From IMG/VR virus record IMGVR_UViG_3300044712_000493, positions 1 through 47,418 of that record: DNA of 47,418 bases; one strand, written 5' to 3'. This DNA is from a virus. Below, in pieces: positions 1-47,418 of this stretch. The position numbers and the translations under genes were made by a program. Positions within the stretch are counted from its first letter, which is position 1, and each line of letters opens with the position of its first letter. The notes under the pieces are model-generated. The model searched no databases. It was not told the DNA's origin and saw nothing but the letters and a program-made list of their open reading frames with translations.

Positions 1-93
1 ACGATCGAGACAGAACTTGAATTCCCGCTCGAATTGCCGATCGAGTTTGTATGCCCGGAGCGTCAAAGCGAAGTATCCCTCGAGTGCGCTCAT
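1..93 (-). CDS. hypothetical protein, 5' part only (runs off left edge)
   Basis: Open frame from an ATG at 93 to the window edge, 31 codons, beginning MSALEGYFALTLRAYKLD. The ATG overlaps the stop of the gene at 90-296 in an ATGA arrangement, and GGAGAAA lies about 10 nt upstream. No family is recognisable from this fragment. It is the most downstream visible member of the leftward operon of very small genes. Confidence 0.6.
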   Translation of the reverse strand, partial: MSALEGYFALTLRAYKLDRQFEREFKFCLDR

Positions 94-296
94 CGGCCTA
101 TATTTCTCCGCGAGAAAAGGTGAACTAGATACCGGTTCTTGCCTATGAACACGTAGTCATCCTCCCATCCCGTCATGGGCCTTGGCCACAACAGCAGGTA
201 GATCGCGTCTGCAGAATACGCTATCCTAAAGAACAGCCACTGCGCCACGATGAGATTGAACCATCCAATCAGAGTCAATCCGCCGTACGTCTTCAT
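90..296 (-). CDS. small membrane-associated hypothetical protein
   Basis: 68 codons. Residues 7-36 are largely hydrophobic (two stretches around LIGWFNLIVAQWLFF and AIYLLLW) with a basic tail (SRRNIGR), so it is probably a small inner-membrane protein. A GGAGGGA ribosome binding site lies 8-14 nt upstream, inside the 3' end of the preceding gene's repeated cassette. The stop overlaps the next start (ATGA). No homologous family recognised. Confidence 0.6.
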   Translation of the reverse strand: MKTYGGLTLIGWFNLIVAQWLFFRIAYSADAIYLLLWPRPMTGWEDDYVFIGKNRYLVHLFSRRNIGR

Positions 297-302
297 TCTG
301 AA

Positions 303-494
303 TCATCCCTCCTTTCGTGAGGCGCGGGAGGTGAGGCGCGACAATTTCTCACCAGCTTCAAATAGTCGTTCTTCCAGATGATCCGCTGTCTGTTTATCGC
401 TCCCCTTGTAGCATCCAAGAGCAAATCGTAGGACATAAATCTCTGCCTCGGACAGTTGGATTGATATTCTATCTCCACAGCACTTCTCAGGCAT
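303..494 (-). CDS. hypothetical protein ending in the repeated ASRKE tail
   Basis: 63 codons, starting MPEKCCGDRISIQLSEAE. The ATG overlaps the end of the gene at 487-780. The C-terminus TSRASRKEG is encoded by the repeat also found at the ends of the genes at 777-1073 and 1070-1780, and the AAAGGAG in that repeat is the ribosome binding site of the next gene. The body looks like a short soluble helical protein. Function unknown. Confidence 0.65.
   Translation of the reverse strand: MPEKCCGDRISIQLSEAEIYVLRFALGCYKGSDKQTADHLEERLFEAGEKLSRLTSRASRKEG
310..326 (-). repeat. gene-junction repeat, copy 1
   Basis: Minus-strand core CGCGCCTCACGAAAGGA, which encodes the ASRK-like C-terminal tail of one gene and supplies the AAAGGAG ribosome binding site of the next. 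Identity with copy 3 extends to 21 nt. A partial second CGCCTCAC lies a few bases upstream in the same gene. Confidence 0.85.
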
Positions 495-780
495 GGGGGG
501 CCTCCGGAGGCTTGACCTTCCCGGTGTTTAGTGCTTGGATGAACGCGATAGCCACAGCGGATAATTGCAGTGCCCGCTTTCGTGATTCCACGCGCCAGCT
601 TGGGTTGCTGCTATCAATATCGTTCAGCTTCCAGTACCGCTTCTCCATCGTCGCCATCCACATTCCCCATGAGGCGTTTGACGTACTGCCATCAGAGGGT
701 TTCCCCGGCTTCTCCCAAAAGAAATCCTGAATCCGGCGAGCGTGCCACATGGCAAGGCCGATATAGAGCAGTCCCCTCAT
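487..780 (-). CDS. hypothetical protein
   Basis: 97 residues starting MRGLLYIGLAMWHARR. The ATG overlaps the stop of the Lar-like gene at 777-1073 (CAATGA), and AAAGGA from repeat copy 2 lies 12-13 nt upstream. The sequence is Trp-rich (DFFWEKPGKP, WGMWMATMEKRYW) and has a helical C-terminal half. Unlike its neighbours it lacks the ASRK tail and ends PPEAPHA. No family recognised. Confidence 0.65.
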   Translation of the reverse strand: MRGLLYIGLAMWHARRIQDFFWEKPGKPSDGSTSNASWGMWMATMEKRYWKLNDIDSSNPSWRVESRKRALQLSAVAIAFIQALNTGKVKPPEAPHA

Positions 781-1073
781 TGCCCACCATCCTTTCGTGA
801 GGCGCGGCGATTCCAGAGGAACGCAACGTGAGCGTGCGGGTCTTCCTTGTCGCCAAACACTACGGCGGAACAGGCATTGCACTTCGTGCACGTCGCGCAC
901 AGACCGCCAGCGTTCTCCTGAGTTGTTTCGGCATATTCCGTCTTTCCCTTGCAGAACGGGCACGGTTTGAGTCTGGGGTAATTGTGCTCCGCATTGTAGC
1001 GGTCAACCGCGTCCAACATCTGGGCAACCGTGCGGATCTGTTCGCCTGAGTCTCGTCCTCTATCGTTGCTCAT
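777..1073 (-). CDS. Lar-like zinc-ribbon protein
   Basis: 98 residues from an ATG overlapping the upstream stop (GTATGA). A predicted zinc ribbon is formed by PCPFCKGK and later CATCTKCNAC, followed by a segment AHVAFLWNRR. This matches the restriction-alleviation Lar family pattern (CPFCG ... W N xR). In E. coli Rac prophage, Lar moderates type I restriction; the role here is inferred only from the motif. The extreme C-terminus, RRASRKDGGQ, comes from repeat copy 2, so the Lar domain has been joined to the shared tail. Confidence 0.75.
   Translation of the reverse strand: MSNDRGRDSGEQIRTVAQMLDAVDRYNAEHNYPRLKPCPFCKGKTEYAETTQENAGGLCATCTKCNACSAVVFGDKEDPHAHVAFLWNRRASRKDGGQ
790..806 (-). repeat. 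gene-junction repeat, copy 2
   Basis: Same core as at 310-326. It encodes the end of the Lar-like protein and lies just upstream of the start at 780. After the core it reads GGATGGTG instead of GGAGAATG, so its SD is weaker. Confidence 0.85.
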
Positions 1074-1780
1074 ACACCATTCTCCTTTCGTGAGGCGCGG
1101 GAGGCGAGATACGCCACCGTCTTGAATGTCCTGAGTATTGCCGCATCCATAGCGGCTTGGTGTCCCATGCCCATCCCACGGTAGTGCATCTCCAACCGTT
1201 CGTAATGCTTGCACATCGCACGGATGCTCACCATCCCCCGCATCTCCGCTTTCAGGCGGGTGTTCTCGGCTTCGGTCACGGCGCGATAGGCGACAGCCTT
1301 GCCCTTCCTCTGTTTGCACTCTTCCAGTTCGGCCTTGAGTTGGAATATGCGGTCGGTTGCCTTCCCTGCTGTCACGCAAGCCAGTTCGACCATCTCGCGC
1401 CGTGTTTTACAGTCCGCAAGGGCAGGGCGACGTGCAAGAACAGAATCTACCTCCTGTATCTCCGCTTCCAACGCCTTGCACCTGTCGATGTAGTCGTTGA
1501 GTTGTTCGCTCAGCACAGCGACCTCATCCCTCCTGCTGTTCTCGGAGTAGGTGAGGGAGAGTTTCATGTCTGCCAACTCTGCGCGGAGGCGGGTGAGTTC
1601 GGTTTCAAGTGCCATATAGTCACTTTCGTTCACCATCGTTCCTGCTAACTGAAAGTGCCACCCGTTCTCATGATTCTGTAGAGAAGTAGCTCTGTCTGAA
1701 TCTTTCTCGCAAATATCAGTATACCATGCCCCACCTCGATACATCTTCAGAATCACATATCGCTTTACATTCTCATTCAT
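1070..1780 (-). CDS. coiled-coil protein sharing its middle with the MazG-like gene at the right edge
   Basis: 236 residues. Residues about 55-185 are rich in heptad-like Leu/Glu/Lys/Arg and are probably coiled coil. The codons at 1264-1390 are base-for-base identical to the right edge of the window, where the same frame leads into a MazG-like domain. Here the C-terminal part (about 185-236: MVSIRAMCKHYERLEMHYRG, then SRASRKENGV) is different. A strong AAGGAGG sits 12 nt before the ATG. The stop overlaps the next start. Function unknown; it looks like a mosaic gene with an exchangeable C-terminus. Confidence 0.75.
   Translation of the reverse strand: MNENVKRYVILKMYRGGAWYTDICEKDSDRATSLQNHENGWHFQLAGTMVNESDYMALETELTRLRAELADMKLSLTYSENSRRDEVAVLSEQLNDYIDRCKALEAEIQEVDSVLARRPALADCKTRREMVELACVTAGKATDRIFQLKAELEECKQRKGKAVAYRAVTEAENTRLKAEMRGMVSIRAMCKHYERLEMHYRGMGMGHQAAMDAAILRTFKTVAYLASRASRKENGV
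1083..1099 (-). repeat. gene-junction repeat, copy 3
   Basis: Same core as copies 1 and 2. It encodes the ASRKENGV end of the coiled-coil gene and gives the AAAGGAG ribosome binding site, 7 nt before the Lar-like start. Confidence 0.85.
1264..1390. repeat. 127-bp exact repeat, internal copy
   Basis: Identical base for base to 47292-47418, the last 127 bases of the window. The preceding base differs (t at 1263, a at 47291), after which another 24 or so bases match again. It lies inside coding sequence, in the same frame in both copies. Confidence 0.95.
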
Positions 1781-1785
1781 AATAG

Positions 1786-1992
1786 TTATTTACCTCCTTC
1801 TTGTACATCAAGGTCTTCAATGCGAGCATCACGCCAGCGAAGATCATCTTTGACCTTCCCTGAATAGTTATGCCAAGAACCATGAATGTACTGAACTTGG
1901 ACAACGAGTTTGTTGAAGAACCAGGAGTGACGGATTCTCCACTTACCGGTCAGTATTGATGTCTTTCGGATACGCATGACCTTGCCTTTCAT
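1786..1992 (-). CDS. hypothetical protein
   Basis: 68 residues. The first ATG (1992) overlaps the upstream stop (AAATGA) but has no SD. A second ATG at 1977 has AAAGG/AAGG upstream and is a credible alternative start. The C-terminal half is polar and Trp/Arg-rich (WRDARIEDLDVQEGG). The last codons (GGAGGT) contribute the ribosome binding site of the next gene. No family recognised. Confidence 0.6.
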   Translation of the reverse strand: MKGKVMRIRKTSILTGKWRIRHSWFFNKLVVQVQYIHGSWHNYSGKVKDDLRWRDARIEDLDVQEGGK

Positions 1993-2675
1993 TTAAGTAG
2001 ACGACGATTTGAGTTTTGTTTCCCACCCTTGCCACGTTCGCTGATATATCGTTGAGTTGATGAGTCACTCCGTCTCTCGTCTTCAGTTGTACGCGGACGT
2101 CTGCCGTCCGAGTAGAAACGCCTTGTCTGGAGATCGTATCCGTCATACTCAGGTTCTGGAGTATACGTGCCACCTTTGTTAATTTCATCTATGTATCCTC
2201 TTACATTAAAAGACTGACGATCAGAGATTGCTTTGATGAGATTGATAATCTCGAGCAACTCTGTATTACCCTTCATATCCTCTCGACTAGTAAGTTCCTT
2301 AAGTAATACAACAACAATCTTGAGAAGCCTTACGTCAGAATAGGGAGAGTTGCTCGGAGATGCGTTCACCAGTCTGACTGTCGGGAGTCCGTTCCTCAGT
2401 GCCACTCCGTTGTACAGGAGTCTCACACAGTTCAGGAGGTGACGTGACTCCATGTTGATCAGAGCTATTTCCCTCTGCTCTTCCTCCGCCGTCCTCCAGA
2501 AGGGTTCTCCCTCCACAAAGAACAGACCTGGTCTCAGTCTGGGTGTCCTTCTCCTGTTCCGAACTATCTCCGGATTGATCTCCTCGTTGGACTTGTAAAG
2601 CAAAGACAAGTCCGTACCAGGCTGATTGGAGCTCTTCTTGCGAGTCGGTAAGTTCATATTCCTTTGTGACGACAT
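1989..2675 (-). CDS. hypothetical protein (second of two long overlapping frames)
   Basis: 228 codons from the ATG at 2675, but its first 340 nt overlap the preceding gene in another frame. From about residue 50 the sequence looks genuinely coding: GEPFWRTAEEEQREIALINM followed by ESRHLLNCVRLL, a pattern seen in small phage proteins of unknown function. The C-terminus is Arg/Gly-rich. The true start may be internal, or the frame may be entered by a +1 shift from the gene at 2335-2979. Function unknown. Confidence 0.6.
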   Translation of the reverse strand: MSSQRNMNLPTRKKSSNQPGTDLSLLYKSNEEINPEIVRNRRRTPRLRPGLFFVEGEPFWRTAEEEQREIALINMESRHLLNCVRLLYNGVALRNGLPTVRLVNASPSNSPYSDVRLLKIVVVLLKELTSREDMKGNTELLEIINLIKAISDRQSFNVRGYIDEINKGGTYTPEPEYDGYDLQTRRFYSDGRRPRTTEDERRSDSSTQRYISERGKGGKQNSNRRLLK

Positions 2676-2979
2676 TCTGTATTATCTCCTCTCCTGTTGA
2701 GAAGCCATGCTCGTACATGAATTCTTGGAATCCATCGAGCATCCATAGGTTATAGTCTTTACCACTTACATAGGTAATGAGGTGAAGATTACTTGAGTTC
2801 ATGTCGAAGCCTTTCTTCAGGTCGATCTCCATGAACCACTCATCACCATACGTATCTTGCAGCCACTTCAGTCCGAGTTCAATCCTCTGGGAAGATGTCG
2901 TCGAAGGTGAGGTCTTGGCATCGTTGGCAGAGTCCACTGATTGCGAACTCTCTAAGTGAGATGTTGTCTCGGAATCCAT
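2335..2979 (-). CDS. hypothetical protein (first of two long overlapping frames)
   Basis: 214 codons from an ATG with GGAGAGGAG 4-5 nt upstream. The open frame extends to 3027, but that part lies entirely inside the zinc-ribbon gene. Residues about 30-135 look coding (IELGLKWLQDTYGDEWFMEI ... SAWYGLVFALQV). After that the composition turns polar and Gly/Ser/Glu-rich, where the alternative frame at 1989-2675 looks the more protein-like. Either two genes overlap, or a frame change happens here. No family recognised. Confidence 0.55.
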   Translation of the reverse strand: MDSETTSHLESSQSVDSANDAKTSPSTTSSQRIELGLKWLQDTYGDEWFMEIDLKKGFDMNSSNLHLITYVSGKDYNLWMLDGFQEFMYEHGFSTGEEIIQNVVTKEYELTDSQEELQSAWYGLVFALQVQRGDQSGDSSEQEKDTQTETRSVLCGGRTLLEDGGGRAEGNSSDQHGVTSPPELCETPVQRSGTEERTPDSQTGERISEQLSLF

Positions 2980-3094
2980 CAGGCTCCTCTCCACAGAATG
3001 GACACTCATTCCTTTCGATACGCTCAAAGGCTTGCATTGGTATCAGCCCACGCAGAGCCAGATTCTGAATGTGAGCCTTCTTATCTTCAGTCAT
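2879..3094 (-). CDS. small zinc-ribbon protein
   Basis: 71 residues. A four-cysteine ribbon is visible as ECPFCGEE ... SGLCQRCQD, with the intervening FRDNISLREFAISG typical of short phage zinc proteins. The start has AAGGAG six bases upstream and overlaps the stop of the membrane-protein gene. The C-terminus is acidic (DDIFPED). Such proteins often bind nucleic acid or host polymerase, but nothing here identifies a partner. Confidence 0.75.
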   Translation of the reverse strand: MTEDKKAHIQNLALRGLIPMQAFERIERNECPFCGEEPDGFRDNISLREFAISGLCQRCQDLTFDDIFPED

Positions 3095-3243
3095 GGGTAT
3101 CTCCTTGAGAACAGAAGCCTGAACATCCAGAACAACGATACCACTCCAACAACAACGAGTAGTATGATGAAGACGAAGTCATCGAGCGGAGTGGTAGCAG
3201 CCCAATGCTCCATCGCTTCGTAGATTTCTTTAATATCCTTCAT
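3091..3243 (-). CDS. single-pass membrane protein
   Basis: 50 residues from an ATG with GGAGGGAGAAG just upstream. The longer frame reaching 3345 is in conflict with the preceding gene. A soluble N-terminus (MKDIKEIYEAMEHW) is followed by one strong membrane helix (about residues 19-42, FVFIILLVVVGVVSLFWMF) and a short basic tail. Overlaps the next gene (ATGA). Function unknown. Confidence 0.65.
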   Translation of the reverse strand: MKDIKEIYEAMEHWAATTPLDDFVFIILLVVVGVVSLFWMFRLLFSRRYP

Positions 3244-3526
3244 CTTCTCCCTCCATTTCGTCTTGAAGTTTGACAATCTCTGAATTGAGAAATCTTCCGA
3301 TGATATGCGAGTCAACAACATGAAGACCAAGACGACTGATAGCAAGTTTCTTGTTGTCGTATATCAGCATCATATTGGTGAGTTGTTCTGGTGATAGAGG
3401 TGGTAGTGGGTTACCAGAATGTCTCTTCATTCCAAACTCATAGACATGAAGCATATGACCCACTGCAAGATCTATATCCTTCTCAGATAATAATAATGCA
3501 GGATGAACCACAATTCTTTCAGCCAT
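3230..3526 (-). CDS. hypothetical protein
   Basis: 98 residues, starting MAERIVVHPALLLSEKDID. The ATG overlaps the upstream stop (ATGGCTGA) with GGGAG upstream. Mixed alpha/beta composition with an acidic end (DEMEGEDEGY). A member of the leftward overlapping operon driven from about 5.2 kb. No family recognised. Confidence 0.65.
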   Translation of the reverse strand: MAERIVVHPALLLSEKDIDLAVGHMLHVYEFGMKRHSGNPLPPLSPEQLTNMMLIYDNKKLAISRLGLHVVDSHIIGRFLNSEIVKLQDEMEGEDEGY

Positions 3527-3761
3527 TGGACTTCTCCCAGAGAGTCTTGCGAATCTCTGCAAGTTCCTTTGCGAGACGCTCCTCCTCAACCAGAAGATCC
3601 ATATGAAGGTTCTTGCAGAAGTCTGGCTTATCTGCATTACCAAACCAATGCATCTCGAGAAGGAGAATCATCCTCATCTTGTGCACTCCACGATACTGAT
3701 TCTCCCGAATGAGTTCCATATCAAGGAGACGTTCCCTACGCGGGTCATCGAGTGTCATCAT
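3519..3761 (-). CDS. hypothetical protein
   Basis: 80 residues beginning MMTLDDPRRERLLDMELI. GGAG lies 8 nt before the first ATG, which overlaps the upstream stop. The C-terminal half (VEEERLAKELAEIRKTLWEK) is a probable amphipathic or coiled-coil helix. No family recognised. Confidence 0.65.
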   Translation of the reverse strand: MMTLDDPRRERLLDMELIRENQYRGVHKMRMILLLEMHWFGNADKPDFCKNLHMDLLVEEERLAKELAEIRKTLWEKSNG

Positions 3762-4009
3762 GCTCTTTTCTCCAGAAGCTTGAGTATTGCCTCGAGGATC
3801 TTGGTACTACCCTCTTCGGTATATACTACGATTGTAGTGAGTGCCGTCTCCCCAAGCATTAGGGAGACGGTACTCTTCACCTTGTGTTCTCCAGCAATCT
3901 CGTCATACCGATCGAGATATATTGGAGACTTTGGCTTGAGGTCTGTCCAGTGTATTCCGTACGGAGCAGTACTGTCGAACACACCGAAGATACTTTGATG
4001 TCGAGCCAT
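3758..4009 (-). CDS. hypothetical protein
   Basis: 83 residues starting MARHQSIFGVFDSTAPYG. This ATG has GGAG six bases upstream and follows the stop of the PvcA-like gene by 2 nt; the longer frame to 4171 lies inside that gene and is rejected. Beta-rich sequence (STVSLMLGETALTTIVVYTE), then a C-terminal helix (ILEAILKLLEKRA). Close coupling to the upstream gene suggests a shared process. Confidence 0.65.
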   Translation of the reverse strand: MARHQSIFGVFDSTAPYGIHWTDLKPKSPIYLDRYDEIAGEHKVKSTVSLMLGETALTTIVVYTEEGSTKILEAILKLLEKRA

Positions 4010-4011
4010 GA

Positions 4012-5106
4012 TTACTCCAGCGTATAGTCTGCTTTCACTGTGACTTCCCCATATCGAGAATCCTTCATGACTACAGAGGCTTCGTACATGGGAGGGAGTG
4101 TGGATGGAGATGCAATCTTGAACACGGGAACATCTCCGTGCTGGATAGCGATGTATCCCTTTGCTCTCCATGGAGCGATGTGAGTTCTTCCATGTGAGGC
4201 AGGGATCGTCCTCATGAAGAACGTATTCTTGAACATGGTAGATGGTACACCAGGGATGGGAGATGCAAACGTCACCTGGACGTGTGGCTTGGTAGTTCCT
4301 ATGCCGTGCATCTTATGGCGCACCAGACTACCGGCGAAATACTTCGCGAGATACATGGTTGCTGTGGCATCACTCACGCCGTACAGTTCCTTGTATCTGC
4401 CTCGGTAGTAGTCTCGTTGTTCCTGCGGGATAACACCTTTCCATCCAGCCTCAACGAGTGGTTCAAAGGTCTTGAGTCCTGCCGAGATTCCTTTGACATC
4501 TGACTCAACGAGGTATGCAACGAAGTGAGGTACGAGTATTGATGCTCGCTTGATATACTCCGACCTGCACATCATATTATACTCGGATCGAGGAGTCATG
4601 CCGAACATCTTGATGAGCGTAGAGACATCAGATGAGTACCGTTCGATCTCTTTGTACAGTACTTCATCACCAAGTTCTTCGTTGTGTCCATTCTTGTACA
4701 GCCATTCCGCACCGAGATCCTCAACCCTGATAACGATGTCGAGACCTGGTTCGTACACTGCCTTCACGGTATTGGAGAGCGATTGTAGCATCCGTAGTGC
4801 AGATAACTCAGCGACATCAACCGAGCCACCGAGGGGTTTCTTTCCTCCCCAGGGAACCAGAACCGTAATAGGTTCGTGAGCTTCGATCTGAGTGCGGAGA
4901 TACTCACGCACAGTGCTGAGGACTTCGATTGCAGGGATGCGTCCATAGCGAGTGTCCTTCGTGCCGATGAAGAATGTGGTGAGTGATTCGAGGAGTGACT
5001 CTTTGCTGTGGGGCTTGGTCTGGAGTTCGCGCTCCAGAAACTGGGCGATCAGAGTTTCATACTCTTCGCTCGCCAGTCCTTTTGAGGGAATAACGATGCA
5101 GTCCAT
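4012..5106 (-). CDS. PvcA/DIT1 (isocyanide synthase)-like protein, tentative
   Basis: 364 residues from an ATG with AAGGAG 7 nt upstream; the frame extends 30 codons further but into the promoter. Around residues 85-135 it reads VLVPWGGKKPLGG, DVAELSALRMLQSL, VYEPGLDIVIRVEDLGAEWL. This resembles the PvcA/DIT1 arrangement: a PF..KSP-like turn, D..E..AL..L, Y.PG...I..D. APWRAKGYIAIQHGD near the C-terminus may correspond to the family's late PW motif. Family members convert the amino group of Trp or Tyr to an isonitrile using ribulose-5-phosphate. The match is by eye only. First gene of the leftward operon, directly behind a strong promoter. Confidence 0.4.
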   Translation of the reverse strand: MDCIVIPSKGLASEEYETLIAQFLERELQTKPHSKESLLESLTTFFIGTKDTRYGRIPAIEVLSTVREYLRTQIEAHEPITVLVPWGGKKPLGGSVDVAELSALRMLQSLSNTVKAVYEPGLDIVIRVEDLGAEWLYKNGHNEELGDEVLYKEIERYSSDVSTLIKMFGMTPRSEYNMMCRSEYIKRASILVPHFVAYLVESDVKGISAGLKTFEPLVEAGWKGVIPQEQRDYYRGRYKELYGVSDATATMYLAKYFAGSLVRHKMHGIGTTKPHVQVTFASPIPGVPSTMFKNTFFMRTIPASHGRTHIAPWRAKGYIAIQHGDVPVFKIASPSTLPPMYEASVVMKDSRYGEVTVKADYTLE

Positions 5107-5167
5107 ACATCTCTCCTTGATTGTGTTAGTGTGAGCGCACCTTACGTGCCACCGTAGAGTGCTATGC

Positions 5168-5196
5168 AATATACGAAAATAAAATGCGAATGTCAA
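5168..5196 (-). promoter_or_regulatory. strong promoter, leftward (P1)
   Basis: Minus strand reads TTGACA at 5196-5191, a 17-bp spacer, then TATATT at 5173-5168. Transcription would start near 5161, about 55 nt before the ATG at 5106. The -35 box is inside the 3' arm of the terminator hairpin at 5184-5227. Confidence 0.85.
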
Positions 5197-5227
5197 GCAC
5201 TATATTAAATAGTTTTGACATTCGCAT
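5184..5227 (-). terminator. terminator hairpin overlapping promoter P1
   Basis: A perfect 13-bp inverted repeat (ATGCGAATGTCAA / TTGACATTCGCAT on the plus strand) with a further ACTAT/ATAGT pairing in the loop. On the minus strand it is followed by TTTTATTTT. It lies 6 nt after the stop of the gene at 5233-5490, so it fits an intrinsic terminator for that gene. Confidence 0.75.
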
Positions 5228-5232
5228 CTTGA

Positions 5233-5490
5233 TCAGATCGTCAGAACAAACGCTTCAGTCATCCGATATACGAGGACATTGTAGACATCCTGACTGTCAC
5301 TGTCCTCAGTGACGCCGAGCATAACTGTTTCCCCTTGTTCTTGACGTGCGGTATAGTACCTGACGTGCTTGAGATCAGGGATGAAGTCAACCATCACAAT
5401 CCCTGTATAACCACGTCTTCGTAACTCGTTCTCGATCCGAAGTGTACGTTGCTCATCTTCGGTGAGAACGAATTGGCTGGTCTTTGCCAT
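5233..5490 (-). CDS. hypothetical protein
   Basis: 85 residues from the ATG at 5490 (MAKTSQFVLTEDEQRTLRI); a GTG one codon earlier is also open. GGAGG lies about 4 nt before the ATG, and the start overlaps the previous stop (TGATG). Alpha/beta pattern: an early helix, then strands (GIVMVDFIP, VRYYTARQ, ETVMLGVT, VYNVLVYRM). Last gene before the terminator at 5184-5227. No family recognised. Confidence 0.65.
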   Translation of the reverse strand: MAKTSQFVLTEDEQRTLRIENELRRRGYTGIVMVDFIPDLKHVRYYTARQEQGETVMLGVTEDSDSQDVYNVLVYRMTEAFVLTI

Positions 5491-5783
5491 CACCCCTCCG
5501 CAGGAAGAACCTCGATGAGAGTGAAGATCGAGAGGTTGTTGGTCTCTCCCTTGTAAATCACTGCGGGAATACCCTCGATCCAGGCTGTGTGGAATCCTGC
5601 ACGCGCTCCAGCGAGATCCTGCATAGTCATCGTGTCTTTACTCGGAACGTCAGGAATCTTGCCGACCTCAATGTGCATAGGATCTTCAGCCTTCTGACCA
5701 AGTGCGGCTGCGAGTGCTGCATTAATTCTCTCCATGTCGCGAGGCGTGAGAAGGCGAGGTGTGACAGCAATCACGTCTGCCAT
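5490..5783 (-). CDS. hypothetical protein
   Basis: 97 residues starting MADVIAVTPRLLTPRDM, with AAGGAG 8 nt upstream after a CACAAACA leader. The frame upstream of this ATG crosses the hairpin leader and is rejected. It has an Ala-rich helix (INAALAAALGQKAE), then a mixed alpha/beta region (AWIEGIPAVIYKGETNN). One of a series of monocistronic-looking small genes with structured leaders. Function unknown. Confidence 0.7.
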   Translation of the reverse strand: MADVIAVTPRLLTPRDMERINAALAAALGQKAEDPMHIEVGKIPDVPSKDTMTMQDLAGARAGFHTAWIEGIPAVIYKGETNNLSIFTLIEVLPAEG

Positions 5784-5844
5784 TAGTGTATCTCCTTGTT
5801 TGTGGATGCACTTGCCAGGACTTTGGACCTGCGCTGGTGCATTA

Positions 5845-5866
5845 CTGGCAGGTGTTACCCTGCCAG
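5845..5866 (-). promoter_or_regulatory. leader hairpin before the gene at 5783
   Basis: Perfect 8-bp stem CTGGCAGG/CCTGCCAG with a 6-nt loop, enclosed by a further GTGCA/TGCAC pairing. No T-run follows on either strand, so it is more likely an RNA-processing, stability or attenuating hairpin than a terminator. It sits in the 92-nt gap between two genes. Confidence 0.55.
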
Positions 5867-5875
5867 CCATCTGCA

Positions 5876-6319
5876 CTACCCAATCACGTCTTCGACCAGC
5901 TTCAGAATGTCGTCAACGCTCAGTTCAGGGACGTCAACCTCTTCCACACTCATCACGATGTCCTTGAATATCTGCAGTCCACGCGAGCCAACTTCACTGA
6001 AGTTCATAGACTCAGGATCTCCCGCTTCAACAGCCTTCTTCTGAAGCCGAGCCACTTCCTTGTCGATCAGTTCGAGTATGGCAGTCCGAGTAACGAAGTT
6101 CGGATTGATACCTGAGATGTCGGGAGAATCAGCCGCAACCTTGAAAGCCAAGGTACGGGTCTGGTTCATCGCCCACTTCAGCGTCTTGGCGAGGTTCAGT
6201 GCATCAAGCACTTCACCAACCGAGACCATTCGCGAGCGATCAGCAGTGATTGCTCTGGCGGCATCGAACTCGACCTTTGCGAGTTCACTGATACGAGCGA
6301 CAGAAATGCCCTTTGCCAT
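5876..6319 (-). CDS. hypothetical protein, helical
   Basis: 147 residues starting MAKGISVARISELAKVEFDA, with AAGGAG 8 nt before the ATG. Predicted mainly helical. The C-terminal region is acidic (VEEVDVPELSVDDILKLVED). Upstream codons in this frame run through the structured leader and are rejected. The early position behind the long 5' leader suggests an abundant early protein. No recognised family. Confidence 0.7.
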   Translation of the reverse strand: MAKGISVARISELAKVEFDAARAITADRSRMVSVGEVLDALNLAKTLKWAMNQTRTLAFKVAADSPDISGINPNFVTRTAILELIDKEVARLQKKAVEAGDPESMNFSEVGSRGLQIFKDIVMSVEEVDVPELSVDDILKLVEDVIG

Positions 6320-6349
6320 TGTATCTCTCCTTGTTTGTTTGTGAGTTCT

Positions 6350-6398
6350 GCGGCAGTTTGCCGCATAGTGGTATATGGTCACTCTCGCGCCATATACC
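6350..6398 (-). promoter_or_regulatory. double-hairpin leader before the gene at 6319
   Basis: Two perfect hairpins: GGTATATGG/CCATATACC (6370-6378 with 6390-6398) and GCGGCA/TGCCGC (6350-6355 with 6359-6364). They are followed on the minus strand by ACTCACAAACAAACAAGGAG. The same layout recurs before neighbouring genes. Confidence 0.6.
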
Positions 6399-6405
6399 TG
6401 ATAAA

Positions 6406-6627
6406 TCACGGCATTACTGCCGTTCCAAGCCAGCGAAGTTCGTAGGTATTGACTGATACCGTCTCGCCCGCTTTAAATCCGGTAGACGATTGCAATTCTA
6501 CGTACTTCATCCTGTCGTCTCCGTCCATGCAGTGAAATACATGAACAGTTCCCATCGCTCGGACTCCAATATATTGATAGTGCATATATCCGAGTTCACG
6601 AATGAGTTTTTCGAGCCTGATGTCCAT
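6406..6627 (-). CDS. hypothetical protein
   Basis: 73 residues starting MDIRLEKLIRELGYMHYQYI. The chosen ATG has GGTGAGG upstream; two earlier codons (MRT) are possible but closer to the SD. Beta-rich (GTVHVFHCMDGDD, MKYVELQSSTG, SVNTYELRWLG). Function unknown. Preceded by a hairpin leader with the CACAAACAAAGG motif. Confidence 0.65.
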   Translation of the reverse strand: MDIRLEKLIRELGYMHYQYIGVRAMGTVHVFHCMDGDDRMKYVELQSSTGFKAGETVSVNTYELRWLGTAVMP

Positions 6628-6664
6628 AGTCCTCACCTTTGTTTGTGTAGTTGTACAGCGTAGT

Positions 6665-6694
6665 GGTATGGGGAACCTCTCGGCTCCCCATACC
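6665..6694 (-). promoter_or_regulatory. leader hairpin before the gene at 6627
   Basis: Perfect 10-bp stem GGTATGGGGA/TCCCCATACC with a 10-nt loop, beginning 8 nt after the upstream stop. Minus-strand flanks (ATCAGGTAT ... ATACCACTA) match those of the hairpin at 6370-6398, so the two were probably copied from a common ancestor. No T-run follows. Confidence 0.6.
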
Positions 6695-6701
6695 TGATGA
6701 G

Positions 6702-7079
6702 TCAGGCTTTCTTGGCGCGAGCCGCCGCAAGACGAGCCTTGACCTGCTTCGTGGTTTCCTTGTTTGCGTACTCCACACCGAAGTCCTGCGTGCTGTCGAT
6801 CGTCTTGAACGCGAGCTGCAGTGTGGCATTGATGTTCTGGTCGTCCAGAGTCTTGTTGACCAACTCGACCAACTCGAGACCGTTCTTCAGCGTCTCGACC
6901 TGTTCGGTTGACAGGAACGTGCTGGCGAGTTCAACGTACTCGTCACCGTTCTGACCTTTTGTTCCGGCGTCAACCAGAACCACTTCACCTGCCTCAATCT
7001 TGGCATCCAAAGCTTCCTTGATGCCAGGAACCACAGAGGCGGCATTGTAGTTCTTGCGAGTCATCTTGATTGCTGCCAT
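6702..7079 (-). CDS. hypothetical protein, first gene of the early left transcript
   Basis: 125 residues starting MAAIKMTRKNYNAASVVPG. A strong SD (TTTGGAGG) lies 7 nt upstream of the ATG. The C-terminus is Ala/Lys/Arg-rich (KARLAAARAKKA) and may bind nucleic acid. It is the first gene after promoter P2 and a roughly 240-nt structured leader. No family recognised. Confidence 0.75.
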   Translation of the reverse strand: MAAIKMTRKNYNAASVVPGIKEALDAKIEAGEVVLVDAGTKGQNGDEYVELASTFLSTEQVETLKNGLELVELVNKTLDDQNINATLQLAFKTIDSTQDFGVEYANKETTKQVKARLAAARAKKA

Positions 7080-7094
7080 AACATACCTCCAAAT

Positions 7095-7183
7095 GTTTGT
7101 GAGTTATATCACTAAGCCGGATGATCCGGCAGGGGTATGGTGCAAACCGATACTGTGAATTGCACCACACCGCACTCACAAAC
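7095..7183 (-). promoter_or_regulatory. structured 5' leader, three-way-junction-like fold
   Basis: In the leftward RNA a 10-bp closing stem (GTTTGTGAGT with ACTCACAAAC; 7174-7183 and 7095-7104) encloses two hairpins: TTGCACCA-type 8-bp (7138-7145 with 7160-7167 on plus: TGGTGCAA/TTGCACCA) and GCCGG/CCGGC (7116-7120 with 7126-7130). The closing stem ends 3 nt before the GGAGG of the gene at 7079. This could be a regulatory RNA element; no known riboswitch class is recognised. Confidence 0.5.
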
Positions 7184-7226
7184 AAGGGGATTTTCCATGT
7201 TGCCCACAGTCTGCCGTATGCAATCT

Positions 7227-7267
7227 GGGTTTAATGCCTTCAAACCCCGTTGCCTCATAAACAACGG
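7227..7267 (-). promoter_or_regulatory. two adjacent hairpins in the early leader
   Basis: GGGTTT/AAACCC (7227-7232 with 7242-7247) and CCGTTG/CAACGG (7247-7252 with 7262-7267), back to back between promoter P2 and the element at 7095-7183. Neither has a following T-run. The short stems make this a weaker call. Confidence 0.4.
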
Positions 7268-7326
7268 TTGAATCAGGCATCGCATTATGTTAAAGAACGG
7301 TTTGGAACGTGAATTAAGGTACAACC

Positions 7327-7355
7327 AATATACACAATCGGAAAACGAATGTCAA
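7327..7355 (-). promoter_or_regulatory. strong promoter, leftward (P2)
   Basis: Minus strand TTGACA (7355-7350), 17-bp spacer, TATATT (7332-7327). Predicted transcript start near 7320, with about 240 nt of structured leader before the first start codon at 7079. Confidence 0.85.
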
Positions 7356-7399
7356 GCTTTATTTCAAATTAAATTTTCTGGGTTTTGGGTTTTGTGGCA

Positions 7400-7426
7400 C
7401 GAGAATTGTATGGTGCATAATTCTCG
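7400..7426. promoter_or_regulatory. operator-like perfect dyad
   Basis: CGAGAATT (7400-7407) and AATTCTCG (7419-7426) form a perfect inverted repeat with an 11-bp centre. It lies just downstream of P3 and about 45 bp upstream of P2's -35 box, so it is well placed as a protein-binding operator. No T-run argues against a terminator. Confidence 0.5.
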
Positions 7427-7448
7427 ATATCACATTATCAACATATGC

Positions 7449-7477
7449 AATATAATACATGAAGATACGTTTGTCAA
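7449..7477 (-). promoter_or_regulatory. strong promoter, leftward (P3)
   Basis: Minus strand TTGACA (7477-7472), 17-bp spacer, TATATT (7454-7449). In tandem with P2, about 120 bp upstream of it and pointing the same way. The dyad at 7400-7426 lies between them. Confidence 0.8.
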
Positions 7478-7482
7478 GCTTT

Positions 7483-7956
7483 TTCTCATTAATGTTTATT
7501 AATGTACGCAAGGTATAAAACGATCATTTGCGGATTGCAATTTTCGCAGGTATGTGCGATACTCGCAAACATTCTCATTATCGCAAAAATGTACGAGTAT
7601 AATGAAATGTTGCGATTCCAGCATGGGAATATATTATGTAAAGTAATGTATTGTATAGTGTACGTTCAGAATTGTGGACAGTTCCAATCTCAAATTCCAA
7701 TTCTAACGAGGTACCCCCTGGGGCTCTCTCAGTGGCACCGTCTGGAATGGGCTAACCCACTCATAATTTTTCTCATTGAAAACAAAACCACCTTAAGACC
7801 ATCCTAATTTTTCTCATCAAAAAACAAAGTGACTCAACATTGACAAATACTGTAACTCATCATGCACAAATAAACACTCGATCCACACTATATATATAAT
7901 ATAAGGGACTGTAAGTTGTTGATATATAATGGTTTATACGATTGTAAAGATTTCTC
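7483..7956. other. AT-rich control region without genes
   Basis: No convincing gene is seen on either strand. Seen instead: a cluster of GCGA/TCGC hexamers (TTGCGG, TTCGCA, TGCGAT, TCGCAA twice, TGCGAT) between about 7528 and 7615; four TTCTCAT motifs (near 7483, 7572, 7770 and 7811); a near-perfect 24-bp direct repeat beginning TAATTTTTCTCAT at 7764 and 7805; and a short CCCC/GGGG hairpin near 7714-7724. It could be a replication origin or a regulator-binding region; the sequence alone does not decide. Confidence 0.45.
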
Positions 7957-7985
7957 TTGACAAACGCCATTTAATGTATTATATT
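7957..7985 (+). promoter_or_regulatory. strong promoter, rightward, for the virion operon (P4)
   Basis: TTGACA (7957-7962), 17-bp spacer, TATATT (7980-7985). Transcript start predicted near 7992, 62 nt before the first ATG. The leader contains tandem TTATC units (about 8017-8035). Confidence 0.85.
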
Positions 7986-8053
7986 AGAGGCATCTGCTTT
8001 GTATTAATAAAGAGTTTCTTATCTTATCTTATCTTTATGTCGGGAGACCTCAA

Positions 8054-8281
8054 ATGTTCGACAACCTCACAGACAGTAAGCGTATCCAGCGCCTTCAAGC
8101 GAAGGTGAATGAAGAGTACCGCTCGGACACGCTCGATGTCAAACTCAAACTGATGGAGATTCTGATCCTCGATGAGCTTACAACTGCTATCGAAAACCGC
8201 GCAAGCAGCAATGTTGCCGGAGTGGGACTTAACGTCACTGCCGCCAAACCAGTCGCTGGAGTTTCGCATAGCGGTAGTTGA
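8054..8281 (+). CDS. hypothetical protein at the head of the virion operon
   Basis: 75 residues, ATG preceded by GGGAG at 7 nt spacing. An N-terminal helix rich in charged residues (DSKRIQRLQAKVNEEYRSD) is followed by an Ala/Val/Gly-rich tail. It could be a small DNA-packaging or structural factor, given its place just before the terminase genes, but no family is recognised. Its 3' third overlaps the next frame. Confidence 0.65.
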   Translation: MFDNLTDSKRIQRLQAKVNEEYRSDTLDVKLKLMEILILDELTTAIENRASSNVAGVGLNVTAAKPVAGVSHSGS

Positions 8282-9161
8282 CACTGATTCAAAGGGACGT
8301 CCGAAGCGTTTTCACTTCGGGAAGACCAGGCTTGCACCGCTCAAAGAAACCACGGTGTACTATGAAGACGAAGAGCTTCCATCAAACGTCAAGCCAGACT
8401 ATGCATTCTACGCCGAGCGTGAAGGGCAGTGGGTCATGGATAGTCAAGGCACCGTGGCACAGGTACAACGTATATACGGAGACAAGTTCTTTGCGACGAG
8501 CTTTGGTCTCAATTCACGTCACGAAGCATCACCAATCTTCTTGCGTCCCAGGAGACGCTTCGGTGATCTGCGTGCCAGTGTGGACAAGGGCGTCTACGTG
8601 CCTCGCTTTACAATTCAGCATATGCGCTATATCGAGGCATTGGTTATCGCCAGGTTTGACCTTGTACGAGCGTATATGCTTGCTACTGGGAAACCTCCTC
8701 CTGCGTATAAGACGGCGCAGATGCGAGCCATACGAGCACTGTCGTGTAAAGAAGCAAAGGAGTTCTTGATGCAGACGATTCAATCTGAACTCACAAATGC
8801 AGGCATCACTCCAAAGGCGTGGATACAGAAACTCATCACGTCTGCTGATGGACCAATCAAGAATGCTGTTCAACTCAATATGTGGATGACTATTGGGAAG
8901 TTCATTCCCGAAGTTCGTGAAGCATTACTCGAGGCGAATGGTGAGGAGATGGGTGGTGGGAAGGGTGCGGCGTTTGGAACACAGGGTCAAATGAAAGACG
9001 CGGAGTTCAAGGATGTGTGCAAAGTATGTGATGGGAAAAAGAAAATCTCGGTCACTGGGACTTCGCCTGAGTCGGGACAGCCGGCTACAGTTGAAATTAA
9101 CTGTCCTGCCTGCGGAGGTGTGCCGGAGTTGCCAAAAGCCGTTGGCGGACTTAGGGTTTAA
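8172..9161 (+). CDS. small-terminase-like protein with C-terminal zinc finger
   Basis: 329 codons from the ATG at 8172; another ATG at 8211 is possible and neither has a good SD, so the overlap with the previous gene is uncertain. The middle is helical (KEAKEFLMQTIQSELTNAG, then KLITSADGPIKNAVQLNMW and IGKFIPEVREALLEANG), of the kind found in small terminase subunits. The C-terminus has a zinc motif, CKVCDG ... CPACGG. Position just before the large terminase supports a role in recognising DNA for packaging. The assignment is by context plus a faint pattern. Confidence 0.6.
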   Translation: MSLQLLSKTAQAAMLPEWDLTSLPPNQSLEFRIAVVDTDSKGRPKRFHFGKTRLAPLKETTVYYEDEELPSNVKPDYAFYAEREGQWVMDSQGTVAQVQRIYGDKFFATSFGLNSRHEASPIFLRPRRRFGDLRASVDKGVYVPRFTIQHMRYIEALVIARFDLVRAYMLATGKPPPAYKTAQMRAIRALSCKEAKEFLMQTIQSELTNAGITPKAWIQKLITSADGPIKNAVQLNMWMTIGKFIPEVREALLEANGEEMGGGKGAAFGTQGQMKDAEFKDVCKVCDGKKKISVTGTSPESGQPATVEINCPACGGVPELPKAVGGLRV

Positions 9162-9339
9162 GTCTGTTAACGGGAACTGCTTTGATTGTGAAGTGCGTTT
9201 TGCACAGGAGAAAACTCTATGGATACGGGACGAATCGAAACTGGGGGAGCAAACCCCATTGCGGAAGTCGAAAGGGAGACCAAGAAAATCTACCCCCGAC
9301 TCACCCTCGACGGAAAGTCTAAGGCTTACGGGGAGCTGA
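9118..9339 (+). CDS. small zinc-finger protein, GTG start (tentative)
   Basis: 73 codons from a GTG overlapping the end of the previous gene by 44 nt. The N-terminus has a clear four-cysteine finger, VCRSCQKP ... NCFDCE, which argues for real translation. The second half overlaps the next gene in another frame and is Lys/Arg/Pro/Ser-rich, so the true end is unsure. There is no SD at a good distance; translational coupling would be needed. Confidence 0.45.
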   Translation: MCRSCQKPLADLGFKSVNGNCFDCEVRFAQEKTLWIRDESKLGEQTPLRKSKGRPRKSTPDSPSTESLRLTGS

Positions 9340-9512
9340 TCGGGGAGGTTGAGGTGGATGATGAGATGCAGTTCATTGTGACTGCTCGCGTCTGCACTAT
9401 CTCATCCTCATCCACAAGTGACTGGGAGAATCGCATCGAGATCGAAGTGACTGATGTGTCTCCCGTCTCATCTGCCGCCGCCTCCAAAATGAAGAAGGAG
9501 TTCGGTGAGTAG
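9219..9512 (+). CDS. hypothetical protein
   Basis: 97 residues; AGGAG lies 8 nt before the ATG. Mostly predicted strands (DDEMQFIVTARVCTISSS, WENRIEIEVTDVSP) with a helical N-terminus. Its stop is inside the start region of the large terminase, whose SD (AAGGAG) is also within this gene's last codons, implying coupled translation. Small beta proteins at this position occur in podophage genomes, but the function is not known to me. Confidence 0.7.
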   Translation: MDTGRIETGGANPIAEVERETKKIYPRLTLDGKSKAYGELIGEVEVDDEMQFIVTARVCTISSSSTSDWENRIEIEVTDVSPVSSAAASKMKKEFGE

Positions 9513-11244
9513 ATGTCTGTGGGATAAGTGTAACGCAGAGTCTGAACGTAATGGATTCTGCGAAGTACACTATTGGCATAATATCTGGCTTGACAATACT
9601 GATCCTAACAACCTCGGTATTGTCAAGTTTGCCAATATGGTTGTGCCTACTTGGACACGCAACGCTACTCCGTGGTTTCACTTCGAGATGTATCGAGCCT
9701 ACCTCGCACTATATAATCCTGAGCTTAAGGATAAGTATGACAGGTTACTTGGAGTTATCGGATTTCGAGGAGCTGCTAAAACAACATTCTCGAAAATCAT
9801 TCTCCTGTATGTTTCATGCTTTGGGCTCGAGAAGTTTGTCGTTTACTGTTCGGAGACCAATACCTTCGCTGTCCAAGACGTTTTCGAAGTGCGACGAGAA
9901 CTCTCCACCAATCCTCATATACGTCATTACTTCGGAGTCATTTCCTCCAAAGGTGTCAAAGGGAATGATGGAGAGTGGTCTCGCGATGCTTTTCTTACCT
10001 CAACCGGAGTATATGTTCTGGCAAGAGGTGTTGGTCAGCAAGTTAGATCGGCTCTTCGAAACTCATATCGACCAACTCTCGCAATTATCAATGATATGTA
10101 CTCTAAGGACTCGGTCAAAACTGAGTACACCCGAGCCGAGTATGCGAAGTGGTTTTTCCAAGATATGTTCAATGCTATCGACGACATTGAAGGGAAGGTA
10201 TTCTTCAATGGAACGATACTTCACCAAGACACGGTTCCAGTAACTCTGGAGAACAATCCAGACTGGAAGATCCTCAAATATCCAGTAATGGAGATTGACG
10301 ACTTCCATCGCGTACTGACGCATTGCAAGATTACAGATGCTGGAGTAGAGATACCGCCACCCGAAGTTATTGCTGAACTCGAGAAGACCTGCAAACTCGC
10401 CTGGCCTCAAAGATTAAACCTTAACTACATCCTGAAGAAGTATCGTGAAGCGATACACTCACAGCAAGGTGCTGGCTTTTACCAAGAGTACTTCCATATC
10501 GTTACTCCTCCAGGCGAGCGGAACTTCGAGAACCTTCAACGCCTTAGAATGGAATACTTCTACGCACGAGGTGTTAATTGGTTACGAGTTCACTTTGACA
10601 ATAACGTCTCGACCGTGTACCCAGTGCGCATATTTCTTGGAGTAGATCCTGCATCGTCTACACAGCAGGGTTCCAAGTTCACCGCTATTGTCTTTATTGC
10701 CATGAATCAGTATCGTCAAGTCTTTGTAATGGGATACTCGCATGGTAAGTTCGCAACTCGAGATGAGTTCCTCCCTGGATTCCGTGCTCCCAATGGAGAT
10801 ATTGTAACTGCCGATCGCACGAAACTCAAGCGCATCGGTATGGTTGATGAGGTTGTTCGACTTGTTAAACAGTATCACGCAACCTCGGTTACTGTTGAAA
10901 CAACTCAAATGCAACAGACAATCTTCGATGAGATTCTTCGCCTGAAGATTATCAACAATGCTGCACACTCGACTTATAGCGAGAAGCCTATCCAGGATAA
11001 AGTGGAACGTGACTCAGACATCCTCACCCCTTACTTCCAGTCCAATGCGATCTTCTTCAACTATGGACTCACAGCACTTGAACTCGAGCTTAAACACTTT
11101 CCTCGAGGTTCTACAGTTGACATTATCGACTCACTTGCGTATGCAGTTAAGAATGCAAAACCAGCAGATGATCTCAACTTCCAAGAGGTAATGCGAGGCA
11201 CACCAGTAGGAGACCAATTCGAGACCGATCCAGTAGTCTTGTGA
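9505..11244 (+). CDS. terL: terminase large subunit
   Basis: 579 residues, GTG start with AAGGAG 4-5 nt upstream. ATPase half: Walker A-type GFRGAAKTT (86-94) and Walker B-like LAIIND (192-197). RNase H-fold nuclease half: LGVDPASS (D381), VTVETTQ (E465) and DIIDSLAY (D542), the three acidic positions expected of the headful/cohesive-end nuclease. It cuts and pumps concatemeric DNA into proheads with the small subunit and portal. The N-terminus carries an unusual Cys/His cluster (CLWDKC ... FCEVHYWH), possibly an extra zinc finger. Confidence 0.93.
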   Translation: MSRCLWDKCNAESERNGFCEVHYWHNIWLDNTDPNNLGIVKFANMVVPTWTRNATPWFHFEMYRAYLALYNPELKDKYDRLLGVIGFRGAAKTTFSKIILLYVSCFGLEKFVVYCSETNTFAVQDVFEVRRELSTNPHIRHYFGVISSKGVKGNDGEWSRDAFLTSTGVYVLARGVGQQVRSALRNSYRPTLAIINDMYSKDSVKTEYTRAEYAKWFFQDMFNAIDDIEGKVFFNGTILHQDTVPVTLENNPDWKILKYPVMEIDDFHRVLTHCKITDAGVEIPPPEVIAELEKTCKLAWPQRLNLNYILKKYREAIHSQQGAGFYQEYFHIVTPPGERNFENLQRLRMEYFYARGVNWLRVHFDNNVSTVYPVRIFLGVDPASSTQQGSKFTAIVFIAMNQYRQVFVMGYSHGKFATRDEFLPGFRAPNGDIVTADRTKLKRIGMVDEVVRLVKQYHATSVTVETTQMQQTIFDEILRLKIINNAAHSTYSEKPIQDKVERDSDILTPYFQSNAIFFNYGLTALELELKHFPRGSTVDIIDSLAYAVKNAKPADDLNFQEVMRGTPVGDQFETDPVVL

Positions 11245-11273
11245 CCACTATTTTCATTTTGTAAAAATTACAC

Positions 11274-11302
11274 TTGACTTTTGGGTGGGGATTTCGTATA
11301 TT
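11274..11302 (+). promoter_or_regulatory. promoter directly abutting the portal start (P5)
   Basis: TTGACT (11274-11279), 17-bp spacer, TATATT (11297-11302). The expected start point (6-7 nt after the -10 box) falls on the ATG at 11308, so the transcript would be leaderless. No SD precedes this ATG. Confidence 0.75.
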
Positions 11303-11307
11303 CCGCT

Positions 11308-13281
11308 ATGGGAACTATCGCAACAGAGAATCAAGAAATTTTTAACGACTACGAGAACGAACTGAGCGACATTCGCACCCGTGCTCAGCGATTTGACTCA
11401 TTCTTCAAGGGACGTCAGTACTCACGTCGTGAGAAACGTCTCATGAGGGACTACGGTTTGATGCCAACTATCATCAACGTAGTTCGTCCCCTCCTCTCGA
11501 ATCGTCGCGCTATCATCACCTCGTCGAAACCAACCTGGCGAGTTGTTCCTCTTCAGTCTGGAAACACTGTCGTAGCCGATGCGTGTCAGCAGTTCTTGGT
11601 GGGAAAGTGGAACGCTGATTACCTCGACATTCAGCTTAACCTTGCACTCAAGGATATGCTGATTACAGGGTTTGGATTCCTGATTGTTGACATCGCCAGT
11701 TTCCTTGATAACTCCACCTTCGATGTCAACATCAAGCACGTTGGTTGGAGATACATCTACCCTGATCCTAATGCGAAGGAGTTCGATCTTTCCGATGCTG
11801 AGAATATCGTAGTTCGGAAAGTGACTGGTGTTCGCAGGGCTCAGGTTCTATACGGTCTTACCGAGGAACAGGCTGCTGAAGCAACCGGCATCTCGCGTTC
11901 ACAGCAGCAAAACAAACTGATTGAGGTCGAGATCCTCGATCGGTACTCCAAGTTCCCCGTTACTCGTTATGAGATTCAACCGAAGCAGGGTGAGCATCTT
12001 CGGGATCTCCCAACTGCATTCTATACGTCAGCTCTCCAGGGCAAAGTTGAACAGGAACGCCGTGCTCTTGCTGACGAGATGAAACGTCTGAAGGTTGATG
12101 GGAAGATCGACCTTCGTGAGATGCGTGACCTGAATATCTACAGAAGCATCTCTGTCGGACAACTTGATGTTGATGAACGACTGATGCATCTTCGTGACTA
12201 TCCGATTATCTCCTTCATCGACGAAGTTGGTGACACCTTCAAAGATGCAGTTGGTGAGACGGAGTTCATTGAAGGTATCCAGCGAGCCATCAACAAGACA
12301 TACAGTCTGATGATTCACAATGCCATGCTTCAGGGCAACTTCCGAGTTATCGGACCTAACAATGCTGTCAAGGACAAAGTCAAGTTCCAGAAGACCTCCA
12401 ACATTCCAGGTGCATACCTTGGATATGAGCCGGATGCAAGTCTCCCCGACGGCGGCAAGCCGACAATCATGCAGTCGGGTTCACTTCCCAATGCGTTCTA
12501 TCAGCTCTCGGGCGACCTCATTCAGAAGGCACAGTTCGAGACGAACGCTTACGATGCACAACTCGGCAATGCAAAGGGTGCTCCTGAGACATTCTCAACA
12601 CTCGCGTCTTTGCAAGATTTTGGGTCTCAGCCCATTAAGGAACTTGCCAGGCGAGTCGATGTACAGGTAGGTAAACTTGGCGAAGTCGTTGTACAGTTCA
12701 TTCAGAACTATACGAATCGTGGGGAACTTCTCGAGTTCATTGATCTTGATAGTGGAACACTCGCTTCTCCGATGATGGAAGTGAATGGCGAGAAGAAACC
12801 GATCGTACTCAATCATCCCGTTGTGAAGGATGCTGTTGTTTCTGAGATCAAGAACAATACCAAGATTGGCAAGTATGCTGTACGTATTATGACTCAGCCA
12901 AATCTTGGAACCGACCGTCTCATCAAGGCTGCTTTCATCCGCGATATGCTGATGAATAAGGCGATACCGCCTACGCCTACGGTTATCGCCATGCTTCTGA
13001 AGTACATGGAGTTCCCGAATGCTGAAGGTGTTATTGCCGGTATTCAGCAAGAGCAGGATGCTGCTGGACAGGTTGAACAACTTGCCGCAGCACTGAAGAA
13101 GAAGGACGAAGAGATCGGGATGCTTCAGAACTCGAATATGAAGTATCGTCAAGAAACAGAACTTGCACAATTCAAATCACAACTCAACGAACGCCTTACA
13201 GCAATACAGGGTTCGGCTCAGACTAAGTTGTCTGAGATTTCTGAAATTGGTAAATCTCTAAGTGGAGATGTCAATGCCTGA
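11308..13281 (+). CDS. portal protein
   Basis: 657 residues from the ATG at 11308; an upstream TTG at 11281 lies within the promoter and is not preferred. The dodecameric portal forms the DNA channel at one capsid vertex. Support: position between large terminase and scaffold, length, and sequence features of podovirus portals (PTIINVVRPLLSNRRA near the N-terminus, the WRVVPL segment, an aromatic-rich GWRYIYPDPNA, and a long C-terminal helix with coiled-coil character EQLAAALKKKDEEIGML). The stop overlaps the scaffold start. Confidence 0.88.
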   Translation: MGTIATENQEIFNDYENELSDIRTRAQRFDSFFKGRQYSRREKRLMRDYGLMPTIINVVRPLLSNRRAIITSSKPTWRVVPLQSGNTVVADACQQFLVGKWNADYLDIQLNLALKDMLITGFGFLIVDIASFLDNSTFDVNIKHVGWRYIYPDPNAKEFDLSDAENIVVRKVTGVRRAQVLYGLTEEQAAEATGISRSQQQNKLIEVEILDRYSKFPVTRYEIQPKQGEHLRDLPTAFYTSALQGKVEQERRALADEMKRLKVDGKIDLREMRDLNIYRSISVGQLDVDERLMHLRDYPIISFIDEVGDTFKDAVGETEFIEGIQRAINKTYSLMIHNAMLQGNFRVIGPNNAVKDKVKFQKTSNIPGAYLGYEPDASLPDGGKPTIMQSGSLPNAFYQLSGDLIQKAQFETNAYDAQLGNAKGAPETFSTLASLQDFGSQPIKELARRVDVQVGKLGEVVVQFIQNYTNRGELLEFIDLDSGTLASPMMEVNGEKKPIVLNHPVVKDAVVSEIKNNTKIGKYAVRIMTQPNLGTDRLIKAAFIRDMLMNKAIPPTPTVIAMLLKYMEFPNAEGVIAGIQQEQDAAGQVEQLAAALKKKDEEIGMLQNSNMKYRQETELAQFKSQLNERLTAIQGSAQTKLSEISEIGKSLSGDVNA

Positions 13282-14335
13282 GACAACATCATCGGTAGCA
13301 GCTGGTGCGGGAGTGCCTGGAGCGCAGGAGACAATCAACAGGAATCCAGTCCCTGATTCTGAAGTTATTCAGGGTGATCCCTCGAGGTTCGATGCTGAGT
13401 TCGACTATCTCGCCTCACCAGGTGGTGCTGGTGCTGCCAAGGAAGGTGCTGTGTCTGACACTAAGGTCGATGCTCCGGCAGGGCAGAAGCCTGAAGACAG
13501 CCATACTCCTGAAGGAAAAGACAACAAGCCTCCGATTGCAGTCCCACCTATCGCTGGAGACATCAAGGCGATTGTGAAGGAGGATTTGCAAACGAAGGCT
13601 TCACTTGCGGGCGACCCATCGGCTAAAGCACAGTCGTCTGCCGGCGAGAGAATTTTTTCTCAAGCCGAAGTGTCTGCAATACAGTCTGCTAAGGACACTG
13701 AAATCAGTGAGCTCAAATCATCCCTTCAGGAACGTGATACACAGTTACAGACCCTAAAGGATGCAAAGGTAGCCCTGGATGAGTTGAATCAAAATCCACT
13801 CGCTTTCGTCGCTCGGTATTTTCCGGAACTTGCTAGTCAGCTCGATTCGAGGAAGGTGATTGTTGACCGGCTGCGTTCTGAATTTGGAGATGAGTTAGAT
13901 ACCTACGATCCGTCGCAGGCCTTCAACCCCGAGTCTCCTTCATATAAAATACAGCGCCGCGAACTTGAACTTCAGACCGAACTTGCGAGATCAGTCGCAC
14001 GAGCTGAGCAGGAACGTACTGATGTCGAACGGAAGCGAGTGGAAAGATTCAACGAGTCAAAGAAACAGGTTATGTCTACCTATGGATTGTCCGAGGAACA
14101 GTTTCAGAAGGAAATCGTGGAGTGGGCGAACGGTGTTCAGTTCGACTACACTATGGTTGCCAAGCTGAAATATCGTGACTGGGAAATCCAACGAGCCGTT
14201 GACGAAGCCCTGAAGCAGGCAAAGCACGAGAAACCAGGTGCGCTTCCCGCTAATGTCGCCTTGATGGGTGGCGGTGAAGCCAAGGGGATGCCTGAACACT
14301 TGAAGGAACTGAGCGACACCTTCGGTGATGTGTAA
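13274..14335 (+). CDS. capsid assembly scaffolding protein
   Basis: 353 residues from an ATG with GGAG six bases upstream. N-terminal 120 residues are low-complexity Ala/Gly/Pro/Ser/Lys. The centre (AQSSAGERIFSQAEVSAIQS, then ELKSSLQERDTQLQTLKD) and the region around ELARSVARAEQERTDVERKR are strongly helical. Such disordered-plus-helical proteins directly before the capsid gene are typical scaffolds. Assignment rests on composition and gene order. Confidence 0.8.
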   Translation: MPETTSSVAAGAGVPGAQETINRNPVPDSEVIQGDPSRFDAEFDYLASPGGAGAAKEGAVSDTKVDAPAGQKPEDSHTPEGKDNKPPIAVPPIAGDIKAIVKEDLQTKASLAGDPSAKAQSSAGERIFSQAEVSAIQSAKDTEISELKSSLQERDTQLQTLKDAKVALDELNQNPLAFVARYFPELASQLDSRKVIVDRLRSEFGDELDTYDPSQAFNPESPSYKIQRRELELQTELARSVARAEQERTDVERKRVERFNESKKQVMSTYGLSEEQFQKEIVEWANGVQFDYTMVAKLKYRDWEIQRAVDEALKQAKHEKPGALPANVALMGGGEAKGMPEHLKELSDTFGDV

Positions 14336-14367
14336 TATCGTGCGTTTTCTTTCAGGAGAAATTCATC

Positions 14368-15648
14368 ATGGCTGAAGCACTCGGTACTGTGAAATCGGGA
14401 GTCTTTGGCGTTACTGACCTGTTCACTGAACAGCGGAAGTACGACAAAGACAAGTCGAAGTTCTTCATCTGGCGCGAGCGTGGTCACGCTGCGTTTGTTC
14501 ATGCACTCATCACCAAGCTGACCAAGGTCGGAGTCGGCGATCCTGAACCGAAGCATTTCGAGGATGGATACCGGAAGTACGAGTTCACGACCACAGCAAT
14601 CACGATTGCTGGCAACAACCACACTGTCATCACGCTCGACACGAACGAAGCCGGTCAGCTCCAGGCGGGTGATACACTCGCCGTTCGCGGTCTCTGGATG
14701 GGTATTAACCCTACCACGAAGGCTCCGATCAGCTGGGGTACGACTCGTTCTGTCGCTGCTGCATCACCTGAAGTCGTCGATGTCATCTCCGTGGATTCTG
14801 TCGCAGGGACTATCACTGTTCGGCGTGGTGTAGGTTCCACTGGTGCCGGCGCAGTTGCCATTCCCAGCGGCACGAAGCTGTATCACTCTGGCGAAGCCTC
14901 GGAAGATGGCGGACCCAGCAGGACGTCGTTCTCGCAGTCTCCGGTTGTGGTGAACAACTACATCCAGGAGTTCAAGGTTCCTTACGAAATCACCGAGATC
15001 GCCTCGAAGACCGACATCTTCGGCGAGAACGAGTGGCAGCGTAAGGCTCGCAACGCTCGTCGTGACTTTGCTCGTCGAGTCGATCGCGCCTTCATCTATG
15101 GGCGCATGGACAAGAAGACTGGAGCCAACAACCAGAACGTGTGGTACACTGGTGGTGTCGATGAGTGGATTCCGAACGACACTGATCACCGCATCTCAGC
15201 TGGTCGCCCGCTGTCCTCGACCTACTTCAACTCGGTTCTCAAGGGCTGGTTCATGTATGGCTCTGAGGTGAAGTTCGGTCTGTGCGGGTACGGCTTCATC
15301 ACCCTCCTCGCAAACAGTGCCGCTGACAAGCTGCGCTACAATCAGCAGATGTCCGATGACCTCGGATTCGATGTTCATACCTTCACGGCGTCCGGTGGTG
15401 GGAAGTTGCATCTCCTGCCTGATTTCGAGATGTCCACGACTGGTGCGGACAACGAGATCTACGGTCTCGACCTCAGCTACCTGCAGTATATGTATATCCA
15501 GGGTCTCGATATTCACATCGACAAGGGACCGAATGGAAAGGGTCTGCAGGCGAACGACGAGACGAAGACCAAACACCAGATTCGTGGCGTTATCGGTCTG
15601 AAGCGTACGTTCAAGGACGCGCACTTCCAGCTGTACAACGTCAGCTAA
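14368..15648 (+). CDS. major capsid protein, HK97 fold, SU10/DUF5309 type
   Basis: 426 residues; AGGAG 9 nt upstream of the ATG. The region about 205-250 (YEITEIASKTDIFGENEWQ, RKARNARRDFARRVDRAFIY) matches the spine-helix region of SU10-like (DUF5309) capsid proteins. The following segments (GRMDKKTG, KFGLCGYGFITLL, IRGVIGLKRTFKDAHFQLYN) fit the usual end of this family. An inserted beta-rich stretch at about 85-185 (Gly/Thr/Val-rich) may be an insertion domain. High GC and uniform codon use suggest strong expression. A terminator follows. Confidence 0.92.
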   Translation: MAEALGTVKSGVFGVTDLFTEQRKYDKDKSKFFIWRERGHAAFVHALITKLTKVGVGDPEPKHFEDGYRKYEFTTTAITIAGNNHTVITLDTNEAGQLQAGDTLAVRGLWMGINPTTKAPISWGTTRSVAAASPEVVDVISVDSVAGTITVRRGVGSTGAGAVAIPSGTKLYHSGEASEDGGPSRTSFSQSPVVVNNYIQEFKVPYEITEIASKTDIFGENEWQRKARNARRDFARRVDRAFIYGRMDKKTGANNQNVWYTGGVDEWIPNDTDHRISAGRPLSSTYFNSVLKGWFMYGSEVKFGLCGYGFITLLANSAADKLRYNQQMSDDLGFDVHTFTASGGGKLHLLPDFEMSTTGADNEIYGLDLSYLQYMYIQGLDIHIDKGPNGKGLQANDETKTKHQIRGVIGLKRTFKDAHFQLYNVS

Positions 15649-15666
15649 TCTGACGTCTCACATCCA

Positions 15667-15698
15667 GGTGGGGAGGTAATACTCCCCACCAATTTTTC
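15667..15698 (+). terminator. intrinsic terminator after the capsid gene
   Basis: Perfect 9-bp stem GGTGGGGAG/CTCCCCACC (15667-15675, 15682-15690), 6-nt loop, then AATTTTTC. It would favour capsid over downstream tail mRNA; read-through must supply the tail genes unless another promoter exists. Confidence 0.9.
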
Positions 15699-15718
15699 AT
15701 TTCTCATGGAGTAATGCG

Positions 15719-16057
15719 ATGGCTCAGATTATTCGCAATCAGTCTGCGTATCCTGGGTTTGCTCCTGGTCTTCGGATGCTTTCTGGTGAACTGGTCAACA
15801 GTGACACCGATGCTCACGATTACACTCTCGAGACCAAGTGCATCACAGTGATGTTCGCTGTTGCTTTCAACAGTTCGTCTGGCGCAACCATTCTGCCGAC
15901 GATTGCTGATAGCACTGTGAACCTTGGAACGAAGAAGGCAACTATCACAGTCCCACTGTCTGGTGAGTGTCGGTATCTCATCGTTGGTGTTGGCGAGGAT
16001 CTCGTTGACGATAGTGTTACTATCTCCGACGATACCGTCAGTACCTACGTGGACTAA
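15719..16057 (+). CDS. hypothetical virion protein, possible capsid decoration
   Basis: 112 residues, GGAG seven bases before the ATG. Predominantly beta sequence with many Ser/Thr/Val (TKCITVMFAVAFNSSSG, ATITVPLSGECRYLIVGVG). Lies between the capsid and adaptor genes behind the terminator. A capsid-decorating or head-completion role is possible by position only. Confidence 0.65.
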   Translation: MAQIIRNQSAYPGFAPGLRMLSGELVNSDTDAHDYTLETKCITVMFAVAFNSSSGATILPTIADSTVNLGTKKATITVPLSGECRYLIVGVGEDLVDDSVTISDDTVSTYVD

Positions 16058-16073
16058 ACTCGAGGAGTATCTC

Positions 16074-16430
16074 ATGTTGCGAGCACTTTTGTCAAATCTC
16101 GATTCGATGCCTGGTGTTGCACGTGATACTGTCATTTACTTTGGCAGGTATCACAACACCAGTGATAGTGATGTCTCACTTGCTATCGAGACGCAGGCGA
16201 ATGGGATACTCCAAGAGTATTCTGTTCACTTTGACCTCGATTCACCTGAAGAGGTGTCACTGATTCGTGGAGACATCTCGGACAGTATCAACTTCGTCGG
16301 AAGACGACTTCTCACGTATGTTCTTCCGGCACGGACAGGTATTGTTATCTATCTTACCTGCTCGTTTGATGTTGCAGCGATCGCCACTGCAATCACTGAG
16401 AATACCACAGTAACCCCAGCGATATTCTGA
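16074..16430 (+). CDS. hypothetical virion protein
   Basis: 118 residues starting MLRALLSNLDSMPGVARD, with GAGGAG six bases upstream. The frame extends 50 codons further upstream but into the previous gene and is rejected. Beta-rich, similar in style and size to the preceding product (SVHFDLDSPEEVSLIRG, IVIYLTCSFDVAAIATA). The stop overlaps the next ATG (TGATG). Confidence 0.65.
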   Translation: MLRALLSNLDSMPGVARDTVIYFGRYHNTSDSDVSLAIETQANGILQEYSVHFDLDSPEEVSLIRGDISDSINFVGRRLLTYVLPARTGIVIYLTCSFDVAAIATAITENTTVTPAIF

Positions 16431-17110
16431 TGGCTACCGACAAGTTCAATACACTGCACCTCAGGTTCGCTGCTATGTGCAGAGACGAAGTAGCATCTGT
16501 GACCACGGATGGTCAGGATCTACTCGCCGCTGACCGTACGGCGTACCTGAATGCAGCGTTTGCCAAGTATGTCTCATTACTGTATCAGCAGTATAAAGAC
16601 GATATGGCAACGCTGCGTCAAGCATTCCAGACGATGTTTAAGTACTCTGCCGCAGTTGCGACTGAAGGAACTGGAATTATCACAAGTCTTCCCACTGATT
16701 ATGGATTCTTCGTTGCGCTTTCAAAGCCGAAGACTGGGGAAGAAACCTTTGGAACACCGATTATCAGAGCAACCCCCGAAGAGTGGAACGCACTGATTAA
16801 CGACATCAACCCGAACTTCTCGGCGAGTACAACCTCGCCATACTGTTATCCTGAAAACACACAGATTTCGATTCTTCCTGTTGCTGCTTATTCAGGACTT
16901 CGTCTTTCCTACATCATCAAGATATTCGATGTTGTAGTTGTTACTGGTGCAGGTGGAACTGATATTCCACTTGATGAACGTCACTTCAATACACTGCTTG
17001 CATTTGCTGTATCACAGTACTATCGTGATAAGCAGGAGTTTCAGGTTTCCGAGCTGTACCTTGCAGACGCATATCGTCTTGCACCGTTCAAGCTTGAGGA
17101 GAAGAAATGA
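16430..17110 (+). CDS. head-tail adaptor-like protein 1
   Basis: 226 residues. Helical N-terminus with Asp/Tyr-rich turns (DRTAYLNAAFAKYVSLLYQ), a central beta region, and a C-terminal helix (HFNTLLAFAVSQYYRDKQEF). This organisation, helical bundle plus a beta insertion, is typical of connector/adaptor proteins that join portal to tail. It overlaps the next gene (ATGA), which has a similar layout, so the two may form successive rings. Family not named with certainty. Confidence 0.65.
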   Translation: MATDKFNTLHLRFAAMCRDEVASVTTDGQDLLAADRTAYLNAAFAKYVSLLYQQYKDDMATLRQAFQTMFKYSAAVATEGTGIITSLPTDYGFFVALSKPKTGEETFGTPIIRATPEEWNALINDINPNFSASTTSPYCYPENTQISILPVAAYSGLRLSYIIKIFDVVVVTGAGGTDIPLDERHFNTLLAFAVSQYYRDKQEFQVSELYLADAYRLAPFKLEEKK

Positions 17111-17880
17111 CAGTCCAGCAGATTGTTGACAGAGCGGCTTACGAAGTGGGAGATGAACGCTTTGAGTTCATGTCTCGTGACGAGTATCGCAGATTCTTTG
17201 AACGTGCCTTCAGAGAGTTCTGCTATACCACCTTCGCCGTCAAGGGAGAAGCAACCTTCACGAGTGATGGCAGTCGCAATATGCCACTCTATGCTGCCGG
17301 ACCTCCTATTGTTGGAACTGATATACTCGCAATCTATTATGCGAAGTATTATCCTGTCGGCTCAACGTCTGGTGTAAAGGCGTATGAGCGTACTGAAGAT
17401 GATATGGAAATTGACTCGTCACTTCTTGGAGATTCGTCGTATCTTGAAAGTGACTACAAGTCATATACCATTCATCGAGATGAAAATAAACTTGTCGCAT
17501 ACTGGTCACATACCCCTGTAACTGGCGACAGGTTTGTTATCAAGTACTACAGACTTCCACTTCCTGATTCACTTGCTCTGGATGATGAAGTTCCAACGAC
17601 CTATACGTATCAGGAGGATCTGGTCGGTGGAGTTACGGTTCTTGCGCTGAAGCGTATGTATATTCTTGCTACGCGCAACAAGAAGGGTCTCACGCCTGAT
17701 ATGGCAAAGACCTATTTCTACCCGTACAAGGAAGCTAAGGCAGAGTGGGAAAATCGGTTACTCAGGATTCGGAGAGATGTCACAAGTTTCCTTGATGATA
17801 CCATTCCACTCATTATGCAAGTCGGTAGTCCGTTTGACAACTTCGCTGACGAAGAACAGATCTTGATGGAAGGCGAATGA
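17107..17880 (+). CDS. head-tail adaptor-like protein 2
   Basis: 257 residues starting MTVQQIVDRAAYEVGDE. N-terminal helices contain YRRFFERAFREFCYTTF; a beta segment follows (ERTEDDMEIDSSLLGD), then RFVIKYYRLPLPDSLALDDE, a motif style common in tail tubular A/adaptor proteins. The C-terminal helix EAKAEWENRLLRIRRDVTSF is also typical of this family. SD GAGGAG lies 7 nt upstream in the previous gene. Confidence 0.7.
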   Translation: MTVQQIVDRAAYEVGDERFEFMSRDEYRRFFERAFREFCYTTFAVKGEATFTSDGSRNMPLYAAGPPIVGTDILAIYYAKYYPVGSTSGVKAYERTEDDMEIDSSLLGDSSYLESDYKSYTIHRDENKLVAYWSHTPVTGDRFVIKYYRLPLPDSLALDDEVPTTYTYQEDLVGGVTVLALKRMYILATRNKKGLTPDMAKTYFYPYKEAKAEWENRLLRIRRDVTSFLDDTIPLIMQVGSPFDNFADEEQILMEGE

Positions 17881-20846
17881 ACTCTGGGAAGATGATATTC
17901 GAGAAGTTTGGTGGAATCTCCAAAGGTCCTGCCATCCCTCCGCATATAACCTTTGCGGAGCTTCTCAATCTTCGTTCCGATCGAGTCGCTGGTGGTCTCA
18001 CGAATCGTAGTGGAATATCTATCTTTCCCAACGATACCTTCGATCTCGGACCAAACTTCATCTGTGCTGGAGATGCCGTATTCCAGGGCACTCTTCATCG
18101 CAGAATCTTCGTGTTCTCCAATGGCATCTACTATGACGATGGAGACCACGTACTGAAGGATGCTACATCAAGAGTGCTTGACCTCACGATTGATACCGTA
18201 GTATCAACTACCAAGTTCATTCTCAGTGATTCGATTGACTCTCCAGTTGGACTCATTGTTGTACGAGATGTTGAGTCAACGCCGTCGGGCGAGTATCTTG
18301 TTGTTACTGCTTATAATGCCTTGACAAAGGAGATAACTGTAAATAGGGCTCCCAAGGCTGAATGGCAGGTAAACGACGAACTTGTGTTCTATAGGTCTGA
18401 TATTCTTGGTGACCAAACATTCTCGATACTCACTGACGCATATCCGTCACTTGATGTTATCGACAATCTTAATAACAGGATTGTGACTGGTATAAAGATT
18501 GTCAGTACCAATCAAACCCCCTGGGTTGGGTATATCTCGAATCGTAAGTACTTTGGTAACGAGTTTACATACAATGGCTTGTATGTGACTTCGCTTGCCG
18601 AGAAGTTCGACAGAGGTGCATTCAGATCTAATGTGCATCATATCAGAACTGCTGTTCTCGATACGAGCCCAACTACATCACTTCGGTACACATCTTCTCC
18701 ATCTGTATTACTACTCAACGAATCTTCTGCATGGGTAGACAATGATGGAGGTACTGTTGATATAGCCAAGTTGTCTGATGGAAATACTGCTACGTATTTC
18801 ACAGCAGGTACTCCAGCGGCTATTCACAACAAGTCGTTCATCGTACAGTTATCTAGACCTACATTTGCATACACACTCAAGGATAATGGTTATGCTGACT
18901 TCACCATTATAGGTGAACTGTATAACCGAGATCGAGTGTTTGATGGCACAGGCATCAACACAGTTGAGTTTGATGCTCAGGTCGGTTTCTACGATACTGT
19001 GGATGGAACCTTCACATCTGTGTACTCGGAACGTAAGTACTTCGAGTACTATCATGCTGCTGATGGAGACCTTACCTGGAAGGCTGGAACTGTTAACTTC
19101 TCTGTTCCACAGACTTACATCAAGACGCTTGGTGATGCAACCAAGGTTCTTGCTGTCAAGATTATAGGCTTCAATCCTGGCGCAGATCCTGAATACAGGA
19201 TGAGGATTAACAATATCTCTGCCGTATTTAACTATGAGAAATCAGTTATTGATACTATAGTTAATACGGTAGCAACAAGTGGTGCAACTGAAGATACTAT
19301 CTATGCTCTGAACATGAGCATCATACTCGATGGTGTCAACGAGACCCCACTCTTGTACACTGAGCCATACGGAACTGAGCATTCAAGTCTTCTCACATAT
19401 CAGGACGCTACCCTCATTAAGGGTGTGAATGGCAAGTATATTCGTCTTGAAGTATCTACTCCATATGCCACTCAGATCAATCGCAGGATAACTGCTATTC
19501 GTATCTGGGGTGGTAAACAAGTTGCTGGAGTATGGATATGGAGACTGTGTTCAACTGTTGACATCAATGCTGACTGGACAACAGATGCTACAGGTGCTCG
19601 TGACAAGAAGAAGATTATCCTCCATGTCGGTAACGAGATTAATACTGGAGCTCTGTATGAAGATAGGAACAACAGATTCTCTGGTGCAACACTGATTCAG
19701 ACTGTCTCCTCATTCGTCAGGGCTAACAACAGATCTTATGTTGTGTCTGATGAGAACAAGCAGAACATTTACTATTCTGCTATTGGAGTAAATGGATACG
19801 AGACATCAATCATAGATAATGCCGCCTATACGCTTGATAACGAGTGTTCTGGCGATATTATTAGGATGTCAGTTATCGGTCGCAAGCTCGTCGTATTCAA
19901 GCGTAACTCGTTTGGATCAGTTGATATTGATGCGCTTTCATCTGGTGGGCGTATCAATGTTATCTCGAGAAATCGCGGATTGTCGAGTGTTTATGGACTC
20001 GTCAATACTGGTGATTACCTTGCGTTTGCAACACAAACTGATCTTCGTGTTACTGACGGTTTCAAGACTGATTCTGTAAATGGCGAGTGGTCTGAAGAGT
20101 ATGCGAAATACTCACAGACACTCAAGGAAACCTGTCGAGCCTGGTTTGATACGTTTAGTGATTCTGTGTATTTCCAGTTCTACACACAGTCCGACAAGTC
20201 AACCTATAGGTTATGGGCACTGCATATTCCGACTGGAGCATGGCGTCAGGAAGACTTCAGAATTCCATCAGGTGTATATGCTCCCGATGATACTCGACCC
20301 GCTCATGCATCAATGACTGGAAGTTGTTACTTTGTATATGCATTCCAGAACTTATTGACGAGTCGCATGATTCTTGTTGAAGACTCTTTGAACTTCGATC
20401 CTGTTCGTTGTCGTATCTATGAGTTCCCAAGAGCAAACGGTCTCGAGACAAATAGGGCGATTGTGAGTGCTGTTGCTACTGAAATCAATACGTACTGTTA
20501 CTTCAAGAGCAATCCAGTTGAGAGCGATGAGTCTATCGGAACTGCCGTATTTATAGATGGTGGCTTTGTAAAGGCAACACTCAAGAACACCGGTATATCT
20601 GATGATTATCTTGGTGCGCCAGCGACTGACACTTTCAATCTGAATATCTACGATGGGTCTTCTCGTATTAAGAGGATACCGATAACCTTCGGTCGCCTTG
20701 AGTCAACTGTTCATGTTCGCAAGCCACTAAGTCGATGGGCTATCAGCAGTTCATTCTTTGTGTCAGCACTGTTCACAATCCAGCAGATTGGAACACTAAT
20801 TAAAACAACTGGTAAATCAGGTTCTGTCAAACAGGTACTATCATGA
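17877..20846 (+). CDS. tail nozzle-like protein (large)
   Basis: 989 residues; ATG overlaps the upstream stop. It has the long, strand-rich, repeat-like sequence of podovirus nozzle/tail tubular B proteins. Recurring blade-like segments include VVFKRNSFGSVDIDAL, VYGLVNTGDYLAFATQTDLR, CRAWFDTFSDSVYFQFYTQ and YRLWALHIPTGAWRQEDF, suggesting a beta-propeller core. It would cap the adaptor ring and form the exit for DNA. It is larger than typical T7 gp12 (about 800 residues), with a central insertion of beta domains at about 270-500. Confidence 0.78.
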   Translation: MNSGKMIFEKFGGISKGPAIPPHITFAELLNLRSDRVAGGLTNRSGISIFPNDTFDLGPNFICAGDAVFQGTLHRRIFVFSNGIYYDDGDHVLKDATSRVLDLTIDTVVSTTKFILSDSIDSPVGLIVVRDVESTPSGEYLVVTAYNALTKEITVNRAPKAEWQVNDELVFYRSDILGDQTFSILTDAYPSLDVIDNLNNRIVTGIKIVSTNQTPWVGYISNRKYFGNEFTYNGLYVTSLAEKFDRGAFRSNVHHIRTAVLDTSPTTSLRYTSSPSVLLLNESSAWVDNDGGTVDIAKLSDGNTATYFTAGTPAAIHNKSFIVQLSRPTFAYTLKDNGYADFTIIGELYNRDRVFDGTGINTVEFDAQVGFYDTVDGTFTSVYSERKYFEYYHAADGDLTWKAGTVNFSVPQTYIKTLGDATKVLAVKIIGFNPGADPEYRMRINNISAVFNYEKSVIDTIVNTVATSGATEDTIYALNMSIILDGVNETPLLYTEPYGTEHSSLLTYQDATLIKGVNGKYIRLEVSTPYATQINRRITAIRIWGGKQVAGVWIWRLCSTVDINADWTTDATGARDKKKIILHVGNEINTGALYEDRNNRFSGATLIQTVSSFVRANNRSYVVSDENKQNIYYSAIGVNGYETSIIDNAAYTLDNECSGDIIRMSVIGRKLVVFKRNSFGSVDIDALSSGGRINVISRNRGLSSVYGLVNTGDYLAFATQTDLRVTDGFKTDSVNGEWSEEYAKYSQTLKETCRAWFDTFSDSVYFQFYTQSDKSTYRLWALHIPTGAWRQEDFRIPSGVYAPDDTRPAHASMTGSCYFVYAFQNLLTSRMILVEDSLNFDPVRCRIYEFPRANGLETNRAIVSAVATEINTYCYFKSNPVESDESIGTAVFIDGGFVKATLKNTGISDDYLGAPATDTFNLNIYDGSSRIKRIPITFGRLESTVHVRKPLSRWAISSSFFVSALFTIQQIGTLIKTTGKSGSVKQVLS

Positions 20847-21205
20847 CTTATCGTCGTGTCCAAAGTGAGGACATTCCTAAAATCATAGAGCTCTGCAAGC
20901 GTCAGGGCATCGTCTATGAAACTACAAAGAAACCTCTTATCGGGTTCGTTGCAGTTGGAGATGAGGGTGAGTTGATCGGCTTTGTGTTTGCTCATCATTG
21001 TGCACTCATCGAGCCGTTTGTCTGCATCAATCCTACAGCATCTGTTAAGCTTCATGCTCGTATGGAAGGTGCATTGAGTGCTCTTGGGTATGAAACTCAA
21101 CTCATCCACATTCCGGCTGACAACGACAAGTTGAATGCTGAAGCAGTTCGGTCTGGGTTCTCTCGTGTAGATTCAATAGACTATACCATACTGAAGAAGG
21201 AGTGA
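20843..21205 (+). CDS. GNAT-family N-acetyltransferase-like protein
   Basis: 120 residues. Pattern fits a short GNAT fold: MTYRRVQSEDIPKIIELCKR (first strand and helix), GFVAVGDEGELIGFVFAHH (central strands), then VNPTA-like CINPTASVKLHARMEGAL and a C-terminal strand-helix-strand SGFSRVDSIDYTILKKE. GNAT enzymes transfer acetyl from acetyl-CoA. The canonical Q/RxxGxG/A loop is not clearly present, so catalysis is uncertain. Such genes recur between tail genes in podophages, suggesting a virion or host-modification role. Confidence 0.6.
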   Translation: MTYRRVQSEDIPKIIELCKRQGIVYETTKKPLIGFVAVGDEGELIGFVFAHHCALIEPFVCINPTASVKLHARMEGALSALGYETQLIHIPADNDKLNAEAVRSGFSRVDSIDYTILKKE

Positions 21206-21206
21206 C

Positions 21207-21815
21207 ATGGGTAACTTCTTTAACTCGCCTAAAGAAGATACGGCTGGCACACTTGCCGATCTTGCTATGGGAGGCAGACTTCCGCAGGGCTGGGAAAACA
21301 AGATCAACTCAAGTGCTAAGCTTGCGAAGACCGGTGTTGAGAGCAATGCTGCTCGCACGATGGCTACCAACACTGCCGACCTGCTTTCACAGTCTGCTTC
21401 AATGGGACTGGGAACTGGAACGACTTCTGCGATCGGGAAGAACAACGCCCAGATAGCAGAACGTACCAGTGAGTCCTTGTCCAACATAGACATTGCTGCT
21501 CTTCAACAGACACTCAACAGTCTTGGACAAGTTCTCAACCTTGGTGTTGGGAACATGAAGAACACGACAGGCTTCGGTGACTTGCTTGCAGGTCTCAGCA
21601 CCGTCACTAATGTCGCAGGTGGTGTTGTAGGTATGGGTGGTTCTCAGGGTCTCGGATGGTGGGGAGCACAGAAACCTAACGCCAAAGTTACTCCAGGTGT
21701 TACTGCGACAGGTGGCGTTGCTCTTCCGGTAAAGAAGAAGAGTGATTTTGACTTCACGAAAACCAAAGCAGAACCAACAATGCTTGATTGGGTGAATAAT
21801 GGCTCTCCTCGATGA
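21207..21815 (+). CDS. internal virion (ejection) protein-like, Ala/Gly-rich
   Basis: 202 residues, AAGGAG before the ATG. The N-terminal half is predicted amphipathic helix (RTMATNTADLLSQSASMGLG). A Gly-rich hydrophobic stretch at 145-165 (NVAGGVVGMGGSQGLGWWGA) is likely membrane-interacting. Small proteins of this kind lie before the giant internal proteins in podophages and are ejected into the cell envelope. Assignment by context and composition. Confidence 0.6.
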   Translation: MGNFFNSPKEDTAGTLADLAMGGRLPQGWENKINSSAKLAKTGVESNAARTMATNTADLLSQSASMGLGTGTTSAIGKNNAQIAERTSESLSNIDIAALQQTLNSLGQVLNLGVGNMKNTTGFGDLLAGLSTVTNVAGGVVGMGGSQGLGWWGAQKPNAKVTPGVTATGGVALPVKKKSDFDFTKTKAEPTMLDWVNNGSPR

Positions 21816-22959
21816 TCTGAAAACACTCGATTATGGTGCTAACATCACCAAGGGTCTTATCGAGATTGGAAGGAGTCTGGGTGAAGCTCGTCGTCAACGT
21901 GAGGCGGATGAGGCTGTTACTCAGGTCTTCTCTGGTGTTGCCAAGTCACGTGACCCCTTTGCATTCATGCAACCTGAGAACATATCTCTTCTCCGATTCT
22001 TGAACACTACTCCTGAGGGTCAGCAGGGTCTTGCCGGAGCACAGCAGGGTCTCGGACTTACGAAGGCTATGTCTGATATTCAGATGTCTCGTCAGTTCGA
22101 TCTGTCGCCTGGTTCCGGTAGATTCAACGCATCCCCTGACGCAACATCTGCTACCAAGGTTGCGGAAATGCCGAATCGTCCAGGCAACAATAAGTATATC
22201 TGGACTAACCCGACCGAAGCCGAGACTCAGATATATGAGGGACTCAAGTCTACGACCAGACGTTTGATGAACAGTGCTGGCGCAATTTCTGATGTGACAA
22301 GTCAGAAGTTGGTTGCTCGAGATCCGAATACAAACGAGCTCGTAGTTGTTGATAACGAGCCTATGACCAAGGATCGGGAAGTCAAGCAGTCTGTCGGTGG
22401 AGTCTATGCAGGTAATGGTGGAGGCTCACCCAACGAAGCCAAGAACATTGTTATCCCTAATATCTATACTGTTGGGGTTGACAAGCCAACTGATCTCGGC
22501 GCTCCGAACTCCAAGAATCTCGATGGGCTTATCGCTGAGTTTCGAGCCGCTAACAATGGACTTGAGAAACGTGCTCGAGATCTCGGTCCGAAGTCAACAA
22601 CATGGCTTAAGGATATCTTTATTGCAGTGGGGATTTCTTCTCCTCCGAAGTCGTGGGATGAGATTGTATCGCTTAGGAAAACTGACCCCACTGCATACTA
22701 CGATCTTCGTTCTAAGCTTCAGAATGATGTACTGATTAAGTACATTGATGCTTACACGCAAAACGAGATTTCACTTGAAACCCTGCTAGAGTGGAAGAAG
22801 AACAATGGCTCTCAATCAACTGGATCAGTCAAGACAGATAAGCCAGGCGTCGGGAAACCTCAACCAGCCCCAGCCCCAGCTCAGAAGCCAGGAGCCCCTA
22901 AAGCCACCGGTACTCCTACCGGAGGAACAGGGCTCCAGTTCAAGCGTCCAGGCTCCTAA
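21799..22959 (+). CDS. internal virion (ejection) protein-like
   Basis: 386 residues starting MALLDDLKTLDYGANITK. N-terminal region is helical and Gln/Arg-rich (EARRQREADEAVTQVFSGVA); the C-terminal 45 residues are Pro/Ala/Gly-rich (KPQPAPAPAQKPGAPKATG) and overlap the next gene by 155 nt. Overlap at the start is 17 nt. Sits between the small and the giant internal proteins. No family recognised. Confidence 0.6.
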   Translation: MALLDDLKTLDYGANITKGLIEIGRSLGEARRQREADEAVTQVFSGVAKSRDPFAFMQPENISLLRFLNTTPEGQQGLAGAQQGLGLTKAMSDIQMSRQFDLSPGSGRFNASPDATSATKVAEMPNRPGNNKYIWTNPTEAETQIYEGLKSTTRRLMNSAGAISDVTSQKLVARDPNTNELVVVDNEPMTKDREVKQSVGGVYAGNGGGSPNEAKNIVIPNIYTVGVDKPTDLGAPNSKNLDGLIAEFRAANNGLEKRARDLGPKSTTWLKDIFIAVGISSPPKSWDEIVSLRKTDPTAYYDLRSKLQNDVLIKYIDAYTQNEISLETLLEWKKNNGSQSTGSVKTDKPGVGKPQPAPAPAQKPGAPKATGTPTGGTGLQFKRPGS

Positions 22960-25900
22960 GTTAGAGGCGTGGCAAGAGAATCGTCAGCAGGTCTACGAGT
23001 TTCTCGCTCCTAAATTCGGTGAGTCAATGCCATCGAGAGAGGAGTTCTACGGCTACTTTGATTCAGAGGAGGGACAGCAAGCAGTCTATGATAATATAGT
23101 CGCTGTTTCTGAGATTGATGGTGTTCCCGCACCCAGTTTTGAGGATATGAAAATATCCACAGAACTGCCTGAAAAATTGCGAAAGCGACACGGAATCCCC
23201 ACAAAATACAGCGCGGGGGTCGTTCCCGAGTTCTTGTACGACCGCAACCCAGATACCGGAAAACCTGCCCGCATCTTCATTGATGAAGAAGGTGTCACTG
23301 CCGTTGGCGATAGATCAGAACTTCCGCCTAATCCTAATATGGAGAAGGATGTAGAGGCTCTGCGCAATCAGATGCTTAATACTCATCTGATGCGACTGTT
23401 ATCAGAGCAGACCTCCATCCAGACCGAAGACCCCAGACTCAAGGGTATGCGTGAGTTTGTTGGGGAGATTGATCCTGTCACTGGTGAACGTAGTCTCGGT
23501 GTACTTGGAATGCCTCATCCCTTTAATCCGTTCTTCATTATGAAGTCTATGAATGATGGGATTCTGCGGGGTGTAAAAGAAATTAACAATATGTACGAAG
23601 ATGTACGCGCTGGTCGTATTACTGAGGATAGCGCACAGTATAAAGTTCGTGGTCTTGCTGCATTTGCAAAGATGGGCGCATCTGCAATTACGCCTATCTC
23701 AACAACTCTGCAAGTCTTCAACTCTGGATTGAAACTTGCTGAGCAGATTCCGAACGAAGACTTCCAGAACATCATGAAGTTCGTACTCGCTCCTGGTACG
23801 TCTCTTGCTGAAAAGTATTTCAAACTCAGCGACAAGGAGAAGAAGTCTGTTGGTAACTATGGTGTTGACCCAACTATACTTGCGATTGGCGAGCTTGTCG
23901 ATCTTACGGTTCAGGCACTCGTAGCCAAAGGTGCCCATAAAGTTGCGGGTGGTGCAGGATATTCTGCCGCTCGATATCGTGCCTGGAAAGAGGGACGTCT
24001 CAACCTTACGCCTGGCGAAGCCAAGTTTTATGGTGAAACTGAGATGTCTCAGTTGCATAAGGTTATCGACAGAGTTGTAAAAGATGACTGGCATTTCCGT
24101 CACGAGAAACCTGGCGTACTTGCGTATGGACCTGGTGATGCAACGAGTTACATTGAAGTTCTTGCCCCCAAGAAGAAGGAAGGTGGTAAGAACAAGACGG
24201 CTTTTGTCGTCACTCGTCCCGACGGTTCGGCTGTACTTGCTAACACTCTTGGTGAGGCAAAGGCTCTTGCCTACAACTACTATGTAGATAATGGGTATCT
24301 GAATCTCGACAGGTTCAAACCTATTACTACGTTTGAAGTTTCTGGAACAGATCAGTCTGCATTATTGCAACTCAAAAAGAATGCCGAATTTCTTGAGAGA
24401 AGAATTAAAGAAGAAGAAGGCAATGGCATAGTTAATGAGTCTATTGATGAGCAGCCTGGTGGTCTTAGTGCTTATGAAAATACTGGGATACAGGTAACTG
24501 CTCCGTTCAATGATAACATCTATCGTCCGGCAGTAAAACTTGCTGACGGAACTATATCTTATACTGATAGGGGAATGCATACTGATGCACTTGAACGATA
24601 CCTTCAAGAAAAAGGTATTGATCGAGATACTTTTGATTATGACCAAGTAGTAGATAGTGGGGTAGTTGGACCAGATGGTAAGTATTATACTCAGCGCGCC
24701 GTTGGAGATATTGCGGAGGTGCCAGAGACTACTCGCGCCAATATGAGAATTGAAGGTATGCGTGGTAGACTCGAAGAAATACGTGCTGAAATAAAAGATA
24801 TTGAATCTCAGCAATCTGGAGCCATTGTTACTCCAACTTCTTCAAAACGAATTACTGGAGATAGTAATTCATCAGATTCTGTTAAAGCAACTGTTTCTCC
24901 TGAATTTGAAACAAGATCTGTTTCTCTTCAGGACATTACATCTGTTACTCGCAAAGGTGTGACTCGTTCACTTCCTAAGGGTGAGCGAAAGACATCTTTT
25001 AGTGAACCTGGTCTCTTTGAGAAGGGTGAACCTTCTGTAAAAGAGGGCGACTTTGTTACTGTCGATGGAAAGAAGTACTCTGTTAAAAATTATCTTAATG
25101 ACAGTGACATTGTACTTCAGAGTCTTGAGCCGAAGCCGCCTTCTAAATCTGTTACGGCTTCCGCTGAGGCGATCGAGAAACTCTCCAATCCTACTCCAGA
25201 GGTTGATGCAACAATCTCTGCGAAGACAAATAAACTTGGATTGAGCAAAGAGTTTGAAGCAACTGTCGCTGGTATTCAGCCACTCATCAAACAGGTGGGT
25301 GCTGAAGTTGCTAAGATGATCAGAGATAAGGTTCTTCCTGCAGGTAAACGTCAGGCTGCTATTCGTGACGGTATCATGAAGGCGATTCAGAGTGACCCGA
25401 ACTATAAGAATCTTTCGCAGAAGACTCGTTCACAGTTATATGCGGTAGCCAACTCAGTTGGACGTAAGCTTCACTATGATGTGAAGAGTGCTGAACTTCT
25501 GATGCCGGAGGAAATGAAGAACCTTCAAGCATTCAGAGACCTTACGTATCAGGCAAAGATTCAGGAACAGATTACTGAACGTCTTCTGCGCTCAGGACTT
25601 ACCGCCGAACAGTTGCAAGAACTTCGTCCAAAGCTTGCGGAGTACTTCTCAGATGCAGTTGCTGATGTTACCAAGAGTCAGCGTCTTTCGTATTTCTATT
25701 CGAAGCTTGCAAAGATAACCAGGGAACTTGGTTACGCTGGAGCTGAGGCTGTTACGAAGTTACATGATGCTGATGCTCGGTTCAGAATTCTTGACAATGA
25801 GCGCAGAGTTCTTCTTGCTGACATTCGCGTTCTTCGTGATCAGATGCGCAAGGATGGACGTACTATTGAGTTCACGAGAATTGCTCGTCAAGTTGCTGAT

Positions 25901-27826
25901 GCACTTGAACATCAGGACAAAGCTGCCGAAATACTTGGAAGCAGTCCCGAAGCCAAGATGTTCTATGATAAGGCAAAGCAGTTCTTGGACTACTATCGTG
26001 GACTTCTTAAGGAAGCCGGTATCGAGACTCTCGATAACTACTTCCCACATATGTCCAAGATGAGTGGTATGGAAGCTGCACTTCGCAAGAAACTTGCGGG
26101 TGAAGCTCATGTTGATGATATAGGTATTGCACGACTGTATTCCAAGATTGACGCTGATGCTGCAAATCTTCTTGAGCGCAGAGATGCACTCAAAAGTTGG
26201 GATACTAATGCGCTTGATGTACTTGATCAGTATGCATCTCAGGTGAATCGTCAACTCGCATATACCGACGCTATCGACTGGTTGTACAATAGGAACGAAG
26301 GTTTCCGTTCCAAACTTGCTCCGTCACTTCAGCGTCGAGTTGGTGTTGGCGGAAGACTTACTGAACCGATACGTGGTATGTCTGAACTGATTAATTACTA
26401 TCGTGACTCGATCTTCAGGAAGTCTGATTCTGGCTGGGCATACGATACGCTTCAGAAAGCAAATATCAACTTCATGCGTTCTGTTATCAGTTACTCGCTC
26501 AAGAATAAGTTCCAGAATAGGTTGCAGATTCATCTTGCTCGAGCTAACTGGAGTCCTGAGGCTAACGACTTGTTCTTGTCCACACGTAAGGGTGCGTACA
26601 AGAAGGGTCTTACTCATGAACTCGGATTGTCTGGAGATCTTGGTATTGACCATCCTAACATAGCAAAGTTTCTTGAAGAGACATCTCGATTCATTCCCGA
26701 GTCTGTCGATCAGATGATTGGTGAATCTTTGCGTACTGAACTTGCGAAGCGTGAAGGTGTACTTACTCGCGCCTTCAATAAGTACGACTGGTTCGCTGCT
26801 TCTGAAATTAAGAACTGGAAGGACGTACTTCTTGGTAATATGTATGACCTTGCGATGCGTACTCCTGAGTATGCTGAAGCATTGAAGAAGTATGATGGAC
26901 GTGGAGACCTTCAGTCCCAGCGTCTTTCTGCAATTAATGACGTTCTTGGAAACAAGGAACGCTTTGAGCGTATCATGCAGAAAGCTGGACTTCTGACTGC
27001 CGAGACACAGGTGTCTACACTTCCCGCTATGCGAGCTCACGCCTATGATAATAGGTGGGGAAGACTGATTCTTGCGTTTACACAGTTTAAGTTCCGTCAG
27101 TTCCAGATGTTTATGGAACATATGCCTGGACGACAGTCTGGTTCGAAGGGTGCTAATGCTTACACTATTCTCCGTCGTGGAGAAGAGGGTGAGGTTATTC
27201 CTGTTGAACTTTTGCGTGAGGTTGAGATTGAACGTAAGGCAATTGATGCCGCACTTAAGCAGGACAAGGATCTTGGTTTTGACAGACAGACAATGAAGTT
27301 ATATTCTGAGTTCTTGCACTCGCAGGAAAAGGAACTCAACATTCAGATTAAGTCACTTGCGAAACGTCCAAGTGGTGCTCAACGCACAATGATACTTGGT
27401 CGTTACTTCGCAACAAACGCTCTTATCAGTGGCGTCTTTGGTGCTGCTTACAGATGGATTGATGAGCAGGTTGAAAGTGCACTCAAGGATGATGATACTG
27501 ATCAGGTTGGGTCTGACGTAAAGATGGAAGAGGAGAAGGACGATAATTTCTACGAGAGGTTTGCATATAACTTACTCAAGGAAGTCAGCCCTATTCCAAT
27601 TGACCCTCTCAATCCGGCTGGGACTATTGGCGTCAGGTTCTTCCCGAGAGATGATGGACGTCCTCTTAAAACAGAAGAACTGACAAAACTCGGATTCAGC
27701 ATAGCTCCGTGGTATGTTAGTGCTCCAAACAGACTTCTTGGTAAGGCTCCGGAGAAACTCACCACCAAGATTATTAATGAGATTGGTGCCGAGACATTCC
27801 CGAAGGAGGATCAGAAATGGAAGTAA
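22805..27826 (+). CDS. giant internal virion/ejection protein
   Basis: 1673 residues, the largest gene here. N-terminal 50 residues are Gln/Pro/Ser-rich. A domain at about 420-510 (HFRHEKPGVLAYGP, TAFVVTRPDGSAVLANT) looks like a processed domain of polyvalent phage proteins. The region 900-1150 is long helix, ending at NYFPHMSK, a motif seen in large phage internal proteins. A hydrophobic helix near the C-terminus (YFATNALISGVFGAAYRW) could insert in membrane. Comparable to T7 gp16-type proteins in size, position and presumed role, though I see no lytic transglycosylase motif. Confidence 0.7.
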   Translation: MALNQLDQSRQISQASGNLNQPQPQLRSQEPLKPPVLLPEEQGSSSSVQAPKLEAWQENRQQVYEFLAPKFGESMPSREEFYGYFDSEEGQQAVYDNIVAVSEIDGVPAPSFEDMKISTELPEKLRKRHGIPTKYSAGVVPEFLYDRNPDTGKPARIFIDEEGVTAVGDRSELPPNPNMEKDVEALRNQMLNTHLMRLLSEQTSIQTEDPRLKGMREFVGEIDPVTGERSLGVLGMPHPFNPFFIMKSMNDGILRGVKEINNMYEDVRAGRITEDSAQYKVRGLAAFAKMGASAITPISTTLQVFNSGLKLAEQIPNEDFQNIMKFVLAPGTSLAEKYFKLSDKEKKSVGNYGVDPTILAIGELVDLTVQALVAKGAHKVAGGAGYSAARYRAWKEGRLNLTPGEAKFYGETEMSQLHKVIDRVVKDDWHFRHEKPGVLAYGPGDATSYIEVLAPKKKEGGKNKTAFVVTRPDGSAVLANTLGEAKALAYNYYVDNGYLNLDRFKPITTFEVSGTDQSALLQLKKNAEFLERRIKEEEGNGIVNESIDEQPGGLSAYENTGIQVTAPFNDNIYRPAVKLADGTISYTDRGMHTDALERYLQEKGIDRDTFDYDQVVDSGVVGPDGKYYTQRAVGDIAEVPETTRANMRIEGMRGRLEEIRAEIKDIESQQSGAIVTPTSSKRITGDSNSSDSVKATVSPEFETRSVSLQDITSVTRKGVTRSLPKGERKTSFSEPGLFEKGEPSVKEGDFVTVDGKKYSVKNYLNDSDIVLQSLEPKPPSKSVTASAEAIEKLSNPTPEVDATISAKTNKLGLSKEFEATVAGIQPLIKQVGAEVAKMIRDKVLPAGKRQAAIRDGIMKAIQSDPNYKNLSQKTRSQLYAVANSVGRKLHYDVKSAELLMPEEMKNLQAFRDLTYQAKIQEQITERLLRSGLTAEQLQELRPKLAEYFSDAVADVTKSQRLSYFYSKLAKITRELGYAGAEAVTKLHDADARFRILDNERRVLLADIRVLRDQMRKDGRTIEFTRIARQVADALEHQDKAAEILGSSPEAKMFYDKAKQFLDYYRGLLKEAGIETLDNYFPHMSKMSGMEAALRKKLAGEAHVDDIGIARLYSKIDADAANLLERRDALKSWDTNALDVLDQYASQVNRQLAYTDAIDWLYNRNEGFRSKLAPSLQRRVGVGGRLTEPIRGMSELINYYRDSIFRKSDSGWAYDTLQKANINFMRSVISYSLKNKFQNRLQIHLARANWSPEANDLFLSTRKGAYKKGLTHELGLSGDLGIDHPNIAKFLEETSRFIPESVDQMIGESLRTELAKREGVLTRAFNKYDWFAASEIKNWKDVLLGNMYDLAMRTPEYAEALKKYDGRGDLQSQRLSAINDVLGNKERFERIMQKAGLLTAETQVSTLPAMRAHAYDNRWGRLILAFTQFKFRQFQMFMEHMPGRQSGSKGANAYTILRRGEEGEVIPVELLREVEIERKAIDAALKQDKDLGFDRQTMKLYSEFLHSQEKELNIQIKSLAKRPSGAQRTMILGRYFATNALISGVFGAAYRWIDEQVESALKDDDTDQVGSDVKMEEEKDDNFYERFAYNLLKEVSPIPIDPLNPAGTIGVRFFPRDDGRPLKTEELTKLGFSIAPWYVSAPNRLLGKAPEKLTTKIINEIGAETFPKEDQKWK

Positions 27827-27975
27827 CTGAACAGAATGAAGAAAAGAAAGAGCCAGTCGGTCCGACACTTCTTGAGATTGCTCGTAAGCGTCAGAACGAG
27901 ATAGACGGAAACGTCTACGATAATCCATTCAATGAAGACGAGACCGATCCAGACGACAATGTCTACGAAGCTTAA
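27817..27975 (+). CDS. small acidic hypothetical protein
   Basis: 52 residues (MEVTEQNEEKKEPVGPTLLE ...), with a perfect AAGGAGG seven bases before the ATG, overlapping the end of the giant gene by 10 nt. Rich in Asp/Glu, with two NVY-containing segments (GNVYDNPF and DDNVYEA). Probably disordered. Possibly a virion or assembly factor; function unknown. Confidence 0.7.
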   Translation: MEVTEQNEEKKEPVGPTLLEIARKRQNEIDGNVYDNPFNEDETDPDDNVYEA

Positions 27976-28471
27976 ATACTTCAATTCTGTTAAGGTTCCT
28001 GAAAATCTTCTTGAAGTATTTCAGGCACTGGAAGATATACTCCAACAGGAACATGGAGTAGATGGTGGACATCGTCTTGCAAGTACTACACAGGCTGGGA
28101 TGATTAGTGCTGATGACAAAAAGAAGCTTGATAGTTTGTCGGTCAACACTACATCTCAAACTATTACAGTTGTAAGTGGTACTGGTACTGGTGGTGTCAC
28201 AACGGGAGAAGGTGGTACTGGTGGAACTATCTTCAATCCACAGTTTAAGGTTGCCACCGGAGTAAACAACAGTACTGGAGTAACATTCACGTTTACTACT
28301 CCATATACTGGAGTTAATCTTTATACCTGTCACGTATCTTGCACCAAGGGTGATGGTGGAGGATTTCGTAATGTAGGCTACAAGAGAACTAAAACTCAAG
28401 ACTACGTTACTGTTATCCCTGTTGAGAATGATTGCACAGTGGAGATCATCTGTTATGCGATACCTTCTTAG
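27959..28471 (+). CDS. tail fibre-associated protein
   Basis: 170 residues from ATG 27959 (MSTKLKYFNSVKVPENLLEV); ATG 27932 is also in frame but lacks an SD. The segment STTQAGMISADDKKKLDSL is the well-known tail-fibre motif (TxxGLMSAxDKxKLD). A Gly/Thr-rich hinge (SGTGTGGVTTGEGGTGGT) precedes a beta C-terminal domain. Likely the first, attachment portion of the fibre apparatus. No signal peptide, in contrast to the next three genes. Confidence 0.7.
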   Translation: MSTKLKYFNSVKVPENLLEVFQALEDILQQEHGVDGGHRLASTTQAGMISADDKKKLDSLSVNTTSQTITVVSGTGTGGVTTGEGGTGGTIFNPQFKVATGVNNSTGVTFTFTTPYTGVNLYTCHVSCTKGDGGGFRNVGYKRTKTQDYVTVIPVENDCTVEIICYAIPS

Positions 28472-30056
28472 TCTTCTACTGTTTATTGTTCCAGAGATAG
28501 TGTTTGCTCAGCAATCACTCGATACACTCTGGGTGCGGGTAGTTCGTAAACTTGATGGGACGACTGTCAAGGTTCTCGATACACTCGAGTTCTCGGATGG
28601 GACTAAGATTTGGACTGCCACTGGAATAGGTGGAGGAATTAGTGCTGCAACTGCTGCCGGAATGATTGGTGATAGTGCATCAGCCAGAGCAAACGATTAT
28701 CTCGTACTTCAAGATTCTGTTGGTAACTTCAAACGTCCAGATACATCGTGGGCACTTGTCTATGTGAAGAGTCTTATTATCGCAAAGGTTGCTTATTCCG
28801 ACTCTAACAGTTGGCTTCCTACCTGGGCAGACATTAACGCCAAGAACTATCTTACAACGGAGACTGGCGACATTTCTAACGTAGGCGTAACTGCTCCTAT
28901 TACCGGTGGTGGATCGAGTGGTTCTGTGACTATTGGTTGGGATTCTACTGCACTCAATTACACCAAGGCACAGGTACAGGAGAAAGTCAACTATTCAGAT
29001 TCGTTAAGTTGGCTCATGACAAAGACTCGTCTTGACTTAGCTCTTGCTGGGTATCTGCCACTTGGAGGCGGTACGCTTACTGGTACACTTACATCAAGAG
29101 ATATTGTTCCTAGCGCTGGTCTTACGTACAGTCTCGGTACATTTGCCTCACCATTTATGTATGGATACTTCGGAACTACTCAAGCGATTAATGCTGATAC
29201 TATCGGTGGTAGTACTCAGACAGGTGCAAAGAGTACGTACTGGGAGAACACGCTTGGATATGCAAGATTTAGTTATCAGAGTAATGGAACAATTACTCTT
29301 TATAGATATAGTTATACCGGTGGAGCGAAGACACTATTCTCATTGACAACAAATGGTACTATAGTAAATCATGCTGGCACTAATAATTTTGATACTCTTA
29401 CTGTTGGTTACGACCACGCCTTAACTATTGGTGGATATAAGGCAATGACTTCACAGGATAGTGCAAATGCTCGCACATATTCTGACGTTCGATATCAGAG
29501 TAAAGCTCTTGGGACAGCGGCAGAAGGTAAGGTTTATAAGTATAGTGTAGTTGCTGGTGCTGGTTACTGGGGAACCGATAGTCTTGGAACAGGTGGTGGT
29601 GCGTCTGATGGTCAAAACGCAGATTCACTTAACGGTAAGATTCTTGATACACTTGGACGTGATCTTGGACCAACAAAGCGAACGGTAGTTACCTTTGTTA
29701 CTGATTCACTTAAGTATAAGCACATAGAACTTGCGGGATTTGATTCTACTGGTTTATCTATCGGAGACTCAACTGCATGTGTACTATCTGTTCAAGCAAA
29801 CAAAATAGTTATCACGCGACAGAAGAATCGTAGTGGATCTGCAGCCTTTACTACAACTGGAACAAGGGTTGCAGTTTATATTGCTGGAGCAAAAACAACA
29901 GATAGATATTTTTTGCAGACATATATTGGAGGAACAACCCCTCCATCTGCAGTTGATACGCGAATGGGAGCAATTGCTAAGACTGATAGTCTTGTAGTAT
30001 ATAGACCAGCCAGTGGCACAAGTGGGCAGACATTCTACTGGTGGAGAGTGCCATGA
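28455..30056 (+). CDS. tail fibre-like protein with Sec signal peptide
   Basis: 533 residues. The N-terminus MRYLLSLLLFIVPEIVFA then QQS is a textbook signal peptide: basic n-region, hydrophobic core, A-x-A-like site and Gln at +1. The body is fibre-like: LPLGGGTLTGTLTSRDIVPS and FASPFMYGYFGTT recur in phage tail fibres, and the rest is strand/turn-rich. Overlaps the previous gene by 17 nt. A Sec signal on a fibre-type protein is unusual. The start is inferred from the ATG with GGAG at a long distance; an earlier ATG (28422) lacks the clear signal n-region but is possible. Confidence 0.7.
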   Translation: MRYLLSLLLFIVPEIVFAQQSLDTLWVRVVRKLDGTTVKVLDTLEFSDGTKIWTATGIGGGISAATAAGMIGDSASARANDYLVLQDSVGNFKRPDTSWALVYVKSLIIAKVAYSDSNSWLPTWADINAKNYLTTETGDISNVGVTAPITGGGSSGSVTIGWDSTALNYTKAQVQEKVNYSDSLSWLMTKTRLDLALAGYLPLGGGTLTGTLTSRDIVPSAGLTYSLGTFASPFMYGYFGTTQAINADTIGGSTQTGAKSTYWENTLGYARFSYQSNGTITLYRYSYTGGAKTLFSLTTNGTIVNHAGTNNFDTLTVGYDHALTIGGYKAMTSQDSANARTYSDVRYQSKALGTAAEGKVYKYSVVAGAGYWGTDSLGTGGGASDGQNADSLNGKILDTLGRDLGPTKRTVVTFVTDSLKYKHIELAGFDSTGLSIGDSTACVLSVQANKIVITRQKNRSGSAAFTTTGTRVAVYIAGAKTTDRYFLQTYIGGTTPPSAVDTRMGAIAKTDSLVVYRPASGTSGQTFYWWRVP

Positions 30057-30700
30057 TACTTGCAATTTTATTGCAGATACTTGCACCATTTTATATTATT
30101 TCTCCACAATACTCTGATGATTTTTCTGGTAGTTCACTTGCTTCGAAATGGGTTGAGTATGATCCATCAAGTGCTGCCACAGTAACTGTTGGTAGTGGAG
30201 TATTGACGGTTGCAGTAACCGGTGGAACTGATCACGATTGGTATACAGGTATTGATAATGCCTGTCGTATTCGTCAGACATATACTGGTTCCACAAACTG
30301 GATCATTGAAGCAAAGTTTACTACGACAATGACTGCCGGTTATCAGTTTCATGGACTTACCGCTGGAACTGATAACAACAATGGCATCAGGTGGGATATA
30401 GTCTATGATGTTAATACTACTCAGTATATTGACATATCTCATATTGATGCTGGCACTTATACCGGAGAACTCTGGAGTGCTTCAAGTGTCACTACGCAAC
30501 CGTACTATCTGCGTCTCGAAAAGAATGGTACTACCTATACTTTTAAGTATGGTAGTGATGGTTCTTCATGGACTACGGCTGGGACTTTAGTCTGGACGGG
30601 AACTATAAATCAAATAGGTGTAATTGTGGGTAACGCAGGAGGTGGTTCTACGCCAGCATTTACTACAACGGTAGATTCATTCACATATACTGCACAATAA
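30053..30700 (+). CDS. lectin/concanavalin-like fibre or exported protein
   Basis: 215 residues starting MILAILLQILAPFYIISPQY, a hydrophobic export-type N-terminus. The mature part resembles a concanavalin-like/DUF1349-type beta sandwich: DDFSGSSLASKWVEYDPSS, WIIEAKFTTTMTAGYQF, YYLRLEKNGTTYTFKYGSDG, SWTTAGTLVWTGTINQIGV. Such domains bind glycans. SD GGAG six bases upstream; ATGA overlap with the preceding gene. Candidate receptor-binding or glycan-binding partner of the adjoining fibre proteins. Confidence 0.65.
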   Translation: MILAILLQILAPFYIISPQYSDDFSGSSLASKWVEYDPSSAATVTVGSGVLTVAVTGGTDHDWYTGIDNACRIRQTYTGSTNWIIEAKFTTTMTAGYQFHGLTAGTDNNNGIRWDIVYDVNTTQYIDISHIDAGTYTGELWSASSVTTQPYYLRLEKNGTTYTFKYGSDGSSWTTAGTLVWTGTINQIGVIVGNAGGGSTPAFTTTVDSFTYTAQ

Positions 30701-30713
30701 CTAAGGAGTCATA

Positions 30714-33700
30714 ATGAGAACATTTCTTTGTTTTGTACTGGCGGTCGTTATGACTGCTTGCTCACTTGGGCAGACTGTTACCCGAGCACGAAAAGGAGTC
30801 TTCCGTGATTCAGTCAGTACTCCAGTCATCAAGTCAACAATGCTGACGGTTAATCCGTCTGACACTATTGATTGGGGTAAGTCTGACAGATTCTATTGGA
30901 CTGTCGGAACTACGCCACTTGCACGATTCAAGAACGTAATGCCTGGACGTTCGATCGACGTCTTCGTTGCGAATCTTGAAACGTCTCCAGTAACAATAGA
31001 CTGGAATGGCGCATCTGTCAACAGTTCAGTTACGACTGTTGAGGGACGTTCCGTGTACCTGTACAAGTTGTGGACACTCAATAACAACTATATCATGGGG
31101 TATAGGTTCCCCGACAAGATGGCGTCGCTTGGACTGACTGGAAACGATGGTACTGGCACTACTCCCGATACAACTACAACGGTACCAGATACAACTGTTG
31201 TTGTTCCTCCGCCTCCTCCGCCTGACATTGTGGCTCCAGCCGCTATCACAGACCTTGCTATTGATACTACTGGTCCAGGTTCTGCGACACTGTCATTCAC
31301 AGTTCCTACGGCTAATCCAGGTTCGCCTACATCTTATGATATTCGATACTCAACGAGTTCGATTACCGAGTATGGAGACAGTGGTACTGCGCCAGCCACT
31401 GTGACGGTTCAACAGATAGTACATTCTGGTGCAATAGGTGCTACAACACATACACTCGATATTACCTGTGATGGAAGTTCAGGTGAGATGATCGTTGCTG
31501 TGGCTGGTGGATATATGTGGTCGCTCTGGGGCGTTACATCTGTAACAACTGCAGGTAATGACTTTACCCTTCGTTCGATAGGATATCGTGAAGCGTCCAA
31601 CTTTGGTGCATATATCTATACGTATGCATCTCCTGGCGCTGGAACTCATACGGTTACATTTAATTTTTCTGGAACTCCATATGTATCTTATGGATTGTAC
31701 AGGGTAACTGGAGTATCAGCATACAGAACTTCGGATGGACAGGGTGGCGTTGCCTGGCCCTTATCCTTTGCAACCATCTCGAACTCGGTATCGAATGAAC
31801 TCATCATAGACATGCATTCACTTGATCCTGATATTACCTCGGCACTCTGGGGCGATGGTCAGACTCAGGGGTGGATTGACTATGCTAATGTAACAGAGTA
31901 TACCGGTGCATCGAGCTATAGAAATGGTATCTCTGGCACCGTGAATATGACTCTTGATTATCTTGGGAATGGCGAGGACTACGCTGCTGCAGCTATTGCA
32001 TTATCCGCAGGAACGACCGTAAGTACGACTACCTCCTGGGATAATAGTATTCATACTACCGGTGTTCCACCTCCATTGGCGTCCGGAGTTCATCAGACCG
32101 TATATCTTACCGGTCTTCCGAGTGGTACACTTTACTTTGTGGTTCGTTCTATCGACTCAAGTGGCAACGTATCTGCGCTCTCCAATGTTGCAAGTAGCTC
32201 AATTCCGGTCGGTGGAGCACCATCTCCAATTGATACGGCTGGTTGGCATGGAGGATATGGATACGCATATGCAGACTCAATCACCAGTGGTGGCGCACAT
32301 CTGAAGTGGGTTGACAGTGCTGCTACAGCGGGTGGTAATGGACTTCAGGCATTCCCATTCAGAACAATCCAGGCTGGTATCAATGCTGCATCCTCTGGCG
32401 ATACTGTGATTGTTAAGCAGGGTACATACAATGAGTCACTTGCAATGAAATCTGGTATTACGATTGCAAGTTATGGACGACAGCACGTTGTGGTAACTGG
32501 TACCACATCAGGCGCTAAGTCATTTATGACTGGTTCAAACATCAGTAACGTCAGAATCCAGGGTATTGACTTTGTTGTCAATAGACTGTATACGCAGAGT
32601 ACATATCATATAGATATGAACGGCTGGACGAATACGGTCTTTGAGTATTGTAGTTTCCAGCAAAGACTTCAGCAGGTTGATAACGCCTCGTTCAGATATG
32701 TCGAGATGAGACTCATGTCTGCATGGAAGCCTGATCACATTACACTCGAGGGCAACTATTTCTATGGTTGGTCTCTGGCTGTTGTGCTCAATCCAAAGAC
32801 AGCAGACACAACATTCTTCTGGGCGAAGTACAATAACTTCGACCTCGCAGCCTGGTGTCATATTATCATTGGCTGGCCTGGTGAAGAGGATAGTCCGACA
32901 AATGAGACAATTCTCCCTGGATACGCTACACCTGGAATACTCATCGAGAATAATATCTTCGGGACATCGTGGGGTGAGGATGCCATTCAGTGGCAGCCAA
33001 ACTTCAAGAACGCTACCGAACGACTTATGGTAAGACACTACAAGAGTCTTGTTCGAAAGAATATCTTTAGAGACCAAGCAGAAAATGCTGTTGACCTTAA
33101 GGCGTCAGGTCACATCATGATTGAAGACAATTATTTCTATCGTATCTCAGGTCTCGATGATGGCTGGTATGTTGCCAACTCGTTGAGTGGTGGCGCATTT
33201 GAAGTTGGTGCTGGAGAAGGAACACAGAACGTTATCTCAAGATTCAATACGTTCTATTCCAACCCAAGCTCAAATGGTTCTAATCTGTGGAGAGGATGGA
33301 AGTACTTCCACAATACATCAGTATATGACGTACGAAACTATACGGCAACATCTGCTACCAACGCTGATATTACACACTGGCAGGTAGAGCGAGATAACGC
33401 TATTAAGAATAACGCTTTCGTCAATGGCTATATGTGCGTTCAGTCGTCAGCAACAACGAGTGCACTTGATATTGACGGAAACTTGTACTACAAGAATGGA
33501 GGATCTCCACTGTTCTCGCAATATGCTTCTGGTGCGTGGCAGACATTGACTGGTCTTACGGCATGGCAACAGCACTTCAGTGGAACTGGTGTTCTCGGAA
33601 AGGATGCAAACTCGTATGAGGTTGCTCCGCAGTTTGAATCAGTTCCTAACAATCCGACTGGTAATCATACGCTGTATGATTTCAAACCAGCATCTGGAAG

Positions 33701-33992
33701 CCCACTGATTAATCATGCTGTCGCTTTGACAACAACATCAGCAACTGCAAACTCGACATCATGTCTTGTTGGTGATGCTTACTATTTCCGAGATGCGTGG
33801 GGTATGAGTTCGATGGGTGTTGTAGGTGACAGCATCAAGATCGGTTCAACTAATGCTGTTGGCATTACAGCAATTAACTACTCGACCAATACACTTACAC
33901 TGTCCTCATCGCGTTCGTGGACTGCTGGAGATGGTATTTATCTGTGGAAGAACGGACAAGTAGTAGATGATATCGGCTCAATTCAGCGCTAA
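30714..33992 (+). CDS. exported tail-spike-like protein: split Fn3 plus right-handed beta-helix
   Basis: 1092 residues, AAGGAG before the ATG. Signal peptide 1-19 (MRTFLCFVLAVVMTACSLG then QTV; MTAC is also lipobox-like). An N-terminal beta domain (45-135) and Pro-rich linker (162-172) follow. The first half of an Fn3 domain is at about 174-225 (APAAITDLAID ... SYDIRYSTSSIT) and its second half at about 440-492 (TVYLTGLPSGTLYFVVRSID, SGNVSALSN). An inserted beta domain of about 210 residues lies between. From about 545 a right-handed beta-helix (FRTIQAGINAASSGDTVIVK, GTYNES) of DUF1565/pectate-lyase type suggests glycan cleavage or binding. Looks like a bacterial exported protein recruited to the phage. 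Confidence 0.72.
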   Translation: MRTFLCFVLAVVMTACSLGQTVTRARKGVFRDSVSTPVIKSTMLTVNPSDTIDWGKSDRFYWTVGTTPLARFKNVMPGRSIDVFVANLETSPVTIDWNGASVNSSVTTVEGRSVYLYKLWTLNNNYIMGYRFPDKMASLGLTGNDGTGTTPDTTTTVPDTTVVVPPPPPPDIVAPAAITDLAIDTTGPGSATLSFTVPTANPGSPTSYDIRYSTSSITEYGDSGTAPATVTVQQIVHSGAIGATTHTLDITCDGSSGEMIVAVAGGYMWSLWGVTSVTTAGNDFTLRSIGYREASNFGAYIYTYASPGAGTHTVTFNFSGTPYVSYGLYRVTGVSAYRTSDGQGGVAWPLSFATISNSVSNELIIDMHSLDPDITSALWGDGQTQGWIDYANVTEYTGASSYRNGISGTVNMTLDYLGNGEDYAAAAIALSAGTTVSTTTSWDNSIHTTGVPPPLASGVHQTVYLTGLPSGTLYFVVRSIDSSGNVSALSNVASSSIPVGGAPSPIDTAGWHGGYGYAYADSITSGGAHLKWVDSAATAGGNGLQAFPFRTIQAGINAASSGDTVIVKQGTYNESLAMKSGITIASYGRQHVVVTGTTSGAKSFMTGSNISNVRIQGIDFVVNRLYTQSTYHIDMNGWTNTVFEYCSFQQRLQQVDNASFRYVEMRLMSAWKPDHITLEGNYFYGWSLAVVLNPKTADTTFFWAKYNNFDLAAWCHIIIGWPGEEDSPTNETILPGYATPGILIENNIFGTSWGEDAIQWQPNFKNATERLMVRHYKSLVRKNIFRDQAENAVDLKASGHIMIEDNYFYRISGLDDGWYVANSLSGGAFEVGAGEGTQNVISRFNTFYSNPSSNGSNLWRGWKYFHNTSVYDVRNYTATSATNADITHWQVERDNAIKNNAFVNGYMCVQSSATTSALDIDGNLYYKNGGSPLFSQYASGAWQTLTGLTAWQQHFSGTGVLGKDANSYEVAPQFESVPNNPTGNHTLYDFKPASGSPLINHAVALTTTSATANSTSCLVGDAYYFRDAWGMSSMGVVGDSIKIGSTNAVGITAINYSTNTLTLSSSRSWTAGDGIYLWKNGQVVDDIGSIQR

Positions 33993-34017
33993 TAAATAAC
34001 CTTGAGAGGTAAGTTCT

Positions 34018-34395
34018 ATGTTCGTTCCCCTTGAGATTATCATACTTTTTGTTACGGCAATCCTGATTCCGTTAGTCGTTTATATCTGGCGAGACCAGAC
34101 TAAAAAGGTGAGTGCACTCAATAAAGCACTCGATAAACTGAAAGACGACATGGAACTTCAACTCAAAAACCATATCGAGAAAGCTGATCAGCGTCTCGAT
34201 AGCCAAGACGAAAGAATGAGTGACATGGAAAACAACTATAAGTCCGAATTCAAGGAAGTCAATCGCATAATGTTACTTGTTCGTGATGAGATCATCAGCA
34301 AGTTACATCGCATTGAAGTCGGATGTGCAGCTGTTAATCATCACGTCCAGTCACAAGAACCAATTACTGTACCCCCTGCCTTAAAGCAGGGATAA
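34018..34395 (+). CDS. membrane-anchored coiled-coil protein (lysis cassette)
   Basis: 125 residues. One N-terminal membrane helix (LEIIILFVTAILIPLVVYIW) followed by a long charged helix (KDDMELQLKNHIEKADQRLD). N-in/C-out topology with a coiled-coil periplasmic domain is spanin-like, but a simple membrane-bound coiled coil is equally possible. Located at the start of the lysis cassette. Confidence 0.6.
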   Translation: MFVPLEIIILFVTAILIPLVVYIWRDQTKKVSALNKALDKLKDDMELQLKNHIEKADQRLDSQDERMSDMENNYKSEFKEVNRIMLLVRDEIISKLHRIEVGCAAVNHHVQSQEPITVPPALKQG

Positions 34396-34422
34396 CTCAT
34401 CACCCAAAGAAAGGAGTACACT

Positions 34423-34629
34423 ATGCCGTGGTATGTCAAGGTACGCGAAGTTGCACTGAAGTTCAAGGATGGCATTACGACTGTGATGGGCTTCATTCCG
34501 CTCGTCTATGTTGTGATTGACACCTTCAACGATTGGGCAGCTGGCGGAAGCGCAGACATCGGCAAGCTGCTGATGGCTCTCTGCGTGGCGATTGCTACCT
34601 GGTTCATCGGGAAGCGACCCGCGCTATGA
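34423..34629 (+). CDS. holin-like protein
   Basis: 68 residues with AAGGAG before the ATG. Two hydrophobic segments (TTVMGFIPLVYVVIDTF and KLLMALCVAIATWFIG) joined by a short polar turn, basic C-terminus (GKRPAL). Size and topology are those of class II holins, which permeabilise the inner membrane to release or activate the endolysin. Neighbouring spanin-like and endolysin-like genes support this. Confidence 0.72.
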   Translation: MPWYVKVREVALKFKDGITTVMGFIPLVYVVIDTFNDWAAGGSADIGKLLMALCVAIATWFIGKRPAL

Positions 34630-35099
34630 AGTCATGGACAGTAATAGCACTCTGCTTGATGCTGACTGTCCTTGGGTTTGGACTGGGGTGGTGGTCAAAG
34701 CCCACCCCAGTTCCCCAGGTTCCAGCATCAGAGGTAACTCATGATACCACGGAAGTTCGTGATACCCTGTTTCTACCTTATATACCCAAGCCTACGACTG
34801 GTCTCGTCGCAGATGATACGACACCAGAAGATACAACACATGAATCTCCGTCACTTAAGACGGTTGTGCTCGATCCAAAAGTTGGTGATGCTCAAGTTTA
34901 TATTCTGTACAATCTTCCGAGTAAGATGTATCCACTTGGAATTGTGACTCGAGCATCTGTTACATACCCAAGAGTCAGTGACAGTATCTTTGTTAAGGTT
35001 CCATACGAAGTAGAAGTGTATCGTACTGATCTTGGTATGTTGTCAGTTGTGATTCTCATAACGGCTATTCTTTCATTTGCAATAGGAGTTCTTGTATGA
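34626..35099 (+). CDS. spanin-like membrane protein
   Basis: 157 residues starting MKSWTVIALCLMLTVLGFGL; ATG overlaps the holin-like stop (CTATGA). An N-terminal membrane anchor, a Pro/Thr-rich periplasmic stretch (KPTPVPQVPASEVTHDTTE), a beta region (VGDAQVYILYNLPS), and a C-terminal hydrophobic segment (MLSVVILITAILSFAIGVLV) suggest a protein tethered at both ends. The unrecognised arrangement with two membrane segments is unusual for a spanin. Confidence 0.55.
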   Translation: MKSWTVIALCLMLTVLGFGLGWWSKPTPVPQVPASEVTHDTTEVRDTLFLPYIPKPTTGLVADDTTPEDTTHESPSLKTVVLDPKVGDAQVYILYNLPSKMYPLGIVTRASVTYPRVSDSIFVKVPYEVEVYRTDLGMLSVVILITAILSFAIGVLV

Positions 35100-35515
35100 T
35101 GCTCTGCTTGTTGCGAAGCAAAGAGGCTGACGAAGTAGCAACGCCTGGCAAACTGTATGTTGACGGTCTCTTTGAATGCGATACTCTTGAAGATGCTATC
35201 CGTCCATATCCGAAGAAGATCAAGAAGAAGACGTGCATCTGGGGGAACAGGGCTTATCGTGTAAAGATTACGATGAGCCCCAAGTTCGGACGAATGATGC
35301 TCCTCGTAGAGAATGTGCCTTTATTTGACGGTATCCGCATCCATGCAGGGAATGATGCCGATGATACCGAAGGATGCATACTGGTTGGGGATTATGTCGA
35401 TCCTCACACAATATCGCACTCGGCCATAGCACTTGGTAAGTTGTATGCTAAGGTTGAGTATGCACTGAATAGGGGAGACGAGGTTGTTCTTGTTGTAGCT
35501 AATCCATTGCTGTAA
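35096..35515 (+). CDS. DUF5675 / YkuD-like endolysin candidate
   Basis: 139 residues, ATG overlapping the upstream stop, AGGAG at 7 nt. It carries the conserved core IRIHAGNDADDTEGCILVGD, with His83 and Cys94 in positions matching the HxGN...DTxGCILxG signature of DUF5675, a family related to L,D-transpeptidase (YkuD) folds. In the lysis cassette such a protein would act on peptidoglycan cross-links. No signal peptide, so it would need the holin to reach its substrate. No other lysozyme, amidase or peptidase is visible in this window. Confidence 0.8.
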   Translation: MMLCLLRSKEADEVATPGKLYVDGLFECDTLEDAIRPYPKKIKKKTCIWGNRAYRVKITMSPKFGRMMLLVENVPLFDGIRIHAGNDADDTEGCILVGDYVDPHTISHSAIALGKLYAKVEYALNRGDEVVLVVANPLL

Positions 35516-35533
35516 CTCCTCTGGGAAGAGGAG
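35516..35533 (+). promoter_or_regulatory. short intergenic hairpin after the endolysin-like gene
   Basis: CTCCTCT/AGAGGAG with a GGGA loop immediately after the stop codon. No T-run; probably an mRNA-stabilising hairpin. Confidence 0.4.
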
Positions 35534-35565
35534 CCATCACCCACAACCTAACAAGGAGAAGTACA

Positions 35566-35937
35566 ATGAAACATCTTCTGTATATCGCACTCGTTGCGCT
35601 CTTGTTTATGCCGCTCGTCGCCGAAGCACAGACGGGAGGTATCATCCGAGATCTGAACAACGAGACTGTTCTGCGTCAGAACTTCCACAATGCTCTGACT
35701 GTCGGGACTGTGATCACCTCTGCGTTCGATACCACCGCTACCTCGAAGTTCGTCAGTGTTCCTGGCGTCAATACTTCTACCTCGATCGTGAAGGCATTTC
35801 CCTACGGCTACGCTGCGGCTGACAGCGCCTCGGCACTCTACGCCTATGTCGCCGGCACCGACTCGGTGTACGTCACCAGGAATGGAACGCTGAAGGAGAG
35901 TCAGTTGAAGTTCGTGGTTCAGGTCATCAAGTTCTAA
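35566..35937 (+). CDS. small exported protein with signal peptide
   Basis: 123 residues. AAGGAG before the ATG. The N-terminus MKHLLYIALVALLFMPLVAEA, then QTGG, is a clear Sec signal peptide with Gln at +1. The mature domain (about 100 residues) is Thr/Ser/Ala-rich and beta-type (DTTATSKFVSVPGVNTST, ALYAYVAGTDSVYVTRNG). Higher GC than its neighbours suggests strong expression or recent transfer. Function unknown. Confidence 0.65.
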   Translation: MKHLLYIALVALLFMPLVAEAQTGGIIRDLNNETVLRQNFHNALTVGTVITSAFDTTATSKFVSVPGVNTSTSIVKAFPYGYAAADSASALYAYVAGTDSVYVTRNGTLKESQLKFVVQVIKF

Positions 35938-35947
35938 CACGTCGGGT

Positions 35948-35990
35948 GGTGCGGAGTTGGGGAGTATCCGATGTTCCCTGGCTCCGCACC
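35948..35990 (+). promoter_or_regulatory. long intergenic hairpin
   Basis: Perfect 9-bp outer stem GGTGCGGAG/CTCCGCACC, with an inner GGGGA/TCCCT pairing. Lies between the exported-protein gene and the next gene. It is followed by CTCAATATAAGG, not a T-run; likely a stability or processing element. Confidence 0.45.
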
Positions 35991-36010
35991 CTCAATATAA
36001 GGAGAAACAG

Positions 36011-36361
36011 ATGGAAGCTTTGACTGGGCTCGTTGCAAAAGATGCTGTTGCAGTTGCTAATACTGCTACCACTGTTCTTGAAATGCAGAACGCAGGTGAC
36101 ATCAGGGCTATGCGTATCTACATCAAGAACACTGGATCTGCAGCGTTGAATGCAGCAGTTCTTCAGGGAAGTATGGATGGTTCTTCGTATGAGAACATCG
36201 ACGCAACTGCATTCACTTCCAAGTTTGGTACGCTTGCTGGTGGTGCAGTTGGTACGATCTTCGAAGCGGAGTCTGGTCTGCGCTTCCCGTATCTCCGTAT
36301 CGCACTCACTTGCGGTACGTCCACTACTGTCAGCGTCAAGGTTCTTTCAATCTTTATCTAA
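36011..36361 (+). CDS. hypothetical beta-rich virion protein
   Basis: 116 residues from an ATG with AAGGAG seven bases upstream; the frame extends into the preceding hairpin and is not used. Repetitive Val/Ala/Thr composition (VAVANTATTVLEMQNAG, IYIKNTGSAALNAAVLQG) and a beta-sandwich look, similar to minor structural or decoration proteins. Last full gene of the rightward block. Confidence 0.6.
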   Translation: MEALTGLVAKDAVAVANTATTVLEMQNAGDIRAMRIYIKNTGSAALNAAVLQGSMDGSSYENIDATAFTSKFGTLAGGAVGTIFEAESGLRFPYLRIALTCGTSTTVSVKVLSIFI

Positions 36362-36375
36362 GGAGGTGATACTCT

Positions 36376-36423
36376 TTGGCGAAGGGAACGAAGAAGGGAA
36401 CGAAGCGAGGTCCGAGGTGCTGA
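36376..36423 (+). CDS. 15-residue basic micropeptide, TTG start (tentative)
   Basis: MAKGTKKGTKRGPRC, read from a TTG located 9 nt after the GGAGG of a full 11-nt anti-SD complement (AAGGAGGTGAT at 36360-36370). The DNA contains a tandem GAAGGGAACGAA duplication. The strong SD and lack of any other suitable start nearby are the only evidence. The peptide would be highly positively charged. Confidence 0.3.
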   Translation: MAKGTKKGTKRGPRC

Positions 36424-36426
36424 GCA

Positions 36427-36456
36427 TAAAAAAGGGGTGGCGTTACTTGCCACCCC
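36427..36456 (-). terminator. intrinsic terminator of the right leftward block
   Basis: Stem GGGGTGGC/GCCACCCC (36434-36441 with 36449-36456), 7-nt loop, followed on the minus strand by TTTTTT. The stop codon of the gene at 36443-36541 is inside the hairpin loop. Convergent with the end of the rightward block. Confidence 0.85.
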
Positions 36457-36541
36457 TGGCTCTCTGTATTAACCGCATTATGTACTCAATCCCAGGGAAC
36501 AACCCTGCGAGTACGAGTATGATAACTACGAGTAGTATCAT
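36443..36541 (-). CDS. 32-residue membrane micropeptide
   Basis: MILLVVIILVLAGLFPGIEY followed by a short basic tail ending GGK. ATG with GGGAG nine bases upstream, 2 nt after the end of the previous gene. One clear transmembrane helix. Its stop lies in the terminator loop. Tiny membrane proteins of this kind may act as holin modulators or host-membrane effectors; function unknown. Confidence 0.6.
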   Translation of the reverse strand: MILLVVIILVLAGLFPGIEYIMRLIQRARGGK

Positions 36542-36543
36542 AC

Positions 36544-36885
36544 TCAAGACTCCCTCATAGGTTCATCACCTCCTTGGTCTAAGATATGAGTGTCAGGTAA
36601 TCTCTCCCAGAACGCTGGCGGAAGAATTCCGACGAACCAGAGGTTTGTAGTTACAGTGACCTCCCTGGTTGCTATGTCCTGGAGAGTGTGTTTCTTACCG
36701 CCGTCACCTCTGGAAGTAGAATCCTCCCAGTCAGGTTCCACTGTGTACACACGATGCTGGGCGATAACATAGTATCGCTCATCCTCACCCTTGTGTGTTG
36801 ACTTTATTACTGGCTCGAGGTCAACCCAGTACTGACACAATGTGCAGACCTCTTCTCGAGATATGATGCCACAGTAAATGCACAT
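36544..36885 (-). CDS. zinc-ribbon protein
   Basis: 113 residues starting MCIYCGIISREEVCTLCQYW, i.e. a four-cysteine zinc ribbon right at the N-terminus (C2, C5, C14, C17). The rest is a charged beta-type domain (ERYYVIAQHRVYTVEPDWED, then VTTNLWFVGILPPAFWE). First of several consecutive genes for Cys-rich small proteins. Partner unknown. Confidence 0.65.
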   Translation of the reverse strand: MCIYCGIISREEVCTLCQYWVDLEPVIKSTHKGEDERYYVIAQHRVYTVEPDWEDSTSRGDGGKKHTLQDIATREVTVTTNLWFVGILPPAFWERLPDTHILDQGGDEPMRES

Positions 36886-36887
36886 GG

Positions 36888-37124
36888 CTACACTCTCTTT
36901 TTTCTGTTGTCGATTCGAGCCTTAAGTGCTTCCTCGGCCCACTTGATAAGGTGTTTGCCAAGTGCCTTCGTGTCAGTGAAGACGTGGACGTTTCTGGTTT
37001 CAAATGAATCTCTGATGATCGCAGATACTTCCCAGCCGTTCTCGACTACACGAATTGCGAGTTCGTCATAGATCGGACGCTCGGCAAGTTTCTTGGGTGA
37101 ACAGTCCATTTTGCAGTTATCCAT
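36888..37124 (-). CDS. hypothetical small protein
   Basis: 78 residues starting MDNCKMDCSPKKLAERPIYD; SD GGGAG 8 nt before the ATG. Two N-terminal cysteines (CKMDC). An alpha/beta C-terminal portion (DELAIRVVENGWEVSAIIRD ... ALGKHLIKWAEEALKARI). The upstream open codons overlap the previous gene and are rejected. No family recognised. Confidence 0.65.
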   Translation of the reverse strand: MDNCKMDCSPKKLAERPIYDELAIRVVENGWEVSAIIRDSFETRNVHVFTDTKALGKHLIKWAEEALKARIDNRKKRV

Positions 37125-37302
37125 TGTATCGTCTCCCAGATTTTCTGATTGATTGTACAGGAAGATTTGTGTTAGTTGTTGTGACCCCACGCTGATAGTC
37201 ACTGTTTTCGATGAGTTGCTTGGTACGTTCTTTTATTCTATCAACGTCCCACTCGATGTTCGCAAGCATGAAGATAATTACTATACACAACAGTTCAGTC
37301 AT
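37117..37302 (-). CDS. membrane-anchored small protein
   Basis: 61 residues starting MTELLCIVIIFMLANIEWD; SD AAGGAG eight bases upstream. A short hydrophobic N-terminal helix, then a charged amphipathic region and a basic C-terminus (RKSGRRYNG). Possibly a membrane-tethered host effector. Overlaps the next gene by 8 nt. Confidence 0.6.
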   Translation of the reverse strand: MTELLCIVIIFMLANIEWDVDRIKERTKQLIENSDYQRGVTTTNTNLPVQSIRKSGRRYNG

Positions 37303-37520
37303 CGCGTTATCTCCTTTTCTCCGTGGCAAGTTGGACATACCTCATAGTCCTCAACATACCCACGAACTGGACATAAGGTTGCACACAACTTCTCGTCTCC
37401 ATGACAGCCATGTTCTGGAACTTCATGCATAACCAGAATCTGTCCTGCTCCATCACATTCAGGACACTTCACTGTCTTCCCACAGTTATCCTGGGATAGA
37501 TCCATGATAGGGTCATACAT
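37299..37520 (-). CDS. DnaJ-type zinc-finger protein
   Basis: 73 residues from the ATG at 37520 (MYDPIMDLSQDNCG), overlapping the next stop. It has the CxxCxGxG repeats of the DnaJ central domain: CPECDGAGQI and CPTCHGEKEI. No J domain is present, so it is a stand-alone zinc module; a chaperone or RNA-binding helper function can be guessed only. Confidence 0.65.
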   Translation of the reverse strand: MYDPIMDLSQDNCGKTVKCPECDGAGQILVMHEVPEHGCHGDEKLCATLCPVRGYVEDYEVCPTCHGEKEITR

Positions 37521-37521
37521 A

Positions 37522-37707
37522 CTATTCCATCCCCTCTCGAACCTCACGTTTCATAGGTTCGTTATCAAACTTCCTGATTGCTCCGCAGGAACGACACTCA
37601 TACATTTCGTTCTTGTAGATTGTCTTCCATCTCGCCTCGCCACACTTCGTGCAAGGCTTCGCTCCAGACAACAGGGACTTCATACGGACATCACGCAGTC
37701 GTTTCAT
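37522..37707 (-). CDS. zinc-ribbon protein
   Basis: 61 residues from the ATG at 37707, overlapping the previous stop in ATGA. Four-cysteine ribbon KPCTKCGEARW ... ECRSCGAIRKF, with the second pair spaced as in transcription-factor-type ribbons. N-terminus is basic (MKRLRDVRMKSLLSGAK). Predicted to bind nucleic acid or RNA polymerase. Confidence 0.65.
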   Translation of the reverse strand: MKRLRDVRMKSLLSGAKPCTKCGEARWKTIYKNEMYECRSCGAIRKFDNEPMKREVREGME

Positions 37708-38054
37708 TTCGAGACATCCTTCAGATAGTTCTGACAAGTTTCATTCCGACACTCGATTACGAACTCATTACCATCCTCATCAAGTTCTTTCTTGAAGAGG
37801 AGACTACCACAGAACTCACAGCGGTCGTTATCTGCTCCATCATCTTCGATGTGTCTTGCCGCTGCGTCAGTATCGTATGCCATTGTAGTGCTCCGTTGAT
37901 TGTCTGAGTTCCGACAGAAACGACGCCACAGTTCAATGAAGTTATCTTGCATAAAACTGTGATATGCTGTATCCATAGACTTCATATAATCTGGATCAGA
38001 CCACATTTCCTCACTCGCGAGAAAGCGTCGTTTCTCTTCGTCGGTGTCAAGCAT
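37704..38054 (-). CDS. acidic zinc-ribbon protein
   Basis: 116 residues, ATG overlapping the preceding TAA. Helical N-terminal half (EEKRRFLASEEMWSDPDYM). The C-terminal half has CEFCGSLLF ... IECRNETCQNY, a Cx2C...Cx4C zinc motif. Third clear zinc-ribbon gene in a row. Function unknown. Confidence 0.65.
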   Translation of the reverse strand: MLDTDEEKRRFLASEEMWSDPDYMKSMDTAYHSFMQDNFIELWRRFCRNSDNQRSTTMAYDTDAAARHIEDDGADNDRCEFCGSLLFKKELDEDGNEFVIECRNETCQNYLKDVSK

Positions 38055-38230
38055 TATTCAGGATCTTCGTTTTCGTTCTCGAGTTCGGTCTGTTGTTGTT
38101 CGACCTGTGCCGCAAGATACGAGTTCAGATTCTCGTTCGCCTCCATGATGTCCATTGGAGTGATTGCAGCCTCGATCGCCTTGCGCTGTTGTTCATTGAG
38201 TGCGAGCAATACTTCTTTCCACGGTTCCAT
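38054..38230 (-). CDS. hypothetical small helical protein
   Basis: 58 residues starting MEPWKEVLLALNEQQRKAIE; SD AAGGAG eight bases upstream. Longer codons of the frame run through the tRNA-like element and are rejected. Highly helical, with a Gln/Glu-rich tail (AAQVEQQQTELENENEDPE) suggesting a coiled coil. Function unknown. Confidence 0.6.
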   Translation of the reverse strand: MEPWKEVLLALNEQQRKAIEAAITPMDIMEANENLNSYLAAQVEQQQTELENENEDPE

Positions 38231-38254
38231 TGTATCTCTCCTTATGAATAAAAT

Positions 38255-38335
38255 AGAGGGGTGGTCCGGACTTGAACCGGTTCGGGAGTGGAGACTCCTT
38301 ATCTCCTTTCCAGTATGGCGACTGACACACCCCTC
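38255..38335 (-). tRNA. tRNA-like RNA (identity uncertain, perhaps Pro AGG)
   Basis: About 80 nt. Acceptor arms GAGGGGTG and CACCCCTC pair over 8 bp. D-arm CAGT/ACTG, anticodon-arm GGAGA/TCTCC with a 7-nt loop TAAGGAG, and T-arm CCGG-TTCAAGT-CCGG with the GGTTCAAGTCC box are visible. The loop reads AGG at the anticodon position but lacks the universal U33, the D-arm to anticodon spacing is too long, the D-loop lacks GG, one unpaired base lies between T- and acceptor stems, and no CCA is encoded. It may be a degenerate or unusual tRNA. Lies between two genes on the same strand. Confidence 0.45.
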
Positions 38336-38343
38336 CAGGTTAG

Positions 38344-39000
38344 TTATTGCATACAGCCAGTGGCGATGAGCCAGCGCTGATGGAGTTCCTTCAGCACGTC
38401 GATGTCTGTATTGTTCTTCGCCTGGATCTCGTCGAACTTCCCTTCGTTCCACATTCCCTGGATCTCGGAGCCATCTCCATTGTCAGGGATAGTGAGACCG
38501 AAGTACAGTCCCCATTGCTTCTGTGTTCCACGGAGTTCCTCACCCCAGGACGTGAGAATATCTCGCATATCCACGTTCTTCTCGGCGCGATACTTGCTCT
38601 CGAGGAAGGCGCTGACGATACAAGGGATGTGCACTCCATGCTTCATGCACTTCACCATGAGAACAGGAATGTCGAACGACTTCCCGTTGTAGGTGACGAT
38701 CGAGTGGATGGGCTCGAAGTACATATTCTGCAAACGTTCGAGTTCCACCGCAAGTTCACGAATCACCTCACCTTCGTCTTTGCTCATGATGCACTTAACA
38801 CTATCATCTTTATCTGTGGAGATGCCGACACAGATAACCTGATTGGTCAGTGGCATGAACGAGAACGATGAAACAAGCTTCGCCTGCTTGTCTTCAGCCG
38901 ACGTTCTCGTTGTCCCCTTCACTCGATCGAGCATATCGTTGAGGAGTTCGGGACGGATCTTTCCATCTGCAACAGTTTCGATATCGAGATACAGATACAT
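38344..39000 (-). CDS. PolB-type 3'-5' exonuclease domain protein
   Basis: 218 residues. Contains the exonuclease motifs of the RNase H fold: MYLYLDIET (D6, E8, ExoI), YNGKSFDIPVL (D110, ExoII) and NTDIDVLKELHQ (D199/D201, ExoIII region). Such stand-alone domains trim single-stranded 3' ends in replication and recombination. Nearby resolvase, helicase and annealing protein support a DNA-metabolism role. No polymerase domain is attached. Confidence 0.85.
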   Translation of the reverse strand: MYLYLDIETVADGKIRPELLNDMLDRVKGTTRTSAEDKQAKLVSSFSFMPLTNQVICVGISTDKDDSVKCIMSKDEGEVIRELAVELERLQNMYFEPIHSIVTYNGKSFDIPVLMVKCMKHGVHIPCIVSAFLESKYRAEKNVDMRDILTSWGEELRGTQKQWGLYFGLTIPDNGDGSEIQGMWNEGKFDEIQAKNNTDIDVLKELHQRWLIATGCMQ

Positions 39001-39374
39001 TACTTCCTCCTGGTTAGTTTGAAATCGCTTATGATACCAAGTGGAGTGTCACGAATCAGTGAATCTCCACGATACAGAACTACATACCCATCGTCTGCTG
39101 GTGTTGGAAGTCTTCCTTCGCGACTAACGAAACCGCCAGTACTGTACATGATTGCGTTAGTCTTTGGATTGCGCAGTGTTCTTTCTATTGAATACAGCAA
39201 CGTCTGCGCAAGTCTTTTCTCATGGATGTCTCTTCCGTACGCACTCCTAAAGAATGTATGCAGTCTCTGGAACTCCCCACTCGCCCGAACTTTAACAGCG
39301 TTCTCGAGCCAGCCCATCTTTCGTACAAGCTCCAGACATTCGTCTGGCATCAGGAACTCGTCTCGTTTAGGCAT
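39000..39374 (-). CDS. hypothetical protein
   Basis: 124 residues, starting MPKRDEFLMPDECLELVRK; it overlaps the resolvase gene by 25 nt at its start and the exonuclease start at its end. Helical N-terminal half, then a beta region (SREGRLPTPADDGYVVLYRG, GIISDFKLTRRK). In the DNA-repair block; no family recognised. Confidence 0.65.
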   Translation of the reverse strand: MPKRDEFLMPDECLELVRKMGWLENAVKVRASGEFQRLHTFFRSAYGRDIHEKRLAQTLLYSIERTLRNPKTNAIMYSTGGFVSREGRLPTPADDGYVVLYRGDSLIRDTPLGIISDFKLTRRK

Positions 39375-39733
39375 TGAAGAAATATCCTCATCTTAGGATC
39401 AGTGATAATTACTTTGTCTTGAGACTTGTCATGTCCAATGACAGTTATGATTGGATGTCTGTAGCTATCGTACCAGTCATGAAGTTCAAACTGTACGTTC
39501 GGAGCATTCGTTGACCTCACCAATGTACGAAGTAACTCAATATCAGCCGATCCGTAGTGGTGATTGCTCTTCGACTGGACAATACGAACCTCACCAGTGG
39601 TTAAGTTTGCACCTATAACATCAGTACCGCCAGCACCCTTTGATGCACTTGCTCGCAAGGCGATGAACCCACGCTTAGCAAGATACGCTATCGAACGATG
39701 CTCATTGTTTCTACCTTTAGTTACGCGAGACAT
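39350..39733 (-). CDS. Hjc-like Holliday-junction resolvase
   Basis: 127 residues. Signature of archaeal-type Hjc nucleases: RNNEHRSIAYLAKRGFIALR (E11), then SKGAGGTDVIGA (D38) and VRIVQSKSNHH (Q53-S-K55), i.e. the E...D...QxK PD-(D/E)XK core. Cuts four-way DNA junctions. The gene lies with helicase, SSB-like and annealing-protein genes in the replication-recombination operon. Start ATG overlaps the upstream gene by 17 nt. Confidence 0.85.
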   Translation of the reverse strand: MSRVTKGRNNEHRSIAYLAKRGFIALRASASKGAGGTDVIGANLTTGEVRIVQSKSNHHYGSADIELLRTLVRSTNAPNVQFELHDWYDSYRHPIITVIGHDKSQDKVIITDPKMRIFLQCLNETSS

Positions 39734-39932
39734 TTGAAATCGCTGAGCTCCGTTCTTGAACTATTCTTGGGGTAGTTACTTTGCTCGCCGGTACAGCAAC
39801 TTGCATCTTGAGTATCGGATGCTCAACGATGTGATGAGGACGATTGAGAAGTATGAGGCTCTCGAGAACAGTAACCACCATACCTTTCTTAAGCGTCTCA
39901 TGATTCAAGATTACCTTCGAACGCATATACAT
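39717..39932 (-). CDS. small basic protein
   Basis: 71 residues, ATG with GAGGT four bases upstream. Predicted strands MVVTVLESLILLN and MQVAVPASKV alternate with His/Arg/Pro-rich turns, perhaps a small beta-barrel. Overlaps the resolvase start. The opposing plus-strand frame here is not supported. Function unknown. Confidence 0.55.
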   Translation of the reverse strand: MYMRSKVILNHETLKKGMVVTVLESLILLNRPHHIVEHPILKMQVAVPASKVTTPRIVQERSSAISNVSRN

Positions 39933-39939
39933 AACTACC

Positions 39940-40356
39940 TCAAGTTAGTTCTCGTATCTTTCTTTGCGCATTCTCAAGTGCGAACATATCATTACTTGAT
40001 GCCACAAGGATCTCGTCTGCTATCTTTTTGTACTTCACGAACTCCCTGTGGTATGCATCAGAAGAACTGCGATAATGCTCAACACCTTTCGATAACTCTT
40101 CATTGCGCTTTTGTAGCTCGGTGAGTTGAACATCTGTCTCATGTAATGCAGTGGCAAGTTGAAGAATCCACTTTGAAGCAAACAGAATGAAGTCAGCATC
40201 ACGTGAGTCTGTTACTGAGATGTGGTTATCATAACTACTGCCATCCCATATGTAGTGTGGATCACTGTGATACTGACAAGGTGTTGGTATAGTAAGTTGC
40301 TTCGTTGAAAGCAACTTCCATTCAGTCTTGAACTTCTCCAGAATTTCCCTGTTCAT
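39940..40356 (-). CDS. hypothetical protein with C-terminal coiled coil
   Basis: 138 residues. Residues 1-80 are mixed; from about 85 the sequence (QLATALHETDVQLTELQKRN) is a long helix, probably coiled coil, ending at KIRELT. It overlaps the following gene by 35 nt. No family recognised. Confidence 0.6.
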   Translation of the reverse strand: MNREILEKFKTEWKLLSTKQLTIPTPCQYHSDPHYIWDGSSYDNHISVTDSRDADFILFASKWILQLATALHETDVQLTELQKRNEELSKGVEHYRSSSDAYHREFVKYKKIADEILVASSNDMFALENAQRKIRELT

Positions 40357-40657
40357 TGGGCTCTATCCTGTCTGTTACTTGGAAATGTCCGTCAGCCGCA
40401 GGAACTCCAGTTGGTCTGAAGAACTTCTCAAACTTCGCGTTGTCTTCCTGGAACTTGGTGTTCTGGAATCTGAGTTGTTCAACAATCTTCACGAGGACAC
40501 CAGGAAGATTCTCATAGAAGATTGTTACATTTACAGCAAAGACTTCGGAACCATACTTCTTCAGCAGTCCTTCCATCTCATCTGCACACTGTTCAACCTT
40601 CGGTACCATCTTGAGCCAGTGTTCTCGGCTTGGCGGGATAAGACCTACACTACCCAT
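40322..40657 (-). CDS. hypothetical protein
   Basis: 111 residues. The start overlaps the stop of the 55-residue gene (ATGA-type). Alpha/beta, with helices (PKVEQCADEMEGLLKKYG) and a polar C-terminal tail (PNEQGNSGEVQD). May be involved in DNA metabolism by neighbourhood only. Confidence 0.6.
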   Translation of the reverse strand: MGSVGLIPPSREHWLKMVPKVEQCADEMEGLLKKYGSEVFAVNVTIFYENLPGVLVKIVEQLRFQNTKFQEDNAKFEKFFRPTGVPAADGHFQVTDRIEPNEQGNSGEVQD

Positions 40658-40824
40658 CAGTCCTCCGTTCTTGCGATAAAGCGTTTGAGTGCCTCGAGAA
40701 CATACTTGTCAATATAGATAATGTTATTCTCGCCGACACCATTTTCAGTTGTGAGTATGATGTAATCTCCATCACACTCAGCATATACTCCATCACCGAT
40801 ATAATCTTTTACTACTACCTTCAT
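40657..40824 (-). CDS. small conserved-type phage protein
   Basis: 55 residues (MKVVVKDYIGDGVYAECDG ...), AGGAG 6 nt before the ATG. Beta-rich first half (YIILTTENG), then a helix (YVLEALKRFIART). Small proteins with this Y(I/L)GDGVYAE pattern are common in phage genomes, always of unknown function. Stop overlaps the next start. Confidence 0.7.
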   Translation of the reverse strand: MKVVVKDYIGDGVYAECDGDYIILTTENGVGENNIIYIDKYVLEALKRFIARTED

Positions 40825-40836
40825 GACGTTCTCCTG

Positions 40837-42171
40837 TTACTTATTAAAGATTGTTGGATCGAGATTCTCGCCAGGGGTAAACGAACTCAACCCAAGTACA
40901 CGACCCTTATCGGGATCTATCTGAAGCACCATATTACCTACAGCTCCAGCAAATCGTGACTTGAGTATGCTCATCTGCAATGTATTCTTCTGAAAGATAT
41001 TCGCAGTTAATTGATACTGATACATCAATGAGAACATCTCTGCAGATTTCTGACGTAGTGCAGATGTCCACTGTGCATCACCAGCATGGATACGAGTATC
41101 TTCGCGAGACATTACACGCTTGTCAGCAACTTGACTTGCAACAATACAGTGACAGTTGTGTCTGATTGCTGCAGTCTCGATATGCCACGATGCTCGAATC
41201 AATCCTTCAACCATATCCTGCATTTGAAAGTTCTGAATATGATCTATAACACACAGTGCTGGTTTGACATCTCCAATAGCGATAGCCGCTTGTTCTGGAG
41301 TTACAATGTCTCGAGGGTCGTAGACATACAGGCGATCACCGAAGTCAATCTTCAACATCTGAAGAATATCTTTCTGTGGAACCTGTATCTTTTTGAAGCG
41401 CATATCAGATAGTGATAAGTCCATCCGATTTGCTACAATCCTCTTGATACGTTCCTCGACAGGATCTTCAAGTGAAACAATCAAGATCTTCTCGTTGCTG
41501 ACCATCAGTGTTTCGTAAGCCAAGGCATCGAGAAAAGAACTTTTGTAGTGCCCAGGAAGCGCAAGGATAGAAGAAATCGTGCGCCGAGTGAGTCCTGCAA
41601 TTCTGTCATTAAGGAACTTAAACCCAGTAACAACAAGGTCGCCAGTGGTGTTAATCCTTTCAGCAACCATCCTTGCCACATCTTCAGAGGAATACTTCCT
41701 CTCACCGAGAAGTCGATCTTGAAGAAGAAGGAGTTCTGTAGTTTCCGTGAACAGACTACCATCCTTTTCTGCATCGGAAGGTTTGCCGTGTTCGACAAGG
41801 TTTGCCATTCGCTGCAGTCGTTCGGTAGCAAGTCGCTTGAACAACAGGTCTCTGAGTTCTGCATGGATGCCCCAAGGATCAGTGTGCTCCGCTGAGTATT
41901 GATACGCAGGATCTAAGAACTTGTCCCATGGAGCAGTTGTCTTTACGCCGTATCTCTTCGCCATCTCGACTGACATAGAAATCATGTCCTGCTTTGTCGG
42001 TCCAAGTTCAACAAGTATCTCGAATGCTTTCTTCAGATCTTCAACTGCAAACAGATTCGGATATGTCTTTAATAGAAGGTCGTACTTCCTTTCATGAAAA
42101 CAGAGGTGGAACAAGAACAACAACTCAAGGTCGTAGCTTTCAAACTTCGTGTCGATAACTACGCGTGCCAT
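40837..42171 (-). CDS. DnaB-like replicative helicase with an altered Walker A
   Basis: 444 residues. RecA-type fold typical of DnaB: VTGFKFLNDRIAGL before the P-loop, LPGHYKSS (205-212) in place of the usual GxxGxGKT/S, SLEDP (233-237, cf. SLEM in DnaB), Walker B LCVIDHIQ (D310), then CIVASQVAD (a sensor-type motif). An N-terminal helical domain (1-150) fits primase-interaction domains. In the absence of a phage polymerase it would load host replication machinery. The P-loop lacks the second conserved Gly but keeps Lys, so it may still bind ATP. Confidence 0.8.
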   Translation of the reverse strand: MARVVIDTKFESYDLELLFLFHLCFHERKYDLLLKTYPNLFAVEDLKKAFEILVELGPTKQDMISMSVEMAKRYGVKTTAPWDKFLDPAYQYSAEHTDPWGIHAELRDLLFKRLATERLQRMANLVEHGKPSDAEKDGSLFTETTELLLLQDRLLGERKYSSEDVARMVAERINTTGDLVVTGFKFLNDRIAGLTRRTISSILALPGHYKSSFLDALAYETLMVSNEKILIVSLEDPVEERIKRIVANRMDLSLSDMRFKKIQVPQKDILQMLKIDFGDRLYVYDPRDIVTPEQAAIAIGDVKPALCVIDHIQNFQMQDMVEGLIRASWHIETAAIRHNCHCIVASQVADKRVMSREDTRIHAGDAQWTSALRQKSAEMFSLMYQYQLTANIFQKNTLQMSILKSRFAGAVGNMVLQIDPDKGRVLGLSSFTPGENLDPTIFNK

Positions 42172-42956
42172 TAGAACAGACTCTCTTGGTTGTTACCCTG
42201 GATACGAGCGACACCCTTCTCGTAACGCTCAGGATCAATCTCCATGCATACATACTTACGGTTGCCTCCGATGTCGTTAGTTGCGACAGCCGTAGTGAAG
42301 GCGCCAGCGAACGGATCGAGTATAGCAGAACCAGGTTCCGTATAGCAAGCGATGAGGTTGTATGCAAGTTTACGTGGGAATGGTGCAGGATGCCACTTTG
42401 CCTCATTGTCCATAGGGATATGCCAGACATTCTGACGGATGACCTGAGAGATCATCTCCTTGAATCTGTCCTCGAAAGCAGGAAACTCAATCTCTCGAGA
42501 GCCAGTCCAAGAACTCTTGCGATAGATGTACACAGGTTCCCAAGCAAGGAATGGATAGTAATTGTTCCTTGACTCGATGTGCATACCTCTTATCACATTG
42601 CCAGATTGTTTTGTCCACGCAATCTTGTCAATAAACTTCAGACCGAGGTCGTGAAGCATCATCGACAGCCATGCTGACAAGTCAATGTTAGGATCTCCGC
42701 CTATATTGATAGCGAAGATTGCGCCTGGTTTCGCAGCTTCAATACACATCTTGAGGATACCTCTCATATCCTCTTCGTATGCCTTGAAGCTATTGTAGTC
42801 TGCCCCTGCGTTACCATCTGCCGCGCACTCCCGCTGGTTCCAGTACGGTGGCGAGGTGATAACGAGGTCGAACTGATGGTAGAACCTGGGCAACCACAGT
42901 TTGCAGTCGCCCAGGATCTCCATTGACTTCGTGACCTGTATAAGGTCGTCTCTCAT
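42171..42956 (-). CDS. DNA methyltransferase (N4/N6-type, beta class order)
   Basis: 261 residues. Motif IV TSPPYW (34-39) precedes motif I DPFAGAF (214-220), the order of beta-class adenine/cytosine-N4 enzymes. HPAPFPRKL (189-197) is another usual conserved segment. It transfers a methyl group from S-adenosylmethionine to DNA bases, probably protecting phage DNA from restriction. No cognate endonuclease gene is seen, so it is an orphan enzyme. Starts overlap on both sides. Confidence 0.9.
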   Translation of the reverse strand: MRDDLIQVTKSMEILGDCKLWLPRFYHQFDLVITSPPYWNQRECAADGNAGADYNSFKAYEEDMRGILKMCIEAAKPGAIFAINIGGDPNIDLSAWLSMMLHDLGLKFIDKIAWTKQSGNVIRGMHIESRNNYYPFLAWEPVYIYRKSSWTGSREIEFPAFEDRFKEMISQVIRQNVWHIPMDNEAKWHPAPFPRKLAYNLIACYTEPGSAILDPFAGAFTTAVATNDIGGNRKYVCMEIDPERYEKGVARIQGNNQESLF

Positions 42957-43600
42957 CAGAAGGGAAGGTCTGACGAGGAGATGGAAGCTGCACCAGCGGG
43001 TGCACCCATCTTCTCTGCCATCTTCGCTTGCTTCTCTTCTTCGATTGCCGTGTACAGATCGACGAGATTCTCGAGCGAGACCTGACCATTCTCAAGAAGA
43101 GCAAGGCTCTTCAGATCCATGTTCAGGTAGTCACCCCTCTCTTCGAGTGTGAACGTGACGAAGCGACCAGCCATCGACTGGATCTTCTTCCAGTCAATCT
43201 GCTGTGTTGTCTCGTCGAACGCACCGAAGACACGAGCCATCTTGCGACGGTTCGAACCAGACATATTCTTGAAACCTTCACTGTCTTCGGGAAGGACTGC
43301 GTTGTTGCGGTGGAGGAACAGAACGCCGCTGGTCTTCGGCTTGCCTTCGGAGGTCACATGGAACTTCAGAACTGTCTTGCCGTTGACGTTAGCAAGCTCC
43401 ATGAGTTTCTGGCTGTCAGTCATGTCAGCCTTCGAACGCATCACAAGGAAGAAGTCGGTAACGATAGCTTCCCGTTTCTTCCCCTTCAGATTGTACGTCT
43501 TGCCGACTACCGCAGTGTACTGCCCAGCCATCGCATTCTCAACCTTGACGGTTTCTTTCTGGATGACTTCTTCCTGTCCATACAGATTTGCACCTGACAT
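42956..43600 (-). CDS. single-stranded DNA-binding-type protein
   Basis: 214 residues, AGGAG before the ATG. The extreme C-terminus SISSSDLPF resembles the acidic, Phe-ending tip by which SSBs recruit partners. An Ala/Gly-rich linker precedes it. N-terminal two-thirds is mixed alpha/beta (KGKKREAIVTDFFLVMRSK, TVLKFHVTSEGKPK). Next to a Rad52/Sak-like gene, a usual pairing. OB fold inferred, not proven. Confidence 0.65.
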   Translation of the reverse strand: MSGANLYGQEEVIQKETVKVENAMAGQYTAVVGKTYNLKGKKREAIVTDFFLVMRSKADMTDSQKLMELANVNGKTVLKFHVTSEGKPKTSGVLFLHRNNAVLPEDSEGFKNMSGSNRRKMARVFGAFDETTQQIDWKKIQSMAGRFVTFTLEERGDYLNMDLKSLALLENGQVSLENLVDLYTAIEEEKQAKMAEKMGAPAGAASISSSDLPF

Positions 43601-43601
43601 A

Positions 43602-44327
43602 TCAGTTCTCCTGTTTAGTAGATTCGTCTTTCTTCATAGTCTCAATAAGACGATTGATTACTGGTTCGATTGCCTTGAGGAAAGCGGGAGCAGATTGAAG
43701 TGTCTGCTCTTTCCATCGCTTCGCATTCTCATTCCAATATCCTTCAAGCTGCGGATGAGGATGGCTCTCAAGATAGCCACGCATAAGTACGTCCCATTCC
43801 TCCCATATCTTGATTTGTTCTTGTGATAGAGGCTCATCAACCATACTTCCATACAGATCAGCAGATATACCGAAGTTACTATAAGCGTGACGTAGCGCTT
43901 TAGTAACTGATGCTTTGGCAGCATTGCCGATCAGTTCTCGAACCGTCTTCATGCTCTTCATCTGCTCACTACCGGCGTCATAGGCAGGAATAGGATGAGC
44001 GTCTACACCAATACGACTCTCACCAGTAACAATATCCCTTACCATAACCGAGGTGATGAAGACCATAGGTTCTTTGAGGAGCTCAGGTGATGAGACAAAT
44101 GTTTCTTGACGAAGTGGATGAGACTTGTCCATTTCGTCGAGCATATAGTCCCATGTAGCAAACGGGAAGCCACCCTTCATCTCGATCTTTTCAGGTGGTG
44201 TAGCAGTCTGCTTTACGGTACGATTATGCTCATACATCTGCCGCTTGAACTCTTCAAGTTGTCCAAGTGACGTGAAGTCACCAAGACGACTGAGTTGTTC
44301 AGATGAGTTGTCCTTCACCGGAAGCAA
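43602..44327 (-). CDS. Sak/Rad52-like single-strand annealing protein
   Basis: 241 residues from a TTG with AGGAG seven bases upstream. Contains VDAHPIPAYDAGSEQ and AAKASVTKALRHAYSNFGI followed by SADLYG, matching the SAK/DUF1071-type annealing proteins (K-A-x-x-T-x-A-L...FG-I/x-xDLY). These anneal complementary single strands in phage recombination. C-terminal 70 residues are helical and charged. Confidence 0.7.
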   Translation of the reverse strand: MLPVKDNSSEQLSRLGDFTSLGQLEEFKRQMYEHNRTVKQTATPPEKIEMKGGFPFATWDYMLDEMDKSHPLRQETFVSSPELLKEPMVFITSVMVRDIVTGESRIGVDAHPIPAYDAGSEQMKSMKTVRELIGNAAKASVTKALRHAYSNFGISADLYGSMVDEPLSQEQIKIWEEWDVLMRGYLESHPHPQLEGYWNENAKRWKEQTLQSAPAFLKAIEPVINRLIETMKKDESTKQEN

Positions 44328-44700
44328 GTTTACGCTCCTGAAGTTTGTTGTAAGCTTCTTGTAAGTGACGATAGTGAATCACTTCGTAAGTGTCGGTAAA
44401 CAGACTACCGAACTCACTGAATGGTGCGCAGACCGTCATGAGGAACTGAAGGTCTGGATGATCGAGGTGAATCCAACAGCACTTCTTCTCGTTCAATCGT
44501 CCAGATCGAGCGAGTCTGATGTTGTCAGAGTTACGGAGGAGGTTGACGCCAGACTTGTCCCTCGTCACAGTATACTTGGTGTTGTGACAAGGTTTGCCTT
44601 TCTTAAACATCTCAGCAATATCGGCGTCAAGTAAAACAGGTTCAACTACTGCTTTCTTGGGCTTGGGTTGTTTACCAGCCCTGTCCATATCCCTTGCCAT
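44299..44700 (-). CDS. hypothetical protein
   Basis: 133 residues starting MARDMDRAGKQPKPKKAV, with GGAG six bases before the ATG. Basic N-terminus; a region CCWIHLDHPDLQFLMTVCA and a C-terminal helix (VIHYRHLQEAYNKLQERK). Overlaps the annealing-protein start by 29 nt. Function unknown. Confidence 0.6.
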   Translation of the reverse strand: MARDMDRAGKQPKPKKAVVEPVLLDADIAEMFKKGKPCHNTKYTVTRDKSGVNLLRNSDNIRLARSGRLNEKKCCWIHLDHPDLQFLMTVCAPFSEFGSLFTDTYEVIHYRHLQEAYNKLQERKLASGEGQLI

Positions 44701-44717
44701 AGGGGTCTCCAAGAAGA

Positions 44718-44755
44718 AGTAGCTCCCGCAGAACCTTTAGTCTACGGGAGCTACT
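44718..44755 (-). terminator. strong hairpin, possible attenuator
   Basis: Perfect 11-bp stem AGTAGCTCCCG/CGGGAGCTACT with a 16-nt loop, followed on the minus strand by TCTTCTTGG. Not a classical T-run; may partially terminate or stabilise mRNA of the highly placed gene at 44770-45174. Confidence 0.5.
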
Positions 44756-44769
44756 CGCCGCTGAGTGGA

Positions 44770-45174
44770 TTACTGCGCGATCGGGGTCTCGGCTTTCGCC
44801 TTCGAGCCAATGGCATCCTTCGACTTGACGTAGAAGTGTGCCAGGTACGGCGTGTCCTTCAGCGCCACGTTCAGCGCCTTCACCGCCGTCTTGATCGCCG
44901 TCGCCTGCCCGCCAGTCAGTTCGTCCACTGCACCGTGGTAGGACTTCCCACCACCGCCGACTCGCTCGGTCTTCTTGAACTGCGGGTCGCTGGTCAGGAT
45001 TCCGAACTTGATGAGGAAGTCACGGAAGGACTTGCCCTTCACATCTTCCGGCTTCTCGGCATAGACAGGACGAACCAGTCCAGCCAAGACTGCCTTTTCG
45101 ATCTCTTCCTGCACCCGAGGGATTCCTGTCGAGTGTGCACTGAACGCAGCCCTGGCATCCATCTGATTTGCCAT
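44770..45174 (-). CDS. hypothetical protein, first gene of the replication operon
   Basis: 134 residues starting MANQMDARAAFSAHSTGIP; strong SD GGAGGT seven bases upstream. Higher GC and codon bias suggest abundant expression. Helical/basic composition (YHGAVDELTGGQATAIKTAV); the C-terminus is KSKDAIGSKAKAETPIAQ. Possibly a DNA-binding protein; no family recognised. Confidence 0.7.
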   Translation of the reverse strand: MANQMDARAAFSAHSTGIPRVQEEIEKAVLAGLVRPVYAEKPEDVKGKSFRDFLIKFGILTSDPQFKKTERVGGGGKSYHGAVDELTGGQATAIKTAVKALNVALKDTPYLAHFYVKSKDAIGSKAKAETPIAQ

Positions 45175-45362
45175 ACTGATTACCTCCATACTGTAATGTG
45201 AAAGGGTGGATTGTTTTGTCTTGTGGTATCAGGTTATCCACCTTGACCTGTACCTGTAAAGTTCTGAGTCGGTTGGACTACTTTTCCCTGTTTGCCAGAA
45301 TCAAGTTCCGATCTCTTGACTTCCTGGGGAATTTCGTCCGTTGAGTGAATGTCCTTCGGACA
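45175..45362 (-). promoter_or_regulatory. long 5' leader of the replication operon
   Basis: Between the predicted start near 45362 and the ATG at 45174. The first transcribed bases can form TGTCC-TTC-GGACA (45350-45362). Downstream GGTGGAT/ATCCACC (45205-45211 with 45236-45242) can pair near the ribosome binding site. An open frame through this leader is rejected because it crosses the promoter. Confidence 0.5.
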
Positions 45363-45368
45363 TACCCC

Positions 45369-45397
45369 AATATACGAAATGGAAAAGCGGAAGTCAA
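45369..45397 (-). promoter_or_regulatory. strong promoter, leftward (P6)
   Basis: Minus strand TTGACT (45397-45392), 17-bp spacer, TATATT (45374-45369). It would drive the replication/recombination genes. Confidence 0.85.
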
Positions 45398-45442
45398 GCG
45401 AAAAATGAAAAATATCCTTGTAATCTTTACAATCGGGGGTCG

Positions 45443-45712
45443 TTATCGGAACTGATCCCACAACTTCCCACACCTTACAATACTATCCAGAGATATACGA
45501 GCATAATCAACAAGAAATTTTTTGAAGAGTTTCTTATGCTCATCAGACTGAATGATAATCTCAAAATCAAGATTGATACCTTTACCATCAATCTCTTTTC
45601 CATGAATAGTTATTTGAAGCTCTGGTTGCTCATCGAAATAATCAAGATACATAATTATATCTTGAAGATCTTGAGCATCCATTACTGGCAGTTCGTGTTC
45701 TCCGTCTTTCAT
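45443..45712 (-). CDS. hypothetical protein
   Basis: 89 residues; ATG overlaps the upstream stop (CCATGA). Acidic N-terminal helical part, then strands (QPELQITIHGKEIDGKGI, NLDFEIIIQSDEHKK). Stops just upstream of P6. Unknown function. Confidence 0.6.
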   Translation of the reverse strand: MKDGEHELPVMDAQDLQDIIMYLDYFDEQPELQITIHGKEIDGKGINLDFEIIIQSDEHKKLFKKFLVDYARISLDSIVRCGKLWDQFR

Positions 45713-45987
45713 GGGACACGAGTAAAGGTTATGTCAGTCAGTTCTTCGTATCGCTTGTTTGAAAGTTTCAGTTCTGTCTCAAGCATCAAGCGAACAAGTG
45801 CGATACTGACAGGATCGGGTACAAGCAGGATATACTCACCGTTCGTACCAAGTTTCAAATCATAGTCAGATTCTTTCTTTTCAATCTTGTCAAGTTGCTT
45901 CAGCAAATTGGCAAGAGTATAGCGACGTTGTTCAAGTCGCTCAACTTCCTTTGAGTGTTTCCGAAAATCATCTGCGTTCATAAACAT
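45709..45987 (-). CDS. hypothetical protein
   Basis: 92 residues, GGAG five bases before the ATG. A charged N-terminal helix (KHSKEVERLEQRRYTLANLL) and a C-terminal alpha/beta region (GEYILLVPDPVSIALVRLML). First gene after promoter P7. Function unknown. Confidence 0.65.
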   Translation of the reverse strand: MFMNADDFRKHSKEVERLEQRRYTLANLLKQLDKIEKKESDYDLKLGTNGEYILLVPDPVSIALVRLMLETELKLSNKRYEELTDITFTRVP

Positions 45988-46033
45988 ATATACTCCATAT
46001 TAAATGAAGTGGGGTCAACCAATTGCCCGTAAC

Positions 46034-46063
46034 AATATACGAAACTTAAACCCCATTTGTCAA
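46034..46063 (-). promoter_or_regulatory. promoter, leftward (P7)
   Basis: Minus strand TTGACA (46063-46058), 18-bp spacer, TATATT (46039-46034). Same upstream flank (AATAGTGC) as P1. Confidence 0.75.
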
Positions 46064-46085
46064 GCACTATTTCGTGATTTGAAAA

Positions 46086-46328
46086 CTATTTTTGTACTGT
46101 GCTGACTCGCTGTTCGAAGATCACCTTCCCCTGATTATCCGCTATGTGTATCGTCTGTTCTTCTGGATTAAATCCAGGGATAATATTAACAATGAAGTTG
46201 AGATCAGCCCTTCCAACATTTCTGTTAAAGACTGATATGACTATTCCAGAGTCGGTAGCGATGTGTTTTTCTACAATACGTCCCTTCCGATGTCCAGAAT
46301 ATCTGATGATTGCAAACTGTCGTTTCAC
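46086..46328 (-). CDS. hypothetical protein, GTG start
   Basis: 80 residues from a GTG overlapping the upstream stop (GTGA), with AGGA eight bases upstream. Strand-rich and basic (FAIIRYSGHRKGRIVEKHIA, DSGIVISVFNRNVGRADL). Function unknown; last gene before promoter P7. Confidence 0.6.
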   Translation of the reverse strand: MKRQFAIIRYSGHRKGRIVEKHIATDSGIVISVFNRNVGRADLNFIVNIIPGFNPEEQTIHIADNQGKVIFEQRVSTVQK

Positions 46329-46525
46329 GTCTTGATTCCTGCCTTTCTGTGGCACCACTCCATCCACACATCAAAGGGATTCATGTTCTTAAATTCGTCT
46401 GAACCGGCAATCAGTTCTTGACAGATAGCTCCCCATGCTCCATCTTCAAATTCATTTACCCAGTCAACGTCAAGGAGATCATCAAGAAACTTAACCTGTG
46501 CATCGGTAAGAATTATCTTCTTCAC
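46325..46525 (-). CDS. paralogue of the gene at 46706-46903
   Basis: 66 residues from a GTG with AAGGAG five bases upstream. Sequence KKIILTDAQVKFLDDLLDVD, DGAWGAICQELIAGS and FDVWMEWCHRK aligns along its whole length with the product at 46706-46903. The upstream ATG at 46615 would overlap another gene and is rejected. Small globular helical protein, unknown function. Confidence 0.6.
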   Translation of the reverse strand: MKKIILTDAQVKFLDDLLDVDWVNEFEDGAWGAICQELIAGSDEFKNMNPFDVWMEWCHRKAGIKT

Positions 46526-46538
46526 TTTCTCTCCTTGA

Positions 46539-46709
46539 TTAGTTGATCCAGATTCTACGAGAACCAATCTGATATATTGAACCCTTGTAATAGATTGGTT
46601 TGTCAGGGAATCCATACGAGCGTGCTATACTGGCTAGAGCTTCCCTTAACTTTTGTTTCCTTAACCTCTTCCAGTTCTCTTCGCTTGAACGTTTATCTTC
46701 TTCGCTCAT
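46539..46709 (-). CDS. small basic protein
   Basis: 56 residues (MSEEDKRSSEENWKRLRKQK ...), ATG overlapping the previous stop in ATGA. N-terminal half very charged and helical, then YGFPDKPIYYKGSIYQIGSR, a compact beta end. It lies between the two paralogues. Unknown function. Confidence 0.6.
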   Translation of the reverse strand: MSEEDKRSSEENWKRLRKQKLREALASIARSYGFPDKPIYYKGSIYQIGSRRIWIN

Positions 46710-46903
46710 CTTGGAACCCCGTATTGTTCAAGCCAAGCGTTCCAGACTTCGAATGTGCTGAGTCCGGGAAACATACCAGATCCAGCAATGAGTTGTTGAC
46801 AAATCACTGCCCATACCCCATCTGGAGCTTTTGAATCAAAGGTTGGGTTTAGTAACTTGTCAAGATAAGCCATTTGTTCTTCAGTGAGAATAATCTTTTT
46901 CAT
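46706..46903 (-). CDS. small protein, paralogue of the gene at 46325-46525
   Basis: 65 residues starting MKKIILTEEQMAYLDKLLN; AAGGAGG seven bases before the ATG. Shares KKIILT(D/E)xQ...LDxLL, DGxWxxICQxLIAGS and FxVWxxW with its paralogue. Translationally coupled to the MazG-like gene. Function unknown. Confidence 0.65.
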   Translation of the reverse strand: MKKIILTEEQMAYLDKLLNPTFDSKAPDGVWAVICQQLIAGSGMFPGLSTFEVWNAWLEQYGVPR

Positions 46904-47418
46904 CACTTATCCTCCTTCTCTTTGGGGAGGTGGGAGATGGTCACGCTCAGCCCATATTTTGTCGATGTTGCGTTGAATTTATCTATCACCGCTTGCCCGA
47001 GATCAATCCCACTGTGAAGCGCAATCAGGTCGGCAACGATTACCACGTCCGCGAGTTCCCCTGCGAGTTCGGTAATCGTTGCCCTTGTGCCTCGAATACC
47101 CATGCGTTCACGTTCGAGTTTCTTGATGATGTTGCAGGCTTCGCCGACCTCTCCCGCTAACTCGTTCCCGTGGAACAGTACAGAAATCTTGCTCTCAGGG
47201 TCCCACTCCTTCTCGCGTAGGATATTTGCATCTCGGAGCAGCTCTAAACTGCCATTGCACTTCTTCCGCATCTCCGCTTTCAGGCGGGTGATCTCGGCTT
47301 CGGTCACGGCGCGATAGGCGACAGCCTTGCCCTTCCTCTGTTTGCACTCTTCCAGTTCGGCCTTGAGTTGGAATATGCGGTCGGTTGCCTTCCCTGCTGT
47401 CACGCAAGCCAGTTCGAC
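46903..47418 (-). CDS. MazG-like nucleotide pyrophosphohydrolase domain protein (5' end outside window)
   Basis: The frame is open to the right edge. The C-terminal about 110 residues form a MazG-like domain: ISVLFHGNELAGEVGEACNI, then ELAGELADVVIVADLIALHS and GIDLGQAVIDKFN. Acidic ELxxExxE and ExxD positions match MazG family metal sites. Such enzymes hydrolyse NTPs or ppGpp-like nucleotides. The N-terminal visible part (GKATDRIFQLKAELEECKQR) equals the coiled coil of the gene at 1070-1780. An apparent start inside this repeat (GTG at 47403) is not preferred; translation probably begins further upstream. Confidence 0.75.
   Translation of the reverse strand, partial: VELACVTAGKATDRIFQLKAELEECKQRKGKAVAYRAVTEAEITRLKAEMRKKCNGSLELLRDANILREKEWDPESKISVLFHGNELAGEVGEACNIIKKLERERMGIRGTRATITELAGELADVVIVADLIALHSGIDLGQAVIDKFNATSTKYGLSVTISHLPKEKEDK
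47292..47418. repeat. 127-bp exact repeat, right-edge copy
   Basis: Identical to 1264-1390 and ending exactly at the window edge. Contains the in-frame coiled-coil segment of the MazG-like gene. See the internal copy. Confidence 0.95.

What the first reader, a model, noticed from the sequence alone, without database searches (positions are those of the whole stretch)
28455..35937. Sec signal peptides on fibre/spike-type proteins of a phage
Four gene products in the fibre/lysis region (28455, 30053, 30714, 35566) begin with export-type N-termini. In three, Gln follows the predicted cut (VFA|QQ, SLG|QT, AEA|QT), the so-called Bacteroidetes Q-rule (Gln after signal peptidase I cleavage, later cyclised). 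Tail fibres normally assemble in the cytoplasm, so export would be a mismatch. Possible readings: the phage puts glycan-binding and glycan-cleaving proteins on the host surface (superinfection exclusion, altered adhesion, virion release) or the domains were captured whole from host exported genes. The signal peptides are seen; the function is inference.
Basis: partly seen in the sequence, partly recalled or inferred. Interest (0 to 1): 0.85.

Follow-up and report, generated by a model that had tools for sequence, protein, structure and literature searches.

The report
Exported spike-like proteins in a phage
Just downstream of its tail-fibre gene, this bacterial virus carries several genes whose proteins bear an export tag of the Bacteroidota type; a distant relative keeps such tags on largely unrelated proteins, so the virus probably sends spike-like proteins into the host's cell envelope late in infection, but what they do there is untested.

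Summary
The export tags are real in three of the four genes. 28455 (VFA|QQ) and 35566 (AEA|QTG) have clean Sec signal peptides with Gln at +1. 30714 has one too, but its cut is ambiguous: SLG|QT, ACS|LG, or a lipobox (MTAC). 30053 starts with a hydrophobic stretch without a good cut site. Starts are supported by Shine-Dalgarno sites or gene overlap. Outside this block and the lysis cassette, no late gene has a hydrophobic N-terminus.

The strongest evidence is a relative, G001 (terminase 59%, capsid 55% identical). Downstream of its fibre gene it has largely unrelated proteins with the same kind of tag, plus a homologue of 35566 whose tag has diverged yet remains a tag. Unrelated contigs L091 (pectate-lyase-type spike) and L056 (fibre repeats) also place a tag plus Gln on a spike-like protein. 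None of 94 fibre-motif genes in 120 control loci had one.

"Tail fibre" is inference: 28455 has no detectable family, both structure models failed, and the host is unknown. Most likely these are late exported envelope- or glycan-acting proteins, not fibres assembled in the cytoplasm. Spikes added to virions at lysis are a live, more novel alternative. Phage genes with Q-rule signal peptides are already published.

The parts
28455..30056 (+). 533-aa protein, signal peptide 28455-28508 (VFA|QQ), fibre-like low-complexity body of unknown family
   Evidence: signal peptide score 6.4; no family
30053..30700 (+). 215-aa protein, hydrophobic N-terminus 30053-30103 without a proper cut site, concanavalin-like domain (GH43_C2)
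   Evidence: PF17851, E=2e-8, above cut-off; ATGA overlap with 28455 gene
30714..33992 (+). 1092-aa protein, signal peptide 30714-30770 (SLG|QT) or lipobox MTAC, fn3-like segments, probable right-handed beta-helix from about residue 540
   Evidence: weak PF07602 (DUF1565) and beta-helix hits; fn3 read from the sequence
35566..35937 (+). 123-aa protein, signal peptide 35566-35628 (AEA|QTG), homologue in G001 (L005:6528-6956)
27932..28471 (+). untagged fibre gene (DKKKLD motif), candidate virion fibre or adaptor
   Evidence: similar to fibre-motif proteins of many phages; no signal peptide
34018..35099 (+). three membrane proteins of the lysis cassette (34018, 34423, 34626)
   Evidence: hydrophobic N-termini; roles inferred from position
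35096..35515 (+). DUF5675 protein, probable endolysin or peptidase, untagged
   Evidence: (PF18925, E=1e-26)

Best explanation
The phage makes a block of late proteins (28455, 30714, 35566, perhaps 30053) that are true Sec substrates. The host moves them across the inner membrane in the late phase and signal peptidase cuts them, in at least two cases exposing a Gln that a Q-rule host would cyclise. They are therefore not ordinary tail fibres assembled in the cytoplasm; the virion fibre or adaptor is more likely the untagged 27932. Their spike-like bodies (probable beta-helix, concanavalin-like and fn3-like domains) most likely bind or process envelope glycans, masking receptors from sister virions and debris or loosening capsule at release. 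Shown: the tags, their position, their conservation. Inferred: late expression, cleavage, location, function. Exported late proteins: about 0.8; this particular envelope role: about 0.35.
For: Good signal peptides with supported starts confined to this block. In relative G001 the genes after the fibre also carry signal peptides with Gln (L005:7319 LMA|QVD, 6528 SA|QTG), with mostly unrelated bodies; in the 35566/6528 pair the tag is 5/21 identical and the mature start 12/24, as expected if only the properties of the tag are selected. L091 and L056 repeat the plan in unrelated phages. 0 of 94 control fibre genes are tagged. Phage use of Q-rule export has precedent (PMC10367356).
Against: No SignalP run, no proteomics, host unknown. 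30053 and 30714 have weak or ambiguous cuts. Spike-like nature of 28455 rests on reading the sequence. No T9SS domain was found, so nothing shows the proteins pass the outer membrane before lysis, which receptor masking would need. No catalytic residues identified.
Confidence: 0.5

Rival explanations
1. They are true virion spikes that mature in the periplasm and join the particle only at or after lysis, docking on an untagged adaptor (27932) already on the tail.
For: Position directly after the fibre gene in the window, G001 and L091; pectate-lyase-like stretch in L091 as in tailspikes; P22-like portal here. From general knowledge, P22 tailspikes attach last and do so in vitro.
Against: No known tailed phage assembles spikes this way; no shared docking segment was seen among the tagged proteins; in the flavobacterial phages the tagged genes lie away from structural genes.
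Confidence: 0.13
2. Whole exported genes captured from the host; the tags are inherited and the proteins serve no export-dependent phage function.
For: Domain types common in bacterial exported proteins; GC3 of the block (0.27-0.40) and of 35566 (0.68) departs from the structural genes (0.48).
Against: Tags persist over deep divergence and on exchanged bodies; the untagged fibre 27932 has the same low GC3; no bacterial homologue found.
Confidence: 0.12
3. The hydrophobic N-termini are uncleaved anchors or lipoprotein signals of lysis-related or membrane proteins.
For: 30053 lacks a cut site and 30714 has a possible lipobox MTAC; the genes adjoin the lysis cassette.
Against: 28455, 35566, L005:7319 and L006:3744 have proper cleavage motifs followed by Gln, not Cys; the bodies are far larger than known spanins.
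Confidence: 0.12

Closest known systems
Q-rule signal-peptide genes of Porphyromonas gingivalis phages ('Nixviridae'), PMC10367356
   Same: Phage genes with Sec signal peptides exposing Gln, proposed to use the host's secretion route
   Different: Genes of unknown function, not described as spike-like or as a block beside the fibre gene; no sequence comparison made here
FCL-2-type exported VGI(G/A)TTTP proteins (phrog_13535) of Flavobacterium phages
   Same: Signal peptide, Gln at +1, fibre-type repeat
   Different: Small, lie among early or DNA-metabolism genes in most loci seen, no sequence homology to the window proteins
Phage tailspikes with pectate-lyase-like beta-helices
   Same: Position after the fibre gene, probable beta-helix in 30714
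   Different: Ordinary tailspikes have no signal peptide (general knowledge; 0 of 94 fibre-motif controls)
WceF of Pantoea stewartii (PMC7949094)
   Same: Tailspike-like beta-helix protein with an export signal
   Different: Bacterial gene, Tat signal, known glycanase
Superinfection-exclusion lipoproteins (T5 Llp, Cor of N15/phi80; general knowledge)
   Same: Phage-encoded envelope proteins that could act at the receptor
   Different: Small envelope proteins without spike domains; no exclusion activity known here

Membership tests
Bacteroidota Q-rule signal peptidase I substrates | Sec signal peptide with n, h and c regions | tested here: met
   28455, 30714, 35566; 30053 weak
Bacteroidota Q-rule signal peptidase I substrates | Gln at +1 of the cut | tested here: met
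   28455 and 35566; ambiguous for 30714, absent for 30053
Bacteroidota Q-rule signal peptidase I substrates | Cleavage and cyclisation to pyroglutamate in a Q-rule host | not testable with these tools
   needs proteomics; host unknown
Phage tail fibre or tailspike | Match to a fibre or spike family | tested here: inconclusive
   28455 and 35566 none; 30714 weak beta-helix; 27932 matches fibre-motif proteins
Phage tail fibre or tailspike | Present in the virion | not testable with these tools
   no virion proteomics
Bacterial lipoprotein (SPII) | Lipobox with Cys at +1 | tested here: inconclusive
   MTAC in 30714 only; not in 28455 or 35566
T9SS cargo | C-terminal secretion domain (Por_Secre_tail type) | tested here: not met
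   no such hit in NCBIfam or Pfam

The most novel reading that the evidence does not exclude
A tailed phage that splits fibre assembly across the inner membrane: adaptor and virion are built in the cytoplasm, while spikes are exported, processed and folded in the periplasm and join the particle at lysis.
Probability: 0.13. Interest if true: 0.92.

Novelty: new variant of a known kind. Interest (0 to 1): 0.6.

Why it matters
Tail spikes decide host range and are thought to be assembled with the virion in the cytoplasm. A conserved block of exported spike-like proteins would mean either a receptor-masking or glycan-clearing secretome made by phages late in infection, or a new route of virion assembly. 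Both can be tested with reporter fusions and virion proteomics in a cultured phage-host pair.

Tried and rejected
Wrong-start artefact: rejected (Shine-Dalgarno sites, ATGA overlap, conservation). Chance hydrophobic starts: rejected. Tags as a general feature of fibre genes: rejected (0 of 94 fibre-motif genes). L005:7014 as a signal peptide: set aside, because its overlap-coupled start at 7322 makes it more likely a membrane or spanin-type protein. Structure prediction: both models unusable (35566 pLDDT 41, 30714 C-terminal half pLDDT 30), so no fold search was run. Searches for 28455 and 30714 in viral contigs, and for 28455, 30053 and 30714 in phages, found nothing; 30714 in plasmids gave one weak 82-residue hit. 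Two genome-collection scans found no host or prophage. Literature searches found no report of signal peptides on phage spikes; the library lacks most subscription journals.

Full report
WHAT THE WINDOW IS. The window is a 47,418-bp IMG/VR virus record. The late genes run on the plus strand from 8172 to 36361: terminase 9505 (phrog_38), P22-like portal 11281 (PF16510), SU10-type capsid 14368 (PF17236), tail and internal proteins to 27826, fibre 27932, the tagged block, the lysis cassette, 35566 and 36008. Replication-type genes lie on the minus strand. No annotated phage is close: the best terminase hits share about 22% identity, and only two viral contigs are related, G001 (47,150 bp; loci L004-L006, also L002, L007, L064) and the fragment L003.

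CHECK OF THE OBSERVATION. It finds the OmpA, MalE and Bla sites but mis-sites PhoA, so it is no substitute for SignalP. My first filter missed 28455 and 35566 because of an acidic residue near the cut, and was relaxed after seeing that; the background count uses the relaxed filter. 28455 scores 6.4 at VFA|QQ and 35566 scores 10.9 at AEA|QTG. 30714 scores 5.7 at ACS|LG and 5.6 at SLG|QT, and contains MTAC, a possible lipobox. 30053 scores 5.1 at IIS|PQ but lacks a basic n-region and an AxA motif and would have Pro at +1. Of 26 hand-listed late genes, only these four and the three membrane proteins of the lysis cassette (34018, 34423, 34626) have hydrophobic N-termini; none of the 17 upstream genes does. 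Internal protein segments of the window and G001 pass score 5 in 6 of 1835 trials. Starts are backed by Shine-Dalgarno sites and, for 30053, an ATGA overlap.

CONSERVATION. In G001 the genes after its fibre gene (L005:9148, about 50% identical to 27932 over an N-terminal stretch of about 60 residues) are L005:8863 (small, untagged), 8421 (MKRLVVLLVLAYPCFSQVHG, cut uncertain), 7319 (MKRILFALLLLCATPLMA|QVD, a VGIGTTTP-bearing fibre-like protein), 7014 (membrane/coiled-coil) and 6528 (MKRLMLFLTMVFTVYLGSA|QTG), all on the minus strand. 6528 is homologous to window 35566 across the cut: the tag is 5/21 identical, the first 24 mature residues 12/24. The other bodies are not recognisably homologous to 28455 or 30714. 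A further tagged protein with SH3-like segments lies elsewhere in G001 (L006:3744, TFS|QGF). So the plan 'signal peptide plus Gln on a protein downstream of the fibre gene' is kept while the proteins are exchanged. With the homologous pair counted once and L005:7014 included, 4 of 5 sites have Gln, p about 9e-6 at the local Gln frequency of 3.7%. That number is indicative only, since the sites were chosen by my own scoring.

BEYOND THE FAMILY. A degenerate search for [AS]-Q-V-G-I-[GA]-T-x-x-P in IMG/VR returned 48 contigs, of which at least six independent ones (L016, L018, L021/L059 = FCL-2 type, L031, L039, L044) carry a signal peptide directly before the Gln. In most of these the gene lies among early or DNA-metabolism genes rather than structural ones, and the L018 protein matches phrog_13535, a phage family of unknown function, along nearly its whole length including the tag. 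A separate set of 120 loci chosen only for a fibre motif held 94 fibre-motif genes, none tagged. It did bring in L091, where the gene after a short fibre gene starts MRYILSILILLCSVTAFG|QVPEQ, its start overlapping the upstream stop. In another frame of the contig it is followed by the DKKKLD motif and a pectate-lyase-like stretch (PF12708, E=7e-4, below cut-off). The gene is interrupted by frameshifts in that contig, so its unity is inferred. The contig has a portal (phrog_6547, E=1e-60) and a weaker capsid match. L056 carries an 837-aa tagged protein full of VGIGTTTP repeats between a weakly matched portal region and a holin.

HOST. The Q-rule points to Bacteroidota: Bacteroidetes average 71% Gln at +1, and Ignavibacterium album reaches 77% (PMC5837995). 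The window uses Shine-Dalgarno sites (25 of 48 genes against 9.1 expected) and so does G001, while FCL-2 does not (2 of 49). This argues against a flavobacterial host and leaves other lineages open. No host genome was found.

WHAT IT DOES. The tags are most simply read as working export signals. Against use as a virion-docking segment: in the one homologous pair the tag sequence diverges more than the mature start while its properties are kept. Against baggage from host capture: persistence over deep divergence. Where the proteins end up is open. No T9SS domain was found, so periplasm until lysis is as likely as the surface. Given the domains (concanavalin-like in 30053, fn3-like and probable beta-helix in 30714), binding or cutting of envelope glycans is the most probable activity, which could mask receptors or ease release. 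The alternative that exported spikes join virions at lysis deserves a test because the phage has a P22-like portal and, from general knowledge, P22 tailspikes attach last and do so in vitro.

PRIOR ART. Phage genes with Q-rule signal peptides were reported in P. gingivalis phages (five genes of unknown function, PMC10367356), and signal peptides were noted in rumen Bacteroides phages (PMC5723332). A tailspike-fold enzyme with an export signal is known in a bacterium (WceF, PMC7949094). I found no report of signal peptides on spike-like proteins beside the fibre gene of a tailed phage, within an open-access library.

LIMITS. One relative covers the region; host, virion content and function are untested; both structure models failed; the label 'spike-like' for 28455 rests on reading the sequence.

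Noticed in passing
window 1238-1390 and 47266-47418: A 153-bp direct repeat at 99% identity; the right contig end repeats an internal stretch near the left end, so the contig may have stopped at a repeat or be part of a circular or permuted genome.
   Followed up: partly
window 30714-33992, residues about 215-445: An fn3-like domain seems to be split by an insert of about 230 residues that looks like a separate domain.
   Followed up: no
window 46325-46615 and 46706-46906: Two neighbouring minus-strand genes encode similar small proteins (tandem paralogues).
   Followed up: no
window 20843-21205; L005:17443-17808: An acetyltransferase-like (GNAT-type, by eye) gene among the tail genes is conserved at 49% identity in G001, more than its neighbours.
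   Followed up: no
L031 10173-10679 and 11308-11796: Two neighbouring genes with signal peptide plus Gln in one viral contig.
   Followed up: no
window 27932-30700 and 35566-35937: GC3 of the fibre block (0.27-0.32) and of 35566 (0.68) departs in opposite directions from the structural genes (0.48), suggesting separate origins.
   Followed up: partly
window and L004-L006: Strong Shine-Dalgarno use in a phage whose exported proteins follow the Q-rule, unlike Flavobacterium phage FCL-2; a hint to an uncommon host lineage.
   Followed up: partly
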